Made by a program: the position numbers and the translations under genes. 64,000 nucleotides of DNA, from positions 1 to 64,000 of the forward strand of contig CACYJH010000011.1 in assembly GCA_902774685.1 (NCBI GenBank), read 5' to 3'. The notes under the pieces were generated by a model. It was not told where the DNA came from, made no database searches, and saw only the letters and a list, made by a program, of their open reading frames with translations. The first letter of the stretch is position 1. Each line of letters begins with the position of its first letter. This document shows positions 1 to 64,000 of this stretch, in pieces. This DNA comes from an uncultured Methanobrevibacter sp. GTDB lineage: Archaea; Methanobacteriota; Methanobacteria; Methanobacteriales; Methanobacteriaceae.

Positions 1-27
1 TATTATTGTAGCAATTCCATCAGCCAT
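1..27 (-). CDS. atpC: A-type ATP synthase next subunit, probably C (5' end only)
   Basis: Only the first nine codons are in the window (MADGIATII on the minus strand). The ATG at 27 follows a GGAGAG ribosome binding site and starts 12 bases after the atpE stop. The assignment rests on gene order: in methanogen ATP synthase operons H-I-K-E is followed by C, the central-stalk subunit that joins the rotor ring to the A1 head. Too little sequence is present to confirm this from the protein. Confidence 0.6.
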
Positions 28-39
28 AATTCATCTCTC

Positions 40-720
40 CTAATTAAATAAAGTTTTTGCAACTTCTGAACGTAATGATTTCTTAAATCTTAACATTCTG
101 GATTCAATAGTGTTATTAACTTGAATTTCACCATTTCTAGTTCTTAATATAGCTCCACCAATAGTATCGATAGGTTCACCGATTTCTAAAGTAGTTTCAA
201 CATCAGTTTCCTTGGAAACTTCTGTAGCGATTGAATTAAGATCAGAAGGTTTGTCACGTTTGATTAAAGATTTAATTAAACCTACAATGGTCTCTAATTT
301 ATCTTGAACCTTAGGAATATCTTCTGCTTTTAATAAAACGATTAAATCTCCGCCACCGATTTCTACAGCTGCTTCTTTAATCATTTCAACTAAAGCATCA
401 ACATATTCAGGGTCATTGGTATTTGCCATATTTGTCAAATCTTCAGTAGCTTTGTTGAAAGCTTCTTCGATTACATCTTCTTTTGCCCCTAATTCTGCCC
501 TACGAGCATTCATTTTAGCTTCAGAAATAATTTGTTGATATCTCATGTCTGCTTGTTTTGCTGCATCATCTGAGATTTTAACTTTAGTAGCTTCAGCTCT
601 CTTTTCACCGTCAGCTAAAATAGCATCGACTTTCGCTTGAGCTTCGCTAATATTTGCATCCACTTTTGCTTGAGCTTCAGACATTATGTTAGAGACAATT
701 TTGTCTGCTCCAGAGCTCAT
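40..720 (-). CDS. atpE: A-type ATP synthase subunit E (peripheral stalk)
   Basis: The 226-residue protein fits subunit E of the A1Ao ATP synthase, which pairs with subunit H to form the peripheral stalk holding the catalytic head still. The N-terminal half (about 1-95) is a long charged helix rich in Ala, Glu and Lys, with an internal repeat (SEAQAKVDA twice near residues 14-32). The C-terminal half is the globular domain that contacts the head; its end (GEIQVNNTIESRM) is typical of the family. The ATG follows an AAGGAGGTC ribosome binding site in the 18-base gap after atpK. It belongs to the minus-strand operon H-I-K-E-C. Confidence 0.93.
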   Translation of the reverse strand: MSSGADKIVSNIMSEAQAKVDANISEAQAKVDAILADGEKRAEATKVKISDDAAKQADMRYQQIISEAKMNARRAELGAKEDVIEEAFNKATEDLTNMANTNDPEYVDALVEMIKEAAVEIGGGDLIVLLKAEDIPKVQDKLETIVGLIKSLIKRDKPSDLNSIATEVSKETDVETTLEIGEPIDTIGGAILRTRNGEIQVNNTIESRMLRFKKSLRSEVAKTLFN

Positions 721-738
721 ACAACTGACCTCCTTAAC

Positions 739-1155
739 CTAATATTCAGAGAAAATAATACCTCTTGCAAACATGTCGTTATCTTCTACGATAGCGCCAA
801 CAGAGGAAGCTGCTGCCATACCTTGTCCCATACCGGAACCTAAACCTGCAAATCCAATAGATGCACCTACACCTATAGCTACAATACCTGCAGTATCAGA
901 TAATCCTGATCCTCCACCTAATAATCCTGAGAATACAAGTAATAAAATAGCAATCAAGAATCCATAAATAGCCTGAGTTTCTGGTAATGCAGAGAAAATA
1001 ATACCTCTTGCAAACATGTCGTTATCTTCTGCTACAGCTCCAACAGATCCAGCTGCTGCCATACCTTGTCCTAAACCGGAACCTAAACCAGCAAAACCAA
1101 TTGCTACACCAGCACCTATAGCTGCTAAAGCAGTACCTAAAGCAATATCTACCAT
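739..1155 (-). CDS. atpK: A-type ATP synthase proteolipid subunit K, three-helix form
   Basis: This is the membrane rotor (c/K) subunit that carries the coupling ion. The first hairpin (residues 1-80) is complete and includes the LPETQ motif with E59, T60 and Q61, the kind of site associated with Na+ binding in methanogen rotors. A second copy starts near residue 85 and repeats the first almost word for word (GFAGLGSG, EDNDMFARGIIFS), but ends at residue 138 with Glu-Tyr-stop exactly where the second LPETQ helix should begin. The protein therefore has three predicted membrane helices and one carboxylate instead of four and two. The stop is followed directly by the atpE ribosome binding site, so the boundary looks clean. 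A deletion or a repeat-collapse assembly error remains possible. Confidence 0.9.
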   Translation of the reverse strand: MVDIALGTALAAIGAGVAIGFAGLGSGLGQGMAAAGSVGAVAEDNDMFARGIIFSALPETQAIYGFLIAILLLVFSGLLGGGSGLSDTAGIVAIGVGASIGFAGLGSGMGQGMAAASSVGAIVEDNDMFARGIIFSEY

Positions 1156-1407
1156 ATAATATATCTCCTTAAATTAATTTGTTATAATAAATCTTCAAAT
1201 ATATTTACTATATTTTGAAATAGAACGTAAAGTTCTTGTTAAAAGAACATCATATTATAAAAATTGTCTTATTTGACAAGTTATAAGCATAAAGTTCTTA
1301 ATTTTTTAAATTATGAATTTTTCATAATTTTTCCTTAAATATAAAATCACATTTCCAATAATTTCAATTTAAGTATCGAATTATAAAACTATAAATTTAA
1401 ATTTTGA

Positions 1408-3414
1408 TTATTTTTTGATTTTTGTAAATTGTCTTTTCGCTTTAAAAGCTTCGAATGAATGTTTTCCACCCATATAGAATTGAGAGAAGAACTCTACATA
1501 GTTAAGACGCAAAGCGTTAACACCAGCACCTAACACTTGGAAAAGGAAGTTTGCAATATGTCCACCAATAAAAATGATGACAGCTAAAACAATACCTACA
1601 ACTGGAATCATATCGTTTACCATGTTAGTTAAGATGTTTACAGTCATAGCAATACCACCTGTAGCTAAACAAAGAGCTAAAAGACGAGCGTATGATAATA
1701 CATCTCCCATGAAACCGAATACATCCATAAGTCCGTAAGCACCATTAGCCCATATGAGCATACCAAGAGCAGCAACGATAAGCACTGCACCTAATCCCAT
1801 TCCAATCATTCCGATTGCTGGGAACAAGAATCCTAATACGAGTAAAATAATACCGAGTTCAAATACGAACCAAACAATTTGAGAACCGATTGCTTCTTTC
1901 TTCTCACCATATCTTAAGTTGTCGATTGCACCTAAGATGAAACCTATGTTGGTATAGATTACACCGATTACAATAGCAATAACCAAGATAGTAGCTGGAT
2001 ATTTGAATGCATTGATTGAATCAATAACTGTAGGAAGAGCAGGTCCCCAACCTAATATTCTAGTCCATAAGTCCCCGAGTAAACCATTGGTTACAAGACC
2101 TAAAATAATAGCCCATAAACCACTTGCCATAATGATTAATCCACCATCATGCATGGTTCTGTTGATTTTACCCATTCCTCTGTAGAGGATGAATCCTATG
2201 ATTGCAACTAAAAGACCATATCCTGCATCGGTTAAACAGAATCCGAAGAAGAAAGGATATGTAATAGCTACAAATAATGTAGGGTCAATTTCATTGTATT
2301 TCAATGGGGAATACATTTCAACTAATAATTCATAAGGTTTAGCATATGCACAGTTTTGCTGTAAAACCGGAACGTCTTCTGCGTTATCTGGAACTTCTTC
2401 AACTTCCATGATTGCATGACCTTCAGTTGCAGTCTCAATAATAGCTTGAGCTTTTTCTACATCTTTTTCAGGTACCCATGCTTCGAAGACATATGTTTTA
2501 TCTGTTTCTGCAAAACCAGCGAAAACCTCATTTTTATCTTTTTCGTTTTCTAATTGTTCTTTTAAAGCAAGAACTTCATCATCCCATTTTTCCGCTACAA
2601 CTTTCAATTCAGCTTTAGCTTGGGATCTTTCACTTTCGATAGCTTGGAGTCTGGATTCAGAAGAGGAAATAAGACTATCTGGTCTTCCTTCTAAACCGTC
2701 AGTTTCAAACTTCTCGAATTCATTTTTCCTCAGTAAGGTATAGATATCATCCTTAAACTCATTAGCAACGACGACCACCATGATATAATATTCTTTTTCT
2801 TCGTCTGGAACTAATTCGTAGAAGAGATCATCTGTAATCTTACTGTATTCATCTTTGAATTTCTGAGCTGACTCAGCACTGATCCTACCAACAATGGTAG
2901 AAGTGTACTTAGAATCACTTAACAGACCTAAATCCATATCTAAAGATTTTAGCTTATTTGCCAAAACTTTATTTGATTCAAGTTTACTCTCTTCACTGTC
3001 TAGTGCGGCTAACTTATTTTCAATACCTTTTGTTTCACCTTCCACCTGGCTTAATGTTGATTCTGCATAAGCTATCAAGCTTTCAGTATCAACATCTTCG
3101 ACTTCTTTAGGAACTGGAATGTCCGGACTGATGAATGACATTAGCATGTCTTTCATACCCTGTCCTTCAGACAATGCATCTCCCAGTAAATCGGAAATTG
3201 CACTTGTCTTCATAAGAAGTGAAGAGATCTTACCGGTGTGCGGTGTAACTTTTGAAGGTTTCAAAAGTTCTGCTAGCTTAGGATCTTGCTGAATACGTTC
3301 AGAAATATCATTTATTTGGACAACACCCTCGTCGTGAAGTGCACTGACTGTAGGACCAGCGTATTTGTCCAAAGTTATAACATTAAGCTTACGCATTCTC
3401 GCAGTTCTAAACAT
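1408..3414 (-). CDS. atpI: A-type ATP synthase subunit I (a-subunit)
   Basis: The 668-residue protein is the stator subunit I (eukaryotic subunit a equivalent), which forms the ion half-channels facing the K ring. The N-terminal half (about 1-350) is soluble, with coiled-coil stretches around 95-150 and 250-300 that bind the peripheral stalks. The C-terminal half (about 370-650) has about seven to eight hydrophobic segments and typical family sequence (FGFCLTDAGYG, SYARLLALCLATGG, LGAGVNALRLNYVEFFSQF). The first ATG (MFRTARMRK) lies 10 bases after atpH. A second ATG at codon 7 is possible. A 252-base AT-rich spacer separates it from atpK, unusually long inside this operon. Confidence 0.95.
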   Translation of the reverse strand: MFRTARMRKLNVITLDKYAGPTVSALHDEGVVQINDISERIQQDPKLAELLKPSKVTPHTGKISSLLMKTSAISDLLGDALSEGQGMKDMLMSFISPDIPVPKEVEDVDTESLIAYAESTLSQVEGETKGIENKLAALDSEESKLESNKVLANKLKSLDMDLGLLSDSKYTSTIVGRISAESAQKFKDEYSKITDDLFYELVPDEEKEYYIMVVVVANEFKDDIYTLLRKNEFEKFETDGLEGRPDSLISSSESRLQAIESERSQAKAELKVVAEKWDDEVLALKEQLENEKDKNEVFAGFAETDKTYVFEAWVPEKDVEKAQAIIETATEGHAIMEVEEVPDNAEDVPVLQQNCAYAKPYELLVEMYSPLKYNEIDPTLFVAITYPFFFGFCLTDAGYGLLVAIIGFILYRGMGKINRTMHDGGLIIMASGLWAIILGLVTNGLLGDLWTRILGWGPALPTVIDSINAFKYPATILVIAIVIGVIYTNIGFILGAIDNLRYGEKKEAIGSQIVWFVFELGIILLVLGFLFPAIGMIGMGLGAVLIVAALGMLIWANGAYGLMDVFGFMGDVLSYARLLALCLATGGIAMTVNILTNMVNDMIPVVGIVLAVIIFIGGHIANFLFQVLGAGVNALRLNYVEFFSQFYMGGKHSFEAFKAKRQFTKIKK

Positions 3415-3423
3415 TATCTCACA

Positions 3424-3738
3424 CTATAAAATATTTTTAACAATAATTGAAGCAGCTTCATCTATATTGCCTTTAGCAGCGTTTTTGATGTTAGCAACAT
3501 CTTTTTCTGCTTGGGAAGCAATAGATTCAGCTTCTTTCTTTGCATTTTCTTCTGCATTAAAAACAGTAGATTGAGCTTCTTCGCTAGCTTCATTCTTAGC
3601 AAGTTCAATCATTTCATTAGCTTTAACAGTAGCCTCATCAATCATTGCTTTCGCATCGACTGTTGATTGTTCTACTAAGGAATCAGCATCACTTTCAGCT
3701 TTTTTTATTTGGGTAATAGCTTCTGATATCCCTGCCAT
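3424..3738 (-). CDS. atpH: A-type ATP synthase subunit H (peripheral stalk)
   Basis: The 104-residue, almost wholly helical protein is rich in Ala, Glu and Lys with heptad-like spacing, as expected for subunit H (AhaH), which winds around subunit E in the peripheral stalk. It is the first gene of the minus-strand operon. The ATG at 3738 has a weak upstream GGTGAT (on the minus strand CATGGTGATTTATT). No cysteine or membrane segment is present. The family is short and low in complexity, so identification depends partly on its place directly before atpI. Confidence 0.85.
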   Translation of the reverse strand: MAGISEAITQIKKAESDADSLVEQSTVDAKAMIDEATVKANEMIELAKNEASEEAQSTVFNAEENAKKEAESIASQAEKDVANIKNAAKGNIDEAASIIVKNIL

Positions 3739-4215
3739 AATAAATCACCATGGTATATTAATATCTATTTTTGTTAATATATATATTTTATTAAAATAAT
3801 GTAATATTATAATATATAAAAGAAATTATAACGACATTATAAATTTGAGTTTTTTTAGGAAATTTGAATTAGTTTCAATGCATAAATTAGAGAAAATTGA
3901 AAAAAATCTTAAAAAAAATTAAACTGATTAAAATTGATAAAAATCCAAATAAGGCAATTATAATAAAGATATGAAAAATAAAAAAATAGCTTTCATGAAA
4001 AAAACTTGAAATTTCATGAAAAGAAAAATAATAGTGAAAAATATAAAAAAATAAAAAATCACATATTTTAAAAAGTAATAAAAAATTTTAAAAAAATAAT
4101 TAAGAAAAATTTGAAAAATAATTAAAAAATATCTAGAAAAATAGTAAAAAAAATAATTAGAAAAATAGTTAAAAAAAATTAAAAAAATAATTAAAAAATA
4201 ATAAAAAAATTTTAA
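3739..4215. other. AT-rich intergenic region before the atp operon
   Basis: Apart from the TATA candidate near 3811-3823, this 477-base stretch holds no gene I can support. From about 3890 to 4210 the plus strand is almost pure A runs broken by T, G or C, with repeats of the type aaaaataattaaaa. It is low-complexity spacer between the atp promoter and the 3' end of the small membrane protein gene. Confidence 0.6.
3811..3823 (-). promoter_or_regulatory. Likely TATA box of the atp operon
   Basis: On the minus strand this reads TTTTATATATT, a good archaeal TATA box, about 75-85 bases before the atpH ATG. A start site about 25 bases downstream would give a leader of some 50 bases. The flanks are all AT-rich, so this is a best candidate only. 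Confidence 0.4.
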
Positions 4216-4563
4216 TTATTTATGGAATAATCTTAAGAAAGATTTAGGTAATTTTCCCATATATGCTGCAATTGCAATTACAAGCAAAATAATACCAAAT
4301 AAAATGAAAATGAGATTATATGGCATTAATAGGAAGGTAATACCTACCAAAACAAAGATTAACCCATCAATGAAAATAGCTGCCTTAGTCCAGCTAGGTT
4401 CAAAAACAGACATTGCAAGTGTCCATCCAACTACAATAAGCACAACACTTGAAGCTATGACCTCGTAAGTTACTGGGTTTGCATCAACATAATTCCATAA
4501 TCCTAAAACCATTAGGATAACTGAAAAAACTAGTAGAATAATTGACTTTTTTGTAATTCTCAT
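4216..4563 (-). CDS. Small four-helix membrane protein, function unknown
   Basis: The 115-residue protein has four hydrophobic segments (about 8-25, 35-53, 60-78 and 82-102) with short loops and a basic C-terminus (KLPKSFLRLFHK), which by the positive-inside rule puts both ends in the cytoplasm. I recognise no family motif. It is monocistronic: the nitroreductase gene starts over 500 bases upstream on the same strand, and the 3' side is low-complexity DNA. The loops contain no conserved-looking charged or catalytic residues, so a transport or enzymatic role cannot be argued from sequence. Confidence 0.65.
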   Translation of the reverse strand: MRITKKSIILLVFSVILMVLGLWNYVDANPVTYEVIASSVVLIVVGWTLAMSVFEPSWTKAAIFIDGLIFVLVGITFLLMPYNLIFILFGIILLVIAIAAYMGKLPKSFLRLFHK

Positions 4564-4640
4564 AGTATCAACTTAAGTTTTTTATAAACAATTCTCGTAT
4601 CCATTCTCATATCAATTCTCATATCAATTTCTAATAATAA

Positions 4641-5147
4641 TTATTTGTAAATGACCAACTCTTCAATAGGTTTTCTAGGAGTGTCTCTTGGATCTGCATT
4701 TCCATAACCTAATGGAGTGAACAATACAGGTTCCCATTCATCATCCAAAGCCAAGAATTCCCTTGCCTTATCAGGTTTGAATGCTGCAATGAAGCATGTG
4801 TTCAAGCCAAGATCTTCAGCTGCAAGAATCATATGGGTCATTACAATGGTTGCATCAATGTCTGCAATGTTCTTGTCATCATACTTTCTAGTCCAAGCCT
4901 TTTCCTTAGAAGCGACTACACAAAGGACAATTGGTGCTTGTGTAAACCAATCAGGACTGTAAATTCCTTTCAATTCTTCCTTATACTTTTTAGTGTCAAT
5001 TACAATTACCTTAAAAGGCTGGAAGTTAACTCCAGTTGGAGCAAGTTGAGCAGCTTTTAATATCATGTCTAATTTTTCTTGCTCGACTTCCTTGTCTTCA
5101 AATCCTCTCATACTGTATCTTTGTTCAATTACATCAAAAAATTCCAT
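4641..5147 (-). CDS. Nitroreductase family flavoprotein
   Basis: The 168-residue protein matches the small nitroreductase family (FMN-dependent NAD(P)H oxidoreductases). It begins with the family signature (VIEQRYSMRGFEDKEV, Arg residues for FMN phosphate binding), continues with AAQLAPTGVNFQPFKVIV, and ends with a glycine-rich turn (PLGYGNADPRDTPRKPIEEL). The physiological substrate is not predictable; methanogen members are often linked to flavin redox balance. The ATG at 5147 has a GGAGAAAT ribosome binding site. It lies 50 bases after the citryl-CoA lyase homologue on the same strand, so co-transcription is possible. Confidence 0.88.
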   Translation of the reverse strand: MEFFDVIEQRYSMRGFEDKEVEQEKLDMILKAAQLAPTGVNFQPFKVIVIDTKKYKEELKGIYSPDWFTQAPIVLCVVASKEKAWTRKYDDKNIADIDATIVMTHMILAAEDLGLNTCFIAAFKPDKAREFLALDDEWEPVLFTPLGYGNADPRDTPRKPIEELVIYK

Positions 5148-5159
5148 GTTTATTTCTCC

Positions 5160-5196
5160 ATAAAATAATAGGATAATTATGATAATTATGATAATT
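5160..5196. repeat. Short tandem repeat, unit gataattat
   Basis: The unit gataattat occurs three times in a row at about 5171-5196 in the gap between the nitroreductase and citryl-CoA lyase genes. Similar short repeats lie in the neighbouring gaps (attctcatatca near 4597-4630, taatatctaataat near 6065-6100, aaaatatcaa near 8036-8090). Confidence 0.6.
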
Positions 5197-5197
5197 A

Positions 5198-6037
5198 TTA
5201 TTCATTAATGTCTCTATTCTTAAAACCTTCATAAACGATATCTTCCAAATCACAGAAGCGTCTGAATTTCTCTTCCTCTTCCATCTCTTCATAGGCATGA
5301 GCTACAAGTCCAGGGAGCCTTCCAATCATGAAAATGCCTAAACCTAAAGAGCTGTCAAAGCCTAAATCAGAAAGCAATCCTGCATTGACCCCATCCACAT
5401 TTAAGCAAATTCCTTTCCTTTCAGATAATATGCTCTCGATTACAAGAGCCAATTTTGTATGTGGACCAATGGAAGATTCCAAAACAGCCAAATCCAATAA
5501 CCTCACTGCACGAGGGTCCTTATCATGATACCTATGGCCATAGCCAGGTATTCTTTTGGATTCGGACTGGTACGTATCTACAATTTCAATAGCTTTTCCA
5601 GCGATTTTCCTATTTATATCCTCATCAGCAGTTTCTTCAAGATCTAATGAGCTGATTGATTCCTGGAATAATTCCATTGCCTTTTCAATAGCTCCTGCAT
5701 GGTTTTTACCAAAGGACAACAATCCCCCTGCAACAGCATTATTGATATTTGCACCTGATGATGCTATCAATCTTGCAGACTGTGTGCTTGGAGGAGTCAC
5801 ACCATGATCGCAAAATGAAACAAGGATATGGTTAAAAATCTTGGATTCCCTCTCATCTGGCAATCTTTCCCTAAGGAGAAGAAATACCATCTCTGCAAAG
5901 CTAAGATTAGAAATTAAATCTTCCTGATTATAACCTCTAGTAACCAATTCATTAGGCTTTACATCAGTTATCTTAGTTTTAATGCTGTGTTCAGGGAATT
6001 TAAAACCATTTTTACCAGGTTTTGGATTTTCGTTCAT
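5198..6037 (-). CDS. Citrate synthase superfamily protein, likely citryl-CoA lyase type
   Basis: The 279-residue protein is shorter than classical citrate synthase (about 430) and corresponds to the C-terminal citrate-synthase-like module seen in citryl-CoA lyases. Visible family features are CDHGVTPPSTQSARLIASSG, a GKNHAGA segment with the first active-site His, and GYGHRYHDKDPRA, equivalent to the GHRxY-x-DPRA active-site strand. It could cleave citryl-CoA to acetyl-CoA and oxaloacetate or act as a synthase or lyase on a related acid. The start ATG at 6037 follows TAGGAG. It sits upstream of the nitroreductase and downstream of fumarate hydratase, all on the minus strand with gaps of 50-135 bases. 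Confidence 0.8.
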   Translation of the reverse strand: MNENPKPGKNGFKFPEHSIKTKITDVKPNELVTRGYNQEDLISNLSFAEMVFLLLRERLPDERESKIFNHILVSFCDHGVTPPSTQSARLIASSGANINNAVAGGLLSFGKNHAGAIEKAMELFQESISSLDLEETADEDINRKIAGKAIEIVDTYQSESKRIPGYGHRYHDKDPRAVRLLDLAVLESSIGPHTKLALVIESILSERKGICLNVDGVNAGLLSDLGFDSSLGLGIFMIGRLPGLVAHAYEEMEEEEKFRRFCDLEDIVYEGFKNRDINE

Positions 6038-6172
6038 AATAGTCTCCTAATAATCATAAATAATCTGTATAATCTAATAATTAATATCTAATAATTAATA
6101 TCAATAATCTTAATTAAACTTGATATAATATAATTTTTTCTAATATTTAATTCTATTTCATTAATTGAATAA

Positions 6173-7057
6173 CTAAAACTCAAAGCTTGAAACTCTTGGC
6201 TCTACAAAACATGCAGGCCTTGTTGCCACTATTCTCACTCCACTTGCCCTTTGAGAGCCAATATTTACAAAAGAGCCGAGCACAGTTGTCTTACCGCCAA
6301 GTCCTAAAGGGCCAATGTTTGTCTTGTTTAACTCCTCTGTTATGTACCTCTCTATTTCAGACTGATTGTTCAAATTACCATGAGCCATTGCCCTAAGCAT
6401 CAACGCATTTGCCTCAAAGTGAGTCCTTCCAACTCCAATAGCTGGAATTGAAGGTGTGCAGCCCAACATAGCCAATGATTCCTTTAGCCAATCCAAAGCT
6501 TCACCGAAAACTATGTTTGAATCTCTTTTATGAAAAACCCTATAGGTCTTTGCCCTTATTTCAGGACCTCCACCTTCCAATAGAATTGTGATTCTTATCT
6601 TATCATCATCCACCCCAATCATTCTTCCATAAGTGGATTCATCTTTTTGCTCCATTAAAAATGAAGCGGGCTTCATCATATTGGATTCATTGTAAAGACC
6701 TTGTGATTGCTCAATACGTTCCATATCATTTCCTTTAACTGCCATTGGCCTTCCTGGAAGCTCATCAAGTCCTTGAGCAATTCCAATATTGATTTCATTG
6801 AAAAATCCTTTAGGAATTTCCCTATTCTCACCAATTTCAATCAGGACATGTGGAATTCCAGTATCATCACATAATGGAAGCTTATTCTCTTTAGCTACCT
6901 TGAAGTTTTCAATCATCTGTTCCAAAGCCCAAACTGCATTTTCATTATCAAGTTCCCTTTCCAATTTTAGGGCATTTTCGTAGGCAATCAATCTATCTTC
7001 ACTATATGAACTGCCTGCGTTTACAACTGCATTTTGAACCTTTTCAATCAAATCCAT
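6173..7057 (-). CDS. fumA: Fumarate hydratase class I, alpha subunit
   Basis: The 294-residue protein matches the alpha (N-terminal) subunit of the two-subunit, oxygen-sensitive [4Fe-4S] fumarate hydratase/tartrate dehydratase family. Cysteines likely to hold the cluster occur in LCDDTG (about residue 63), GCTPSIPAIG (about 199) and RPACFVEP (about 282). The enzyme interconverts malate and fumarate, the step before fumarate reduction in the incomplete reductive TCA path of Methanobacteriales; tfrB of the reductase is at 47211-48722. The beta subunit is not in this window. The start has only a weak GTTGAT upstream. Confidence 0.92.
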   Translation of the reverse strand: MDLIEKVQNAVVNAGSSYSEDRLIAYENALKLERELDNENAVWALEQMIENFKVAKENKLPLCDDTGIPHVLIEIGENREIPKGFFNEINIGIAQGLDELPGRPMAVKGNDMERIEQSQGLYNESNMMKPASFLMEQKDESTYGRMIGVDDDKIRITILLEGGGPEIRAKTYRVFHKRDSNIVFGEALDWLKESLAMLGCTPSIPAIGVGRTHFEANALMLRAMAHGNLNNQSEIERYITEELNKTNIGPLGLGGKTTVLGSFVNIGSQRASGVRIVATRPACFVEPRVSSFEF

Positions 7058-7126
7058 AATATCAACAATATTTTAATTTGAAAAACGATTAAATCAATTA
7101 TTTTTATTTGTTTTCATTAATTTTTA

Positions 7127-8005
7127 TTATAATTTACTCATTATAGCTTCAGGATAATGCCTTTCAATCAAATCTCTAATCAAAGCAACCTGTTTTGCTC
7201 TTTGGCGAGCCTCTTTTTCAGTTGTGTCCCAACTGTGATGCTTTGCAACAGATCCGCCAGTCTTCAAATAGACTGGACTTGCAACCTTAATCATTTCAGG
7301 AACTTCATAATGACGTATGAATCCACCTGTTGACTTTGGATTTTCAGTATGGATATCTATAGGAATGTCTATTGCATCACGTAGAGAAGCCAACATCGGA
7401 ATCTGAAGATCTCTTACTGGATTAAGTGAGTTTAATCCTATTGATTCAAACAATTTAGCGGAAGCGGGATTTGAACAGCCTGCATGAGCAGATAACTTGA
7501 ATTTTAAATCTTTTGGCAATTCTCCAGCATCTCTCATTTTAGCCAGTACATAAAGCAATCCTTCATCGTATAGCAATATGCCTCGAACTCCCAATTCAAC
7601 AGCTCTTTTAACATCTTCAATAGCATAAACAAGATTATTGTATCCTCTTAATCTGTATCCTATGCGCTTTCCCTCTTCAGTTTGAACGGTAGCGCTTGTA
7701 TCATAAGGAGCCCTTGGACCAACTGCCAAGAACAATTGAATATTTGCACTCTTTGCCAAATCAACCATTTCACTTATTTCATCATCCAATAAAAACATGA
7801 TTCCCTTGGTTTGAGTGGCTCTGTGAATAGTTAAATCATAATCATTGCATGCTTTTAAAAGGGATTCCAATGCAGAAGGGCCTTGTATTCCTGGAACTTC
7901 AAATCTATATTGTCCCCCATCTTCAAATCGCTTATCTGATATGTAATCATCATGCAATTCATTTATTCCCAATTCAGCTAATGATTTTTTAGTTTCATCC
8001 ATCAT
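7127..8005 (-). CDS. U32-peptidase-like TIM-barrel protein
   Basis: The protein of about 292 residues has the alternating strand/helix pattern of a TIM barrel. The stretch from VKRAVELGVRGILLYDEGLLYVLA through KFKLSAHAGCSNPASAKLFESIGLNSLNPVRDL resembles U32 peptidase proteins, a family that also includes RNA- and cofactor-modifying enzymes, so peptidase activity should not be assumed. An open frame reaches a GTG at 8014, but the paired ATGs at 8005/8002 follow AAAGTGAT and are the better start. It is flanked by fumarate hydratase and an MmgE/PrpD protein on the same strand, hinting at a role in carboxylic-acid metabolism. Confidence 0.6.
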   Translation of the reverse strand: MMDETKKSLAELGINELHDDYISDKRFEDGGQYRFEVPGIQGPSALESLLKACNDYDLTIHRATQTKGIMFLLDDEISEMVDLAKSANIQLFLAVGPRAPYDTSATVQTEEGKRIGYRLRGYNNLVYAIEDVKRAVELGVRGILLYDEGLLYVLAKMRDAGELPKDLKFKLSAHAGCSNPASAKLFESIGLNSLNPVRDLQIPMLASLRDAIDIPIDIHTENPKSTGGFIRHYEVPEMIKVASPVYLKTGGSVAKHHSWDTTEKEARQRAKQVALIRDLIERHYPEAIMSKL

Positions 8006-8105
8006 AAAAATCACTTTCTATAAAAAATCAATAATCAAAATATCAATATTAAAAATCATGATTAAAATATCAATAATTAAAATATCAAATTAAATAATTT
8101 AAATT

Positions 8106-9485
8106 TCATAAACCTAATTCTTCAAAGATTTCACTGATTGAATAATCTTCCATATGTTTTATTATTTGTAACTTATTCATATTAAACTTAGGATTTAGAA
8201 GAGAGAATTTTTCTAAAATATCCTCTTCCATCAAAGGATTTTCAGCTTCTCCCAATGGATAAAATGTGGTGTCCTCCTTGGAAGAACCGTCATTAAATTT
8301 AATCATTACTTTTGAAGGTCTTTTTTCTGGAGTCAACTTATCTAATTCATCATTGCATGAAATCTTAATTTTATTTGCAAAGGATTTGATTCTTAAGATT
8401 TCTTCATCCTTCGAATCTTCTTCAAAAAGACCTTTATCAATCAATTCATCAATTGTATCCAAACTCAAGTCATCACAAAGAAATGCAATGGCTACAGCAT
8501 AAGGCAAGGATTGCTTTAAATCCTGCAGATTCTTAGGATTATAGTTATCATGTTCACTTGCCACATTATATGTTTCTATATCCATTGAAACAATATCGTC
8601 AAGATTCAAATCCAAATCAGCAATTTCCTCTTTCAAGTGTAATGTTGAATCAATAGCTGAATGAATATGCCTGCAAAATGGATATTTCTTTAGATAGACA
8701 TTGCTTATATTGAATCTATTTAAATTTATGTCGATGAACTGGGACAATTCTGCATCATCACGATGCTTTTCATATAAGTCACAAGCCATGGCTTTTATGA
8801 ATCCTTCTTTTCCATCAATCAATGATTCACCACCAGTGAATCCGTTTTTAGCCAAGAATGCTGATAGAATACCATTGTAAACTGCATCTCCAACATGCAA
8901 GGATTTCCCCATTGTACCTGCATGATCTGCTTCAAGAAGACCAGAAGATTGTGTAGCAGCCAAACCTAAACAATGTTCTGTCTTTTCCTGACTTAATTTC
9001 AAAAGCTTTGAAGCGACTGCAGCACTTGCAATTGAACCGACTGTACCAGTGCTATGAAATCCCTGATTTCTGTGATTTGGATTGACGAGCATTCCAAGTG
9101 CAATAGCTGTTTCGTAACCTGCAACAACGCTTTCAAAAAACTCTTCTGTAGTGATATCCAAATCCAAATTAGCATCTGCCACCATAGCTAAAATTGTTGA
9201 AAACACTACTGATCCAGGATGCAATTGTGCAAATCTATGACCATCATCCAAATCCAAGCTATGAGATGCAATTCCATTGATAAAACCTTTGTTTAATGAA
9301 TTGAAATCATTGCCATATAATTCATAGATTGTTTTGATGGCTATTTTAGCATTTTCACTTTCTAATCCTCTTAGATAAACTGCCAAATAATCCATAAAAC
9401 AGAATTTAGCCTTTTCAATAGCTTCTGTTGGAATATCTTCATATTTTAAATTGATTAAAAATTCAGACAATTGATTGATAATCAT
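8106..9485 (-). CDS. MmgE/PrpD family dehydratase-like protein
   Basis: The 459-residue protein matches the MmgE/PrpD family (2-methylcitrate dehydratase, cis-aconitate decarboxylase, iminodisuccinate epimerase). Family sequence includes SLDLDDGHRFAQLHPGS, NHRNQGFHSTGTVGSIASAA, ATQSSGLLEADHAGTMGKSLHVGDA and a KKYPFCRHIHSAIDS segment. The substrate is not predictable. I place the start at the ATG at 9485 (MIINQLSEF), not the upstream ATG at 9575: the extra 30 codons are unlike the family, and a TATATA at 9506-9511 lies about 22 bases before 9485, implying a leaderless or nearly leaderless mRNA. It is the promoter-proximal gene of the carboxylic-acid cluster. Confidence 0.85.
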   Translation of the reverse strand: MIINQLSEFLINLKYEDIPTEAIEKAKFCFMDYLAVYLRGLESENAKIAIKTIYELYGNDFNSLNKGFINGIASHSLDLDDGHRFAQLHPGSVVFSTILAMVADANLDLDITTEEFFESVVAGYETAIALGMLVNPNHRNQGFHSTGTVGSIASAAVASKLLKLSQEKTEHCLGLAATQSSGLLEADHAGTMGKSLHVGDAVYNGILSAFLAKNGFTGGESLIDGKEGFIKAMACDLYEKHRDDAELSQFIDINLNRFNISNVYLKKYPFCRHIHSAIDSTLHLKEEIADLDLNLDDIVSMDIETYNVASEHDNYNPKNLQDLKQSLPYAVAIAFLCDDLSLDTIDELIDKGLFEEDSKDEEILRIKSFANKIKISCNDELDKLTPEKRPSKVMIKFNDGSSKEDTTFYPLGEAENPLMEEDILEKFSLLNPKFNMNKLQIIKHMEDYSISEIFEELGL

Positions 9486-9505
9486 AATCTTATTTTTATA
9501 TTTAC

Positions 9506-9511
9506 TATATA
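9506..9511 (-). promoter_or_regulatory. TATA box for a leaderless MmgE/PrpD transcript
   Basis: TATATA on the minus strand lies about 22 bases before the ATG at 9485, the spacing normally found between TATA box and transcription start. No convincing ribosome binding site precedes the ATG, consistent with leaderless initiation. Confidence 0.5.
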
Positions 9512-9637
9512 ATAAGTTTGTATAATTATCAATGAGAGAAATTGAATAAAATAATATAAATAATAAATGGAACATATGAAAATATAACGTTAAGAAAACT
9601 ATTTAATAACGTGAAATTGATAATATTTGGAGGTGAA

Positions 9638-11629
9638 ATGATAAGATATGGGAGATTGAAATTAATTTTCATCCTTAGTATATTATCGATATTACTTTTA
9701 AATACAGTCTCTGCAACAGATATGACATTGAATGAAAATGACGGTTCGATATTGAATAGTGAAGATTTCATCATATTGGAAGGTGAAGCCCAACCTTTAG
9801 CTGAAGAAGAAAGCAATTCTATCGATAACCTAATGGCAGATAGTGATGATGACTTTGAATCCATACAAAAACTAATTGACAATTCCAAAGATGGAGATTC
9901 AATTTATTTGGAAAATAAGACATACCAAGGAAATGGAACTCCAATAAACGTCAATAAGAATTTGACAATCTATGGATATCAATATAAGAATAAGATCAAC
10001 ACTATACTTGATGCAAAATCCAAATCAAACATATTCAATGTAAATGAGAATATTCACTTGGATATCTACGGATTAAGCTTTATCAATGGAAATGGCTCTA
10101 ATGGAGGAGCCATTTACAATAAGGGTACCTTAAATGTATATGATTCCTCATTTGAAAACATAACAGGAAATGATGGGGGAGCAATATACAATGAAGGCAT
10201 TCTGAAGATTGGCAAAAGCAATTTCAAATCAAACAATGGCCGATATGGCGGTGCCATTTACAACTCCAAAGATTTGGAGATATCAAATTCATCATTCAAT
10301 AGGAATTCTGCATTTGAGGGAGGGGCCATCTACAACATAGCAACTGCAAAAATAGTCAATTCCAATTTTACAAGCCAAAAAGTAAGCCATAAAGCTGGAG
10401 CAATATTCAGTAGCGGAACATTAAGCATCGATAACTCCACTTTCTACTTGACAACCGGCTCAGATGAAGGAGGGGCTATCTTTACAAGTGGGGGAATTGC
10501 AAATATCAATTCATCCAAATTCCTTTCAAATAAGGCAATAAGCTATGGTGGAGGAATTGACAATAATGGAATAATGACAATTGAAAACTCCCTATTTGAC
10601 AGAAATTCAGCATATGGTGCAGGAGCCATTGACAATGGTGGAGACTTGACTATAATCAATTCCAATTTTACAGGCAATAAGGCAACTATGAATGGAGGAG
10701 CAATAGACAATAATCAGAACCTGAAGATTATTGGATCCATATTTGAAAACAATACTTCAGGAAAAGAAGGTGGAGCGGTTCTTGCAAGAAGCGACACCTA
10801 CATAAGCCATTGTTCTATCATAAATAATGCTGATTCAAAAGGATACTCAATTTTCAGCAATGAAATCCCTATTTCATTGGACAATAATTGGTGGGGTTCA
10901 AATAATCCTGAATTCGAAAAATTGATTAGCTTAGACATTTCTGATGATTTCAGATGGATTATAATGAACTTTACGAACATCACTCCATTGAAGCAAAATT
11001 CAATATCCGGCCTAATGATTAGCTTCAATCAAACCACAGATAAGAACAATAATCTTTATGCATTGGAAGATCCTTCCAAATTGGCTGATTTGAAGGGAAA
11101 TATAATCATTTATGGAGATAATGGAACCAATAGCTTTAAGGTGAATATTGATAAGGGAAATCTTTTGAAATCAATTTCCTTCCGATTGGAAAATAATGTT
11201 AATGCAACTGTTGATGACCAAACCATCAGCTTAAGCATAATGGAAAATACTGATGAAGACAGTGAAGATGAGAATTCAAGTGACAATGATGACTCCGAAC
11301 CATTGCCATCCGATTCAAATGACACTGACTCCAATCCCAAATCATCAGATTCTGAAAATAGCCGCAAATCAGAGGATTTTAGTAAACAGACAAATTTTAA
11401 TTTAAAAGAATTTAAAATTAAAGATTTAACTAAATCAGTCCAATCACAAGTTATCAATCCAAAATTAGATGATGATTCAAATGAAGAGATTGATGCTGGT
11501 GAAGATGAAAATGAGATCAAATCTGAGGATTCCATTAGCATGAATTATTTGATTCCTATTGCAATAGCTGCATTGATTTTGTTGATTCTGATTGCATTTA
11601 AAAATAGAAATGATGAAGATGAAAATTAA
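9638..11629 (+). CDS. Adhesin-like surface protein, right-handed beta-helix repeats
   Basis: The 663-residue protein begins with a signal peptide (basic MIRYGRLKL, hydrophobic core, TVSATDM). Residues about 60-400 form a right-handed parallel beta-helix with repeated GGAIYN/GGAIDN-type turns, about ten copies, followed by the NNWWGSN motif common in methanobacterial adhesin-like proteins. A Ser/Asp/Asn-rich spacer (about 545-590) leads to one C-terminal membrane helix (about 635-653) and a short charged tail, so the protein is probably anchored in the membrane and spans the pseudomurein wall. A textbook GGAGGTG precedes the ATG at 9638. An upstream in-frame GTG at 9611 is unlikely. Such proteins are thought to mediate contact with other cells or surfaces. 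Confidence 0.9.
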   Translation: MIRYGRLKLIFILSILSILLLNTVSATDMTLNENDGSILNSEDFIILEGEAQPLAEEESNSIDNLMADSDDDFESIQKLIDNSKDGDSIYLENKTYQGNGTPINVNKNLTIYGYQYKNKINTILDAKSKSNIFNVNENIHLDIYGLSFINGNGSNGGAIYNKGTLNVYDSSFENITGNDGGAIYNEGILKIGKSNFKSNNGRYGGAIYNSKDLEISNSSFNRNSAFEGGAIYNIATAKIVNSNFTSQKVSHKAGAIFSSGTLSIDNSTFYLTTGSDEGGAIFTSGGIANINSSKFLSNKAISYGGGIDNNGIMTIENSLFDRNSAYGAGAIDNGGDLTIINSNFTGNKATMNGGAIDNNQNLKIIGSIFENNTSGKEGGAVLARSDTYISHCSIINNADSKGYSIFSNEIPISLDNNWWGSNNPEFEKLISLDISDDFRWIIMNFTNITPLKQNSISGLMISFNQTTDKNNNLYALEDPSKLADLKGNIIIYGDNGTNSFKVNIDKGNLLKSISFRLENNVNATVDDQTISLSIMENTDEDSEDENSSDNDDSEPLPSDSNDTDSNPKSSDSENSRKSEDFSKQTNFNLKEFKIKDLTKSVQSQVINPKLDDDSNEEIDAGEDENEIKSEDSISMNYLIPIAIAALILLILIAFKNRNDEDEN

Positions 11630-11730
11630 TTAAAAATAATGCAATAAAATTTATTTTAGATAGATTTTTTCTATCTTTTTACTTTTTTTACAAATATTTT
11701 CAAAGGAAAATTAGAACTGTTAAAATTATA

Positions 11731-11841
11731 AAAAAATACTATTTTTTAAAAAAAAAGAATTAATGAATCTTATTCAAAATAGAATAAAAAAATACTATTT
11801 TAAAAAAAAAAGAATTGATAAATCTTATTCAAAAAGAATAA
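11731..11841. repeat. Tandemly duplicated terminator-like hairpins
   Basis: Two imperfect copies of a unit of about 55 bases lie head to tail (about 11731-11786 and 11787-11841). Each holds an inverted repeat TTATTC-5/6 bases-GAATAA, and on the minus strand each hairpin is followed by a run of nine or ten T. The position is directly after the stop of the DUF3100 gene (minus), converging with the adhesin gene (plus), so these look like duplicated terminators. Confidence 0.65.
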
Positions 11842-11853
11842 AAAATATCATAA

Positions 11854-13224
11854 TTATACCATTCCTGTAGCTACTAAAGTTAGGTGTGCAATTCCTGCAG
11901 AACAAAGGTAAGTACCGGAAATTACGATTAAAGTAATTACAATTCCTTTCCAACCGATCTTCTTAAACTCTTCCCAATCGTTACCGATTGCAATACCTAC
12001 ATATGCCAAGAATGCTGTACAGATTGTAGTCAAATCAACTTGGGAAACATAACGAACTAGGAAGTCAGCAGTTGGAACACCTGGAATAGCTACTAAGATA
12101 CCTATTATACTTATATAAATAATCGCTTGAACGTTCCATGGAAGAATCCTTTCAAGAGACATGCCTATGATTGTAATGAGTGAAATCAAAAGCATTCCAA
12201 TGAATGCATCAATGATTGAAGTATGGAATCCAATGAAATTTCCTACAGCAACAATAAATGAAAACAATACAAGGAATGTAGCCCATCTTTTAAGCTTACC
12301 TACAGTCAATTCTTCTGTAGTTGCATATTGGTCATGCTTTACCTCTTCAATAGCATACTCATCATCAATACTTATTTTCTCCTCATGACTGAAGATATGA
12401 GGTGCTAACCAACCATACATTCTTTCTGCAAGAGGCAATGAAACAAATATGCACATATAAATACCGAAACAGAATGAAAGAAGGTTACTGCATCCTGCAA
12501 AAGCCTCCAATTGAGTAGCCATAGATGGGAACATGTGCATCAATGGAGCAAGAGCTGCAGCATTCATACTTGCACTTCCTACACCTGATGCCATTGCATA
12601 AGCATATGGATGCATAGGAATGATTGAAGCGCTGATACTTGATAGGAAACTGATGAACGGAGTACCGAGAATGGATCCGATAACAAACACAGCCAATACA
12701 CCACGGGTTTCTGGAGATTTGAAACCATACTTGTCGATAATGACACCTAAGTTAGGTTCACGACAAATGGAACTTGTCATACCGATAACTTCCCTTCTGA
12801 AACCGAAAAGCAGTGCAATAGGCAATGCCAATAGAGTTCCTAGATTACCTATTTGCTGTAAGATCAAAGCGGGACCTACCTGAAAAATACTGGATATTGC
12901 TTGCCCACTGGAAATAGCTAATTTAGTGATTAAAACACCAATGAATAGAACCATAGCCCCTTCAGCTACCTTAGATTGCTTAGGACCAACAAACTTAATA
13001 GGTTTTGCAAGGTAAAGAACCAATCCTAAAACAAGAGCATATATCAAAGGCAATAAGAGAATGCTGATGGTATCGGTTATCTTTATTTCCTTCACACCAA
13101 TGAACATGGAAATGACAACCAAAACAAAAACAACTACATGTAAGTTATACTCTTTCCATGGTGGTCTCTTCTTAATAGCCCTATCCGTTTTTTCCCTAAA
13201 TGGGTGCTGTTGACCGTCAGTAAT
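11854..13224 (-). CDS. DUF3100 family membrane protein, copy 1 (probable ATT start)
   Basis: The protein has about ten hydrophobic segments and matches the DUF3100 family of uncharacterised bacterial and archaeal membrane proteins (GFRREVIGM, ICREPNLG, GSASMNAAALAPLMH, GNDWEEFKKIGWKG). It is about 69-75% identical by eye to the next gene. An ATG/GTG/TTG-only reading starts at a TTG at 13122, inside the first membrane helix. The frame upstream is clearly coding: it matches the paralogue almost residue for residue (HPFRxKTDRAIKKRPPWKEYNLH) with mostly silent base changes. No ATG, GTG or TTG exists there before the stop; an ATT at 13224 follows GGCGTGAT. I extend to 13224, giving 456 residues. 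Function unknown; transport is plausible. Confidence 0.75.
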   Translation of the reverse strand: MTDGQQHPFREKTDRAIKKRPPWKEYNLHVVVFVLVVISMFIGVKEIKITDTISILLLPLIYALVLGLVLYLAKPIKFVGPKQSKVAEGAMVLFIGVLITKLAISSGQAISSIFQVGPALILQQIGNLGTLLALPIALLFGFRREVIGMTSSICREPNLGVIIDKYGFKSPETRGVLAVFVIGSILGTPFISFLSSISASIIPMHPYAYAMASGVGSASMNAAALAPLMHMFPSMATQLEAFAGCSNLLSFCFGIYMCIFVSLPLAERMYGWLAPHIFSHEEKISIDDEYAIEEVKHDQYATTEELTVGKLKRWATFLVLFSFIVAVGNFIGFHTSIIDAFIGMLLISLITIIGMSLERILPWNVQAIIYISIIGILVAIPGVPTADFLVRYVSQVDLTTICTAFLAYVGIAIGNDWEEFKKIGWKGIVITLIVISGTYLCSAGIAHLTLVATGMV

Positions 13225-13470
13225 AAAATCACGCCTTGATTAATTTAAAAAAAATTTTGTAAAACTAAAAAATGTTTATTAATTAAAGATTTCAAGTTTA
13301 TTATTTATAAACTAATACTATTTAATCCTAAAAAATTATAAATAATGACAATTTATTGTATGCATTGAAAAATTATAAAAACAATAAACAATATTTGATA
13401 AATGACAAAAAAATCACAAAATTAAAAGAATAAAAAAAGAAAAGAATGAATGTTGTTGAAAATAGATTAG

Positions 13471-14838
13471 TTAGATTATACCTGTAGCAAGTAAAGTCAG
13501 TTGTCCGATGCATGCAGAACCAAGGTAAGTTCCAGTGATTACTATAAATGTAACGATGATTCCTTTCCAACCGATCTTCATAAACTCTTCCCAATCGTTA
13601 CCGATTGCAATACCTACATATCCTAAGAATGCAGTGACGATTGAAATCAATTCAATATTGGAAACATAATGAATCATGAAATCAGATGTAGGAACACCAG
13701 GGATAGCTAGTATAATTCCAATTAGACTTATGAAAACAAGTGATTGGACATTTCCTGGAACAATTCTTTCAAGAGACATTCCTATAATGGTAATCAGTGA
13801 AAGTAACAGCATTCCAATAAATACTTCTAAGAGAGGAGTTTTATAACCTACAAAATTACCAACAGTAACGATAAATGAAAATATTACAAGAAATGTGGCC
13901 CATCTCTTAATTTTACCCATAGTCAAATCATCTGAGGCAACATACTTATCGTCCTTTACCCCTTCAATCGCATACTCATCATCAATGGTTTCTTCATCAT
14001 CTTTTCCTAAAATAGGAGATAGCCACTTATACAATCTTTCTGCAATAGGCAATGACATATAGATACACATATATATTCCTAAACAGAATGAAAGAATATT
14101 ACTGCATCCTGCAAAAGCCTCCAATTGAGTAGCCATAGCTGGATACATATGCATCAATGGAGCAAGAGCTGCAGCATTCATACTTGCACTTCCTATACCT
14201 GAAGCCATCGCAAAGGCGTATGGATGGATAGGCAATCCTGAAATACATATGCTCGCTAAGAAACTGATAAACGGAGTACCGAGAATGGATCCGATAACAA
14301 ACACAGCTAATACACCACGTGTCTCCGGAGAATGGAATCCATACTTGTCAATGATAATCCCTAAGTTAGGTTCACGACAAATTGAACTTGCCATACCGAT
14401 AACTTCCCTTCTAAAACCTAAAAGCAAAGCAACAGGCAATGCTATAAGGGTACCTAAATCACCTAAAAGCTGGAAAAGCAAAGCAGGACCTACTTGAAAG
14501 ATACTGTTTATAGCTTGACCACTTGAAACTGCCAATTTAGCGATAATAACTCCAATGAATAAAACCATAGCCCCTTCAGCTACCTTAGATTGCTTAGGGC
14601 CTACAAACTTAATAGGCTTAGCCAAATAGAGAATTAAACCCAAAATTAAGGAATAAATCAAAGGCATTAAGAGAATGCTGATATCATCAGTTATTTTAAA
14701 CTCCTTAACACCAATGGCCATGGCAATAATAACCAAAACAAAAACAACTATATGGAGATTATACTCCTTCCATGGAGGTCTCTTCTTAATAGCCCTGTCC
14801 GTTTTTTTCCTAAATGGATGCGACGATTGATCAGTAAT
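13471..14838 (-). CDS. DUF3100 family membrane protein, copy 2 (probable ATT start)
   Basis: Tandem paralogue of the preceding gene, with the same layout of about ten membrane segments and a cytoplasmic acidic loop (about residues 255-285) that is the most divergent part. As in copy 1, the first standard start codon (TTG at 14736) would remove half of the first membrane helix. The conserved 34-codon extension begins at an ATT at 14838 preceded by GGGAGTG, giving 455 residues. Both copies end just before a spacer of about 250-280 bases, so each may have its own promoter. Duplication followed by loop divergence suggests related substrates or partners. No function is established for the family. 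Confidence 0.75.
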   Translation of the reverse strand: MTDQSSHPFRKKTDRAIKKRPPWKEYNLHIVVFVLVIIAMAIGVKEFKITDDISILLMPLIYSLILGLILYLAKPIKFVGPKQSKVAEGAMVLFIGVIIAKLAVSSGQAINSIFQVGPALLFQLLGDLGTLIALPVALLLGFRREVIGMASSICREPNLGIIIDKYGFHSPETRGVLAVFVIGSILGTPFISFLASICISGLPIHPYAFAMASGIGSASMNAAALAPLMHMYPAMATQLEAFAGCSNILSFCLGIYMCIYMSLPIAERLYKWLSPILGKDDEETIDDEYAIEGVKDDKYVASDDLTMGKIKRWATFLVIFSFIVTVGNFVGYKTPLLEVFIGMLLLSLITIIGMSLERIVPGNVQSLVFISLIGIILAIPGVPTSDFMIHYVSNIELISIVTAFLGYVGIAIGNDWEEFMKIGWKGIIVTFIVITGTYLGSACIGQLTLLATGII

Positions 14839-15115
14839 AATAACACTCCCAGCAGATTTACAAAAAATTTTTCTAAACTAAAAAATAAGTCTCTTAATTC
14901 TAGTTTTTAGTTTATTACTTATAAACTAATCTATTTTTTCCTCAAAAATGATAAATAATGATTAATAGTGATAAATAATGATAAATAAGACATAACTAGG
15001 TTAAATAAACGTGGAAAATTAATATTTTTTTATGAGTATTTTTAATTTTTGTGGATGAAAATTAATTAAAATATTGAAAAAAATAAGAAAAAAATAGAAA
15101 ATGAAAAAACAATGA

Positions 15116-16369
15116 TTATTCTAAATTCATACGAATCAAAGGTTTTGCCAAATGACGTCTTGCTGAAACTGGAGTTTCATAGAATTTGCCATTGATTAAG
15201 GTTCTTTCTACCTTTTCAGCCATTTTCTCATCTGACTCTATCCTCTTGCCACAGCTTTTGCACTTGAATCCTTTTCCTTTTCCAGCAGAAGTCATTCTTT
15301 TTCCGCATTCGCAAACAGGATTCCTATAAACATACTCATTCAACTTTATGACTTGGAACTTTTCTATATTGAATGTGTTCTGTTCACCGATTCCACCATA
15401 GAGTACAATCTCGTCCCCTTCCCTTAATTTAGCAACAATTTTTCTAAAGTTCTTGGTTGGTTCATATGCTGCAGCCTCGATTTCACCGGTTTCATCATAT
15501 AGTGTGAAGAACATATGCCCTCCTTCAATTATATGAGGCTTGTCCTTGACAAATCCTTTTATCTTATAGCAGGAATACTGTTTTAGCTCAGATATGTTGT
15601 TTGCATTTTGAATGTGCATGTCAGTATGCTGATTTGTCTTGAAAATGCATGAATCTACAATCTCTTCATTAGGAATGACAATATCCTTTGCAATATCTAA
15701 AACTTCAGGACTGTTTGATCTTATACCATACAAAACAGGGCATGGAGTCTTAGGTTCAATTGCCAAATACTTGCCGTCAATGTTTTCAAAGGTTTCAGGA
15801 GTAGTTTCCCTATCCATTTTGACAACAGAATCATAATCAATTTCTCTAACTGTCCCATATCTTGATGGATGCCTATATGCCAACAGTTCATAAGTATAAT
15901 CTTCAAGAGGGCATGAAATGGCTGCGATTGAACCGATTATTCCCCTTCCTTTCTTGAACTTATGAATCTCAGCACCTATATGATTTGCAAATTCCTCTGC
16001 CTCTTCAATTGTGATTATGGAATAGATTGCCTTAAATGCATAATCAATCATCTCTTCAGTGATTTCTCCTTGATAGAATACAACTCCAGGGTTGGTATTG
16101 TCACAGTCAAACATTGAAAGCTCTGATACATAGTTGAGCACAATCTCCTTTGCCAAATCAATGTTTTGATTTAGATCCAATTTGAATGACACTCCTCCAT
16201 TTCCCCTTGTCTTGAATCTTGCAAATGGATTTAAACGAATCAATCTAGGAAAATCAATTATTTCTATATCATTTTCCCGGAATTCGTTTAAGATGGATGA
16301 TGCAAGAAATGTTGTGCACATTCCATCTGGAGAGTCTGTATCATCTATTCCTATATAAAAGTAATCCAT
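15116..16369 (-). CDS. tiaS: tRNA(Ile2) 2-agmatinylcytidine synthetase TiaS
   Basis: The 417-residue protein is TiaS, which joins agmatine to C34 of the AUA-reading tRNA-Ile so that it no longer reads AUG as Met. The N-terminus (YIGIDDTDSPDGMCT) is the family ATP-binding signature. A central OB-fold (about 265-350) follows, then a C-terminal zinc ribbon with CECG and CKSCG pairs (about 355-380). The length fits archaeal TiaS. The start is the ATG at 16369 with GTGAT six bases before it; an in-frame GTG upstream is unlikely. The protein matters here because AUA decoding depends on it, and one gene in the window may start at ATA. Confidence 0.95.
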   Translation of the reverse strand: MDYFYIGIDDTDSPDGMCTTFLASSILNEFRENDIEIIDFPRLIRLNPFARFKTRGNGGVSFKLDLNQNIDLAKEIVLNYVSELSMFDCDNTNPGVVFYQGEITEEMIDYAFKAIYSIITIEEAEEFANHIGAEIHKFKKGRGIIGSIAAISCPLEDYTYELLAYRHPSRYGTVREIDYDSVVKMDRETTPETFENIDGKYLAIEPKTPCPVLYGIRSNSPEVLDIAKDIVIPNEEIVDSCIFKTNQHTDMHIQNANNISELKQYSCYKIKGFVKDKPHIIEGGHMFFTLYDETGEIEAAAYEPTKNFRKIVAKLREGDEIVLYGGIGEQNTFNIEKFQVIKLNEYVYRNPVCECGKRMTSAGKGKGFKCKSCGKRIESDEKMAEKVERTLINGKFYETPVSARRHLAKPLIRMNLE

Positions 16370-16583
16370 ATAAATCACTAAAAAATCTGCTATGACCATT
16401 AACGAATTGTTAATCAGTAAAAGATTAACTATTAATAATCAAAAATCTAAAAAATTAAATAGTCAATTTTATATTAATCCTAAAAGATAATAATATTATT
16501 AAAATTTATTAAAACTAATTAATAAAAATTATCTTAAAATTATCTTAAAAATTAAAAATAACTATGAAAAACGAGGCAATCCT

Positions 16584-17567
16584 ATGGCAATAACTAATAG
16601 GAATCAATTAATACGAGAAGTTTATCAACTGCTAAACAAAGAGGGCTTTGAAACATCCAACATTTATGAACAAAGCTGCTTTGATATAGTGGCTCGTAAG
16701 AAATTGCTAATTCTACTTTTAAAAGTCCTCGTCAACATAGATAGTATCAATGAATCCCATGTTGAAGAGATAAGGCAAATCTCCCATGTTTTCTTGGCTA
16801 GCCCAATCATCGTAGGGGTTAAATCCAAAAACCACATATTGGAGGAGGATGTTGTATACGAAAGGCATGGACTTCCTGCAATTGGGCTTGAAACCCTTAA
16901 GAACATGATCGTTTACGACGAATATCCTGAAATTCTTGCAGACCGTGGAGGATATTATGTTCAAATCAATGGAAATGTCCTAAAGGAATACAGAGAAGAA
17001 TATAACTTATCCTTAAAGGACCTTGCTGATTTGGCTCATGTTTCAAGAGCAACCATGTACAAGTATGAAAATGGAATGGTAAGGGCAAATACTGAAACTG
17101 CAATGCTTCTTGAAGAGATCTTGAATACAAAGATTACCCTTGACATCGACCTTTTTGAACCTTATCAGGAGGACATTAAGTTGAAGGCAGATACAAGCAG
17201 CATGAACCAGACCCAAGGAACCAATGCTCAGAATTTGGCAAAATTAGGTTTTGGAGTGGTTTCAACCAATAAGAGCCCATTTGATGCACTTGCAAAAGCT
17301 GAAATAGCTACTCGAAAGAAAGAGCAGACTCCTTTGATTGCTAACTTGAATGTTCAGGATGACCAAAATACAAAAACATTGAAAAAAATGGCAATCAGCT
17401 TAAAGGACCTTTCTCTTGTAACCTCTTCAGATTCATTCTTTGTGCTTAACGATGACAGAATCAAAGACTCAATTGATGGAATTCCAGTTATAAAATCATG
17501 GGAAATGAAAGAGTTTGAGAATTCCAAAGAGTTCCTGAAATTGATCAAAGAAAGAAGAAACAATTAA
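16584..17567 (+). CDS. Archaeal HTH-type transcriptional regulator (MTH967-like)
   Basis: The 327-residue protein has a nuclease-fold-like N-terminal region (about 1-125; FDIVARKKLLILLLKVLVNID), a Cro/C1-type helix-turn-helix (about 135-190; YNLSLKDLADLAHVSRATMYKYENG) and a C-terminal domain of about 110 residues that starts with a polar linker. This arrangement is that of the putative archaeal HTH-type regulators annotated in Methanothermobacter (MTH967 family). It is transcribed divergently from tiaS across a 214-base gap and is followed by a 55-codon membrane protein gene 16 bases downstream. Target genes are unknown. Confidence 0.85.
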   Translation: MAITNRNQLIREVYQLLNKEGFETSNIYEQSCFDIVARKKLLILLLKVLVNIDSINESHVEEIRQISHVFLASPIIVGVKSKNHILEEDVVYERHGLPAIGLETLKNMIVYDEYPEILADRGGYYVQINGNVLKEYREEYNLSLKDLADLAHVSRATMYKYENGMVRANTETAMLLEEILNTKITLDIDLFEPYQEDIKLKADTSSMNQTQGTNAQNLAKLGFGVVSTNKSPFDALAKAEIATRKKEQTPLIANLNVQDDQNTKTLKKMAISLKDLSLVTSSDSFFVLNDDRIKDSIDGIPVIKSWEMKEFENSKEFLKLIKERRNN

Positions 17568-17583
17568 TTAAAACGGTGAAAAT

Positions 17584-17751
17584 ATGGACCTTCAAAAAAA
17601 TAGAGGAATGATTATTCTTATTGTTGCATTGATATTGGCTGTTATCCTAACCTTTTACGTTGGAGTCGTAAATCCAATCATATTGGGATTAGGAATTCTT
17701 GCAATAATTGTAATCATATTAAACATTTACCTTGAAAAGGTGAAAAAATAA
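17584..17751 (+). CDS. 55-residue two-helix membrane protein
   Basis: A short reading frame of 55 codons with a clear GGTGA ribosome binding site six bases before the ATG. The product has a charged start (MDLQKNRG), two hydrophobic segments (about 9-28 and 30-49) broken by a Val-Asn-Pro turn, and a basic end (EKVKK). It starts 16 bases after the regulator stop, so the two are very likely co-transcribed. No family recognised. The clean start signal and hydrophobic pattern argue that it is real despite its size. Confidence 0.7.
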   Translation: MDLQKNRGMIILIVALILAVILTFYVGVVNPIILGLGILAIIVIILNIYLEKVKK

Positions 17752-17811
17752 TCAAAATTTAAAACAAAATTTAAAAAATCATTTTAAGAAATTTTAAGAA
17801 AAAAGGAAGAT

Positions 17812-18240
17812 TTAGGATTCATCTTCAATGTCACATGGCTTAATCCACTCTTCCTCACCATTTACCAGAGTTTGAATTGCATCTATTATGCAATGAGAAT
17901 TCCACCCAACCACTGCATCAGCTTTCTCCACTATTTCCTCTACAACATATTCCACACCAAAGGAACGAACAAAAAGCAAAGGAATATCAAATTCCTGTGA
18001 TTTGTCTATCAACTCATCACAAATTTCCTTATTTTGATGATATAGACCATACAACAATACAATTACATCTATTTTTTCAAACAGCTCATCATTCAACTCA
18101 TTATCCTGATTATTGTATTCATTCCATAAGAAGTCAGTTTGGCTGTTTATCCTTTCCTTATAGAATTCATATTCATTATAGGAATCAATTCCCTTGCTTA
18201 TAAGAAGATTATAAACCTTATTTTGATTTTCACTTGACAT
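17812..18240 (-). CDS. TIR-like domain protein (MTH538/ThsB-related)
   Basis: The 142-residue protein resembles the MTH538-type TIR-like family that includes ThsB of the Thoeris anti-phage system. The best-matching stretch is IDVIVLLYGLYHQNKEICDEL, IPLLFVRSFG and ADAVVGWNSHCIIDAIQ, corresponding to the conserved strand plus Glu-bearing helix (E76 here), the next strand, and the VGWN...I..AI end. The usual first strand is weak or missing at the N-terminus, so the domain may be divergent. No ThsA-like partner is adjacent. The start is the ATG at 18240 behind AAAGTGAT; an in-frame TTG at 18255 is unlikely. A palindrome shared with fdhD overlaps its promoter. Immune or signalling function is inference. 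Confidence 0.65.
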   Translation of the reverse strand: MSSENQNKVYNLLISKGIDSYNEYEFYKERINSQTDFLWNEYNNQDNELNDELFEKIDVIVLLYGLYHQNKEICDELIDKSQEFDIPLLFVRSFGVEYVVEEIVEKADAVVGWNSHCIIDAIQTLVNGEEEWIKPCDIEDES

Positions 18241-18272
18241 AAAATCACTTTTCAATTGATTAATGATAAATC

Positions 18273-18287
18273 ATAACAATAGTTATA
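18273..18287. promoter_or_regulatory. Inverted repeat ATAAC-AATA-GTTAT at the TIR-like gene promoter
   Basis: The 15 bases ATAACAATAGTTATA lie 33 bases before the TIR-like gene ATG and just after the fdhD stop; they overlap a plausible TATA element. The identical 15-mer occurs upstream of fdhD at 19224-19238. Confidence 0.5.
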
Positions 18288-18314
18288 TCATTGATTAAAA
18301 AAATATAAAAAGAA

Positions 18315-19145
18315 TCATTTGTCCAAATTGATTCTTTCTGTTGCAGTATAAAGATTAAATCTGTCGCCACGTACAAAGCCTACCATGGTGATGTTTCCCT
18401 TTTCCGCAATGTCATAACCAGATCCTGCAGGAGCTGCATTTGAAACCAAAATAGGGATACCTACCCTAACGACTTTAATAAGCATATCTGCAGGCATTCT
18501 GCCACTATAGCATACATAGCATTTGGATAAGTCAAAACCTGCCTTAGCTGCTGCACCGATTACCTTATCAACAGCCACATGACGGCTTACATCCTCACGG
18601 GTAATGAACTGGTCACCATAAACCAATTGTGCAACATGAACACTTCCGGTTTCCTGCCATATTTCCGCCTTAGCTGTAAGCCTTTTCATGTTTTCTATAA
18701 TTTCTGTTGCATCTACAACCAAGTCAGATTCTATCGGTTCAATTGACTTTAGTTCAGTTCTCCATCCTCCTGCACTATCAGACATCACACCTTGATATTC
18801 CAAGAGTCTGCAGGCGCAGGCATGTTTGGCTCCGCCTTCCTTTTCCTGAACCAAATCATCACTTTCAAGGTCTATTTCTGGAGTGTGAAGATGGACAGTT
18901 TTGATGATGACCTTCTTGTCATCAACTTCAATGCTTTCAATCTCATCAACAGATTTGACTAATCCATCACCTAAGCAATATCCAACGGCGAAATCATCCA
19001 AATCTGCAGGATATGTGGAAAATTTCCGTGGCTGGAGGAAGTCAATATAGAAATAGATGTTTTCATCCTCAACGGTCTCTTCCTCAACATGCTCATATTT
19101 CCCATTTTCCCATCTGATTGCGGGAATTTTCTTAATGAACTCCAT
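18315..19145 (-). CDS. fdhD: Formate dehydrogenase accessory sulfurtransferase FdhD
   Basis: The 276-residue protein matches FdhD, which passes sulfur from a cysteine desulfurase to the molybdenum/tungsten bis-MGD cofactor of formate dehydrogenase. Family motifs seen are FAVGYCLGDGLV, TGSVHVAQL, REDVSRHVAVDKVIG, YSGRMPADMLIKVVRVGIPILVSNAAP and GNITMVGFVRGDRFNLYT. The sulfur-carrying loop reads HACACRLL, so the usual Cys-x-x-Cys is here Cys-Ala-Cys. The start is the ATG at 19145, with AAGGTGAGG just upstream; the GTG inside that sequence is unlikely. Formate is a major hydrogenotrophic substrate for Methanobrevibacter. The catalytic fdhAB genes are not in this window. Confidence 0.93.
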   Translation of the reverse strand: MEFIKKIPAIRWENGKYEHVEEETVEDENIYFYIDFLQPRKFSTYPADLDDFAVGYCLGDGLVKSVDEIESIEVDDKKVIIKTVHLHTPEIDLESDDLVQEKEGGAKHACACRLLEYQGVMSDSAGGWRTELKSIEPIESDLVVDATEIIENMKRLTAKAEIWQETGSVHVAQLVYGDQFITREDVSRHVAVDKVIGAAAKAGFDLSKCYVCYSGRMPADMLIKVVRVGIPILVSNAAPAGSGYDIAEKGNITMVGFVRGDRFNLYTATERINLDK

Positions 19146-19222
19146 TTTCCTCACCTTAAAACTAATAAAAATATATAATAATTTTCTTAATTTTCAAATT
19201 ATTTTTAATCTACAATATAATT

Positions 19223-19238
19223 TATAACAATAGTTATA
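19223..19238. promoter_or_regulatory. Inverted repeat TATAAC-AATA-GTTATA upstream of fdhD
   Basis: A 16-base element with perfect 6-base arms, 78 bases before the fdhD ATG. Fifteen of its bases recur at the TIR-like gene promoter (18273-18287) and thirteen upstream of the LarE-like gene (34950-34962). It may be a binding site for a dimeric regulator. Confidence 0.5.
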
Positions 19239-19261
19239 TTTATAAATTTATATTAAATTTA

Positions 19262-20077
19262 TTAAATCTCTTTTAAAATGTTGAATGTTTCCTCTGCCTC
19301 TCTTTCACTTGCAATTCCAACAGAAACCATATCAGCAAAATCCAATGTATTCAGGAAATTGAAAGCTTCCTCTGGCTTTTGAATACCAACTGCTAAAATC
19401 TTATTGATGATGACTTTCTTATCAATCTTTTCAAGCATTGAATTAAGCTCTTCTTGCTTATCTGACCTAAAATCAGGAATATCCATCATGTATCCAAGCT
19501 TGTTAACTGGAATCATGTAAAAGTCAAACAAGCTCTTATCTTCGAGAATAGGAGAATCAATTAATTTCTCACTTGTTTTGAATGGGAAAGAAGTGATTAT
19601 TCCTGCAGGAACTCCTGCACTATTGATCTCATCCAATATCTCGGTTATGAAATCCCAATCATATGTGTCTATAAGGAATTCATCAACAAGCATCACAGAG
19701 TTGTCGAATTGGGCAAGGTTTTCAATGTCTTCCTTCCATGTAGCTTCCATCTTTGCCTGTTCATAATTTGGGAAAACATAATCCATTTCTGTCTTTCCTA
19801 TTGTGGAAACGGATTGCATTTCCACTCCATTGTCACAAGCCATTTTGAATGCCTTAAGGAGATTTTCCTTGTTTGCCAAATTAATAGATCTTACACCACA
19901 CTCATAAGATTTTTCAATGATCTTGCTTACATTGTTCGGGTTTCTAAGCAAGTCCAAATTGTATAAACGAGTCCTATGGCCAAAATAAGCATCTGCAAGA
20001 AATGGGGCATTTCCTAAAACTACACGAGGGATTGATTTTCCTTTGAATTCTAAATCTTCGTTAAAAATAATAAACAC
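19262..20077 (-). CDS. Aldo/keto-reductase-like TIM-barrel protein, function unknown
   Basis: The 271-residue protein has the strand/helix rhythm of a TIM barrel. The opening (GKSIPRVVLGNAPFLADAYFG) and the phrase YECGVRSINLAN resemble the start of aldo/keto-reductase-type barrels, but the usual Asp-Tyr-Lys-His tetrad is not obvious, so a redox role is doubtful. The late KILAVGIQKPEEAFNFL segment resembles the last barrel strands of such proteins. The start is a GTG at 20077 preceded by TTTAGGTC. It lies between fdhD and a radical SAM gene, all minus strand with gaps of 116-161 bases. I regard it as a conserved protein of unknown role. Confidence 0.6.
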   Translation of the reverse strand: MFIIFNEDLEFKGKSIPRVVLGNAPFLADAYFGHRTRLYNLDLLRNPNNVSKIIEKSYECGVRSINLANKENLLKAFKMACDNGVEMQSVSTIGKTEMDYVFPNYEQAKMEATWKEDIENLAQFDNSVMLVDEFLIDTYDWDFITEILDEINSAGVPAGIITSFPFKTSEKLIDSPILEDKSLFDFYMIPVNKLGYMMDIPDFRSDKQEELNSMLEKIDKKVIINKILAVGIQKPEEAFNFLNTLDFADMVSVGIASEREAEETFNILKEI

Positions 20078-20238
20078 GACCTAAATTGATTGATAAAAAG
20101 TTTTTAAAATAATTTTTAATAATTTATAAATCTAAATAAAAATTTAATTAAAATAATTATTATATTTATCGAAAAATAGCTAAAAAATAATAGATTAAAA
20201 AAAATTAAAAAAAGAAAAGATATTAAAAAATTAAAAAA

Positions 20239-21330
20239 TCATTCATTTAATATCCTTTCCACTTCATCCTTGTGTTCAAACAATACACACCCACCTTCAT
20301 GATCATCCAAAAGAATGCCTCCATCACGAAGGGACCTGAATAATTTTGAATCCAATGCTTCAAGAAGAGAGGAATCTTTCACATTTATATCACTGTAAGG
20401 TGAAGCAGGGCAAGGTTCAGCGCCACCATGAGAATTGATATGGAAAAATCCTCTTCCTGCTGCAAGGCATCCTCCAGAAGTCTTTTCATCTCCAGGGAAT
20501 GATAAAAACAGCATGTCATCATACTCGTTTCTAAGAATCTCAAGTTCGTTCAATAGCAATTCTCTTTCATCATCTCCCGGAGCCAGTTCTATGGTTTCCT
20601 CATTTACTGGAACATATTCAATGAAAAATATCACTTTGCATCCAAAATCCCTTAACTGGTTGATGTAATCCCTTGAAAGTAGATTGGACAAGTTTCCTTT
20701 TGTAAATGTAAGTGAAGCACCAAAGATGATGTTGTTCCTTTTCATCAACTCCATTGAATTCAATAGCTGATTATAGACACCTTCTCCTCTCCTAAGATCA
20801 GTTACCTCTTCATCTCCTTCAATGGAAAATATAGGAACCAAGTTTCTGTTTTCATCAAAGAGCTTTAAATAATCATTATTCAGCAAGGTACCATTTGTAA
20901 AGATTGGGAACAGTATTTCCTTGAATTGGCTTGCCTTAATTATAACATCTTCCCTAATCATAGGCTCTCCGCCGGCTAGAACGATAAAACTTATTCCAAG
21001 GCCCTTTGCTTGTTCAAAGATATCCTCCCATTCATCTGCGCTTAATTGATTTAGAGGTTCATCGTCATTGCATGCATCATTTGCCCTTGAATAGCACCCA
21101 GTGCAATGCAAATTGCAGCTGCTTGTAATGCTTGCTATCAAAAAAATAGGAATGTTTTGACCTTTTTTCTCATAATCCTGCCTAATTTTACTTGCTTTAT
21201 TTGTATGTTTTGCAAATTTAGCCAAAAACAGACTCTCTTTAGGATTCTTAAGAGATGCCTTAATCGCATCCTTAACAATGATTTCTGCACCATCAGCAAG
21301 ATATTCTTGTAGATTAAAATCATTTTCCAT
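20239..21330 (-). CDS. Radical SAM protein
   Basis: The 363-residue protein carries the radical SAM cluster motif C72-x3-C76-x2-C79 (SSCNLHCTGCYSRA), a GGEP motif in VLAGGEPMIREDV and the partial barrel that follows. The C-terminal part has further cysteines (GGCLAAGRGFFHINSHGGAEPCPASPYSD and GGCVLFEHKDE) that look like an auxiliary-cluster or substrate-binding region of SPASM type, with fewer cysteines than the classic domain. The substrate is unknown; relatives activate enzymes or modify peptides. The start ATG at 21330 has GAGAGATG before it. The YbjQ-family gene lies 69 bases upstream on the same strand. Confidence 0.88.
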   Translation of the reverse strand: MENDFNLQEYLADGAEIIVKDAIKASLKNPKESLFLAKFAKHTNKASKIRQDYEKKGQNIPIFLIASITSSCNLHCTGCYSRANDACNDDEPLNQLSADEWEDIFEQAKGLGISFIVLAGGEPMIREDVIIKASQFKEILFPIFTNGTLLNNDYLKLFDENRNLVPIFSIEGDEEVTDLRRGEGVYNQLLNSMELMKRNNIIFGASLTFTKGNLSNLLSRDYINQLRDFGCKVIFFIEYVPVNEETIELAPGDDERELLLNELEILRNEYDDMLFLSFPGDEKTSGGCLAAGRGFFHINSHGGAEPCPASPYSDINVKDSSLLEALDSKLFRSLRDGGILLDDHEGGCVLFEHKDEVERILNE

Positions 21331-21399
21331 TATTCATCTCTCACAATAAGCGGCAAATTTCTTTAAAATAAAAAAAATAAAAAAAGAAAAAAGAAAAGA

Positions 21400-21738
21400 T
21401 TATTCTTTTTCAATTACAACAGCAGTACCATATGCTAAAACTTCTTGCATGTTTTGGGATATGCTGTCTGAATCCATTCTCATTGTGATGATTGCATTTG
21501 CACCTAATTCCTTAGCGTGTTCAATGCAACGATTGATGGATTCATCTCTGGATTCTTCCATCATTGAAACGTATTGCTTGATTTCTCCACCGAGCAATCC
21601 TTTTAATCCTGCGCCGATATCTCCACCAAGACCACGTGCACGGACGGTCAATCCATATACGAATCCTTTTTCCTCTACAATTTTGTATCCTGGAATATGA
21701 TCTGCACTTGCAATAGGAAATTCTTCTATACTTACCAT
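21400..21738 (-). CDS. YbjQ family (UPF0145) protein
   Basis: The 112-residue protein matches the YbjQ/UPF0145 family, small proteins that form pentameric rings; some members are described as heavy-metal-binding. Family sequence: FVYGLTVRARGLGGDIGAGLKGLLGGEIKQYVSMMEESR, RCIEHAKELGANAIITMRMDSDSI, and a C-terminal EVLAYGTAVVIE strand. The length is typical. The ATG at 21738 follows GAGGTATTATT. Function is not established. It probably shares a transcript with the radical SAM gene 69 bases downstream. Confidence 0.88.
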   Translation of the reverse strand: MVSIEEFPIASADHIPGYKIVEEKGFVYGLTVRARGLGGDIGAGLKGLLGGEIKQYVSMMEESRDESINRCIEHAKELGANAIITMRMDSDSISQNMQEVLAYGTAVVIEKE

Positions 21739-22166
21739 AATAATACCTCACATCATTTTTTTAAGAATTGATTTCAAATTAACAGAAGTTAATCAGTATA
21801 ATATAGGGCTATTAAGTATATAAACTTTATTAAATTAATTTTAAGGAATTTAAGCTAAAATAAATATTAAAATCAATTAAAAATCAATTGAAAATCATAA
21901 ATAAAATTCAGATAAAAAGGAAAAAATAATAGATGGAATAAACAATTCCGTACAATTATTTAAATATAATGTTAACAATAGATAATAACATTATAAACTA
22001 TCTAATCTAAATTAGATAATACTGTTAAATAATACTGTTAATCTAAATTCATTAGATAATTTATCATTAATTTTAAAAAATTTTTTAAATTGAATTATTT
22101 GATTTAAAAAAATAATTATTATTAAAATTACTTAAAAATTTATTTCAAAAAAGAAACGGTGAAATA
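21739..22166. other. Divergent promoter region between YbjQ-like gene and serA
   Basis: This 428-base gap holds no gene. It contains the promoters of the minus-strand YbjQ-like gene and plus-strand serA. Besides AT-rich filler it has a perfect palindrome at 21999-22018 and a related, looser copy at about 22042-22058, plus AATACTGTTAA repeated at about 22018-22041, listed separately. Confidence 0.6.
21999..22018. promoter_or_regulatory. Perfect palindrome TATCTAAT-CTAA-ATTAGATA upstream of serA
   Basis: Arms of eight bases with a 4-base centre, about 150 bases before the serA ATG. A second copy with 6-base arms (ATCTAA-ATTCA-TTAGAT) sits about 40 bases downstream. Two spaced copies of one palindrome are typical of a regulator binding cooperatively. 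Confidence 0.45.
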
Positions 22167-23741
22167 ATGAAAGCATTAGTCGCAGATGCAATTAACGAAA
22201 AAGGTATTGAAAACTTACAAGAAGTTTGTGAAGTCGTGGTGAATACAAGCATCACCCCTGAAGAATTACTCGAAACCATTGGTGAATATGATGCAATTCT
22301 CATAAGAAGCAGAACCAAATTGCCTGCTGAAGTAATTGAAAAGGCAGACAATCTTAAAATCATTGCTAGAGCAGGTGTAGGTGTAGATAACGTTGATGTA
22401 GCAGCAGCTACCAAAAAAGGTATCATGGTAGTGAATGCACCTGAATCCACCTCAATCACTGTAGCAGAACACACAATGGGACTCATATTAAGCACCATCC
22501 GTAAAATAGCTATTGCGGATAAATCCACAAAAGCAGGAAAATGGGAGAAAAAGGCATTCATGGGTATGGAACTTAGGAACAAGACCCTTGGTGTAATCGG
22601 TATGGGAAGAATCGGATCCCAAGTTGTAAACAGATGTAAGGCATTTGAAATGGATGCAATTGCATACGACCCATATTTACCTCCTGAAGTAGCTAAAAAC
22701 ATGGGTGTTGCGTTATACGAAAACATTGAAGACGTCTTAACCCGTGCAGATATAATTACAATTCACGTTCCACTCACTCCAGAAACTGAACACTCAATTT
22801 CAACTGAACAATTCAAATTAATGAAAAACACTGCACTTATCTTTAACTGTGCACGTGGTGGAATCATTGATGAAGACGCTTTATACGAAGCATTGAAAAA
22901 TGGAGAAATCCTTGGAGCAGGTCTTGACGTATACGAAGAGGAACCTGCAAAAGAAAACAAATTATTCGAATTGGACAATATCGTATGTACTCCTCACATT
23001 GCAGCTTCCACCAAAGAAGCTCAAAGGGATGCAGCTATCATTGTAGCAAATGAAGTAATCACATTATTCCAAGGAGACATGCCTAAAAACGTCATCAACA
23101 TGCCTCGTATGAACAATGCTGAATTTGAAGAAACCAACAATTACTTAGAGCTTTGTGAAAAATTAGGAAGTTTCATTTCACAATCCTCAAGCAGCCCAAT
23201 TAAAAAATTGGAAATTACCTACAAAGGAGAAATTGCAGAACTTCCAAATAGGGAATTGTTCACAAGAACCATCTTGCAAGGTATCTTAAACCCTATTACT
23301 GAAACTGCAGTAAACGCTGTAAACGCAACCACCGTTGCAAAAGCAAGAGGAATCAGCATTACTGAAGCTGTAAGTGATGACAGCGAAGGTTACGACAGCT
23401 TAATCAAAGTTTCCGCTAAAACCAAAACTGGAGAAATGTCTGCTGACGGTACTTACTTACACGAACCTAAAATCATTAAGGTCAACGGCTATTGGGTAGA
23501 TGTAAAACCTGAAGGAAACATGTTTATTGCAAGATACAAAGACATTCCTGGAAGTATCGGTGCAATCGGTACCAAATTCGGTGAACAAAACATTAACATC
23601 GGTATCATGCAAGTAGGAAGAGACTCCTCTGGTGGAGAAGCAGTCATGATCCTTACTTTAGATGAACCAGCTACTAAAGAAGCAGTAGAACAGATCAAAA
23701 AATTAGAAAATGTCTACGCTGCAACCAGTTTAACTCTTTAA
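22167..23741 (+). CDS. serA: D-3-phosphoglycerate dehydrogenase
   Basis: The 524-residue protein is a full-length type I SerA, the first enzyme of serine synthesis, which oxidises 3-phosphoglycerate with NAD. It shows the substrate domain, the NAD-binding Rossmann motif [12 protein letters not shown] (about 143-154), catalytic Arg in [10 protein letters not shown] (about 230), Glu in LDVYEEEP (about 260) and His in CTPHIAAST (about 280). The intervening ASB domain (about 320-440) and a C-terminal ACT domain (about 450-524; [21 protein letters not shown]) that usually binds serine follow. A GGTGA precedes the ATG. Codons are more GC-rich than in neighbours, suggesting high expression. Confidence 0.97.
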
Positions 23742-23932
23742 GTAGAATGTTGATTAAAAAAAATATCATTAGAATTCATTTGAATTCTAATTCTTTTTCT
23801 TTTTTTAAAATAAAAATAAATTAAAAAATAAACTTTATAAAAATAGCTTTTTTTAAAATTAAAAAATTAATTAAAAAAAATAAAATAATTAATTGCAAAA
23901 ATAACTTTTTTTTAAAAAAATAGAATAATTAT

Positions 23933-24757
23933 TTATTCAATATTATCATCAGAATCTTCTTTTTTATTAGTAACACCTTTTATAACAGGTTTACCATCTC
24001 TGAATTCAATGATTAATCCTAAATCAGGGCTTTGACCATTAATGCGTTCTCCACCAATCCTAACCACTCTTGGATTTAAATCAATGGATCCTAAATCCTC
24101 ATCAGATACATTGTATGGATTAAAGGAAGTGTTTGAACTGGAATCCAATGACCCGCTCAAATCCTCGAATTCATGAGAATACTTGTTGGTCTTTTCATTA
24201 TCATCATCAAAATATGACAAGTCCTTATCCAAATCAAAGAAAGATGGACTGAGCTTTTCTCCATCCATATCCTCAATCTCTTTTTTAATCTCTTCCAAAT
24301 CCTCAAACATCAAATCCTGATTTGAATCTGAGTAATGTCCTACCTCAAAAGTGGTTGGCATACCATAGGAGTCATAAGCTTTCATTGTTTCCAATGAGTA
24401 TGGCTCACAAACAATTATATGGAACGGACCATGCTTGGAAAATGTAATCAAGTCTGCATGAGATGGACTTGCATTATGTCCTGGGTGAGAGTGTACTGAA
24501 CCCCACTTTTTCTGAGTAGGGGGAATCATCCAATCGTTAAAGGTAGCGCTTGTATGAGACCTTTCACCAGGTAAAAAGAGCAATCCGGTAATGTAGAGAA
24601 CATTATTCTTAACATGACCATCAAACATTGCTAAAAATTCATTGGGATATGACTTTTTAGAATAAAATACTACAGAATCAATTACTCCTTGGTCAACACA
24701 AACCTTTTCAAACTGATTCTTTTCATTCATTTTTGAGACCAAATCTTCAAATCCCAC
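23933..24757 (-). CDS. JAMM/MPN domain metalloprotease-like protein
   Basis: The 274-residue protein has a JAMM (Mov34/MPN/PAD-1) domain in residues 1-150. The zinc motif is complete: H89-x-H91, seven residues, S99-x2-D102 (VHSHPGHNASPSHAD), with E40 as the likely general-acid/base Glu. Archaeal JAMM proteins include deSAMPylases that remove ubiquitin-like SAMP tags, and that is a reasonable but unproven guess. Residues about 150-215 are acidic, Ser/Asp-rich and probably disordered. The C-terminal 50 residues form a small beta-rich part. The start is a GTG at 24757 behind GAGGTGG with five-base spacing. Confidence 0.85.
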   Translation of the reverse strand: MGFEDLVSKMNEKNQFEKVCVDQGVIDSVVFYSKKSYPNEFLAMFDGHVKNNVLYITGLLFLPGERSHTSATFNDWMIPPTQKKWGSVHSHPGHNASPSHADLITFSKHGPFHIIVCEPYSLETMKAYDSYGMPTTFEVGHYSDSNQDLMFEDLEEIKKEIEDMDGEKLSPSFFDLDKDLSYFDDDNEKTNKYSHEFEDLSGSLDSSSNTSFNPYNVSDEDLGSIDLNPRVVRIGGERINGQSPDLGLIIEFRDGKPVIKGVTNKKEDSDDNIE

Positions 24758-24854
24758 ATTACCACCTCATTAACTTTAGAATAAATAGTCAATAAATCAT
24801 ATTAAAAAAATGAAATATTAAAGAAATAATAGTATAATAATTTCTCCACAGCAT

Positions 24855-25613
24855 TTATAATTTTTCAAAAAAGTCCTTATTGAAAATATCCAATTCATAA
24901 TCAACAAAAACTTCACTGCGAGTAGATATTGTTTTCTCTTGCTTTTTAGGATTGAATCCTTCTATTTCCCATGACCTTTTATAAATTCCGATTCCTCTCT
25001 TTTTCCAATTTTCAACATCATTAAGATTGATTCCTCTCTCAAAGAGCATATCATGGATGTCACTTGATTTCAATCCTTTGATTTTTTCATTTGCTTGCTT
25101 ATCATCGTATTCTTTTTTCAGTGCCCATATGCCATATCCATTGATGCAATTTCTCCAACATTCATCTTGTCTCCATTTGAAGTAGCTACATATAGATGCA
25201 TCATCAATTGGAATTATTCTTGAATCAAAGGATATAGGAAATACATTATTCCTATCATTATCTGATAACTTATCCAGATTAAATTCATTAGAATAATCGT
25301 TTAATAAATAATATGTAAAGGAACTTGAGGCCAGTGAGGAGAATACAGAATTGATCTTTTCGATTCTGCCTGAAAATGGAATTTCATCCAAAAGAATACT
25401 AATTTCATCGGAGAATGCGTAAATGAACTTAGGTGAAAACTGATTGAAGATATCCAAGCATACATTTGTGATAATATTATAGAAATTCTCATCATAAGGC
25501 TTTTCAAGATCCAATCCCTTTGCCAAACTATGAAACTTACGCCCATCCAAACGTAGAATTATATTTGAGTTCTTTGGAACTTTCATTGTTGAGTAAATTT
25601 CATAATCCTTCAT
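24855..25613 (-). CDS. tRNA(His) guanylyltransferase-like protein (Thg1 family)
   Basis: The 252-residue protein matches the Thg1 family of reverse (3'-to-5') nucleotide-adding polymerases, which add or repair the 5' end of tRNA, classically G-1 of tRNA-His. Signature segments are IILRLDGRKFH (metal-binding Asp), AFSDEISILL (second Asp pair), FDSRI and YFKWRQDECWRNCINGYGIW. The length fits archaeal members. The start is the ATG at 25613 with AGGTGAT before it; the TTG one codon upstream is not favoured. It lies between the JAMM gene and aspartate dehydrogenase, all minus strand but with independent-looking spacing. Confidence 0.93.
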   Translation of the reverse strand: MKDYEIYSTMKVPKNSNIILRLDGRKFHSLAKGLDLEKPYDENFYNIITNVCLDIFNQFSPKFIYAFSDEISILLDEIPFSGRIEKINSVFSSLASSSFTYYLLNDYSNEFNLDKLSDNDRNNVFPISFDSRIIPIDDASICSYFKWRQDECWRNCINGYGIWALKKEYDDKQANEKIKGLKSSDIHDMLFERGINLNDVENWKKRGIGIYKRSWEIEGFNPKKQEKTISTRSEVFVDYELDIFNKDFFEKL

Positions 25614-25690
25614 CAAATCACCTAAATTAAAAATTTTATGATTATATAAATTTTATTAACTTATTTCTTTAAAAAAACATTAATTTCAAA

Positions 25691-26449
25691 TTATGTTCCT
25701 ACTGAGAAACATTCGTTAAAGCTTTTCAATAACTTAATAGCTGAAAATGCTGCTAACATGCTTGTTTTTGGATTTGCAGCAAACGGATAGTTTTCAGAGC
25801 TTGTTCTGAATTCACCGAAGTCACCTTTCACTACCACTTCATGAACATTTCTATCAACTTTAGGGTCTACGATGATCTTTACATCAATATCCATATTGCA
25901 GGCAATACTCAAAGAAGCAGCCACATTAATGTTTACCGGGAACTTCTCTACAGCTTCGGAAGCCTTTCCTTCAAATAGGATCTCTTCCTCTTCAACTTCT
26001 CTGCCTAATGATTTAGGTGCCTTTCTTGTAGTGAGTGAAGCCTGATTTATCTTACCGATTGATGCTGCCTTGATACCATCCAAACCTACTATAGCACCAG
26101 ATGGAGCATAAACCTTTGCCTTATGTTCTTGAGCAGTCTTGTGGACATTTTCTCTAAATTCCTTATCCATCAATGCACCTACACTCATGACCATCAAATC
26201 CACACCTTCTTCCAAAACAGGTATGGCAATGCCTTTTAAAGCCATTGGAGAAGCTGCTTCTACTATCAAATCAACTTTTTTTATCATATCCTCAAGCTTT
26301 ATAACAGCTATACCATTTGCAATCTGTGCAAGGTTTTCAGCTCTTTCTATATCACGGTCATAGAAATACTTGATATCTATTCCATCTTCAGATATTTCAT
26401 TAACTATTGTATTTGCAATAGCTCCACACCCTACTATACCTACAATCAT
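25691..26449 (-). CDS. nadX: L-aspartate dehydrogenase
   Basis: The 252-residue protein matches archaeal and Thermotoga L-aspartate dehydrogenase, which makes iminoaspartate for the first step of NAD synthesis and replaces L-aspartate oxidase in anaerobes. It has an N-terminal Rossmann motif ([12 protein letters not shown], residues 4-15), the SVGALMD and [16 protein letters not shown] segments, [14 protein letters not shown], and the C-terminal [20 protein letters not shown]. The ATG at 26449 follows GGAGATGA. It stands alone, with 367 bases of spacer after the upstream gene. Confidence 0.95.
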
Positions 26450-26816
26450 TAGTTCATCTCCGATATAATTTTGAATATTTATATATTTATCCTTAATATT
26501 AATAAATTTTTATTAAATAAAAAACTATCTGATTATTTAAGTCTTAAATTAAAATCTAAAAAAATAATCAATCAGATAAGCAATCCAATATTCATAATGA
26601 AAAATGAAAATTTGTAAACCATTTATTATAAATTGTTAATAACATTGATAATAACAGAAAAAATAGAAAAGATCACTTCATGAAAATAAAATTAAAAAAG
26701 AGAAAATAAATTAAATATGTTAATTAATCTGAAACTACATTTAGAAAAACAGGCTAATAATCAAAGGATATGGTAAAAAATCTCAAAGATTAATAACATA
26801 TTTGCTTAATAAAGAC
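26450..26816. other. Intergenic region without recognised feature
   Basis: AT-rich spacer of 367 bases between the nadX start and the end of the PRC-barrel gene (both minus). I see only scattered AT-rich direct repeats (gttaataacattgataataac near 26635-26655) and presumably the nadX promoter near 26470-26490. No gene or strong hairpin. Confidence 0.5.
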
Positions 26817-27224
26817 TTATACTTTTGGTACAGGAGCTTCTACAGGAGCTTCTCTTGGAGCTTCTCTAATAGGCTCAGGTCTTGGGCGTACAGAGATTTC
26901 TTCGCCAGCTACAGGAGGTTTTGGTCTTTTTAAGTCTTGAGGATCAATTAACATAATGTCTCCAATAGCAGTTACTCTGTCAAACTCAATATTAAGTAAG
27001 CCTTCTTGGAAGGTTCTGCCTACTTCTTCTTCAGGTACGAATTGGAATCCGCCTCTAAAGATATCTCTGAATCCTGCGCTTTTTCTTTCAGGTTCTAAAG
27101 CTTTTACTTGGAGTCTAGAGATAGTTCCGTATCTTATATTGAGAACTACGTCATGAACTTGTCCTACATACTGACCAGCTAATGTGTATATATCTAAATC
27201 GTAAAGAGTTGAAACTTCTACCAT
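26817..27224 (-). CDS. PRC-barrel domain protein
   Basis: The 135-residue protein consists of a PRC-barrel beta domain (about 1-100; LDIYTLAGQYVGQVHDVVLNIRYGTIS, FDRVTAIGDIMLI) followed by a proline- and charge-rich tail with EAP/REAP-type repeats (about 110-135). In haloarchaea, PRC-barrel proteins (CdpB1/CdpB2) are FtsZ-ring components that work with SepF; sepF is also in this window at 58906. A division role here is therefore an attractive inference, not shown by the sequence. The ATG at 27224 has GGTGA five bases upstream; the in-frame ATG at 27236 is less likely. Confidence 0.85.
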   Translation of the reverse strand: MVEVSTLYDLDIYTLAGQYVGQVHDVVLNIRYGTISRLQVKALEPERKSAGFRDIFRGGFQFVPEEEVGRTFQEGLLNIEFDRVTAIGDIMLIDPQDLKRPKPPVAGEEISVRPRPEPIREAPREAPVEAPVPKV

Positions 27225-27925
27225 TTTTTTCACCATCTAACTCAATAAATCAAATAAAAATGTTTGTGATCAATGTTAAAAAACATTGAAATTATCCTTT
27301 AATTTTTAAAAATTTTAGCCTATAAAGAATGAATTAATAATTAAAGTATGAATTTTCAATTTTTGATAATTATAAAGAAATTCATAAGAAATTTAACAAT
27401 TAAACACTAAATAAGCTTATTATATAATATATGTATATTTGCTTATATAAATACTTTATGTTTTTTAACTGAAAATTAACTAATAAAATCAAAAATTACT
27501 ACGAAAATTTAAAGAAAAATTAAAAATAATAATTAAAATTTTCTAAAAATAAAAAAATAAGAAAAATTTAATATCAAACCCAAAAAATAAGAAAAATTTC
27601 ATCAAAAAAATTCAAAATTTTCGAAAAAATGATAATAACATGATATTATCATCAAAAATTACATGAAATCTGAAAAAAATGTTAATATCATTGTAATATC
27701 AAAAAGGAAAAATCTAAAAGTAATAATGAAAATGAAAAAATTATTAATTAAATTGCAGATGACAAAATAAATTGAAAAATTAAAATTCTAAAAAATTAGA
27801 TAAAAAATGAAAAAATAGTTTCAAAAAATAAAATAAAAATAAAAATAAAAAAATGGAAAAATAGAAAAATAGAAAAAAAGAAGAAGTTTTGATTAAACTT
27901 CTTTAAAAAGTTAGGAAAGTTTGGG
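27225..27925. other. Long AT-rich intergenic region
   Basis: The longest gene-free stretch of the window (701 bases). Near 27440-27447 the minus strand has TTTATATAAG, a TATA candidate that would give the PRC-barrel mRNA a leader of nearly 200 bases. At 27632-27651 there is an inverted repeat GATAATA-6 bases-TATTATC. From 27780 to 27890 the plus strand is A-rich low-complexity sequence at the 3' side of the tRNA-binding protein gene. I found no reading frame worth calling. Confidence 0.5.
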
Positions 27926-28651
27926 TTAGTTATCTAAAAAGTTTGTAATCATGTTTTTGGTTTCATTTAATGATTCCATAGGTATTCCATTAGGCATTTG
28001 ACCTAATTCACCTTGAACATCCTTTAAAATGCTACCATTCATTCCTAAAAACATTCCTTCAGAAACAATTTCCATAAATGTAGCAGGAGGAAGCAAGGAA
28101 ACACCTACCCTGTTGCCTTCCTTAACTGTCAAGTCATTGGTAACTACCTTTAAGGCTCTTTTACCAAGGTTTACATTACAGATCATCAATGAATCAGCAT
28201 TAGGATGTTTGCTGACACTCATGATTTCTCCAACCTTTACGTCAATTCCAACGATTGGATCATCAATAGGTCCAAATTTGAATCTTGCCCTAAGTCCTAA
28301 AATGGTGTCCAGGAAGAATCTTACCTTAGCGATATTCTCTTCTGTCTTTTCCCTTTCATCCTTTGGAGCGCCACTCATAAACTTATGTGCCCAATCTTCA
28401 CCACCAAGGAAATCGACAATTCTAGTAGCCTTATCTTCAAGCTTTTCAACATCTTCACAATTGGCTAATGTATCTCCTTCAAGATAACAGTAAAGCAAGG
28501 ACTTTAAGTCTGGTTCCATCTTTTTAGCTTCTTCGATTGCACCTTTCTTATTCCAATTACCTCTAAAACTTCCAGTTTGTACGGTTCTTAAGAATAATTC
28601 ACGAGCATGCATAGCTATCAATATTCTATAATCTTTTGCAGTGTCCCACAT
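27926..28651 (-). CDS. tRNA-binding (EMAP/Trbp111-type OB-fold) domain protein
   Basis: The 241-residue protein has an archaea-specific helical N-terminal part (about 1-125) and a C-terminal OB-fold related to Trbp111 and the EMAP-II tRNA-binding domain (about 130-230). The key segment is VGIDVKVGEIMSVSKHPNADSLMICNVNLG, followed by VGVSLLPPATFMEIVSEGMFLG. Such proteins bind the outside corner of tRNA and can help aminoacyl-tRNA synthetases; no synthetase is adjacent. The start ATG at 28651 (MWDTAKDYR) is preceded by CGTGATATT. Confidence 0.88.
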   Translation of the reverse strand: MWDTAKDYRILIAMHARELFLRTVQTGSFRGNWNKKGAIEEAKKMEPDLKSLLYCYLEGDTLANCEDVEKLEDKATRIVDFLGGEDWAHKFMSGAPKDEREKTEENIAKVRFFLDTILGLRARFKFGPIDDPIVGIDVKVGEIMSVSKHPNADSLMICNVNLGKRALKVVTNDLTVKEGNRVGVSLLPPATFMEIVSEGMFLGMNGSILKDVQGELGQMPNGIPMESLNETKNMITNFLDN

Positions 28652-28781
28652 AATATCACGATTGATAAAAATAAATTTGAAATAAATATTCAGTTTTTTA
28701 ATTAATAATTATTTTATTCTTCTTTAAATTAATACTTTTTTAAAAATATGATCAATTGAAAATGTCAAATAATCATCAAAA

Positions 28782-30197
28782 TCATTTGCAATTGAATGCA
28801 ATCAATTTGCTTTTGCACATGTCTTCAACTGCATACTTGATTCCTTCCTTGCCTATTCCACTTGACTTGAACCCACCGAATGGCATGGCATCTGTTCTGA
28901 ATGTAGATTCCTTATTGATTAAAACGGAACCTGCATCGATTTCATTGGCGCATCTAAGTGCATTTCGAATGCTTTCAGTGAAGACTCCTGCCTGAAGACC
29001 ATATTGGGTATCATTCGCCGCCTTTATTGCCTCATCAATTCCGTCAACTCTGATGATTGGTGCAATCGGACCGAATGTCTCATTTGCAACAAGACCCATT
29101 TTCATATTGACATTATCCAAAATGGTAGGCTCATAGAAACAATCCTTACGGTTTCCACCTAAAAGAAGTTCTGCACCATCTTCAATAGCACTGTTTACTG
29201 ATGTTTCAATATTGATTGCAGCACTTTCATTGATTACAGGACCAATATCAGTTGATTCGTCCATTGGATTTCCCATCTTGAGCTTGCTTGCTTCCTTTAC
29301 AAAGAAATCGATGAATTCATCAGCAATCTTATTGTCAAGGATGATTCTTTTAACTCCTATGCAAACCTGACCTGAGAATAGAAATGCACCAGATGTTGCT
29401 GCACTTACTGCCTTTTCAATATCTGCATCCTCAAGAATGACCAATGGGTCATTTCCTCCAAGCTCCATAGTAAGCTTTTTCATACCTGCTCTTGATGATA
29501 TGAATAATCCTGTAGCTACACTGCCTGTAAATGATATCTTGTTTATACCAGTTGACACCACCATAGCATCTCCAACTTCACTGCCATAACCGGTTACTGA
29601 GTTTATTACCCCATCAGGAAAATGATTGTTGATAATTTCAGCTAATCTTAAGGCAGCTAAAGGCGCTTCCATTGATGGTTTCATGACAACTGTGTTTTTA
29701 GCTGCAATCGCAGGAGCTATCTTATGCAAAGCCAAATTGACAGGATAATTGAATGGAGTTATTGCTCCCACAACACCAAGAGGAACCTTCTTAGTAAATG
29801 CTAAAAACCTTGCATCAACTGGGCCAGTGGCATCTATAGGTACAGATTCCCCATAGATTCTTTTTGCTTCCTCTGCTGCAAACTGCAATGTTTCTACAGA
29901 TCTTTGGAGTTCACCAATAGCTTGCTTGTATGGTTTTCCAGCTTCACTGACAATCAGTTTCGCTATGCTTTCGCTTTCCTTTTCAAGCTCCTCGCAAGCA
30001 TCCAAAAGATTGTTTGAAACTTCTCTTGCAGACAAGTCATTTAAGGCTTTCTTTGCATTGTTTGCCGCTTCAATAGCATTATCTGCATCACTTCTATATC
30101 CAATCGGAACTGTATCCACTATTTCGCCATTGTATGGATTGATAACATCATAATGGTCTGATTTATCTATAGATTCACCATTGATTAAGAATTTCAT
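28782..30197 (-). CDS. cofA: Lactaldehyde dehydrogenase (F420 biosynthesis)
   Basis: The 471-residue protein is an NAD(P)-dependent aldehyde dehydrogenase with the catalytic base E245 (MELGGNDP), the nucleophile C279 (SGQVCIGVKR) and the C-terminal MPFGGFKSSGIGKEG. In methanogens the member of this length and sequence type is the lactaldehyde dehydrogenase CofA, which makes lactate for the side chain of coenzyme F420. A more general aldehyde dehydrogenase role cannot be excluded from sequence alone. The start ATG at 30197 begins a typical MKFLINGESI. It appears monocistronic. Confidence 0.85.
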   Translation of the reverse strand: MKFLINGESIDKSDHYDVINPYNGEIVDTVPIGYRSDADNAIEAANNAKKALNDLSAREVSNNLLDACEELEKESESIAKLIVSEAGKPYKQAIGELQRSVETLQFAAEEAKRIYGESVPIDATGPVDARFLAFTKKVPLGVVGAITPFNYPVNLALHKIAPAIAAKNTVVMKPSMEAPLAALRLAEIINNHFPDGVINSVTGYGSEVGDAMVVSTGINKISFTGSVATGLFISSRAGMKKLTMELGGNDPLVILEDADIEKAVSAATSGAFLFSGQVCIGVKRIILDNKIADEFIDFFVKEASKLKMGNPMDESTDIGPVINESAAINIETSVNSAIEDGAELLLGGNRKDCFYEPTILDNVNMKMGLVANETFGPIAPIIRVDGIDEAIKAANDTQYGLQAGVFTESIRNALRCANEIDAGSVLINKESTFRTDAMPFGGFKSSGIGKEGIKYAVEDMCKSKLIAFNCK

Positions 30198-30344
30198 GAT
30201 TTTGACTCCTGAATTTGATTTAATTAAATAATTTACTTTTTAATTCAATTAATTTTTAAATAATTATTAAACTATTTGTTTTATTGAATAATAAATTTTA
30301 GTAAAAGCAAATAAATAAAAATAAAACTTAAAATAAAAGTTAAA

Positions 30345-30566
30345 TCATTCAAATCTTGAAGCAATATCACTGAATGAACTGTTTAATGATTTCATTTCAT
30401 TAGAACCTATTTCAGTTCCTAAATCAGACAAATATGATTTATACATTGAAACCACCACTAAAATAATCACGATTATTCCTCCAACAATCAGAATCAATTC
30501 AGCAGAACCTTGTCCTTTCTCATCATTAATTAAACCATTTAAAAGATTGATTTGACCATATTTCAT
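30345..30566 (-). CDS. Class III signal peptide prepilin
   Basis: The 73-residue protein has the euryarchaeal class III signal peptide: a charged leader (MKYGQINLLNGLINDEKG) and cleavage expected between G18 and Q19 in KGQGSAELIL, giving the QxSxEL start of the mature pilin (Q19, S21, E23). A hydrophobic helix (about 24-42) packs the filament core, and the remaining 30 residues are a small head. Prepilin peptidase EppA normally cleaves such proteins. GGAGGTCA precedes the ATG. It lies 14 bases after a GspF/TadC-like gene, so the two form an operon. Confidence 0.9.
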   Translation of the reverse strand: MKYGQINLLNGLINDEKGQGSAELILIVGGIIVIILVVVSMYKSYLSDLGTEIGSNEMKSLNSSFSDIASRFE

Positions 30567-30580
30567 AATTGACCTCCAAA

Positions 30581-31513
30581 CTAGACCAATCCAAAGAAAC
30601 CTGCTCCGAAGTTATTGATCAGATAGAATATCAAAAAAGCGGAACATGTAATTGGAATTGAATATCTGAGCCCTTTCCTTAAGTCCCCATACATTATCAA
30701 TGCTATCAAAAACCCAGCCAGAACAGAATGGATTATCAAGTAGATTTCTGCTGCAAGAGGTGCAACTTCACAAATGGCTCCTCCTTTGCCTAATTCAATC
30801 ATGAATGTTGAATAGACTCCAACCATCCCCAGTGCAAAGGGAGCTGCAAATGTGGAAGCTATTAGCAGAAACATGATTGACATCATCACACCTGCCTTTC
30901 TTTCTCTCTTCAATATCAGCATAGCCCTTAAATCATCACTTACATCAAGAATGATATCAGACAAGGATCCTCCACTTTTATGAGCATTCAAAATGATTTT
31001 AAAACTGCGTTCAAGATCCTTTGAATTGAGTCGGAATGCCATGTTATTAAAGGATTCATCTAAACTTTTTCCCATCCTTATCTCTACAACAACTCTCCTT
31101 AATTCATCATACAATGGCCCTTTTCCATGATTTGACATGTCAACCAAGGCATTTTCCAAACTCAAGCCCACCTTCAGCATTGAAGACAATTGCCTTAGGA
31201 AATCTGGAATTGAACTTTCTATTTCAGTTGTCCTTCTTTCTATTTTTATGAATAGGATTAGAACAAAAGTTATTGTTGGAATGAAAATGGCTAAAATTAT
31301 GGAAAATAGCATGTTAAATGAAAATACTATCGAAAGCAGTGAAAATAGAATAATAAATGCCAAATAGACAATTATAATTATTGACAGCAATTGAGAAGCC
31401 AGTGTAAATATCCCTGCTTTTAGCAAGTACTCCTGAAAGCTAATTAAAATAGATTGATTAAGCCTATTTTCTATTAAATCTGATAATTTAATTATTAAAT
31501 CTTCAATAAACAT
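30581..31513 (-). CDS. GspF/TadC-like pilus assembly membrane protein
   Basis: The protein of about 310 residues matches the archaeal type II secretion F / TadC family, the inner-membrane platform for type IV pilus-like filaments. The cytoplasmic core (about 100-205) shows the family pattern [33 protein letters not shown] and [19 protein letters not shown], flanked by membrane helices at both ends (about 25-85 and 215-310). The frame is open to an ATG at 31588, but the ATG at 31513 ([10 protein letters not shown]) starts the family-like part; the choice is uncertain. The following gene is its likely substrate, a class III pilin. No ATPase gene is adjacent. Confidence 0.85.
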
Positions 31514-31708
31514 TGATAATAGATTTGTATAAGTTATTAATAAATTTAACTTAATTTTAGACTTAAAAAAACAATTTAAATAGAACATTATAAAAAATAA
31601 GAAAAATTAGAATTAATCTATAAAATTAAAGTGATTTAAGGAAATTAAAATAAATAAAAAATTAAATTAATAATAAAAAAATTAAATCAATGAAAAAATA
31701 ATAAAAAA

Positions 31709-32752
31709 TTATAAAATTTGAGGCAAATTACCAATCAATTTACCCTTTTTATCAACTAAAACCATATCCTCTATCCTTACTCCAAACTCACCTTCAAGGT
31801 AGATTCCAGGTTCTATAGTAACAATCATATTATTCTCCAAAACAGTTTGATCCCTAAGGGATACAGAAGGATTTTCATGAATGTCCAAACCTAGGCTATG
31901 GCCTGTGCTGTGAATGAAATTATCACCATATCCATACTCAGCAATGATGTCCCTTGCCACCTTATCAACTTCACAAGCCTTCACTCCTGCTTTCACTGCA
32001 TCAACGGCTTTATCATGAGCTTCGAGAACAATATTTGAGATTTCTTCCTGCCTTTCTGTGTAGATGAATGTTCTGGTTGTGTCACTGCAATATCCTTCAA
32101 ACTTGCATCCGTAATCCACTAAAACAGGAGTGTCAAGTACATGATGCCTTGGAGTTGAATGAGGCAAGCTTGATACTGGACCTGATGCGAATATTGTGTC
32201 AAATGATTCGACACTTGCACCATTCTTTCTCATCAAATAACCTAATTCATAGGCACATTCCCATTCCTGAGCTCCTTTTTCCTGTTTATCACGCACATCC
32301 AATTCAATCAACGACTTATGTGCAATATCTGTTGCCTTAAGAATCTTTTCAATCTCATCATCAGACTTTATCATTCTTTCAGTGGATATTACATCAGAGA
32401 TTGTGAGATTGAAGTCATTGAACTTTTGATAGACATTTGCAGTCAAGTCTGATTCGATAGCCAAGTTCTTGATTTGCTCTTCCTTCAAACACTCAATCAT
32501 CTTATCATATGATTCGTACTTTACAATATCAATGGAAGAGGTGTTTTTTGCATTTTCCATATCCATTCCAGAGACGAATATGATTGGATTTTCCTTGATA
32601 ATCAGGAATGCAAAGCTGGTTGACAGGTAGCCTGAGAGGTAATAGATATTATTGAAATTAGCCACCAACATGGCATCCAGATCTTTTTCTTCCAATTTTT
32701 TTAAGATATTTTTTATGTGAAAGTTATGAACATTATTTTCCTTAATTTGCAT
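31709..32752 (-). CDS. M24 family Xaa-Pro peptidase
   Basis: The 347-residue protein has the two-domain layout of aminopeptidase P/prolidase: an N-terminal creatinase-like domain (about 1-130) and a pita-bread catalytic domain. The dinuclear metal ligands are visible as Asp in VDYGCKF, Asp in YCSDTTRTF, His in STGHSLGLDIHE, Glu in VTIEPGIYLEGEFG and Glu in VRIEDMV. It likely releases the N-terminal residue ahead of proline or splits Xaa-Pro dipeptides in the cytoplasm. It is transcribed divergently from the YcaO gene across 183 bases. Confidence 0.93.
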   Translation of the reverse strand: MQIKENNVHNFHIKNILKKLEEKDLDAMLVANFNNIYYLSGYLSTSFAFLIIKENPIIFVSGMDMENAKNTSSIDIVKYESYDKMIECLKEEQIKNLAIESDLTANVYQKFNDFNLTISDVISTERMIKSDDEIEKILKATDIAHKSLIELDVRDKQEKGAQEWECAYELGYLMRKNGASVESFDTIFASGPVSSLPHSTPRHHVLDTPVLVDYGCKFEGYCSDTTRTFIYTERQEEISNIVLEAHDKAVDAVKAGVKACEVDKVARDIIAEYGYGDNFIHSTGHSLGLDIHENPSVSLRDQTVLENNMIVTIEPGIYLEGEFGVRIEDMVLVDKKGKLIGNLPQIL

Positions 32753-32935
32753 TTAAAGGCCTCTGACAAATTATTTATTTTCTTCTATAAATTGTTATAT
32801 CCTTTATTATTTAAAAATTAAACGAATAATTTAAAAGTGGCTATAACAATTATTATAAATAATCAATTACATAATATAAATATTACAAATCTTAAAAAAA
32901 TCTAAATAAATTAAAAATGGCTAAGGATAAAAAAC

Positions 32936-34189
32936 ATGTTTGAAGACATTCCAATAAAATTCTTTAAGGGAACTCATAGAGTGAGAGACCCAAAGGAAAC
33001 AATTGAAATAAACGAAGACAAGCTAAGAACTGCAGGGATAACCAGATTAACTGACATTACAGACCTTGACAGAATCAAGATCCCAGTGTTTTCTGCAATT
33101 CGCCCTACTGCACAGTCAGGAAGTGTAAGCGTCTATGCTGGAAAGGGAGCCACAAAAGAACAGGCTAAGGCATCAGCAATGATGGAAGGGTTTGAAAGAT
33201 ACTCTGCAGAAAGGCAAGACATTGATGGTGAAAGAACCTTTGTAGACACCTACAACAACATCAAGGATACCAAAAATGTTCTTGACCCTAAAGACCTTCT
33301 CTTGCCAAAGAATTACGGCAATGAAAATGTGGAAAATTCAAGGCTTGAATGGATAGAAGCAGAGGACATCATAAGTGAAGAAACAATATATGTCCCATCA
33401 AATGCAGTTTTCCACCCATATATTCCTACAAGGGAAGTAAGTCCTAGCCCAATAGCTATTTTTAAAGGAAACACAAATGGTCTTGCATCTGGAAACATCA
33501 TAGAGGAATCCGTTTTGCACGGCATCTTTGAAGTTGTAGAAAGGGATGCATGGAGCATTTTTGAACTTACCAAAAGAAACAAGAAGGAAATCAGCCAAGA
33601 AAATATCGATAATGAAATAATCAATGATCTTTTAGACAAATTCCATAGCCAAGGAATTGATATTAAGCTAATGGACATCACAGCAGACCTTAAGATTACA
33701 ACCGTAGCTGCAAGTGCTGATGATACCGTCCTTAAGGATCCTGCACTTTTGACCTTAGGTGTTGGAACTCATTTGAACCCAGAAGTTGCTGTTATCAGAG
33801 CATTGACTGAAGTTGCACAAAGCAGGGCAACCCAAATTCATGGAACCCGTGAAGATACAATAAGAGCGGATTTCATGAGAAAATCAGGCTATGAACATAT
33901 GAAAAGGATGAACAGACATTACTTCCAAAGGGAAGAAGAAACAATTGATCTTTCAGACATTGAGGATAAAAGTTCACATTCCATCAAAAAGGATATTGAA
34001 ACAAGCATTGAAGAGGCACAAAAGGTTGGATTCAATCAAATACTATACACTGACCTTACAAGAGATGAAATCGGAATCAATGTTGCAAGAGTAATCATTC
34101 CAAAGGCAGAACTGTATTCATTGGATGAAGAAAGATTAGGTAACAGGGCTTTGGAATATGATAGAAAAGCACGTAGAGGATTGGTTTAA
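32936..34189 (+). CDS. ycaO: YcaO protein, probable McrA thioglycine synthesis
   Basis: The 417-residue protein matches the methanogen YcaO family, ATP-dependent cyclodehydratase relatives that activate a backbone amide. Signature segments are VSVYAGKGATKEQAKASAMMEGFERYSAERQ (ATP/Mg site glutamates), ESVLHGIFEVVERDAW and TEVAQSRATQIHGTRED. In methanogens YcaO with TfuA has been linked genetically and biochemically to the thioglycine of methyl-coenzyme M reductase. The TfuA gene follows 71 bases downstream and a LarE-like gene after that, all plus strand, making a likely thioamidation operon. The C-terminus lacks the proline-rich end of azoline-forming YcaOs. Confidence 0.93.
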   Translation: MFEDIPIKFFKGTHRVRDPKETIEINEDKLRTAGITRLTDITDLDRIKIPVFSAIRPTAQSGSVSVYAGKGATKEQAKASAMMEGFERYSAERQDIDGERTFVDTYNNIKDTKNVLDPKDLLLPKNYGNENVENSRLEWIEAEDIISEETIYVPSNAVFHPYIPTREVSPSPIAIFKGNTNGLASGNIIEESVLHGIFEVVERDAWSIFELTKRNKKEISQENIDNEIINDLLDKFHSQGIDIKLMDITADLKITTVAASADDTVLKDPALLTLGVGTHLNPEVAVIRALTEVAQSRATQIHGTREDTIRADFMRKSGYEHMKRMNRHYFQREEETIDLSDIEDKSSHSIKKDIETSIEEAQKVGFNQILYTDLTRDEIGINVARVIIPKAELYSLDEERLGNRALEYDRKARRGLV

Positions 34190-34260
34190 GCCGATGAATT
34201 TAATTCATTAGGCTAATCCCATTATTAATTAATCTAATTTAATTTTATAGAGATTTTAAA

Positions 34261-34896
34261 ATGAGCAAGAAGATCATAGTTTATTTAGGGTTATCCATTT
34301 TAGAGGATGAAGCAAAAACCATATTGGATGCTGACTATAGACCTCCAGTGAAAAGGGGAGACATCCTAAAGGCAATCAGCGAAAAGCCAGATGTTATAGG
34401 AATTATCGATGGTGCATTCCACCACACCCCTGCAGTTGCACATAAGGAAATCATGAAAGCATTGGACAAGGGAATAACTGTAGTTGGTGGAAGCAGTATG
34501 GGAGCTTTAAGAGCATCAGAGCTTGATGACCTTGGAATGGTTGGAATCGGTTATGTCTACAAAGCATACAGATCTGGACAAATAACATCAGATGATGATG
34601 TGGCCCTTAGCTTTGACCCTGTAAGAAATGTGCCAATATCTGAAGCTCTTGTAAATGTCGACTACAAATTGGATTTGGCAGTTAAGGAAGGAATAATCAC
34701 AGAAGATGAAAAGGATTACATCCATGACATTGCCAAAGAGATCTATTATCCTAAACGGTCTTACCAAAACATATTCTCCAAAGTGGAAATGGAAGATGCT
34801 AAGAAAACCAAGCTTATTGATTTTGTATTGAAGGAAAAGGACATCAAATATCGGGATGCAATTGAAGTCTTGGAATACATAAAAAACTTAAAATAG
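34261..34896 (+). CDS. tfuA: TfuA-like protein, partner of YcaO
   Basis: The 211-residue protein matches the TfuA core family (IVYLGLSILEDEAKTIL, DYRPPVKRGDILKAI, IGIIDGAFHHTPAVAHKEIMKAL, VVGGSSMGALRASEL). TfuA is thought to help deliver sulfide to YcaO so that a thioamide forms instead of an azoline. The strict YcaO-TfuA order supports a role in McrA thioglycine formation. The ATG follows GAGATTTTAAA, a weak site, which with the 71-base spacing is compatible with co-transcription. A small inverted repeat (GATGAATTTAATTCAT) lies just after the ycaO stop in the gap. Confidence 0.92.
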   Translation: MSKKIIVYLGLSILEDEAKTILDADYRPPVKRGDILKAISEKPDVIGIIDGAFHHTPAVAHKEIMKALDKGITVVGGSSMGALRASELDDLGMVGIGYVYKAYRSGQITSDDDVALSFDPVRNVPISEALVNVDYKLDLAVKEGIITEDEKDYIHDIAKEIYYPKRSYQNIFSKVEMEDAKKTKLIDFVLKEKDIKYRDAIEVLEYIKNLK

Positions 34897-34949
34897 CCTT
34901 ATTTTAAAATATAACGTTGATATAGAAAATTTTAAAAGCAATAAATAAT

Positions 34950-34962
34950 ATAACAATAGTTA
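34950..34962. promoter_or_regulatory. ATAACAATAGTTA element upstream of the LarE-like gene
   Basis: Thirteen bases identical to the core of the palindromes at 18273 and 19223, 95 bases before the LarE-like ATG. The outer arm bases differ here (AT versus TA), so it may be a weaker site or chance in AT-rich DNA. Confidence 0.3.
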
Positions 34963-35056
34963 ATTTATTATTTTTTATATGATATGATAATTTAATTCGG
35001 GCGATTAATCAATAATTAATAATAAATTGTTAATTATTTTGTAAAAGAGGCCAATT

Positions 35057-36121
35057 ATGAATATAAATGTCAAAATCAACAGAGTTAAAGAAATATTAAA
35101 GGATAAAAAGATAGCTTTAGCTTTTTCTGCTGGGGCAGATAGCACATTGCTTGCATACCTTGCAAAGGAAGCTGGCGCAGATGTGCTTGCAATCACCTAT
35201 GACAATCAGATTTTTCCAAGTGGATTCTTGGAATTTGCAAAAAAAAGAGCAGATGAAATTGGAATAAGACATGAAATTATTGAAAATAATTTTCTTGATG
35301 TAGATGACATAGTTGATAATACCCCTCAAAGATGTTTAGTGTGCAGAAGATTAATGTATGGTGCAATTAAACAAAAGGCTAATGAAGAAGGTTATGAAAT
35401 AATCATAGACGGAAACAATATAACAGACCTTACTCATGATAGGCCTGGGATACTCATGAAATATGAGTATGAAATTGAAAGCCCATTCATTGATGCCGAA
35501 CTTGAAACATATGAAATTCATCAATTCCTTGAAGAAAACAATATTCCTTACTCCAAGTCAACAACCTGTCTTGCAACAAGAGTCAAGACAAATGAAACCG
35601 TCACAATCGATAAGGTCAATAGAATCGATTATTGTGAAGCTTTCATAAAAGAGAAAACAAATTCTGAAGTTGTGAAACTTAGGGAAGAGAATAATGTAGC
35701 CACCATTGAAATGGAGAATATTGAAAAGATTTTAGATAATGAAACTATCAATACCATTTTCAATGAACTTAAATCAGCACAATATGATAAGGTCCTATTG
35801 AATCTTAAATCTATTGAGGATAATGATAATCTCATTGAAGACAATGAGCTTGAAAAAGGAGCAAACAATCTTATCTTAAGGAAAAGATTGCCGTTTGGCA
35901 TAAACATTTCAGAAACTGCTGAAATAATTCAAGAGAATAAGAATGAGCATCTAAGCAATATAGAACCAAATGAGGAAATAGGCTACATTAAATTGAATGT
36001 TGATGAAAAAGAGTCTAAAATATTCCGTGATGGAAAAATAAGCATTGAAAACAATAAAAACAAGGAAGATGCAAAAGAATCTTTGGTAAAGATATTGCCA
36101 CTCATTAGAAGAACTGTTTAA
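35057..36121 (+). CDS. LarE-like PP-loop sulfur transferase with C-terminal extension
   Basis: The 354-residue protein matches LarE-type ATP-pyrophosphatases. The PP-loop is SAGADS (24-29), a CLVCRR motif holds C93 and C96, and STTCLATR carries C171, equivalent to the sacrificial sulfur-donor Cys of LarE or a ligand of the [4Fe-4S] version that uses external sulfide. LarE proteins are usually about 270 residues; residues about 265-354 are extra and form a small alpha/beta extension (LRKRLPFGINISE, KIFRDGKISIEN, SLVKILPLIRRT) that I cannot assign. Its place after ycaO-tfuA suggests sulfur supply for thioamide or another thiolated cofactor, though a 160-base gap and own upstream element allow separate expression. 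Confidence 0.83.
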   Translation: MNINVKINRVKEILKDKKIALAFSAGADSTLLAYLAKEAGADVLAITYDNQIFPSGFLEFAKKRADEIGIRHEIIENNFLDVDDIVDNTPQRCLVCRRLMYGAIKQKANEEGYEIIIDGNNITDLTHDRPGILMKYEYEIESPFIDAELETYEIHQFLEENNIPYSKSTTCLATRVKTNETVTIDKVNRIDYCEAFIKEKTNSEVVKLREENNVATIEMENIEKILDNETINTIFNELKSAQYDKVLLNLKSIEDNDNLIEDNELEKGANNLILRKRLPFGINISETAEIIQENKNEHLSNIEPNEEIGYIKLNVDEKESKIFRDGKISIENNKNKEDAKESLVKILPLIRRTV

Positions 36122-36202
36122 AGTTCTTCTTTACTATTTTTTTAAATTAATTAGTATTTTTCTAATTATTAATTTTTTAATAATATTTTTTAATACTATT
36201 TT

Positions 36203-36742
36203 CTAATTACTATTTTTCTCTCTTTGCTGTCTTGCAAATTCCTTAAATGACATCTTCTTTTCAGTTGGTATGTTCTTTTCAACTAATTTTTCTACTTTTG
36301 AATCGCTTTCTCTCCAGTCTTCAACTTCAGATTCATTGCTGTTTAGAATATTTATCTTATCCAAAATGCCTTTTGAGTATTCCTCTTTTGATGAAAGCCC
36401 TTTTAAAGCAAGTATTTTACCATCTAAACGTAGGTTTTGGTCATCTGCCTTGACTTCCTGAAGATGAATCTCAAATCTGCTTGCCTGACTGATTTCATCA
36501 TCGGTAATAAGATTGTATTTTAAAAAGAGATTTTCATGTGGAATGACCTCATTCACAGTTCTTTTGACTGAAGACTCAAAAAGATCCACCAAGTTTTCAA
36601 TGACTGGAAGACCATTGTCCCAATAATAAGCAAGAATGACGCTTAATTGGATTTCATGTTCAGAGAATTCCTCTCCAACTCTTGCTCTTATACCAATTGT
36701 TGAATCATTATCCTTTATAACTAAAATAGGTTCTTCAGACAT
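36203..36742 (-). CDS. Conserved hypothetical acidic protein
   Basis: The 179-residue soluble protein starts with a beta-rich segment (EPILVIKDNDSTIGIRARVGEEF), continues with helices including YYWDNGLPVIENLVDLFESSVKRTVNEVIP, and ends in a charged tail (KKMSFKEFARQQREKNSN). No membrane segment, cysteine cluster or known motif is visible. The ATG at 36742 has GTGAT six bases upstream. It converges with the LarE-like gene (81-base gap). The basic end could be a docking or RNA-binding tail, but that is only a guess. Confidence 0.65.
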   Translation of the reverse strand: MSEEPILVIKDNDSTIGIRARVGEEFSEHEIQLSVILAYYWDNGLPVIENLVDLFESSVKRTVNEVIPHENLFLKYNLITDDEISQASRFEIHLQEVKADDQNLRLDGKILALKGLSSKEEYSKGILDKINILNSNESEVEDWRESDSKVEKLVEKNIPTEKKMSFKEFARQQREKNSN

Positions 36743-37025
36743 TTTATCACATGAAAAATAAAATATTTTAAAAAATTAAATTATAAGATTAAATTATAAA
36801 ATTGAATACTAAAACATTTATTGAAACTAGTATAAATATTTTAAAATTAAAAAATAGAAAAAATAACTAATAAAATAGTACAAAAATGTTAAGTGAATTC
36901 TAAAAAGAATTCAAATAACACCAAACAAGTCAATTTTAGGACTAATAATAATCCATGAATATAATATAAATTTTTTTGTATATAAATTTACTGAAAATTT
37001 AGAAAAAATGACATAATATTAAAAA

Positions 37026-37071
37026 GGAAAAGTCCACCTAGGAAAATTTCAACCTAACTTTTTTTACCATG
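37026..37071 (-). terminator. Possible terminator of the 24-aa peptide gene
   Basis: On the minus strand TTAGG-10 bases-CCTAG forms a short stem, extended by an outer AAAGT/ACTTT pairing, followed by CTTTTCCTTTTTAA. It starts about 25 bases after the peptide stop, so it would end a short monocistronic mRNA. Confidence 0.4.
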
Positions 37072-37093
37072 GGATTTTATTATTAGGATATGA

Positions 37094-37168
37094 TTATTCA
37101 ATGAAAATTAAAATAAAACTAATTATTGCACTAAGCAATAACAGAAAAAATTTTAATGACCATTCCAT
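37094..37168 (-). CDS. 24-residue membrane peptide
   Basis: A very short frame with one of the best ribosome binding sites in the window: AGGAGGTGAT, with spacing of four to five bases to the ATG at 37168. The product is a Glu-Trp-Ser-Leu-Lys start, one hydrophobic helix of about 17 residues rich in Leu, Ile and Phe (FFLLLLSAIISFILIF) and a final Ile-Glu. It resembles in layout the single-helix regulatory peptides that sit beside membrane complexes in bacteria, but I recognise no family. No gene follows closely on the same strand, so the peptide seems to be the only product of its mRNA. Coding is inferred from the start signal and helix pattern. Confidence 0.6.
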   Translation of the reverse strand: MEWSLKFFLLLLSAIISFILIFIE

Positions 37169-37177
37169 AATCATCAC

Positions 37178-37234
37178 CTCCTAAAAATTAGACTTGTTTG
37201 TAAATTTTTTAGGTGGCGAAACCTAAAGACATAT
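37178..37234 (-). promoter_or_regulatory. Leader with two alternative hairpins, one masking the SD
   Basis: In the minus-strand RNA, UUUAGGU-UUCGCC-ACCUAAA (about 37207-37228) forms a 7-base-pair hairpin. The 3' arm of that hairpin, CCUAAAAA, is also perfectly complementary over eight bases to UUUUUAGG, which overlaps the ribosome binding site of the 24-aa peptide (about 37180-37188). The two pairings exclude each other: the upstream hairpin frees the SD and the alternative hides it. That is the layout of a riboswitch, thermosensor or protein-controlled translational switch. Confidence 0.45.
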
Positions 37235-37453
37235 TTGATTTTTAAAATTAATAAAACTTTCTAAAAATGCTCTAATTATAAAATTAAAGCAATTTTATAA
37301 TTTAAAATTAATTTATAAGATAATTACTATCCTATATTAAAATTAAAGCAAAATTATGTAATAAAAATAATATTCCAATTAAATTACAAGATTATAAAAA
37401 ATAGTAAAGATTAATATAAAAATTAAAAAATAGATACTAAAATAAAAAAAAGA

Positions 37454-37511
37454 ATGGTTAAAAAACCATAGAAAAAGTTTTGGTCAAGGTTTTGCCTAAG
37501 GCAAAAGCTTG
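37454..37511 (-). terminator. Two-hairpin 3' element behind the CBS gene
   Basis: After the stop of the CBS gene the minus strand has hairpin 1 (TTTTGCC-TTA-GGCAAAA, extended by CAAG/CTTG with a mismatch), the core ACCTTGACCAAAACTTTTT, hairpin 2 (ATGGTT-TTTT-AACCAT) and a T run. The same order and core recur at 44180-44243 at the end of iorB. Hairpin 2 plus the T run looks like the terminator proper. Confidence 0.65.
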
Positions 37512-37514
37512 AAC

Positions 37515-38351
37515 TTAAAGTAAAGTTTTAATTAAATCACTAGCTCTGACGAGTCCAACGAGTTCTCCTTCAATTCCTAAAACAGGTAATTGCTCAACAT
37601 CGAGAGATCTCATTTTTTCAGCACATACAGAGACTTTGGTTTTGGTGTTTGCAGTGACTACGTCTTTAACTGCAACATCCTTAAATACCTTATCAGTAAA
37701 TTTGAGATGGTTTTTCTCAATGTACAATACGGAAGTACTGTCCCATGACCATTTGTCTCCTTCAGTACCTACTGAAGAGCTGTGTTCGGTTCTTTCAGAG
37801 ATGATTTCACTTTCAGCAATGAAATCGGTTTCAGTCAAAATACCGGTCATCTTGTTGTTGGAGTTTAATCCTACAATAGATTTTAATCCGAAGAATTTCA
37901 TTACTTCAAATGCTACATTCAATGGAGTTTCATCCCAAGTTGCAGGAATGGTTTTGATCATATAATCTTCTACAGGCTCTTTGATTCCCATATCTGCAAT
38001 AGCTAAAGCTACAATATCAAAAGAAGTTACGATTCCTACTAATTCATCATCATCGTTTATTACAGGAATTCTTCTAATGTTGTTTTCAACCATCTTTTCT
38101 GCAACGGTTTTTAATTCATCATCCATTTTTGCAGTAATTAAATCTCTAGTCATTAACATTGCAATTTGTTCTTCATCAGGATTGGTGATCATATCAGAAC
38201 GAGTTAATATCCCGACTAATTTGTTAGTATCATTTTTAATAACAGGCACTACAGATACATCCTCTTTTTTCATGATTCTTAAAGCATCTTCTCTGCTTCC
38301 TGGAACAGTTACATGAATAACATCTGTAGACGCTACATCTTTTACTTTCAT
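37515..38351 (-). CDS. Four-CBS-domain protein
   Basis: The 278-residue protein consists of four CBS domains in two Bateman pairs (about 1-60, 65-125, 130-190 and 220-278). Repeated signatures include VSVVPVIKNDTNKLVGILTRSDM, IRRIPVINDDDELVGIVTSFDI and EQLPVLGIEGELVGLVRASDL. An insertion between domains 3 and 4 (about 185-215) contains a Trp-Ser-Trp stretch. No catalytic or DNA-binding domain is attached, so it probably senses adenine nucleotides or SAM and acts on a partner. The start is the ATG at 38351 with GGTG eight bases upstream; an in-frame ATG at 38363 is less likely. Confidence 0.9.
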   Translation of the reverse strand: MKVKDVASTDVIHVTVPGSREDALRIMKKEDVSVVPVIKNDTNKLVGILTRSDMITNPDEEQIAMLMTRDLITAKMDDELKTVAEKMVENNIRRIPVINDDDELVGIVTSFDIVALAIADMGIKEPVEDYMIKTIPATWDETPLNVAFEVMKFFGLKSIVGLNSNNKMTGILTETDFIAESEIISERTEHSSSVGTEGDKWSWDSTSVLYIEKNHLKFTDKVFKDVAVKDVVTANTKTKVSVCAEKMRSLDVEQLPVLGIEGELVGLVRASDLIKTLL

Positions 38352-38697
38352 AAGTAACACCATAATTGATTTTTAAATAAGATTGAAATTAAATAGTATT
38401 ATGATAATTCATGTGTTTAAAAATTAGAAAGTCCATCTTGTTTTTCTCTTTCCCAATTATCACATACTTAAAATATTTTTGTTAAATTTTAACAAAAAGT
38501 AAACTTCTTATTAAACATTTGTTAATATATTTTTTATCCTTTAAATAATTTTAGTATAAATCATGAAAAATTAGTAAAAAAAATAGGAAATTAATGGATT
38601 ATCGAAAAATTTTATATTAAAAATAGAAAAAATTATAAAAAATTTTATAAAAAATGTGCAAAAAAATAAGAAAAAAATAATTAAAAAAAGAAAAGAT
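38352..38697. other. Intergenic region before the CBS gene with a palindrome
   Basis: The 346-base gap between the CBS gene and the universal stress protein gene (both minus) holds a 23-base inverted repeat at 38476-38498 (listed separately) and, at 38590-38695, A-rich low-complexity DNA at the 3' side of the stress-protein gene. No reading frame is supported. Confidence 0.5.
38476..38498. promoter_or_regulatory. Perfect inverted repeat upstream of the CBS gene
   Basis: TTTTTGTTAAA-t-TTTAACAAAAA, two 11-base arms around one base, about 125 bases before the CBS gene ATG and therefore near its probable promoter. The GTTAAA/TTTAAC core suits a dimeric repressor site, but AT-rich DNA gives such palindromes by chance more easily. 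Confidence 0.4.
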
Positions 38698-39141
38698 TTA
38701 GTGCACAACCAGTACACTGCATTTAGCTGATCTTACAACCTTATCAGCTACACTTCCCATAAGCAATATGTCAATTCCAGACTTTCCAGAACTTCCAATG
38801 ACGATAAGGTCAACATCTTCAGCTTCAGCAACTTCCAAAATGGTTTTTGCAGGAGACCCTTGAGCTATTTTTGTAGTGATCTTTACATCCAATCCTTCAT
38901 CATCTCTAAGCTTTTCCACCTTTTTGAGATTTTCCATTGTCTCCTCCTCAAGCAATTCATTGATTTCAGCTACAGTCTCTCTTCCGGAAAGATTCATAGG
39001 CAATGAATTTTCAACAACACTTAATGCAATTATTTCAGCACCGCTTGCTGCTGCAATAGCTAAAGCATGTTTTTCAGACTTGTCCGCATATCTGGAACCG
39101 TCAGTAGGTAATAATATTTTTTTATATAATTGTTCAGCCAT
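38698..39141 (-). CDS. Universal stress protein (UspA family)
   Basis: The 147-residue protein is a single Usp domain with the opening KKILLPTDGSRYADKSEKHALAIA and the ATP-binding loop VIGSSGKSGIDILLMGSVADKVVRSAKCSVLVV (G-x2-G-x9-G-S pattern). It therefore probably binds ATP and forms dimers. The role is not predictable from sequence. The start ATG at 39141 (MAEQLYKK) has GTGATTGA just before it; the GTG of that sequence is less likely to be the start. It is not in an operon with its neighbours. Confidence 0.93.
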   Translation of the reverse strand: MAEQLYKKILLPTDGSRYADKSEKHALAIAAASGAEIIALSVVENSLPMNLSGRETVAEINELLEEETMENLKKVEKLRDDEGLDVKITTKIAQGSPAKTILEVAEAEDVDLIVIGSSGKSGIDILLMGSVADKVVRSAKCSVLVVH

Positions 39142-39238
39142 TTCAATCACTTAGATAAATTAATAACAAAACTTTAAATTGTTAACTATATTAAGATTTA
39201 TAAAACAATAATAATATATTTTTTGGAAAAAAAATTGT

Positions 39239-40381
39239 TTAAAAAATATCAATGATGTCATCAACTTCTGTCCTATTGATCAAGCTCAAATACGGATTGT
39301 TTGATTTCTGATTTACAATCATGAATTCTGCATTTTGACCTTCTTCAATGTAGGATTTGTTGATTTTTTCACTTAATGAATCTGTTATACATACATTGGT
39401 TGTTGCCATTTTCAATATTTCAATAGGAGCTATGTAATTCTTGGATATTCCCTTCATTATCTTTAAAGTAAACTCCATTTCTCTAAATAGATTAGGTCTA
39501 TTTATCATTATATTGTCACTGCCTATCAAAGGCTTGACTCCTGTTTTCAATACATCAAAAAGTGGAATCATTCCAACACTTAATGCACCATTTGATCTTG
39601 GGCAGATTGTGAGTGAACTATTTGATTTTGAAAGCTGATTTATGTCATCTTCCTTTGGATTGGTCATATGGACTACCTGATTGAATCCTGCATCAAATGC
39701 CCTTTGAGGTTCGGTCTTATTGGTTTTCTCAAGAGATGTGAATTGATTGTTCTCATTTTCAGCCACATGAATTGAAGAGATCTTTCCTGCTGCTTCACAT
39801 TTTTCACAAATTATTTCTGCAACAGTTGTATCAATTTCACCAAAACCGCTTAAACCGATTCCATCAGCATGCTTCAAAAGCTTTCTGATAGCAACCTTGA
39901 CTTGATGATAATTAGGGTCTTCGCCATAGAAAGAGCTGTCTCTCCCAAGTATGATTGGAGTTATTGGAATATCCTTGGACGCATCTTTGAGAAGCTTGAC
40001 TCCCTCAAGGCCTCCTTCACGATAGTCAATGAAATGACTGATTCCAAGATTGTACATGTCCCACATGGATTCTCTCATAGCTTCAATGAGCTCATCATCG
40101 CTTGCAGATTCCAAAGCCTTGTGCTTTATTCCATTAGGGGGCTTTACAACCTCATCCAAACTTAATCCATCACCTTCATCCTTGATTATTGAGTCACCGA
40201 TATGGGTATGTGCATTGATGAACCTTGGGCATACTATCTTGCCTGATGCATCTATGACTTCTCCTTCCTTTGCATCCTTGGAGATTTCAATGATCTTGTT
40301 TTCATCATCAATGACAATGTTTTCCTTTACTGGATTCAAATCAATTCCTTTTAGGATCAATCCATTTGCTATAGTCTTCAT
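39239..40381 (-). CDS. Amidohydrolase superfamily protein
   Basis: The 380-residue protein matches metal-dependent amidohydrolases of the cytosine/adenosine deaminase branch. It has a short beta-sandwich start, the metal motif NAHTHIGDS (about 56-64), a second His in SSIHVAENE (about 205-213), VVHMTNP (about 235) and the catalytic SDN (about 290). Methanogen relatives include 5'-deoxyadenosine/S-adenosylhomocysteine deaminases, but the sequence differs enough that the substrate stays open. The ATG at 40381 is preferred over the TTG one codon upstream. It is divergent from the DUF2124 gene with an 86-base gap. Confidence 0.85.
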   Translation of the reverse strand: MKTIANGLILKGIDLNPVKENIVIDDENKIIEISKDAKEGEVIDASGKIVCPRFINAHTHIGDSIIKDEGDGLSLDEVVKPPNGIKHKALESASDDELIEAMRESMWDMYNLGISHFIDYREGGLEGVKLLKDASKDIPITPIILGRDSSFYGEDPNYHQVKVAIRKLLKHADGIGLSGFGEIDTTVAEIICEKCEAAGKISSIHVAENENNQFTSLEKTNKTEPQRAFDAGFNQVVHMTNPKEDDINQLSKSNSSLTICPRSNGALSVGMIPLFDVLKTGVKPLIGSDNIMINRPNLFREMEFTLKIMKGISKNYIAPIEILKMATTNVCITDSLSEKINKSYIEEGQNAEFMIVNQKSNNPYLSLINRTEVDDIIDIF

Positions 40382-40467
40382 CAATAATAATTTTAAAATA
40401 AGTTTTATATATTTTTATTTAAAAATCATTAATCAAGAAGACTTAATTTTATCAAGGATGTGAAATC

Positions 40468-40932
40468 ATGGAAACAGTTAGTGAATTTAAAGGATTGAAC
40501 GGAAACATTGTAGCGTTTAAGGAAGCAGTTGGAGATGTTGAAAAGGTCACTTTCTTAGGAACTCCTGGTGTCTGCACTCCTTTTGCAGCATTATTCTCAT
40601 ATGCAATAAGAAATAAGGAATCACATTTCATTAGTGGAACTGACATAGACGCTTGCCACCAATTTGAATTCAAGCCATATGGAATGCAACTTAATGAAGA
40701 GGTATCTGACCCTCATGACTCTGATGCAGTTGTCCTATTAGGCGGACTTACCATGCCTAAAGCCAATACTGATGTTGATGAATTGAATGAAACCATTGCA
40801 GAAATCCTAAAAGAAGATGGGAAAATCATTGGTGTTGGATACATGGATATGTTTACCAAAGCAGGATGGTTGGATAAGGTTGACTTTGACTGCATTGTAG
40901 ATGGAACATTGACTGGAGTCACTAAAAAATAA
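40468..40932 (+). CDS. DUF2124 family protein
   Basis: The 154-residue soluble protein matches DUF2124, a family confined mainly to methanogens. Visible pattern: VTFLGTPGVCTPFAALFSYAIR, which looks like a nucleotide- or cofactor-binding strand-loop-helix, a cysteine in DIDACHQFEFKPYG, VVLLGGLTMPKANTD and a C-terminal FDCIVDGTLTGVTK. The alternating strands suggest a small Rossmann-like fold. No function is known. GATGTGA precedes the ATG. Because the family tracks with methanogenesis, a role in methanogen-specific metabolism is likely but unproven. Confidence 0.85.
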   Translation: METVSEFKGLNGNIVAFKEAVGDVEKVTFLGTPGVCTPFAALFSYAIRNKESHFISGTDIDACHQFEFKPYGMQLNEEVSDPHDSDAVVLLGGLTMPKANTDVDELNETIAEILKEDGKIIGVGYMDMFTKAGWLDKVDFDCIVDGTLTGVTKK

Positions 40933-41037
40933 GAATAAAAAAGATAAAAATTAATTAAAAAATAAAATATTTAAAAAAAATAGAATAAAAAGGTAAAAAG
41001 TAATTAAAAAAAGAAAAGAAAAATGAATTATCCATAT

Positions 41038-41469
41038 TTAATCGTTGGATAATTCCAATTTTTTATTTATATCCCTTGCTTGAAGAGTGTAATATACATA
41101 AAATCCTGCCCAGAATATTGCAGCGAAGATGCAAGCTATTACAACCCAAGTAATTATTGGACCGATTCCTAAGTTGATTGGCATCCATTGCAAGTAAACT
41201 GCCACAGCAAACAATACGCCCATACCAATTACCATTTGGAATATTACTTGAAGTGGAAACGGAACTTCTTCCTTTTCATAAATGAGTCCGCTTAAGCTGA
41301 ATGCCCATCCAACAACTATTGATCCAAAGAATGCACCGATTATTTCAGTCCCACTAAATGAAACATTTCCAGGACCTGCAATATAAGTTCCCAACACCAT
41401 TACAAGCATTACAACGAAGCATCCTACAAATGCTCCCATTGATAATCTTTCTATTAAATCCAATTTCAT
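41038..41469 (-). CDS. DUF3021-like membrane protein, LytTR partner
   Basis: The 143-residue protein has four hydrophobic segments (about 10-30, 40-60, 75-95 and 105-128), a short N-terminal cytoplasmic part and a charged tail, matching DUF3021 membrane proteins. In Firmicutes these are encoded next to a LytTR-domain regulator and are thought to restrain it. Here the LytTR gene lies immediately upstream (36-base gap), so the pair is preserved. The ATG at 41469 is preceded by AAAGGTGG. The unit is bacterial in type and unusual for an archaeon. Confidence 0.78.
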   Translation of the reverse strand: MKLDLIERLSMGAFVGCFVVMLVMVLGTYIAGPGNVSFSGTEIIGAFFGSIVVGWAFSLSGLIYEKEEVPFPLQVIFQMVIGMGVLFAVAVYLQWMPINLGIGPIITWVVIACIFAAIFWAGFYVYYTLQARDINKKLELSND

Positions 41470-41505
41470 ATAACCACCTTTACAAAATAGCATAATCAAT
41501 AAATA

Positions 41506-41970
41506 TCATAAGTCAAGAGCTTCCTTAAAATCGGATAGGTATTTTCTTGAAATGTTATCCTTCAATCCGTTCTTAAGCTCAATAAACATCATTCCCCTTA
41601 AGGAAGGAGCTACCCTTTTTATCTTTCTCAAATTGACAATAGTTGCCTTTGAAACCCTTACGAAATTAGAGTCAAGATTCTCTTCAATCTGATAGAGAGG
41701 TTTTTTTACCAAATAATCCTTATTTTCAGTATAGACTTTGGTCTGCTTTTCCTCAACTCTGATCATAAAGATGTCTTCAAAGTCCAATAGAACAATATCC
41801 TGTCCCTTCTTTACAGCCAATATTGAATTGTCACCAATTCCTTCCTCTTCGTATTCATCTTCATTTTCCAAAAGAACCATTGCCTTTTGAATATTGTCAG
41901 TCAATGCATCTGTATAGATTTCTGCATAAGGCTCTTCCAGGTCTTTTGAAACAAACAAATTCACTTTCAT
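41506..41970 (-). CDS. LytTR-type DNA-binding regulator
   Basis: The 154-residue protein has an N-terminal region of about 50 residues (MKVNLFVSKDLEEPYAEIY...) and a C-terminal LytTR domain (about 55-154) with family features: VLLDFEDIFMIRVEEKQTKVYTENKDYLVKKPLYQIEENL, NFVRVSKATIVNLRKIK and KYLSDFKEAL. It lacks a phosphoreceiver domain, as in the membrane-coupled LytTR/DUF3021 systems of Firmicutes. LytTR proteins bind paired 9-base direct repeats, often upstream of their own operon. The start at 41970 (ATG) is chosen because MKVNLF begins the family-like part. Confidence 0.88.
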   Translation of the reverse strand: MKVNLFVSKDLEEPYAEIYTDALTDNIQKAMVLLENEDEYEEEGIGDNSILAVKKGQDIVLLDFEDIFMIRVEEKQTKVYTENKDYLVKKPLYQIEENLDSNFVRVSKATIVNLRKIKRVAPSLRGMMFIELKNGLKDNISRKYLSDFKEALDL

Positions 41971-42052
41971 AAAATTACCAAACAATTTTTTATAAATAAT
42001 AATCAATTTAAAATATTGTTTTTTAATAAAATAAACATTTTTAAAATAATGC

Positions 42053-42328
42053 TTATTTTCTCATCTTTTCCATTTCCTTTTCAATCATTTGATCTCTGTA
42101 TTTTTCATCAAATTTCTCAAAGAAAACAAAGGTCTTAAGATAATGGGATACTAAACCGATTCCCCAGAAAAGAGTTACCCAATAAAACCACCATTCGCCA
42201 CGTGAAAACAAGACATTTATAACAATGAGGACTATGTTTACAGCAACGAAACTGTATAAATGGCGATAAAAGTCCATCTTTTCATCTACTCTTTTTTCTG
42301 CTCTACCATATAATTCACTTTCAGACAT
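42053..42328 (-). CDS. 2TM-domain membrane protein
   Basis: The 91-residue protein matches the 2TM domain: a charged start (ESELYGRAEKRVDEKMDFYRHLYSFVAVNIVL), two membrane helices (about 25-41 and 48-68) joined by a Trp-rich turn (SRGEWWFYW), and a charged coiled tail (EKFDEKYRDQMIEKEMEKMRK). In bacteria this domain occurs alone or fused to LytS-type kinases beside LytTR regulators. It is the first gene of the unit 2TM-LytTR-DUF3021 and ends 82 bases before the LytTR start. A GTGATTTT ribosome binding site precedes the ATG. Confidence 0.85.
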   Translation of the reverse strand: MSESELYGRAEKRVDEKMDFYRHLYSFVAVNIVLIVINVLFSRGEWWFYWVTLFWGIGLVSHYLKTFVFFEKFDEKYRDQMIEKEMEKMRK

Positions 42329-42689
42329 AAAATCACACTTAATTATAATTTGTTTTTTTTAATTTTCTAAATGATTAATGAAATTCCATTTGACTTTAGA
42401 TAATATTAGTTAGATTATTCATATATAAATGAATACTTATCCAAATTAATAAGATGCAAAAATTGCATGCTGAAATGCAAATAATGAGGATGAGATGAAA
42501 ATGGAAAAATGCAAAATGCAAAAACTTGACACTAAAATGCAAATAATGATGATGAAATAAAATAGATATTCTTAAATATATTCTTTTAGAGAATTTTATA
42601 AGTAATGATGAAAAAGAATCATTAGGAAAAATCAAAAGCATTTTAAAGTTCTATAAACCAAAGTTTACAATGATCAGAAGAGTAATAAA

Positions 42690-43322
42690 ATGTCAAACAA
42701 TGCAAATGATAAGGAAATAATAAAAGAATTAAGAACCATTACAAAGGATAAGGAAAGCTGGAAAGAAAACATAGATTATGTTGCTCTTAAATTGAATGAT
42801 GATTATTCTAATGCTATAAAAGCAAAGGCATTATGGATTATTGGAGAAATGGGTTTGAAATATCCTGAAGAAATAGAACCATATGTCAATGATATTGCAG
42901 CTTACCTTGAAGATGATGATTCCAAATTAAGGGAAAGGTCAACTAATGCAATTGGAAGAATAGGAAGAGCGGACAAAGATTTGATAATCGATCAACTGGG
43001 CACATTGATGAAAATGAAAGATGACGAATCCGAAAATGTCAGACATGCATTTATTTGGGCTTGTGAAAACATAGCTGTAAACGCTCCAGAACTATTTTGT
43101 GAAAAGCTTGACATCTTTTATGAAATGATTTCAGATTCTGAGGATAAGGTTAGAATAGAAGCTCCCGAAATGTTTAGGGTTGTTGGAAAAAGAAAACCTA
43201 ATTGCGTAAAGCCTTACTTGGAAAGATTAGAATACGTTGCAGAAAATGATGAAAACCAAACTGTCCGCATTCACAGTGCAGGTGCAATCAGAATTACCAA
43301 AAAGGCATTGAAAGAACTTTAA
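42690..43322 (+). CDS. HEAT-repeat protein
   Basis: The 210-residue protein is all-helical and built of HEAT-like repeats of about 35-40 residues, roughly four to five copies (for example KAKALWIIGEMGLKYPEEIEPYV, LRERSTNAIGRIGRADKDLIIDQL, VRHAFIWACENIAVNAPELF, VRIEAPEMFRVVGKRKPNCV, VRIHSAGAIRITKKAL). Such proteins are binding scaffolds; no catalytic site is present. A loose GAAGAGTAA precedes the ATG. It is divergent from the LytTR unit across about 360 bases. An inverted repeat AATAACT-8 bases-AGTTATT at 43340-43361 behind the stop is a likely terminator. Confidence 0.88.
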   Translation: MSNNANDKEIIKELRTITKDKESWKENIDYVALKLNDDYSNAIKAKALWIIGEMGLKYPEEIEPYVNDIAAYLEDDDSKLRERSTNAIGRIGRADKDLIIDQLGTLMKMKDDESENVRHAFIWACENIAVNAPELFCEKLDIFYEMISDSEDKVRIEAPEMFRVVGKRKPNCVKPYLERLEYVAENDENQTVRIHSAGAIRITKKALKEL

Positions 43323-43339
43323 ATATTTCATTAAAAATA

Positions 43340-43361
43340 ACTATTTTAACAGTTATTAAAA
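43340..43361. terminator. Hairpin behind the HEAT-repeat gene
   Basis: AATAACT-ATTTTAAC-AGTTATT, 7-base arms, 18 bases after the HEAT-protein stop and followed by a T/A-rich stretch. Confidence 0.4.
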
Positions 43362-43501
43362 TTGATTTAAAAAATTTAATATATTATTAAAACATACTAA
43401 TATTACTATAAAATTTAATTATTTTTTCTTATTTTTTTTAAAAATTTTATAAGCTAATAATTGAGCAATCACATCTAATCGACTTTAATGGAGGTGTTAG
43501 G

Positions 43502-44074
43502 ATAGAAACTAATAATATAAGATATTTTTACAGAAATATTGTAAAGTCCGGTAAGAAATATCGTATAAAATATAATAACAAGGATTATGGCGAATTCAGT
43601 AAACTATCCGATGCACTCTATGAAAGGGATTGCTTATTTTACTGCAAGTTTGATTACGATTTGCTTGTGGAATGTGATTTGCCTAACAGATATGAGGATA
43701 TGGAACTTCCCCCATTTCCAGAAAGCCGTCCAAGGGGACGTATTGAAGGAAATCTGAAATTCAAAAAAGATCTGGAAGGGGAAATCGTATTCAACCATAA
43801 GGAACGTAAGTTCTGTGTAATCAGAGGGGAAGAAAATTACGGCCAATATGACAGTATGGTTGAAGCTTATTTTGTAAAAAAGACACTTATGGAACATGAT
43901 TGGGATAGAGCTTGTCTAATTCAAAACAGGAAAATCAGAGAAGACATTTTCCTTAATCAGAAAGTCAAGCCAACTAAGCCACAACTTCCAAAATACTGTC
44001 CTCAATGCGGGAATAGGATTAAGGAAGAAGATACAATATGCAAAATCTGCGGTATAAAATTACATGGAAAATAA
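43502..44074 (+). CDS. Two-repeat (AP2-like) zinc-ribbon protein, probable ATA start
   Basis: From 43502 the frame codes 190 residues: two copies of a basic beta-beta-beta-helix repeat (about 8-55: SGKKYRIKYNNKDYGEFSKLSDALYERD; about 84-135: EIVFNHKERKFCVIRGEENYGQYDSMVEAYFVKKTL, ending in a Trp) and a C-terminal zinc ribbon (YCPQCGNRIKEEDTICKICG). The repeats recall AP2-like DNA-binding modules of integrases, without the rest of an integrase. The first GTG/TTG/ATG in this frame is a TTG at 43661, inside repeat 1. The perfect ribosome binding site GGAGGTG at 43490-43496 is followed after five bases by ATA at 43502. I therefore place the start at ATA. DNA or RNA binding is inferred. Confidence 0.65.
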   Translation: METNNIRYFYRNIVKSGKKYRIKYNNKDYGEFSKLSDALYERDCLFYCKFDYDLLVECDLPNRYEDMELPPFPESRPRGRIEGNLKFKKDLEGEIVFNHKERKFCVIRGEENYGQYDSMVEAYFVKKTLMEHDWDRACLIQNRKIREDIFLNQKVKPTKPQLPKYCPQCGNRIKEEDTICKICGIKLHGK

Positions 44075-44149
44075 GAATTATTTATAAAATAATTTTAAAA
44101 GTATAAAACTACATGGAAAATAAGAATTATTTATAAAATAATTTTAAAA
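44052..44149. repeat. Tandem 49-base duplication of a gene 3' end and terminator
   Basis: 44052-44100 and 44101-44149 differ at one base only. The unit contains the last codons of the zinc-ribbon protein (from Ile-Lys-Leu-His-Gly-Lys to the stop) and the hairpin AATTATT-TATAA-AATAATT. Only the first copy is used as coding sequence. The near identity indicates a recent event. Confidence 0.85.
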
Positions 44150-44155
44150 AAAAGT

Positions 44156-44836
44156 TTAAAATAAAAATAAAAAAAGAAATAGTTGGAAACTCCCAACTAG
44201 TAAAAAGATTTTGGTCAAGGTTTTATAGCCGAAGGCTATAAAAGCATTATAACCATTTTCAATAGCTTTTAAATTCATTTCATGGAATTTAGGAGCTAAA
44301 TTGTTTTTCATTGCAGTTTCAACGGTTTCCTTTGAAAGTGGGAAATCCTCATTTGCAACACATGCACCTAAAAGCACCATATTCAAGGATAAGATACTTC
44401 CAGCATCCACTGCAAGCCCATTTCCTTCAATTGGGAAAACTGAATCAAAATTGTCCTTAAGATTCCTTACAATGTCATCAATTTCAGGATAGGTCTCTCC
44501 AGTTTGAGTCAATGTTGAAGGCACAATAGGGAAAGTATTGAAGATTAAGGTTGTGTCCTTGTTTGCCTTGTTCAATCCTCTTAAGACTTCAATAGGTTCA
44601 AAAGCAAGAATCAAGTCTGCCTTAGATTCCTCTACAATTGAGGATTTGAAATTTCCTATCTTAAGTTCAGTTGACACGGATCCTCCCCTTTGACTCATAC
44701 CGTGAATCTCACTCATTACAACATCATAACCTTCAAGCATTGCAGCTTCACCAATGATTACAGATGTTTTGATAATTCCTTGACCACCTACACCGGAAAT
44801 GTAAATACTGTAATTGTTTTTATCATTACTCGCCAT
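44156..44836 (-). CDS. iorB: Indolepyruvate ferredoxin oxidoreductase, beta subunit
   Basis: The protein (226 residues from the ATG at 44836) is IorB, the small subunit that with IorA oxidises aryl pyruvates to aryl-acetyl-CoA with ferredoxin, or runs in reverse for aromatic amino-acid synthesis. It shows ISGVGGQGIIKTSVIIGEAA, EIHGMSQRGGSVSTELKIG and the family C-terminal EMNLKAIENGYNAF. About 26 residues follow that are foreign to the family (IAFGYKTLTKIF..., ending in Phe/Leu repeats): they are encoded by two hairpins and a T run at 44180-44243, an element also found behind the CBS gene. AAGGTGAT precedes the ATG, which starts one base after the iorA stop. Confidence 0.92.
   Translation of the reverse strand: MASNDKNNYSIYISGVGGQGIIKTSVIIGEAAMLEGYDVVMSEIHGMSQRGGSVSTELKIGNFKSSIVEESKADLILAFEPIEVLRGLNKANKDTTLIFNTFPIVPSTLTQTGETYPEIDDIVRNLKDNFDSVFPIEGNGLAVDAGSILSLNMVLLGACVANEDFPLSKETVETAMKNNLAPKFHEMNLKAIENGYNAFIAFGYKTLTKIFLLVGSFQLFLFLFLF
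44180..44243 (-). terminator. Two-hairpin 3' element read through by iorB
   Basis: On the minus strand: hairpin 1 TTTTATAGCC-TTC-GGCTATAAAA (10-base arms, 44221-44243), core ACCTTGACCAAAATCTTTTT, hairpin 2 TAGTTGG-GAGTTT-CCAACTA (44180-44199), then a T-rich run. The architecture equals the element at 37454-37511. Here the iorB frame has no stop before the element and runs through it to 44156. Confidence 0.7.
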
Positions 44837-44837
44837 C

Positions 44838-46829
44838 TTAATCACCTTTCTTTACTCCAATAGCTTTGTTCGGACAGACTTGTATACAAACGGTACATGA
44901 TTTACATAATGCTTCATCAACAACTACCTCATCATTCAGATAAGAGATAGCAGGACATGCAAGAGTCTTTACGCAAGTAAGGCATTTTACACAATTGTCC
45001 TTAATGACCATAGGTGCCTTTTTCTTTTGTCCTTTAATCAATGTACATGGGTATCTTGCAATTACAACAGCAACACCATCGTATTCAAGCGCTTCCTTGT
45101 AAATGTCAACAGTCTTTTTGATGTTGTGAGGATTTACAATCTTCAAGAATTTTACTCCAATGGCTTCCACAATATCTTCAATGGAAACAGCAGGAGCTTC
45201 ATCTCCCATTCCATCAACTGGAATACCTGGGTTTGGCTGACCACCAGTCATTGCAGTGATTCTGTTATCTAAAATTGTAAGCACAAACTTGTTCTTGTTG
45301 TGAACTGCATTTACAAGTGGAGATAATCCGCTGTGGAAAAATGTAGAATCTCCAATGAAACTCATTACATGCTGATTGGTTGCTATTGAGAATCCGCAAC
45401 CGTCACCTACAGATGAACCCATTGCAAGCAAATAGTCTGCAGTTTCATAAGGAGGAGAAATTCCTAAGGTATAACATCCAATGTCAGATGCAAAAATCAT
45501 ATCCTCTTTTGCATATCCAAGCTCTTCGTAAGCCTTTACAGCCGCATAATAAGCGGATCTGTGGGAACAGCCTGCACATAATGTTGGAGCTCTTGTTGGA
45601 ATGCTTTCTATAAGTTGGTTCAATCCATCTGTAAATTCCATCTTTTCAACGATTTCTATTAAATCTCCATCAAGGTCTTTGCCGTTTTCTGATTTGTACT
45701 CTTCTAAAAATTCTTTATCTTCAACCAAATCAGAAACAACCTTGTTGATGGATTCCTTTACAATGTCTGGATTGTATTCATGAACCATTGGGAAAGTTCC
45801 ATCAAACTTACCATAGACAGGACAATCCAAATTATTCTCACCAAGAACAGCAAGAACATCCCTTTCAAGTACTGGATCAACTTCCTCTACAATGAATACT
45901 CCTTCCAAGTTCTTACAGAAGTCATAAATCAAGTCCTTTGGAGTTGGGAAAGAAAATGCCATTTTAAGGATATCCATTCCTAAGTTCTCTTGTGAAACAA
46001 CATCATAAGCATAATTAAAAGCCCCTCCAGAGGAAATTATACCAAACTTACCTTGAAGTGAGCCGTTTTCAAATGAATATACTTCATTGACAGGACTTTC
46101 ATTTGCCACTTCTTCCATTTTCTCCATTTTCTCTGCAAGTCTTGAATGCATTGACAATGAATTTGCAGGTACGGGTACGAATTCGCTTGGATTCTTAACG
46201 AAATATCCTTTTAACCAATGGTTATCTGTTTCAGTTGCCTTTGTAGTGGATTTAGGTTTTTCTATTCCACCGCATTCCACAATTCCTCTCATATGAGATA
46301 CACGAGTGCTTGTTCTGAGAATTACTGGAATTCCAAACTGTTCGGATAAGTCAAATCCATAAACCATCATGTCCTTTACTTCCTGAGGATTTGAAGGTTC
46401 TAAAATTGGAATGGAAGAAAGTCTTGAATAGTTTCTTGTATCCTGTTCATTCTGTGAAGAGAAGAGTGAAGGGTCATCCGCTACAAGAATGATCATTCCT
46501 CCCTTAACTCCTGAGTAGGCAGTTGTCATGAATGAGTCAGCAGCTACGTTCAATCCTACATGCTTCATGAAAGTAAATGATCTGAGACCACTTGCAGCTG
46601 CAGTAGCTGCAACCTCCATAGCCACCTTTTCATTTGCAGAAAATTCAAAGTACATTTCTGCATTTTTAGCAACAACTGATAATATGTTACCTATTTCAGA
46701 AGAAGGAGTTCCTGGGTAAGTTGCTGCAACTGATACGCCAGCTTCAATAGCTCCTCTAACAGCAGCTTCATTACCTAAAAGGAAAAGCTTATCTCCTTTT
46801 TCACTAGTTACTAATTGATCATAAGCCAT
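44838..46829 (-). CDS. iorA: Indolepyruvate ferredoxin oxidoreductase, alpha subunit
   Basis: The 663-residue protein is IorA, the thiamine-diphosphate subunit. Residues 1-400 hold the pyrimidine-binding and transketolase-C-like parts (GNEAAVRGAIEAGVSVAATYPGTPSSEI, FMKHVGLNVAADSFM). The TPP-binding core includes CAGCSHRSAYYA, SDIGCYTLG, MGSSVGDGCGFSIA, GDSTFFHSG and LDNRITAMTGGQPNPG. The C-terminus carries two ferredoxin-like [4Fe-4S] motifs (CVKCLTCVKTLACP and CKSCTVCIQVCPNK), the first with an atypical spacing. It is somewhat longer than the family's usual 600-odd residues. GGTGAATTT precedes the ATG, and it is coupled to iorB, one base apart. Confidence 0.95.
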   Translation of the reverse strand: MAYDQLVTSEKGDKLFLLGNEAAVRGAIEAGVSVAATYPGTPSSEIGNILSVVAKNAEMYFEFSANEKVAMEVAATAAASGLRSFTFMKHVGLNVAADSFMTTAYSGVKGGMIILVADDPSLFSSQNEQDTRNYSRLSSIPILEPSNPQEVKDMMVYGFDLSEQFGIPVILRTSTRVSHMRGIVECGGIEKPKSTTKATETDNHWLKGYFVKNPSEFVPVPANSLSMHSRLAEKMEKMEEVANESPVNEVYSFENGSLQGKFGIISSGGAFNYAYDVVSQENLGMDILKMAFSFPTPKDLIYDFCKNLEGVFIVEEVDPVLERDVLAVLGENNLDCPVYGKFDGTFPMVHEYNPDIVKESINKVVSDLVEDKEFLEEYKSENGKDLDGDLIEIVEKMEFTDGLNQLIESIPTRAPTLCAGCSHRSAYYAAVKAYEELGYAKEDMIFASDIGCYTLGISPPYETADYLLAMGSSVGDGCGFSIATNQHVMSFIGDSTFFHSGLSPLVNAVHNKNKFVLTILDNRITAMTGGQPNPGIPVDGMGDEAPAVSIEDIVEAIGVKFLKIVNPHNIKKTVDIYKEALEYDGVAVVIARYPCTLIKGQKKKAPMVIKDNCVKCLTCVKTLACPAISYLNDEVVVDEALCKSCTVCIQVCPNKAIGVKKGD

Positions 46830-47210
46830 ATAAATTCACCACACCTGAGATTAATCTTTTAATCTCTAAAATTTTCATAATAATTGTAAATATAAGATAA
46901 TAATTAAAAATTCACTAAAATTTAAAAAATTTTAAAAAATTCCATAAATTATCATAAATAAATATTAGTCTCTTAACATATTTAATATGTGGCATTTTTA
47001 AGGAAATTTTAAAGGGATTGCTAAGGATTAAATGAAAGAATTGTGAAGATTGAAAAAATACTAAACTATATAATAAAATAAATAAAAATATATAAAGTGA
47101 TTTATTATTAAATTATATAAAGTAAAAAACAAATGAAATTTAAAGAAAAATATTAAAATCAGTACAAAATTAATTATAAAAATATTTGATAGTTTTAAAT
47201 AGGGATTGTT
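46830..47210. other. Divergent promoter region between iorA and tfrB
   Basis: 381 bases of AT-rich DNA carrying the promoters of iorA (minus) and tfrB (plus). A short TATA-like attataaaaatattt lies at about 47173-47187, about 25-35 bases before the tfrB ATG. No gene or strong palindrome is seen. Confidence 0.45.
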
Positions 47211-48722
47211 ATGATAACCGTTTATGTAAAAAGATTCAATAAAGAAACTGATGAGGAACCTCATGTTGAATCTTATGAAATTGAAGAATATCCTGGAATG
47301 AAAGTGCTTGATGCATTGGAAGAAATCAACAGAAAATATGATGCTGACATCAGCTTCAGAAGCTCATGCCTTGCAGGACAATGCGGTTCCTGCGGAGTGA
47401 AAATCAATGGAAACGGTGCACTTGCATGTAAGGCCGAAATTAAGGATAACAGATTAATCGAACCATTGGATTTCCCAGTCATTAAGGATTTGATTGTGGA
47501 TAGAAGTTCAGCTGATGAAAAGATCAAGCAATTGCAGTTAAGCCTTGATTGCGACAGCGAAACTTCCCATGAAAAGCTTAAGCCAGAAGACATCAAGGAC
47601 ACCAAAAAGGTCAGAAGCTGCATCGAATGTTACACCTGTCTTTCCACTTGTCCTGTTGTAAAGCACTTTAAGGAAGACTTCCTCGGACCTTATTACTTAA
47701 GATACATCTCCAAGTTTGACTTCGATCCAAGAGATGAATATGACAGACTTATAGAAGCTCTTGACAGCGGAATGTATGCTTGTACAAGCTGCGGCAAATG
47801 CGGTTCAATCTGTCCAAAAAACATCAACAGTTTTGGAGATGCAATCGAAAAGCTTAGAGCAATGGCTTATGCAAGAGACCTTGGACCACTTGATGCTCAT
47901 AAAGTATTTAAAGACAATGTAGTTGCTAGTGGACGTTCTGTAAGCAAACCTGAAGAGCCATTCATTGAAACCGTTCATAAGAAATGGGATGAAGAAGGCA
48001 AATACTACATCGATGAAGATGAAAACAAGGAAAAGGTTGCATTATTCACCGGATGTATGGTGGATTACAGAGCACAAGATGTTGGATATGCACTTCTTGA
48101 TGTATTGAAGGCAAACAACATTGAAATTGACATTCCAGAAGGACAAGTATGCTGCGGTTCCCCACTCTTAAGAACCGGTCAAGTTGATGTGGTACAAGAC
48201 CTTGTAGACAAGAACAAGGAAGTCTTTAAGGATTATGACAAGGTTATCACTATCTGTGCAGGTTGTGGAGCAACATTAAAAAATGACCATCCGAAATATG
48301 GATCCAACCTTAATGTACAGGACATCAGCGAATTCCTTGTAGATAAGTTAGATGCAAGCAAAATGAAGGAAGTCAATACTAAAGTGACTTGGCATGACCC
48401 ATGCCACTTGTCAAGAGGCCAAGGAATCAAAGACCAACCAAGAAAAATCATTGAAATGATTCCAGGAGTTGAATTTGAAGAGCTCGAGCTTCCTTGCCAA
48501 TGCTGTGGTGCAGGTGGAGGAATCAAATCCGGTAAGCCTGAAATTGCATTGGAACTTGCAAAGGACAAGGCTGAAATGGTGAGAGTTACCGGTGCAGACT
48601 ATGTTACTACAATCTGTCCATTCTGTCAAATAAACATTCAAGACGGTTTGAATGAAATTGGTCTTGAAAATGTTAAAACTTTAAATCTTATTCAATTACT
48701 TAAAATGGCTTATGATGAATAG
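47211..48722 (+). CDS. tfrB: Thiol:fumarate reductase (CoM/CoB) subunit B
   Basis: The 503-residue protein is TfrB, the heterodisulfide-forming subunit of CoM/CoB:fumarate reductase, a cytoplasmic enzyme that reduces fumarate to succinate with coenzymes M and B. The N-terminus is a [2Fe-2S] ferredoxin domain (SSCLAGQCGSCG and LACKAE), then two [4Fe-4S] motifs (CIECYTCLSTCP near 142, CTSCGKCGSICP near 194) and two CCG domains (CCGSPLLRTG and CQCCGAGGG) related to HdrB, with the matching GCMVDYRA and CPFCQIN segments. TfrA is not adjacent. It completes, with fumarate hydratase at 6173, the reductive branch to succinate. Confidence 0.95.
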   Translation: MITVYVKRFNKETDEEPHVESYEIEEYPGMKVLDALEEINRKYDADISFRSSCLAGQCGSCGVKINGNGALACKAEIKDNRLIEPLDFPVIKDLIVDRSSADEKIKQLQLSLDCDSETSHEKLKPEDIKDTKKVRSCIECYTCLSTCPVVKHFKEDFLGPYYLRYISKFDFDPRDEYDRLIEALDSGMYACTSCGKCGSICPKNINSFGDAIEKLRAMAYARDLGPLDAHKVFKDNVVASGRSVSKPEEPFIETVHKKWDEEGKYYIDEDENKEKVALFTGCMVDYRAQDVGYALLDVLKANNIEIDIPEGQVCCGSPLLRTGQVDVVQDLVDKNKEVFKDYDKVITICAGCGATLKNDHPKYGSNLNVQDISEFLVDKLDASKMKEVNTKVTWHDPCHLSRGQGIKDQPRKIIEMIPGVEFEELELPCQCCGAGGGIKSGKPEIALELAKDKAEMVRVTGADYVTTICPFCQINIQDGLNEIGLENVKTLNLIQLLKMAYDE

Positions 48723-48784
48723 GCAATGAAAAATGAAAATTAAGTGGCTATGAAAAATAGCTAAAAGCAATAAAGAAGATTAGC

Positions 48785-49579
48785 ATGAAAAACAAAAACA
48801 AATCAAGCGATAGAGGCAAGGTTAAGGAGATAGTTGAAGATGAAGAGACTATCAGACTTAAGGAAAACATCTACGTTGTTTTTGTAGAATGTGAATCTCC
48901 TGGAAATGTTGGATTTTTAGCAAGAACCATGGGTAACTTCGGACTCCATAAATTGGTTCTGATTAACCCATGCACCCTTAAGGATGAAGCCTATTATCAG
49001 GCTATGCATGCAAGGGAAACCGTTGAAAATGCATTGATTTATGATACAGTTGAAGAATTTGTAAAGGACAATAACATCGATTTCATTGTCGGTTCAACTG
49101 GAGCTCCTGGAGGAAGCTATAACATTTCAAGAATTCCAATAAAACCTGAAGAGCTTGGAAAGTCAATGAACTACAACGATAAGATAGCCATCCTTTTTGG
49201 TAGGGAAGGAAACGGATTGACAAATGCAGAAATCGAAATGTGCGACATAACAGTTAGTATTCCAACCGACCCTAGCTATCCTATTATGAACATTTCACAT
49301 GCTGCTGCAGTTATTCTTTATGAAGTCTTTAAAAACAGAAACAATTATCCTGTTGAAGGATTGGAAGAAAGCACTGCACTTGAAAAGGAATATTTGATAA
49401 GTGATATGGAAAAGCTAATCGATTCATTATCCATTCCGGATCATAAAAAGAAAAACGGATTGAAGGTATTTAAAAATATCATCAATCGTGCTTTCATTAC
49501 AGGGAGAGAGGCACATACATTCAAAGGCATTTTAAGACGTTTGAATATTAAGATAGAAGAAAAAGACAATAATGAATGA
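48785..49579 (+). CDS. trmJ: tRNA 2'-O-methyltransferase TrmJ-like (SPOUT)
   Basis: The 264-residue protein is a SpoU/SPOUT methyltransferase. Motif 1 is VFVECESPGNVGFLARTMGNFG (residues about 31-52), motif 2 IAILFGREGNGLTNAEI (about 138-154) and motif 3 IPTDPSYPIMNISHAAAVILYEV (about 163-185), forming the SAM-binding trefoil knot. Archaeal TrmJ methylates the ribose of C32 in tRNA using SAM. An N-terminal lysine-rich 20 residues and a helical C-terminal part complete the protein. It follows tfrB by 62 bases on the same strand. Confidence 0.9.
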   Translation: MKNKNKSSDRGKVKEIVEDEETIRLKENIYVVFVECESPGNVGFLARTMGNFGLHKLVLINPCTLKDEAYYQAMHARETVENALIYDTVEEFVKDNNIDFIVGSTGAPGGSYNISRIPIKPEELGKSMNYNDKIAILFGREGNGLTNAEIEMCDITVSIPTDPSYPIMNISHAAAVILYEVFKNRNNYPVEGLEESTALEKEYLISDMEKLIDSLSIPDHKKKNGLKVFKNIINRAFITGREAHTFKGILRRLNIKIEEKDNNE

Positions 49580-49691
49580 TTATAAAATAATTTAAGATAA
49601 AACTATTAGTTAAAAAGTTTATCAAAAACTATTTAAGTATAAATAAATTATATCTATATTAGACTTAATAAAAAATTCAAGGGACTAAACT

Positions 49692-50567
49692 ATGGACGAT
49701 AAAGATAGACGAAAAGGATATTATGAAGACGTAACCACTACATTCGTTAAATACGCCTTTCACACAAGATTTTTCCTTTCTAGACTGACAAGAAAATCAA
49801 GGATATTTAAAAAAATCATTGATAAAATCCTTTTCGAAGATGATGAAGTTTATGTCCTTCCAAATAAGAATGCTGTCACTAAGACCATCACTACAAACAT
49901 TGAAATCGATCAAAGCTTTGAGAAATCCGAGTCAGAATTTGTGCCAAGCCAAATCATCAAGGAAGTGATTAAAGAGGCTAATGATATTGTTATCATGCAC
50001 AAATGTCTATGCAGAAGTTCTGCAAATTGCGAGGATTATCCACAAGACTTCGGTTGCATATTCATTGGCCCTGCATCACGTAGAATAGCTTCAAAATACG
50101 GTAGAAGCGCTACTGTTGAAGAGGCTTTAGCCCATGTTGACAAGGCAGATGAATTAGGATTAAGCCACGTTATCGGAAGAAATAAAATCGATAGCGTTTG
50201 GATGAATGTAAGGCCAAAGGAAAAACTCTTGACCATTTGCCATTGCTGCCCTTGCTGCTGCCTATGGAAAGTTCTTCCAGACTTGGATGATGAAATCAGC
50301 AATAAGGTGATGAGGCTTGAAGACGTTGAAGTGCATACAGTTAATGACAATTGTAAAATGTGCAAGAAATGTTTAGGAGATAATGTCTGCTTTGGTGGAG
50401 CAATCAGTCTTGAAGACGGTAAAATAAAGATTGATCAAGATAAATGCGTTGGCTGCGGACACTGTGTTCAAACATGCAAATTTGATGCTATTGAATTGAA
50501 TTACAGTCAAAAATCAGTAGATTCAGTGCTGAACAGAATTGGAGAATTGGTTGATTATAAAAACTAA
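49692..50567 (+). CDS. Cysteine-rich iron-sulfur protein, function unknown
   Basis: The 291-residue protein ends in a ferredoxin-like pair of [4Fe-4S] motifs (CKMCKKCLGDNVCFGG and CVGCGHCVQTCKFDA, about 220-270). Further cysteines precede them: HKCLCRSSANCEDYPQDFGCIFIG (about 98-121) and a striking CHCCPCCC cluster (about 189-196). This arrangement occurs in uncharacterised 4Fe-4S proteins of anaerobes. It probably carries electrons in the cytoplasm. No redox partner is adjacent (TrmJ upstream; a converging surface-protein gene downstream). The ATG is preceded by AAGGGACTAAACT. Confidence 0.85.
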   Translation: MDDKDRRKGYYEDVTTTFVKYAFHTRFFLSRLTRKSRIFKKIIDKILFEDDEVYVLPNKNAVTKTITTNIEIDQSFEKSESEFVPSQIIKEVIKEANDIVIMHKCLCRSSANCEDYPQDFGCIFIGPASRRIASKYGRSATVEEALAHVDKADELGLSHVIGRNKIDSVWMNVRPKEKLLTICHCCPCCCLWKVLPDLDDEISNKVMRLEDVEVHTVNDNCKMCKKCLGDNVCFGGAISLEDGKIKIDQDKCVGCGHCVQTCKFDAIELNYSQKSVDSVLNRIGELVDYKN

Positions 50568-50726
50568 TCATCCAATAGCTTATTTTAAAAAATATTGCTC
50601 TTTTTAAAAAAATAAAAATTGTATAAAAAAATAAAAAAACTAATAAAAACTCTTTTTAAAAAAATAAAAATTATTAAAAAAAATAGAAAAAAGAACTATT
50701 AAAAGTTCTTTAAAAAAATAAAATAA

Positions 50727-53099
50727 TTAGCTAATTAATTTAGGACCGCCCATTTTACCTTCCTTTAATAAAGTGCAGGCAGAACTAACAGTTCCTGTTT
50801 GAATATAGCTAATATTATGTTTAGACATGTATTTAGCAGGATTGCTTAATGGGAATCCATAATTAGCATCCCATGCCCTTCCAATCCTATGATGAATGCT
50901 TGAAGATGCTCCATATGGTTTTTTAAACCATAATCCTAAAACATGTGCTCCATTATAGTTTTCTACAAAATTACGGTTGCTATTCTTTAAGTCACCAGTC
51001 CACTCTTCAATGCATCCAACATCAACACCACCGAAAACAGCAAGCAGAACAGAATTTTTACCTGTGCAGCCATATCTATAGGCAACGTTATGGATATCCG
51101 GACCGATACCTACAATGACAGCATTGTATCCTTTAGACATAAGGGCTTTTCTTAAACTTTTAAGCATCTTTAATTCAGATCTTTTACCTCTTATATTGTC
51201 GGAAGTTAAATAAAAAGTATATTTGCCGTTATCCTTTACCTTAGCAAATTCAGAATTTGTGAAAAGAACATATTTCGGCAATCTTTTATGTTCCTTATAG
51301 AAACTTAAAGCTCTTGAAAATTCAGCTGTGTATACTTTATATGGAATTTTATAGATGTAATAGCTGATATTTGAATAGACTTTATGCTTAACTGAAGATC
51401 CCACTGCCTTTTTCACTATTTTAAGGTAACTGTCCTTATAAACAGTGTCGTAAATCTCACCGGAAGAATTTGCAGGTTCATATGCTGCAATCAAGACAAT
51501 ATCCTTATAATTTTTCTTATTTGCATGATTAATGGCAACTGCCATCAAATAGGAAAGTTGGGCAGTTGTATAAGTTTTGTTTTTATAAGTAAGATTAGAA
51601 GGCAAAGCCTTGTTTTTAGAAATATAATTCTTTAAAGAATTTGCCGCTCCAACAATATCATTGAATTTCACTTTAACCGCTTTAATGATAAATTGGGATT
51701 TGACTGATTTTGCTGAGTAATATGCATTTCCTTTATATTTAACAGTAATGTTATAAGATTTTGGACCATTAAATTTGAATTTGACCATTCCTTTTTCATT
51801 TGTTTTTACTTTGTAAACCTTCTTAATGGAAGGAATGGATATGGAAATTGTTCTATTTGCCAAACCCTTTCCGTTTTTATTAGTCAAATTGATTCTCAAA
51901 TAACCGTTTACAGTTGAGGAAAATGAAATTTTAGGAGCCTTAATAATGGTCGGCATTTTTGTTATCACTACTTTAGAACTATTTGAAGCCCCATAATAAG
52001 AACCAGTAGCCTTAAAGCTAATGGTGCAATTATAAGTTCCGACTTTCCTTTGAAGTTTTAATTTGGCCATACCATTTGCATCAGTAGATAAATTATAAGT
52101 CTTTTTAGGTATTTTTACAATAACAGTCTTATTAGAAAGACCTCTGCCATAAACATCCTTCAAATAAATTTTAAGATATGTGTTCTGAGTCATATAAGAC
52201 CTTACAGAAGGACTGATAATGCTTACTTTCATTTTAGTGATTTTCACATTTGAGCTTGCAGATGAATTATAATAATTCGCATCTCCCTCAAACTTAACCA
52301 AAACATCATAATTGCCTATTTTAGTTGGCATTTTAATTTTTGCCACACCTTTACCATCAGTAGTTCCATTATAAACTGTTCCATTTACATTGAAACTAAG
52401 TTTTTTATTTGCAATAGGATTGCCTTCGGAATCCACCAAAGTGGCAAATATATATGTGGCATTAGTTAAGTAAGACCTTACAGAAGGCACTTTAAGTTTA
52501 GTGGATGATTTTAAAATAGTTATTTCAGTTATTGCACTGGAAGGAGCATAAATCTCATCACCTTCAAATGAAATATTAACTTCATAAGTGCCTGCAGCAT
52601 TTGAAAACTTGAAAATAGCTATTCCTTCATTATTTGTAGTAAGATTCTGTTCAAATTCATTTATTTGAACTAAAATAGTTTTTTCTGGTAATCCTATTCC
52701 ATTTGCATCACTTAGATTTATCTTCAATTCTCCTTCAGATGCATAATCAAAACTGATTGGATCAGAACTGATTACGGTTTCATTTCTTGTTTGACCATCA
52801 GAATCCCCTTCATCAGAATCATCAGGATTCCCATCATCAAGCCCGTCATCATTATTAGAACCATCATCACCATTTGAAGAATCATCACTATTAGAAGAAT
52901 CATCATTTTCATCAGAAATTAAAGAATCATCCCCAATAGAACTATCTTGATTAGATGAATCATAAACAGATAAGGACTCATCAAAATCAAGATTATCCGA
53001 ATAAACATCATTTAAATTTGTATCACTTGCACTAACGGATTGCACTGCCAATAAAAAAATTAGAACAAAAAGTGATACATAAAGAATTTTCTTAAACAT
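50727..53099 (-). CDS. Pseudomurein-binding surface protein with Ig-like repeats
   Basis: The 790-residue protein starts with a signal peptide (MFKKILYVSLFVLIFLLAVQSVSASD) and an Asp/Ser/Asn-rich spacer (about 45-110). Four immunoglobulin-like beta repeats follow (about 112-475; each with TD/NxxGxAxIK...G.Y.v.v.f.G...Y pattern). Residues 477-527 match the pseudomurein-binding repeat (SLKNYISKNKALP...AQLSYLMAVAIN), with a weaker copy near 587-617. The last about 170 residues (622-790) are a separate alpha/beta domain with conserved-looking Cys and His (GIGPDIHNVAYRYGCTGKN, GGVDVGCIEEWTGDL, SIHHRIGRAWD) that I cannot assign. There is no C-terminal membrane helix, so wall attachment by the binding repeats is likely. 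TGTGATATT precedes the ATG. Confidence 0.88.
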   Translation of the reverse strand: MFKKILYVSLFVLIFLLAVQSVSASDTNLNDVYSDNLDFDESLSVYDSSNQDSSIGDDSLISDENDDSSNSDDSSNGDDGSNNDDGLDDGNPDDSDEGDSDGQTRNETVISSDPISFDYASEGELKINLSDANGIGLPEKTILVQINEFEQNLTTNNEGIAIFKFSNAAGTYEVNISFEGDEIYAPSSAITEITILKSSTKLKVPSVRSYLTNATYIFATLVDSEGNPIANKKLSFNVNGTVYNGTTDGKGVAKIKMPTKIGNYDVLVKFEGDANYYNSSASSNVKITKMKVSIISPSVRSYMTQNTYLKIYLKDVYGRGLSNKTVIVKIPKKTYNLSTDANGMAKLKLQRKVGTYNCTISFKATGSYYGASNSSKVVITKMPTIIKAPKISFSSTVNGYLRINLTNKNGKGLANRTISISIPSIKKVYKVKTNEKGMVKFKFNGPKSYNITVKYKGNAYYSAKSVKSQFIIKAVKVKFNDIVGAANSLKNYISKNKALPSNLTYKNKTYTTAQLSYLMAVAINHANKKNYKDIVLIAAYEPANSSGEIYDTVYKDSYLKIVKKAVGSSVKHKVYSNISYYIYKIPYKVYTAEFSRALSFYKEHKRLPKYVLFTNSEFAKVKDNGKYTFYLTSDNIRGKRSELKMLKSLRKALMSKGYNAVIVGIGPDIHNVAYRYGCTGKNSVLLAVFGGVDVGCIEEWTGDLKNSNRNFVENYNGAHVLGLWFKKPYGASSSIHHRIGRAWDANYGFPLSNPAKYMSKHNISYIQTGTVSSACTLLKEGKMGGPKLIS

Positions 53100-53414
53100 A
53101 ATATCACAAAATTACAAATTTTTCCTAGTATCATAACCATTTATGATTTTTATCAATAATAATTCTTTTGAAAAAATTTTATAAACCAATAAAATTTTAA
53201 ATATTCTAAATAATTCTAAATAATCCTAAATAATTTTTTTATTTAGATATGAAAAAAATTTTTATTTGAATATGAAAACTTAAAATATAAGTTAAAATTA
53301 TAAAAACTTATAATAATAATTAAAAAGAAAAGTTATAATGTTATAATCACAAAAATAACTATTGGTTAAAATACGTAAAGATTTATTTAAAGTCATACTT
53401 ATGGAGAAATATTA
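53100..53414. other. Divergent promoter region with short tandem repeat
   Basis: 315 bases between the surface-protein gene (minus) and glyS (plus). It contains a tandem array of tctaaataat-type units, three copies in about 53208-53240, and AT-rich promoter sequence. No gene. Confidence 0.5.
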
Positions 53415-55127
53415 ATGAATCATGAAAAAATGTTTAATATTGCACGTAAAAGAGGTTTTTTATGGCCTTCTTTTGAGATCTATTCAGGAGTGTCCGGATT
53501 TACCGATTATGGACCTCTCGGAGCAAGCCTAAAAAACAACATTATGCAAAAGTGGAGAAAGCAATACATTGCAGGAGAAGGTTTCCACGAAATAGAAGGG
53601 CCAACTGTAATGCCTAAAGAAGTATTGAAAGCATCAGGACATGTTGATAACTTCACTGACCCAATGACAAAATGTCTCTCTTGTGGAGAGGTGTTCAGAG
53701 CAGACCACATCATTGAAGAGGCAATCGGCGAAGATGTGGAAAGTTTGGAAAACAGCGAAATGGATGAAATCGTAAAGGAAAACAACATCAAATGTCCAAG
53801 CTGTGGTGGAGACTTGGCAAACATTTGGAACTACAATTTGATGTTTAAGACTGAAATTGGAGCAAAAGGGGACAAAGTAGGATACATGAGACCTGAAACT
53901 GCTCAAGGAATATTCATTCTATTCAAACGTTTATCAAGATTCTTTAAAAACAAGCTCCCATTCGGTGCTGTACAGCTCGGAAAAGCATACAGAAATGAAA
54001 TCTCACCAAGACAAGGAGTTATCCGTCTTAGAGAATTCACCCAAGCTGAAGCTGAAATATTCTTGGACCCTAAAGACAAGACTCATCCTAAATTCAGCCA
54101 AATAGCTGATGAAATTTTATACTTATCATCTCAAGATGTTCAAATGAACGATAAGGAAACCTTGGAGATTACAGCTCAAGAAGCTCTCGACCAAGGTGTC
54201 GTATCTTCTGAAACATTGATCTATCAATTATACCTTGCAAGAAAATTCTTAAAGGAATTAGGCATTCCTGATGAAGTCTTAAGGTTCAGACAACACTTGC
54301 CAGGTGAAATGGCTCACTATGCTCTTGACTGCTGGGACGTTGAATGCTTGACTGACCAATACGGTTGGGTTGAAATCATCGGTATTGCAGATAGAGGAGA
54401 TTATGACTTAACTGCACATTCACAGTTCAGCAATGAGGAATTAAGCATTTACATGGAATATGATGAACCTAAACTCGTTTCAAAAACCATTGTAAAACCT
54501 AATTTAAAGCTATTTGGACCTGCATTTAAGGGAGATTCCCCAAAAATAAAGACTTACATTGAAAACTTATCAGATGATGAAGTCTTAGCACTTAAGCAGC
54601 AGATTGAAAGTGAAGGAAAATTCACCCTTGAACTTGACAACACATTCGAGATTCTTGAAGAGCATTTGATCTTTGAGGATGTTGAAGAGGAAGTCAAAGG
54701 GGAAAGAATCATTCCTCATGTAATTGAACCTTCATTCGGTATCGACCGTATCCTTTACTGCACATTATTGCATTCCTTTAAGACTGAAGAAGATGGATGC
54801 GATAAGGAATACTTCAAATTCTCAAAGGAAATCGCACCTATTCAAGTAAGTGTCTTCCCATTGATGAACAAGGAAGGTCTTGGAGAAATAGCTATAGACA
54901 TTACCCACAAGTTACGTGAAGCAGGTTTCACTGTAGACAACGACACTTCAGGAACCATTGGAAAAAGATACGCACGTGCAGATGAAGTAGGTGTTCCAAT
55001 AGCTATTACAGTAGACTTTGATACAAAAGAGGACAATACTGTAACAATAAGAGATAGGGACACTGAAGAACAAGAAAGAGTAAAAATAGAAGATTTAAAA
55101 GAAGTTATTGAAGCAAAACTTCAATAA
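53415..55127 (+). CDS. glyS: Glycyl-tRNA synthetase (class II, dimeric type)
   Basis: The 570-residue protein is the archaeal/eukaryal-type alpha2 glycyl-tRNA synthetase. It opens with KRGFLWPSFEIYSGVSGFTDYGPLGASLKNNI (motif 1 region), has a zinc-site insertion with CLSCGEVFRADH and CPSCGG (about 87-140), motif 2 in GKAYRNEISPRQGVIRLREFTQAE, motif 3 in IEPSFGIDRILYCTL, and a C-terminal anticodon-binding domain (about 465-570; IAPIQVSVFPLMNKEGLGEIA, SGTIGKRYARADEVGVPIAITVD). GGAGAAAT precedes the ATG. Codon choice is more GC-rich than average for the window, as for a highly expressed gene. Confidence 0.97.
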   Translation: MNHEKMFNIARKRGFLWPSFEIYSGVSGFTDYGPLGASLKNNIMQKWRKQYIAGEGFHEIEGPTVMPKEVLKASGHVDNFTDPMTKCLSCGEVFRADHIIEEAIGEDVESLENSEMDEIVKENNIKCPSCGGDLANIWNYNLMFKTEIGAKGDKVGYMRPETAQGIFILFKRLSRFFKNKLPFGAVQLGKAYRNEISPRQGVIRLREFTQAEAEIFLDPKDKTHPKFSQIADEILYLSSQDVQMNDKETLEITAQEALDQGVVSSETLIYQLYLARKFLKELGIPDEVLRFRQHLPGEMAHYALDCWDVECLTDQYGWVEIIGIADRGDYDLTAHSQFSNEELSIYMEYDEPKLVSKTIVKPNLKLFGPAFKGDSPKIKTYIENLSDDEVLALKQQIESEGKFTLELDNTFEILEEHLIFEDVEEEVKGERIIPHVIEPSFGIDRILYCTLLHSFKTEEDGCDKEYFKFSKEIAPIQVSVFPLMNKEGLGEIAIDITHKLREAGFTVDNDTSGTIGKRYARADEVGVPIAITVDFDTKEDNTVTIRDRDTEEQERVKIEDLKEVIEAKLQ

Positions 55128-55272
55128 ACTTTTTTAAATTTCTAATTATTTTAATTTTTAATTATTTTATTTTTTAATTTTTAATTTTATTAATTTTTAA
55201 TTTTTTTTAACTAGCCATACACACATCAAAAGATTCCATAAACACTATAAGCTATTTTTAAAAATAAATATC

Positions 55273-56088
55273 TCAAAGCATCTTTATGGAATTTTCCAAA
55301 TATTTGTCCAATAGGATATTAGCCCATTCGATTCCTTCCTTCTGCTCATTGAGAATAAAGCAGGAATTGTCATAAAGCCCATCCTTATAAAAGAGGCTTA
55401 AGGACATGAAATCATCACAAACAGTCAGGAATACCTTCAAATCATGATCTGCCTTTCTGATGCTTACTTGGCCTTTTTTTGAAAAATCAACCAACTCTTC
55501 ATAATATTTAGAGTTCTTTAAAGATGAGAATACGTCCTCATTTGTAATGAGCAACAGATTATCTCCGTTTTCCAGATTTTCCAAAATTATTTCAAGATGC
55601 TCCTCAAGAAAGATAGGGAGAATTATCTTCATATCTCCACATGCACCAATCAAGTCAAGATACTTATTGAATGCTTTTGAGAGATTATGCTCATCAGATT
55701 CTACAAAAACAGAGTCCTTCAACAGATAGGATTTTCTAAAGGAATCAAGTGGAATTGAGTCTATGGAATGATTCTGCCAAAAATCCCTATTGATTTGGAA
55801 AATATATAAATCTTGAAAAAGCTTTTCAAGACTTGCTGAACATAAAATTCCTTTAGTTGACAAGGAATAATTCTTAAAATCCTTTTTAATTAAATTAATG
55901 CGTTCCAATTCTTTCAAACCATGTAAAATTGAAGCTGAAGGCTTTTCCAATTCCTCCCTAAAGTCATTTAGATTACAGTCTGAATCGGATAACATCAACA
56001 GCAATGAAGGCCTCATTTTTGAAGCCAATAGAAAGCGAACAGTTATGAAATCCTCATATTTTTTAGTGAAATCTTCTTCAAATATCAT
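55273..56088 (-). CDS. Winged-helix regulator with FilR1-type domain, copy 1
   Basis: The 271-residue protein has an N-terminal ArsR-like winged helix (about 15-95; RPSLLLMLSDSDCNLNDFREELEKPSASILHGLKELERINLIKK) and the C-terminal FilR1/DUF1724 domain (about 125-265) characteristic of many methanogen regulators, here ending DNSCFILNEQKEGIEWANILLDKYL. The FilR1 domain is thought to sense a small ligand. It forms a pair with the gene upstream (31-base gap), of the same family but only moderately similar. AGGTGATTT precedes the ATG. Targets unknown; the TatD-like gene is divergent to the pair. Confidence 0.88.
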   Translation of the reverse strand: MIFEEDFTKKYEDFITVRFLLASKMRPSLLLMLSDSDCNLNDFREELEKPSASILHGLKELERINLIKKDFKNYSLSTKGILCSASLEKLFQDLYIFQINRDFWQNHSIDSIPLDSFRKSYLLKDSVFVESDEHNLSKAFNKYLDLIGACGDMKIILPIFLEEHLEIILENLENGDNLLLITNEDVFSSLKNSKYYEELVDFSKKGQVSIRKADHDLKVFLTVCDDFMSLSLFYKDGLYDNSCFILNEQKEGIEWANILLDKYLENSIKML

Positions 56089-56119
56089 TAAATCACCTAA
56101 AAGTCACCTAATAAAAAAA

Positions 56120-56923
56120 TCAGTCTAAAATCAAAGTTAAAGCATGCTCATCATAAGACCTGAAAAGATTCAATCCCCAATTAATCGCCTTTTCCTTATC
56201 AGAGAGCAATAACCTATTTTGGTCATAAGTTCCATCCAACTTAAATAATCCAACAGAAACGAACTCATTTGAAATTGCAAGGGCAATCTTAATGTTCTCA
56301 TTGAGATACTTGATGGAAAAATTCCCATCAGCAATGCCTTTCTTAACAACATCATTTCCAATATCCTTTATGAAACCATCCAAAATATCTTTTGAAACAA
56401 TTAGTTGAACCTTGATTCCCTTCAATATCAGTCTTCGAATCAATTTGGGATACTCAGGGTGCAGATAAGGAAAGACAACCTTCAAATGTTTTGAATTTTT
56501 AAACAATCTCTTAAATTCCTTATGGGTTCTGTAAATATCCATAGAACTGCATCTAATCAGTTCTGAACCCTCCAAAGAGGATAGCTTATTCAAATCATCA
56601 ACAGACAATGAACTTATGTCATGGTCAAGCCAGAAATCTGAAAAGTCACTTATCGCTGAAATCATATCATGAAAGTCCAAGAGCACAGTAATGTAAATCA
56701 ATCCAAGATTTGTCAATTGAAAACTATTATGGATCTTTTCAACATATCCCTCATCACATAGCTTATGTATATTGCTTGAAATAGAACTGTAGCTTAGCAA
56801 GGATCTTCTATCAATATCCCTAATCTTTAAGGGACCATTTAACAAATCTACTAAAACTTTTAATCTAATCTCCGAATTATTTAAGAATTTTAACTCATCT
56901 CCAACAATAGAGAAATAATACAT
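56120..56923 (-). CDS. Winged-helix regulator with FilR1-type domain, copy 2
   Basis: The 267-residue protein has the same architecture as its neighbour: winged helix (about 10-80; IRLKVLVDLLNGPLKIRDIDRRSLLSYSSISSNIHKLCDEGYVEK) and FilR1 domain (about 115-260; KHLKVVFPYLHPEYPKLIRRL, GTYDQNRLLLSDKEKAINWGLNLF). The frame is open to an ATG at 56941, but the ATG at 56923 (MYYFSIVG) has GGTGG five bases upstream and is preferred. The two genes probably form one transcript. Different helix-turn-helix sequences suggest that they bind different sites or form a heterodimer. Confidence 0.88.
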   Translation of the reverse strand: MYYFSIVGDELKFLNNSEIRLKVLVDLLNGPLKIRDIDRRSLLSYSSISSNIHKLCDEGYVEKIHNSFQLTNLGLIYITVLLDFHDMISAISDFSDFWLDHDISSLSVDDLNKLSSLEGSELIRCSSMDIYRTHKEFKRLFKNSKHLKVVFPYLHPEYPKLIRRLILKGIKVQLIVSKDILDGFIKDIGNDVVKKGIADGNFSIKYLNENIKIALAISNEFVSVGLFKLDGTYDQNRLLLSDKEKAINWGLNLFRSYDEHALTLILD

Positions 56924-57438
56924 TTTACCACCATATTCCATTTAGATTATCAAATCAAAAATTGATAAACTAAAAATTCATAAAAACAATATCAAAAAAA
57001 GAAAAATGAATATGCTCTCTTAAAAAATGCCATAAGAAAGCAATTGCAAATTTCTAAAAAACCAAAGCAAAAAACTACAATTTCAACAACCTTAAACTCA
57101 AAAAATCACCCCAAATCGATAATTTGAAACTTAAAATCAAGAAATTAAAAATTTCAATTGAAAAATTTTGTTAACATATAGTTAACTCTACTAATAATTT
57201 TCTTAAACATATATATAAACATATAAGAAAATTTTGAATGAAAATTTCAAAATGACATCAATATTGATGTCAACTTGTAAAAAATTTTAATAAAACTGAA
57301 TAAAATTACTTTTAGAAAAATAAAAATATATGGAAAAAAGAAATAATATTAGATAACTATATTCTTACATTTACTGAAATTGCAAAAGACCAAGTTTCTA
57401 ATATTGTCAATAAAACAAAGAAAAAAGAATGTGAAAAA
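56924..57438. other. Divergent control region with palindromes
   Basis: About 515 bases between the FilR1 regulator pair (minus) and the TatD-like gene (plus). It holds GTTAACATATAGTTAAC (57170-57186), a plus-strand TATA box CATATATATAAAC (57209-57221), a 20-base perfect palindrome at 57253-57272 and, at about 57349-57438, a short frame without a start that reads like the beginning of an IscA/HesB protein. The part at 56945-57110 shows no feature. Confidence 0.55.
57253..57272. promoter_or_regulatory. 20-base perfect palindrome TGACATCAAT-ATTGATGTCA
   Basis: It lies about 35-55 bases after the TATA box at 57209-57221, so it would cover or follow the transcription start of the TatD-like gene, a classic repressor position. 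It is the longest gapless perfect palindrome I found here and is less AT-only than most. The adjacent FilR1 regulators are obvious candidate binders. Confidence 0.55.
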
Positions 57439-58200
57439 ATGATTGATACACATATGCATGCCGATTCAAGAAGTAGCGAAGACTTTGAGAAAATGTTTAT
57501 TGGTGGAATTGACACAGCAATTACCTGCTCATACTACCCATATAAGATCAATGACAACCCTGAAATTCTCTTAAACCATCTTAATAGAATATTGAATTTT
57601 GAACCTAAAAGAGCAAATGAATATGGTCTTGACTTAAAGGTTGCATTGGGAATTCATCCAGCCAATGCCTTAGAAAACAATGAAATCATCTTTGAGCAAT
57701 TGGTAGAATGGATAGAAAACAAGGACATAATTGCTATCGGAGAAATAGGTTTGGATGAAAATACAGAACTTGAAAAGGAAGTGTTTAGGAAACAGCTGGA
57801 ATTGGCTGAGGATACAAAATCAAAAGTTATTATCCACACACCAAGAAAAAACAAGCTTGAAGTCTTAAAGGACATAAAAGAGATTGTTCTTGAAAGCATC
57901 AATCCAAAACTTGTTGTTATCGATCATATAAACCTTAACACAATCGAGGAAATCTATGATGAAGACTTTACAATTGGATTGACTGTACAGCCTCAAAAGA
58001 TGGAAGTTGAAGAAGCCATCGAAATATTGGACAAATACGGTTTTGACAAATTCCTGTTAAATAGCGATATCAGCAATAAGCCATCAGATCCATTGTCAGT
58101 TCCAAAAACAGTCAGAACATTGAAAAGATTAGGATACGATGAAAAAGAGATAAATAAGGTAGCATTTGAGAATGCCAAAAAGTTCTTCAATATAGAATAA
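57439..58200 (+). CDS. TatD-like metal-dependent hydrolase
   Basis: The 253-residue protein matches the TatD-related TIM-barrel hydrolases. Metal ligands are visible as His-x-His in MIDTHMHAD (5 and 7), Glu in AIGEIGLD (about 97), His in KVIIHTPRKN (about 135), His in VVIDHINL (about 160) and Asp in LLNSDISN (about 210). TatD members are nucleases or amidohydrolase-type enzymes; archaeal short forms remain unassigned. GAATGTGAAAAA before the ATG is a weak ribosome binding site. The frame is open 30 codons further upstream without a start codon (see findings). Confidence 0.88.
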   Translation: MIDTHMHADSRSSEDFEKMFIGGIDTAITCSYYPYKINDNPEILLNHLNRILNFEPKRANEYGLDLKVALGIHPANALENNEIIFEQLVEWIENKDIIAIGEIGLDENTELEKEVFRKQLELAEDTKSKVIIHTPRKNKLEVLKDIKEIVLESINPKLVVIDHINLNTIEEIYDEDFTIGLTVQPQKMEVEEAIEILDKYGFDKFLLNSDISNKPSDPLSVPKTVRTLKRLGYDEKEINKVAFENAKKFFNIE

Positions 58201-58303
58201 GAAAAAATAGCTAAAAAACTAAAAAAAACTAAAAAAATAAGTAAGAAAATAATAAAGGAATTAGTAAGAAAATAAGTAAAAAAAATTACAGAATAAGAAA
58301 ATC

Positions 58304-58741
58304 TTATTCCTTAATCAATTCCTCTACAATCAATGTAGCGGATTCAACCATTTTAGGACAGAATTCAGTGAAAAGATTGTTTTCAACTGCATATTCCACT
58401 CCTTCTTTAGTTCTTACATCGCAGTTTAAGAGCTCATTACAGATATAGGAACCGTTTCTGTCTGCAAATTCTTCCAAGAATTTGACACATATACCATCTG
58501 ATTTAATTTTGCTTTCTGAATCGCCAATCTCAGATTGACCATATTTTAATCCTAAAACCATCAATGCTCCAGTGCATGCTCCACAAACTTCACCCTTACG
58601 CATACCGCTTCCAAAGCATCCTCCAATCTTGAGAGCCTGCTTTTCATCAAGCCCTAATTCTTCTGAAAAGCTTGCAAAAACAGCTTGAGCACAATTGAAT
58701 TTCAATCCAAATAAGTTTAATGCATTATCAACATGTGACAT
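58304..58741 (-). CDS. C_GCAxxG_C_C family redox-type protein
   Basis: The 145-residue protein belongs to the C_GCAxxG_C_C family, named for its cysteine pattern. Seen here: FNCAQAVFASF (first Cys), GGCFGSGMRKGEVCGACTGALMVLGLKYG (the GCGACTG core), and later Cys in SYICNELLNCDVRT and FTEFCPKM. The cysteines suggest a metal or redox function, but no activity is established; the genes often occur near redox enzymes in anaerobes. A GGGGATAAATC precedes the ATG. It converges with the TatD-like gene and is followed upstream by sepF after 164 bases. Confidence 0.9.
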   Translation of the reverse strand: MSHVDNALNLFGLKFNCAQAVFASFSEELGLDEKQALKIGGCFGSGMRKGEVCGACTGALMVLGLKYGQSEIGDSESKIKSDGICVKFLEEFADRNGSYICNELLNCDVRTKEGVEYAVENNLFTEFCPKMVESATLIVEELIKE

Positions 58742-58905
58742 GATTTATCCCCTAAAAATTAAAAAATACCTCAAAAATCAAAAAATTGACTAAAAAAAGA
58801 AATAGCCATATAAAAAATTAAAAATATTAATAATTAAAATAATTAAAATAATTAAAAAAAATAGAAAAAGAAAAGAGAATAGGAACAATATGAGTATTAA
58901 CCTAA

Positions 58906-59313
58906 TTATTCTTTTCTAACTAATTTAACTCTGGACGGAGTTACAATAATTAAATTTTTATCTTCAGCTTGAGAAAGTAAGATTGCTTCAGCACCATATT
59001 GGCTTCTTAAGAGCTTTAAGATTTCTCCAGCTTGTCTGAATTCTCTTTCACCTTGTTTTTCAAGGAATTTTAAATCAAGAATTACAGGATTATTTTCCTC
59101 AACGATTTGATCGAAAACATAATCCATATCATCAACAGACTTTGGTCTGATTAAAATGATTTCATAAAAAGTTTGTTCTGGAGAGATGGAAGTGAATTCA
59201 TCTTCATCATCAATAAAACCAATATCGTCTCCATAATCGCCTACGCCATATGCACTGCCAAAGTCATCTTCTTCAAAACCAAGGCTTTTCTTTAAATTAT
59301 CAGTAAAACTCAT
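58906..59313 (-). CDS. sepF: Cell division protein SepF (FtsZ membrane anchor)
   Basis: The 135-residue protein is archaeal SepF. The first 13 residues (MSFTDNLKKSLGF) form the amphipathic membrane-targeting helix. An acidic linker (about 14-45) follows, and the globular core (about 46-135; YEIILIRPKSVDDMDYVFDQIVEENNPVILDLKFLEKQGEREFRQAGEILKLL) dimerises and binds the FtsZ tail. SepF has been shown to be the FtsZ anchor in Methanobrevibacter smithii and haloarchaea, which lack FtsA. GGGAAGATC precedes the ATG. An inverted repeat about 110-130 bases upstream may form a hairpin at the mRNA 5' end. Confidence 0.95.
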   Translation of the reverse strand: MSFTDNLKKSLGFEEDDFGSAYGVGDYGDDIGFIDDEDEFTSISPEQTFYEIILIRPKSVDDMDYVFDQIVEENNPVILDLKFLEKQGEREFRQAGEILKLLRSQYGAEAILLSQAEDKNLIIVTPSRVKLVRKE

Positions 59314-59636
59314 TTTGATCTTCCCTTATTTTTATAAGAAAAATTGTTTAAATAAAATTTATATTAATTGCTAAAATATTAAAAAAATTTAACTAATTTT
59401 ATTATTTTATTAATAATTATTTAAAAGTTTAATAAATCAAACTTTTGTTATGTTAAAATATATATTTTTTAATAGTTATAAAACTTATTATTTTTTAATT
59501 AAAAATTGAAATTTGAAAAATAGTATAAAAAAATAAAAATAGTCAATAAAAATTAAAAAAATTAGAAAAAAATTAAAAAAAATTAGAAATAATTAATGAA
59601 ATAAAAAAGAAAAAAAGAAATAATTAAATAAAAAAC
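59314..59636. other. sepF upstream region with leader hairpin
   Basis: 323 bases between sepF and the DUF1611 gene (both minus). On the minus strand a TATA-like TATATATTTT lies at about 59455-59468. About 25 bases further the inverted repeat AAAAGTTT-8 bases-AAACTTTT (59423-59446) would sit at the 5' end of the sepF mRNA. The part at 59500-59636 is A-rich low-complexity DNA behind the DUF1611 gene. Confidence 0.5.
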
Positions 59637-60692
59637 TTAATTTTTATCTAAATATTCTAAAATAGCATCCAATAATTTACCTGCTCCACCAGCGTACATA
59701 TCTGCTGCAGGTAAACCATATTTCTCTTCAAAGCTTTCTAAAGTCATGTCGTCATCTGCATTTCTCATATTGATAGATAAACCGACAACTTTAGTGGTAG
59801 GCACAACTGCTTCAATAGCCTTTACCTCATAATCGATACCTCTTGGTTCACGATATGGGTGGTTTGGTCTGTGACCTACAATGACTGCATCAGGATCTGC
59901 ACCGATTAAGATACATGCAGACAATCCTCTTGGGTGAGGATTTCCATCTTCAGTCAAGCTTGATTGACCTTCAATAAAGATTATGTCTGGACTGTCATGC
60001 TCTTCCACATATTTCATGGAACTGAGTATGGCAGAAGGAACATCCATTGAGGATAAGCTGCCTGCTCTAAAGTTAAATGCAGTAGGCTTTTCCAAACCCA
60101 TTTCATCAGTAGAAATAATGGAAGCTTTCAATCCTCTTTTTTCTGCTTCAATACCAAGGGATTTGGTTGTAGTCCTTTTACCACATTCTTGGGAAGTTCC
60201 ACCAACAAAGACCACTTTAGCCTTAGGTTCATAAGAGATCTTAGGCAATACTTCACAACATTTTTCAGGCGCTACACCGCAAATCTTGCGGACAACATCC
60301 AATCTTGGACTAATCTCTTTTATACAAACGTCATTTTGTTCTGCTAATTTCAATAATGATTCATTTTCAGACAATGATAATGATCTAAATGAAACAACTG
60401 CATTCTTACCGTTTGCCAATGCTTGAACTGCATATTTGAGTGCGGTTCCTTCAGCACCAATAGGCAACATGATTGCTACAGTGTTTGCTTCAGTAGATTC
60501 AAATAAATCTGATAAGTTTGAAGCGACTTCAAGACCACAGAAAGGTTTTCCTTGTTTTGCAGGGTTGTCATCAAGGAATCCTACTGTTTCAATTCCTTCA
60601 AGGTTAGAGAATTTTTCTCCTCCGCCCCCACATCCAATAATAATATAAGGATTCAATTCTTGAAGATCTTCAACAGAAGTTATAGAATACAA
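59637..60692 (-). CDS. DUF1611 family P-loop protein (TTG start)
   Basis: The 351-residue protein matches DUF1611: an N-terminal Rossmann-like domain ([28 protein letters not shown], about 16-45) and a C-terminal P-loop domain with [13 protein letters not shown] (about 161-173), STDEMG and [20 protein letters not shown]. Some bacterial members (DgcN) are reported as D-glutamate N-acetyltransferases, but this one lacks the usual neighbour DgcA, so the substrate is open. The start is a TTG at 60692, supported by GGAGTGAT four bases upstream and by the absence of any nearby ATG. It is monocistronic and divergent from the ZPR1 gene. Confidence 0.85.
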
Positions 60693-61218
60693 GTAATCAC
60701 TCCTCTTTAAAAATTGTGTAATTTTGATTAATATAAATTTGATAAATTTTTTAAATATTGAACTGTTTCAAAAATATATATTAAGTACTAATGCAATAAA
60801 TATTAGAATATCCAACATTATAGAATTTATCTTATTGTATGTATATATCTATTATTATTAATAAATATTGGCATGAGAATTATTAAAAATTTATTTGAAA
60901 TTAATTCTATACTAATTTTATATTAATTTGATATTAATTAAAAATTGATTTGAAATATGAAAAATCTATTAATGGGAAAATATTAAAATTATAAATTATA
61001 AAAAATAGAAAATTAATATAGAAAAATAATTAGAAAACTAAAAATTCTAAATTTAAAAATTGGAAAAATGATTAATTGTTAAAATATAGTTAGCCACCTA
61101 TATATCCTAACAATCGAAAATATGCATTTGAAAATAACTATTAAGAATATTGCATAGAGACATCATAATTTCAATAGCTATTATCTTGATATGAAAAATA
61201 AATAAGGAGAAAAATCAT
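60693..61218. other. Divergent promoter region between DUF1611 and ZPR1 genes
   Basis: 526 bases. At 61099-61105 a plus-strand TATATAT preceded by GCCACC is a good TATA box for the ZPR1 gene, with a leader of about 90 bases. GTTAG/CTAAC arms flank it (61089-61111). The rest is AT-rich with no supported gene. Confidence 0.5.
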
Positions 61219-61812
61219 ATGAACGTGGATGATGTAATTACTGGAAAAAGTGCTGAAATGAAAATAGATTGTCCAGTATGTGGAGGAAAAAATACAGCAA
61301 CTTACACTACTCAAACTCATGAGCTTGCCTACTTTGGAGAAATTGTTGAATCAACCATCCAATGTGAAAAATGTGGATTCAGACACAATGACATTTTGGC
61401 AACTGAACAGAAGGACCCTGCCAAACATAGCTTGATCATCAGCAAAAAGAATCTTGACTCAAGAGTGGTCAGATCCCAATCAGCTACAGTTTCACTTCCT
61501 GAGATTGGAATCAAAGTTGAACCTGGCCCAAAATCAGAAGGGTACATTTCAAATGTTGAAGGTGTTATTGTGAGATTCATTGAAGCAACCGAAAGGGCAT
61601 TGAATATGTTTAAGGATGACTTATCTCAAGAAAACGGTAAAAAAGTGCTTGAAAACTTAAACAAAGTTTTAAATGGTGAAATGGAAACCCTTTTGCTTAT
61701 AGAAGACCCATTCGGACAAAGTAAAATCATGGATGTCCGTGCAAAGACAGAACCTTTAACAGATGAAGAATTGAAAAATCTAAAAACAGGTTTCACTGTC
61801 ATTGAAGAATAA
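61219..61812 (+). CDS. ZPR1-type zinc-finger protein
   Basis: The 197-residue protein is a single-unit archaeal ZPR1 homologue. It has the four-Cys zinc finger CPVCGG...CEKCGF (about 15-50) and the ZPR1 alpha/beta region with SATVSLPEIGIKVEPGPKSEGYISNVEGVIVRFIE. Eukaryotic ZPR1 has two such units and works in folding of elongation factor eEF1A; archaeal members are untested. AAGGAG precedes the ATG. No operon partners. Confidence 0.92.
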   Translation: MNVDDVITGKSAEMKIDCPVCGGKNTATYTTQTHELAYFGEIVESTIQCEKCGFRHNDILATEQKDPAKHSLIISKKNLDSRVVRSQSATVSLPEIGIKVEPGPKSEGYISNVEGVIVRFIEATERALNMFKDDLSQENGKKVLENLNKVLNGEMETLLLIEDPFGQSKIMDVRAKTEPLTDEELKNLKTGFTVIEE

Positions 61813-61906
61813 GAGAAAAATTATAGAATTAGTAAGTTAAAAAAAATAAAAAAAAGAAAAGAAAAGATCTTAAAAAAATGAAAAAATAAAAAAAGATTAG
61901 GAAAAA

Positions 61907-63604
61907 TTATCTTTTTGAAGCAATGACCATTTTTCCGAATCCATGTAATGGCAATTCTATTCTTAAATCCAAAACCTTGATGAGGGCTTCAACACCGGCC
62001 CTACCATGAGGGACAAATTGATAAGTGGATTCTGGAATGAGAATTATGCCTCCAACCTTAACCCTATCAATTATTCTTAAGAATAGATAAGCTATCTCAT
62101 CATTCCTTAAATCAACAATGCTCTTATTCAGATTGACAACAACAGAATTGAAGTCACCTTTAACATCATCAATTTCATCAGGAGCAACTTGCAAGAAGTC
62201 CGCACCATCCAACTTTTGATCAGTTACAAAAAGTTGAGACCCATAGCCTTTAACTCTCTCTAAAAGGGATCTAATCTCATCTAAAGACACATCAACATCT
62301 ATAAACTCTTTTTTATCTGAATCATCACTTAAAACAAGATCAAAAGCCTGTTTTTCAACGCTGCGTAAAAAATCAAGATCCTGCTGAAGCACATATCCAT
62401 CCTCATGAACCAAATAAACGGTACCTCCTGTGGTTTCAAGGTCTTGAGTCTTAACAAATAACTGAGCATCCTCCATGATTCCTTGAGAAGTCTTATAGTG
62501 ACTTTTCAACCTATTGCTGATATGAGTCATAGGATAAGACTCTGCTATAATGTCCCTTGGAACAATGAAATGCTTTATACAACCGTGAGCATATAACCTA
62601 TAACCTTTGTTCCTCTCGAAATAAAATTTATCAGGATTTAAATATGAATCAAGAATACTGTCAGTTTCATGCTGGCCAGAAATCATATCTACATACACAG
62701 CATCCAAATTAGAACCCATTGGGCGGCAATTTACTTCTATTAAGACCGGACCTTTATCATCAATCAGGTATTCCCCATGAACAGGACCATATCTAATTCC
62801 CAGTGCGTCTGCAACATCATAAGCATACTCAACAAGTTCCGCTTCACCAAGACCTAATTCATAAACGAAACTAGTTGTATCATAAACATTTCCACCTTCT
62901 TCAGTTTTAGCCTTGATATGCTCCCAAATAGTGGTTACACGATGGTCACCATTACAGGAAACAGTGTTTACAACATATTCCTCACCGTTAATACGTTCCT
63001 GAACAAGCATTTCAGTAAGTTTATCACCATATATGTTTGCACTATCAAATAGTTCATTAAGGGAATCAACCATCTCATTCTTATTGGAGCATAACCTCAC
63101 ACCAACAGAACCAGCACTATAGATAGGCTTAACAACAACCTCATCAAAGCCTTCTTCATCATAATAGGCAATTGCCTCTTCAACAGAACGAACAACACGA
63201 CCACGGATATGCCTAAGACCTGCTTCTGCAAGCCTTTCCTGCATCTTATCCTTTAAAGTCATTGCATCAATATTTTCAATATTGTTGCATTTGAGACCTA
63301 AATCATTAGATAATTTAGTTGCTAAAACAACCCCTCTTTCACATCCAGGGACAATTAACAATGGATCGTAGTTCCTAACCATTTCAAGAGTCTCTTCATA
63401 ACTGTCTTTTTCCTGAAGAACCTCCGCATCGAAATCAATCTTTTCATTTGCAATGCGAATCATTTCTATATAAGCTTGATTCTCTTCAGTCTCTTCAATT
63501 CTTGTATTTAATATTAGGGGATTGTAATTTCTATTGACAATATCCCTAATAAAATTAGCACCAGTAGATATAGCTTCCACTACAATAATATTTCTCATAA
63601 GCAT
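61907..63604 (-). CDS. ATP-grasp protein with C-terminal methyltransferase-like domain
   Basis: The 565-residue protein has an N-terminal pre-ATP-grasp part (about 1-105), an ATP-grasp ligase domain (about 105-300; FDEVVVKPIYSAGSVGVRLC for ATP binding, EMLVQERINGEEYVVNTVSCNGDHRVTTIWE, PVLIEVNCRPMGSNLD for Mg ligands), a linker, and a C-terminal domain (about 435-565) that reads like the second half of a SAM-methyltransferase (FNSVVVNLNKS, LRIIDRVKVGGIILIPESTYQFVPHGRAG), without a clear SAM-binding motif I. Such ligases often couple amino acids or peptides. The ATG at 63604 has AGGGAAAG upstream; the ATG at 63598 (MRNIIVVEAIST) is equally possible. A second copy follows at the window end. Confidence 0.85.
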   Translation of the reverse strand: MLMRNIIVVEAISTGANFIRDIVNRNYNPLILNTRIEETEENQAYIEMIRIANEKIDFDAEVLQEKDSYEETLEMVRNYDPLLIVPGCERGVVLATKLSNDLGLKCNNIENIDAMTLKDKMQERLAEAGLRHIRGRVVRSVEEAIAYYDEEGFDEVVVKPIYSAGSVGVRLCSNKNEMVDSLNELFDSANIYGDKLTEMLVQERINGEEYVVNTVSCNGDHRVTTIWEHIKAKTEEGGNVYDTTSFVYELGLGEAELVEYAYDVADALGIRYGPVHGEYLIDDKGPVLIEVNCRPMGSNLDAVYVDMISGQHETDSILDSYLNPDKFYFERNKGYRLYAHGCIKHFIVPRDIIAESYPMTHISNRLKSHYKTSQGIMEDAQLFVKTQDLETTGGTVYLVHEDGYVLQQDLDFLRSVEKQAFDLVLSDDSDKKEFIDVDVSLDEIRSLLERVKGYGSQLFVTDQKLDGADFLQVAPDEIDDVKGDFNSVVVNLNKSIVDLRNDEIAYLFLRIIDRVKVGGIILIPESTYQFVPHGRAGVEALIKVLDLRIELPLHGFGKMVIASKR

Positions 63605-63911
63605 CTTTCCCTTTAGTTAAAAAAAGTTCAATAGATTCATTATTATATAAAAATTTGAAAACAGACATATATAAAGATTTTTGAATGTAAGCACTTACTT
63701 ACACGCTTAAATTATTAAAAAAAGGAATAATAACTATTATTTTAATAAATAACGAATATATAAATCCATAATCCTAAAAAAGAAAAATAAAAAAGATAAA
63801 AAACTTAATAAAAAATAAAATAAAAAGAGAAGAAGATTAAAAAAAAAATAAAAAAGAAAATAAAAAGAAAAGAAGATTAAAAAAAATAAAATAAAAGATA
63901 AAAAACAATCA
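63605..63911. other. Promoter region of the ATP-grasp gene
   Basis: 307 bases. On the minus strand TTTATATATG at 63666-63676 is a good TATA box, about 65 bases before the ATG, and directly upstream of it lies the inverted repeat TGTAAG-6 bases-CTTACA (63686-63703). From 63770 to 63905 the plus strand is A/G-rich low-complexity DNA behind the next ATP-grasp gene. Confidence 0.55.
63686..63703. promoter_or_regulatory. Inverted repeat TGTAAG-N6-CTTACA at the ATP-grasp promoter
   Basis: It lies about 10-15 bases upstream of the TATA box at 63666-63676, a position used by archaeal activators or repressors. Inside it GTAAG-CA-CTTAC forms a second, shorter symmetry. Confidence 0.45.
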
Positions 63912-64000
63912 TCATTTTGAAGCAATGACCATTTTTCCGAATCCATGTAAAGGCAATTCTATATTTAAACCCAATACTTGAATAAGCGCTTCAGCACCTA
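63912..64000 (-). CDS. Second ATP-grasp/methyltransferase-like gene (3' end only)
   Basis: The last 29 codons before a TGA stop are nearly identical to the end of the gene at 61907-63604 (ELPLHGFGKMVIASK, preceded by AEALIQVLGLNIELPLH), so this is a tandem paralogue. It differs at several residues and ends one residue shorter. Its body and start lie outside the window. Confidence 0.85.
   Translation of the reverse strand, partial: GAEALIQVLGLNIELPLHGFGKMVIASK

Follow-up and report, generated by a model that had tools for sequence, protein, structure and literature searches.

A contig of an uncultured Methanobrevibacter species carries, directly behind two of its genes, an element made of two hairpins and T-runs around a shared 12-nt core, and the question is what such an element does at gene ends and how it is kept there. 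The window, by which we mean the whole 64,000-nt stretch analysed, belongs to an incomplete archaeal genome of 2.07 Mb (32.5% GC), where it is contig C11. An initial annotation, made from the letters of the window, had placed one copy behind the gene for a CBS-domain protein and another at the end of iorB, and had read them as a dispersed unit selected for its structure. Both copies are indeed present with the exact core. The literature searched gave no description of the element; the words terminator and hairpin are absent from the M. ruminantium M1 genome paper, and a search of the window against Rfam gave no matches at the gathering score. The features of the two copies, with the evidence for each in brackets, are as follows.

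CBS-gene copy
37515..38363 (-), gene for the CBS-domain protein, with its TAA stop at 37515-37517, 3 nt before the element (ORF list)
37444-37514 (-), whole element 3' of the CBS gene (sequence)
37485..37511 (-), hairpin 1 (sequence, RNA fold, covariance-model match)
37511-37508/37488-37485 (-), foot of hairpin 1, CAAG/CUUG (sequence)
37507/37489 (-), C·C mismatch (sequence)
37506-37503/37493-37490 (-), UUUU/AAAA helix (sequence)
37502-37494 (-), inner stem-loop GCC-UUA-GGC (sequence)
37478-37489 (-), exact core (sequence search)
37478..37484 (-), unpaired ACCAAAA after hairpin 1 (near-invariant columns in 97 copies)
37471..37477 (-), first U-tract, CTTTTTC (sequence)
37454..37469 (-), hairpin 2, ATGGTT-TTTT-AACCAT, a locus-specific version (fold)
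37444..37451 (-), distal T-run, T8 (sequence)

iorB copy
44156..44845 (-), iorB ORF (ORF list, orthologue comparison)
44169-44243 (-), whole element at the iorB end (sequence)
44221..44243 (-), hairpin 1, UUUUAUAGCC-UUC-GGCUAUAAAA, foot absent (fold, orthologue comparison)
44209..44220 (-), exact core CCTTGACCAAAA, without its foot partner (sequence search)
44180..44199 (-), hairpin 2, TAGTTGGG-AGTT-TCCAACTA, of the TTGGGAG type (hairpin-2 comparison)
44169..44175 (-), distal T-run, T7 (sequence)

Architecture of the module

Side-by-side comparison of all own-genome copies gave the full module, written as RNA, as CCAAG-C-UUUU-(variable stem, often GCC-UUC-GGC)-AAAA-C-CUUG-ACCAAAA-nn-UUUU. The core had been described as a motif in its own right; instead, its CCTTG part pairs with the upstream CCAAG and forms the 3' side of a lower helix, the CAAG/CUUG foot, which had been missed. 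A C·C mismatch lies between this foot and the UUUU/AAAA helix, and in many copies a second C·C lies above the helix. Among 97 distinct copies the lower position is C·C in 71 and C-G in 20, while the inner stem is free in sequence and its loop is usually UUC. Single copies folded as RNA reach z-scores of -3.5 to -8.4; for hairpin 1 of the CBS copy the fold gives z=-4.06 and the covariance model 55.9 bits (E 1.5e-11).

We distinguished three classes of foot, which are compensatory variants of one another. Class A (CAAG/CUUG) and class B (CCAG/CUGG) have the C·C mismatch, whereas in class C (CAAAC/GUUUG) a C-G pair replaces it, and GATCAAAA mostly stands where the other classes have GACCAAAA. Pairing is also kept in the rare feet TCCG/CGGA, found 3' of the XPD-type helicase gene in G016, and TTAAG/CTTAA, found 3' of pMurD, where the stop codon itself forms part of the foot.

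Hairpin 1 is followed in order by GAYCAAAA, a tract of U4-6, often a second hairpin, and a long T-run. The GAYCAAAA segment (8 nt, 7 of them unpaired) is near-invariant in the 97 copies. A U-tract adjoins nearly every module, tracts of U4 or longer stand in series 3' of the stop codon, and most copies have a further T6+ run about 15-35 nt downstream (usually some 25-40 nt by a second estimate, counted from the first tract); the proposed location between gene end and T-run was borne out. Hairpin 2 lies within a few nucleotides of the T-run. Its arms had been called unrelated, which is not always so: about 40% of copies (37/97) have TAGTTGGGAG, or a sequence close to it, as the 5' arm. Others have a locus-specific version, such as the CBS type that recurs in the orthologues of G005, G008 and G017. 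The second hairpin 3' of uS2 and histone is kept in several species, and in some copies (orc1, glmS) none is evident. In a test of sense-strand folding energy hairpin 2 came out better, with more G-U pairs, and hairpin 1 had the opposite sign; the T-rich composition biases this test, on which we did not rely.

Being modular, the unit can also occur in tandem. One to three modules stand at a site, followed by the second hairpin and long T-run; tandem modules occur at uS2 and lysS of G016 and at PII of G007, and argS of G005 has three, of classes C, A and B. Before complete modules at several unrelated genes (L309, L293, L304, L167, L342 and L276) we also noted a partly duplicated 5' arm, with CCAAGCTTTTnn twice running; such duplications could be a clue to module insertion or exchange.

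The iorB copy of the window is damaged and a poor guide to this structure, and for that reason the initial annotation saw the inner hairpin as the sole shared one. At the iorB end the relatives read ...AAAGACAAGCTTTTATAG, and the copy of the window lacks AATTAAAGACAAGC, with the gap between two GC dinucleotides. Altogether 14 nt are absent relative to G005, G008, G015 and G017, either through a real mutation or through an assembly error; the foot and the element-borne TAG stop are lost, and the frame continues through hairpin 1, core and hairpin 2 to a TAA at 44156, which is 33 codons past the conserved query end. The read-through adds a hydrophobic tail (44156-44250, -).

Copies and their positions in the genome

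Both the genome-wide search for the core and the covariance modelling that had been suggested as checks were run. Base composition predicts 0.23 exact matches to the 12-mer in the genome; the search gave 15, and all 15 cores stand at gene ends, each with a flanking hairpin, and not at random sites within genes. Eight further copies have the sister form CCTGGACCAAAA, and the extended pattern TTGAYCAAAANHTTTTNH has 27 matches against none for the reversed control. Covariance model R1, which we used for copy counts with a cut-off of E<0.01 in the own genome, found 43 copies, with best E-values to 1e-17, confirming that the unit is dispersed. Core matches with two mismatches are no more frequent in the window than by chance (8 versus 9.9 expected), and one-mismatch matches inside genes are without the foot helix.

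Nearly all of 156 distinct copies start 0-5 nt 3' of a stop codon in sense orientation, and in two species copies begin 2-4 nt downstream of tRNA-Val genes. At iorB and one other gene end (L101) the stop codon, a TAG within the stem, belongs to the module. The own-genome junctions (n=42) comprise 17 convergent, 20 distant codirectional and 5 tight ones; tight operon junctions are avoided (5/42 copies versus 22/55 window genes, p=0.003), and a few copies, among them that of XPD, lie less than 100 nt from a codirectional gene. The genes upstream of copies are mostly housekeeping genes, including those for prefoldin alpha, rpoL, an XPD-like helicase, GET3/ArsA, two orc1/cdc6, TFB, glmS, two thermosome genes, uS2, P-II, metX, ilvC, radA, ftsZ, lysS, histone, EF-1beta, SHMT, pMurD1, a SufB/D protein, AtwA, MTAP and argS; one further gene looks DnaK-like, as judged by its C-terminus only.

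Covariation of the paired positions

With the structure fixed beforehand, we counted changes on both sides of pairs and compared them with shuffled alignments. The own-genome copies have 35 both-side changes versus 9 in shuffles, the 97 copies from five species 172 both-side cells versus 46, and a further independent set of 66 copies 87 changes versus 20, with no shuffle as high in any of the three sets. Because of the relatedness of the copies and the fitting of two of these alignments to the model, the shuffle counts should not be read as probabilities. When the structure is slid along the alignment, the signal collapses. In addition, inheritance in one column would not easily account for whole foot classes being interchanged. 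The view that structure is kept while the arms vary in sequence therefore stands.

Taxonomic range and orthologous gene ends

In 19 genomes of the genus, the covariance model gave matches in 17, of which 15 have 18-77 copies and two have 1-4; G009 and G010 had none. The highest number, 77, was found in G003, a single contig. Across 139 genomes of the family, a single copy at E<=1e-5 was found in each of only two genomes outside the genus, and the module is nearly absent from the rest of the family, scattered simple forms aside. Weak matches in genera g9, g10 and g13 include such a simple form, CAARCTTTT-n-AAAAGYTTGAYCAAAA, in some cases 3' of stop codons; it may be the ancestor of the module. 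The same palindromic form, sometimes in tandem, was seen in genera without the elaborate module at L362, L365, L366, L371, L372 and L376.

Orthologues of the CBS gene are present in 18 of the 19 genus genomes. The element follows this gene in G000, G005, G008 and G017 and follows iorB in the same four and G015, while most other species have only the stop codon and T-rich DNA at both ends. In G015 (L261) a full module lies farther downstream of the CBS gene, after a long degenerate CAAG/CTTG-rich stretch of partial repeats that looks as if 5' arms had been duplicated many-fold. We then compared 20 module-bearing genes of the own genome with their orthologues, which also bear a module in 17 cases in G005, 14 in G016, 11 in G003 and 10 in G007. 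For G003 the overlap has P=6e-12 under random placement, and common descent of placement is the obvious reason. Five genes (uS2, P-II, radA, lysS and argS) have a module in all five species, but its class or the number of modules differs; thus the slot persists while its module is rewritten. Orthologous genes without a module have plain T-rich ends, which suggests that the module is dispensable for termination as such.

Possible relatives in Altiarchaeales

A GTDB scan yielded at least 88 core matches outside Methanobrevibacter, and among the matches listed three have the CAAGCTTTT foot versus 0.26 expected (p=0.002). All three belong to Altiarchaeales or to an archaeon of the same series (L112:388-629, L094:4122-4400 and L117:2969-3013), hence outside Methanobacteriota, and have the hairpin CAAG-C-UUUU/AAAA-C-CUUG-ACCAAAA. 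The L112 copy lies 3' of a partial copy of a tRNA-Pro 3' end, and the L094 copy lies 3' of a weak match to HgcG RNA that is far under the curated cut-off. The three copies are without a U-tract, and the best structure at L094 is not hairpin 1; we treat them as a lead, not a result. Around the L112 copy, repeated tRNA-Pro 3'-end fragments resemble att-site remnants. The matches to the core at L118 (Methanobrevibacter curvatus) and L093 (Euryarchaeota bin.111) have no foot and were set aside as chance.

These copies bear on a tentative and rather unlikely reading, namely that the module could have expanded locally from an ancient 3'-end RNA motif of Archaea, a C·C-flanked U4/A4 hairpin with GACCAAAA, recognised by a dedicated factor. 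The hints are the foot, the mismatch and GACCAAAA in the Altiarchaeales-like copies, their tRNA-end and HgcG neighbours, and the simple forms in other genera of the family. If this reading were true, Archaea would possess transcript ends of a structured and sequence-specific class.

Function and alternative explanations

The explanation that we prefer, with confidence a little above even, is a modular RNA-level 3'-end element for termination or end protection, in which units of hairpin and U-tract stand in series and work with the archaeal U-tract/FttA system. We favour it because the element offers serial U-tracts, the first of them beside hairpin 1. The placement at stop codons and tRNA-Val genes, the compensatory changes, the C·C mismatch, the avoidance of tight operon junctions, the shared gene set of G003 and the mostly housekeeping genes upstream also speak for it. 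FttA (aCPSF1) binds U-rich RNA and cuts it, leading to transcription end, and its efficient binding in M. maripaludis needs at least two U4 tracts (PMC8716108); the T. kodakarensis complex has its U-rich site 30-36 nt behind the 3' end of the RNA (PMC11616081). As judged from sequence, FttA/aCPSF1 would act, and RNA polymerase would pause, at the serial U-tracts of the module; the hairpin beside the cut site would block 3'-exonucleases and/or aid polymerase stopping. The module would thereby end transcription and define or protect the new 3' end, and modules may be swapped through recombination or local conversion.

Several points count against a terminator. Known archaeal terminators are U-tracts without hairpins (PMC8716108, PMC7515710), and the module would be unusual because archaeal transcript ends are thought to need none. 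GAYCAAAA separates the hairpin from the U-tract, unlike the arrangement in a bacterial intrinsic terminator, the foot and GAYCAAAA are stricter in sequence than a simple terminator requires, and there are the few copies close to a codirectional gene.

The initial annotation had suggested that the unit may serve processing or stability and stand before the terminator; in this reading a dedicated protein would bind it on the mRNA, apart from the termination that follows. The sequence-specific unpaired GAYCAAAA and the conserved C·C do suggest a protein or tertiary contact, and the second hairpin and T-run often found downstream could themselves be the terminator. Nearly every module has its own U-tract, however, and some copies have no clear second hairpin. 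We consider this reading quite unlikely and favour termination over it because of the tRNA-Val cases, where the trailer is removed and a stability tag on it would be pointless. The main rival, which we judge unlikely, is a selfish dispersed DNA element of REP or MITE type that inserts at gene ends, any effect on termination being incidental. It owes this place to the presence/absence differences among close species at iorB and CBS and to the tandem modules; dozens of near-identical copies per genome, the partial 5'-arm duplications and near-confinement to one genus also fit it. Against it stand the strict sense orientation directly 3' of stop codons and tRNA 3' ends and the fact that distant species keep the module at the same genes, with its stems compensated. 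Moreover, Y1 transposase (PF01797) was found in 0/19 genus genomes, with control genomes positive, and reverse transcriptase (PF00078) was above cut-off in only one of the 19, G009, which itself has no copies; spread by either enzyme was rejected, as neither tracks the element. The full class A or B element is absent from 2.9 million viral contigs, in which two class C pattern matches are of uncertain meaning, and phage and plasmid records gave no match to the element. The reverse-transcriptase domains of G009 lie at C56:2325-2987 and C223:16060-16671 (L352 and L355).

It seems very improbable that the module is an integron attC-like site or a signal for DNA uptake or recombination that doubles as a terminator, as uptake signals do in Neisseria and Haemophilus. 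Sites of the attC type, too, begin at stop codons, and a short dispersed motif in inverted pairs at gene ends recalls uptake signals (PMC1852404). We rejected both on copy number and gene context: genomes have 18-77 copies, with the exact core confined to gene ends, versus about 1000 or more for uptake signals (PMC1852404), and the module follows scattered core genes instead of cassettes. That the hairpins arose by chance at ordinary T-rich gene ends would be conceivable, given that the genome is AT-rich and contains T-runs and simple hairpins in large numbers, including at module-free orthologous sites; the probability of this reading is negligible, since it is already refuted by the core and extended-pattern counts, with the covariance-model E-values and strong covariation also against it.

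If the preferred reading of a 3'-end module is true, a genus-wide, covarying, sequence-constrained hairpin would represent a structured class of archaeal transcript ends at histone, thermosome, RNA polymerase, ribosomal and tRNA genes. The module is directly testable in cultured M. ruminantium, and its fixed position with a swapped hairpin class offers a natural experiment on gene-end rewriting.

Comparison with known systems

REP and BIME elements are short dispersed imperfect hairpins with a conserved mismatch, which lie in 3' regions and can be tandem. The module resembles them as a set of dispersed palindromic copies in extragenic DNA and differs in being strictly oriented at a fixed 0-5 nt 3' of the stop, with no RAYT/Y1 transposase in the 19 genomes. 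With the uptake-signal terminators of Neisseria and Pasteurellaceae it shares a dispersed motif, inverted pairs and gene-end hairpins (PMC1852404); unlike them it has far fewer copies, no single copies elsewhere, non-identical arms and three interchangeable classes. The order of hairpin and U-tract at the ends of operons and tRNA genes is that of bacterial intrinsic (Rho-independent) terminators, of which TransTermHP predicts few in Archaea, at 11% of tail-to-tail regions (PMC1852404). In contrast to these, hairpin 1 does not directly precede the U-tract, GAYCAAAA standing between them, and the module has a conserved foot sequence, a conserved C·C and a tandem arrangement. Finally, it is like the archaeal U-tract (FttA/aCPSF1-dependent) terminators in its serial U4-7 tracts at the predicted transcript end just 3' of the stop codon; whereas those have no preceding hairpin (PMC8716108, PMC7515710), the U-tracts of the module are preceded by a sequence-constrained hairpin and GAYCAAAA.
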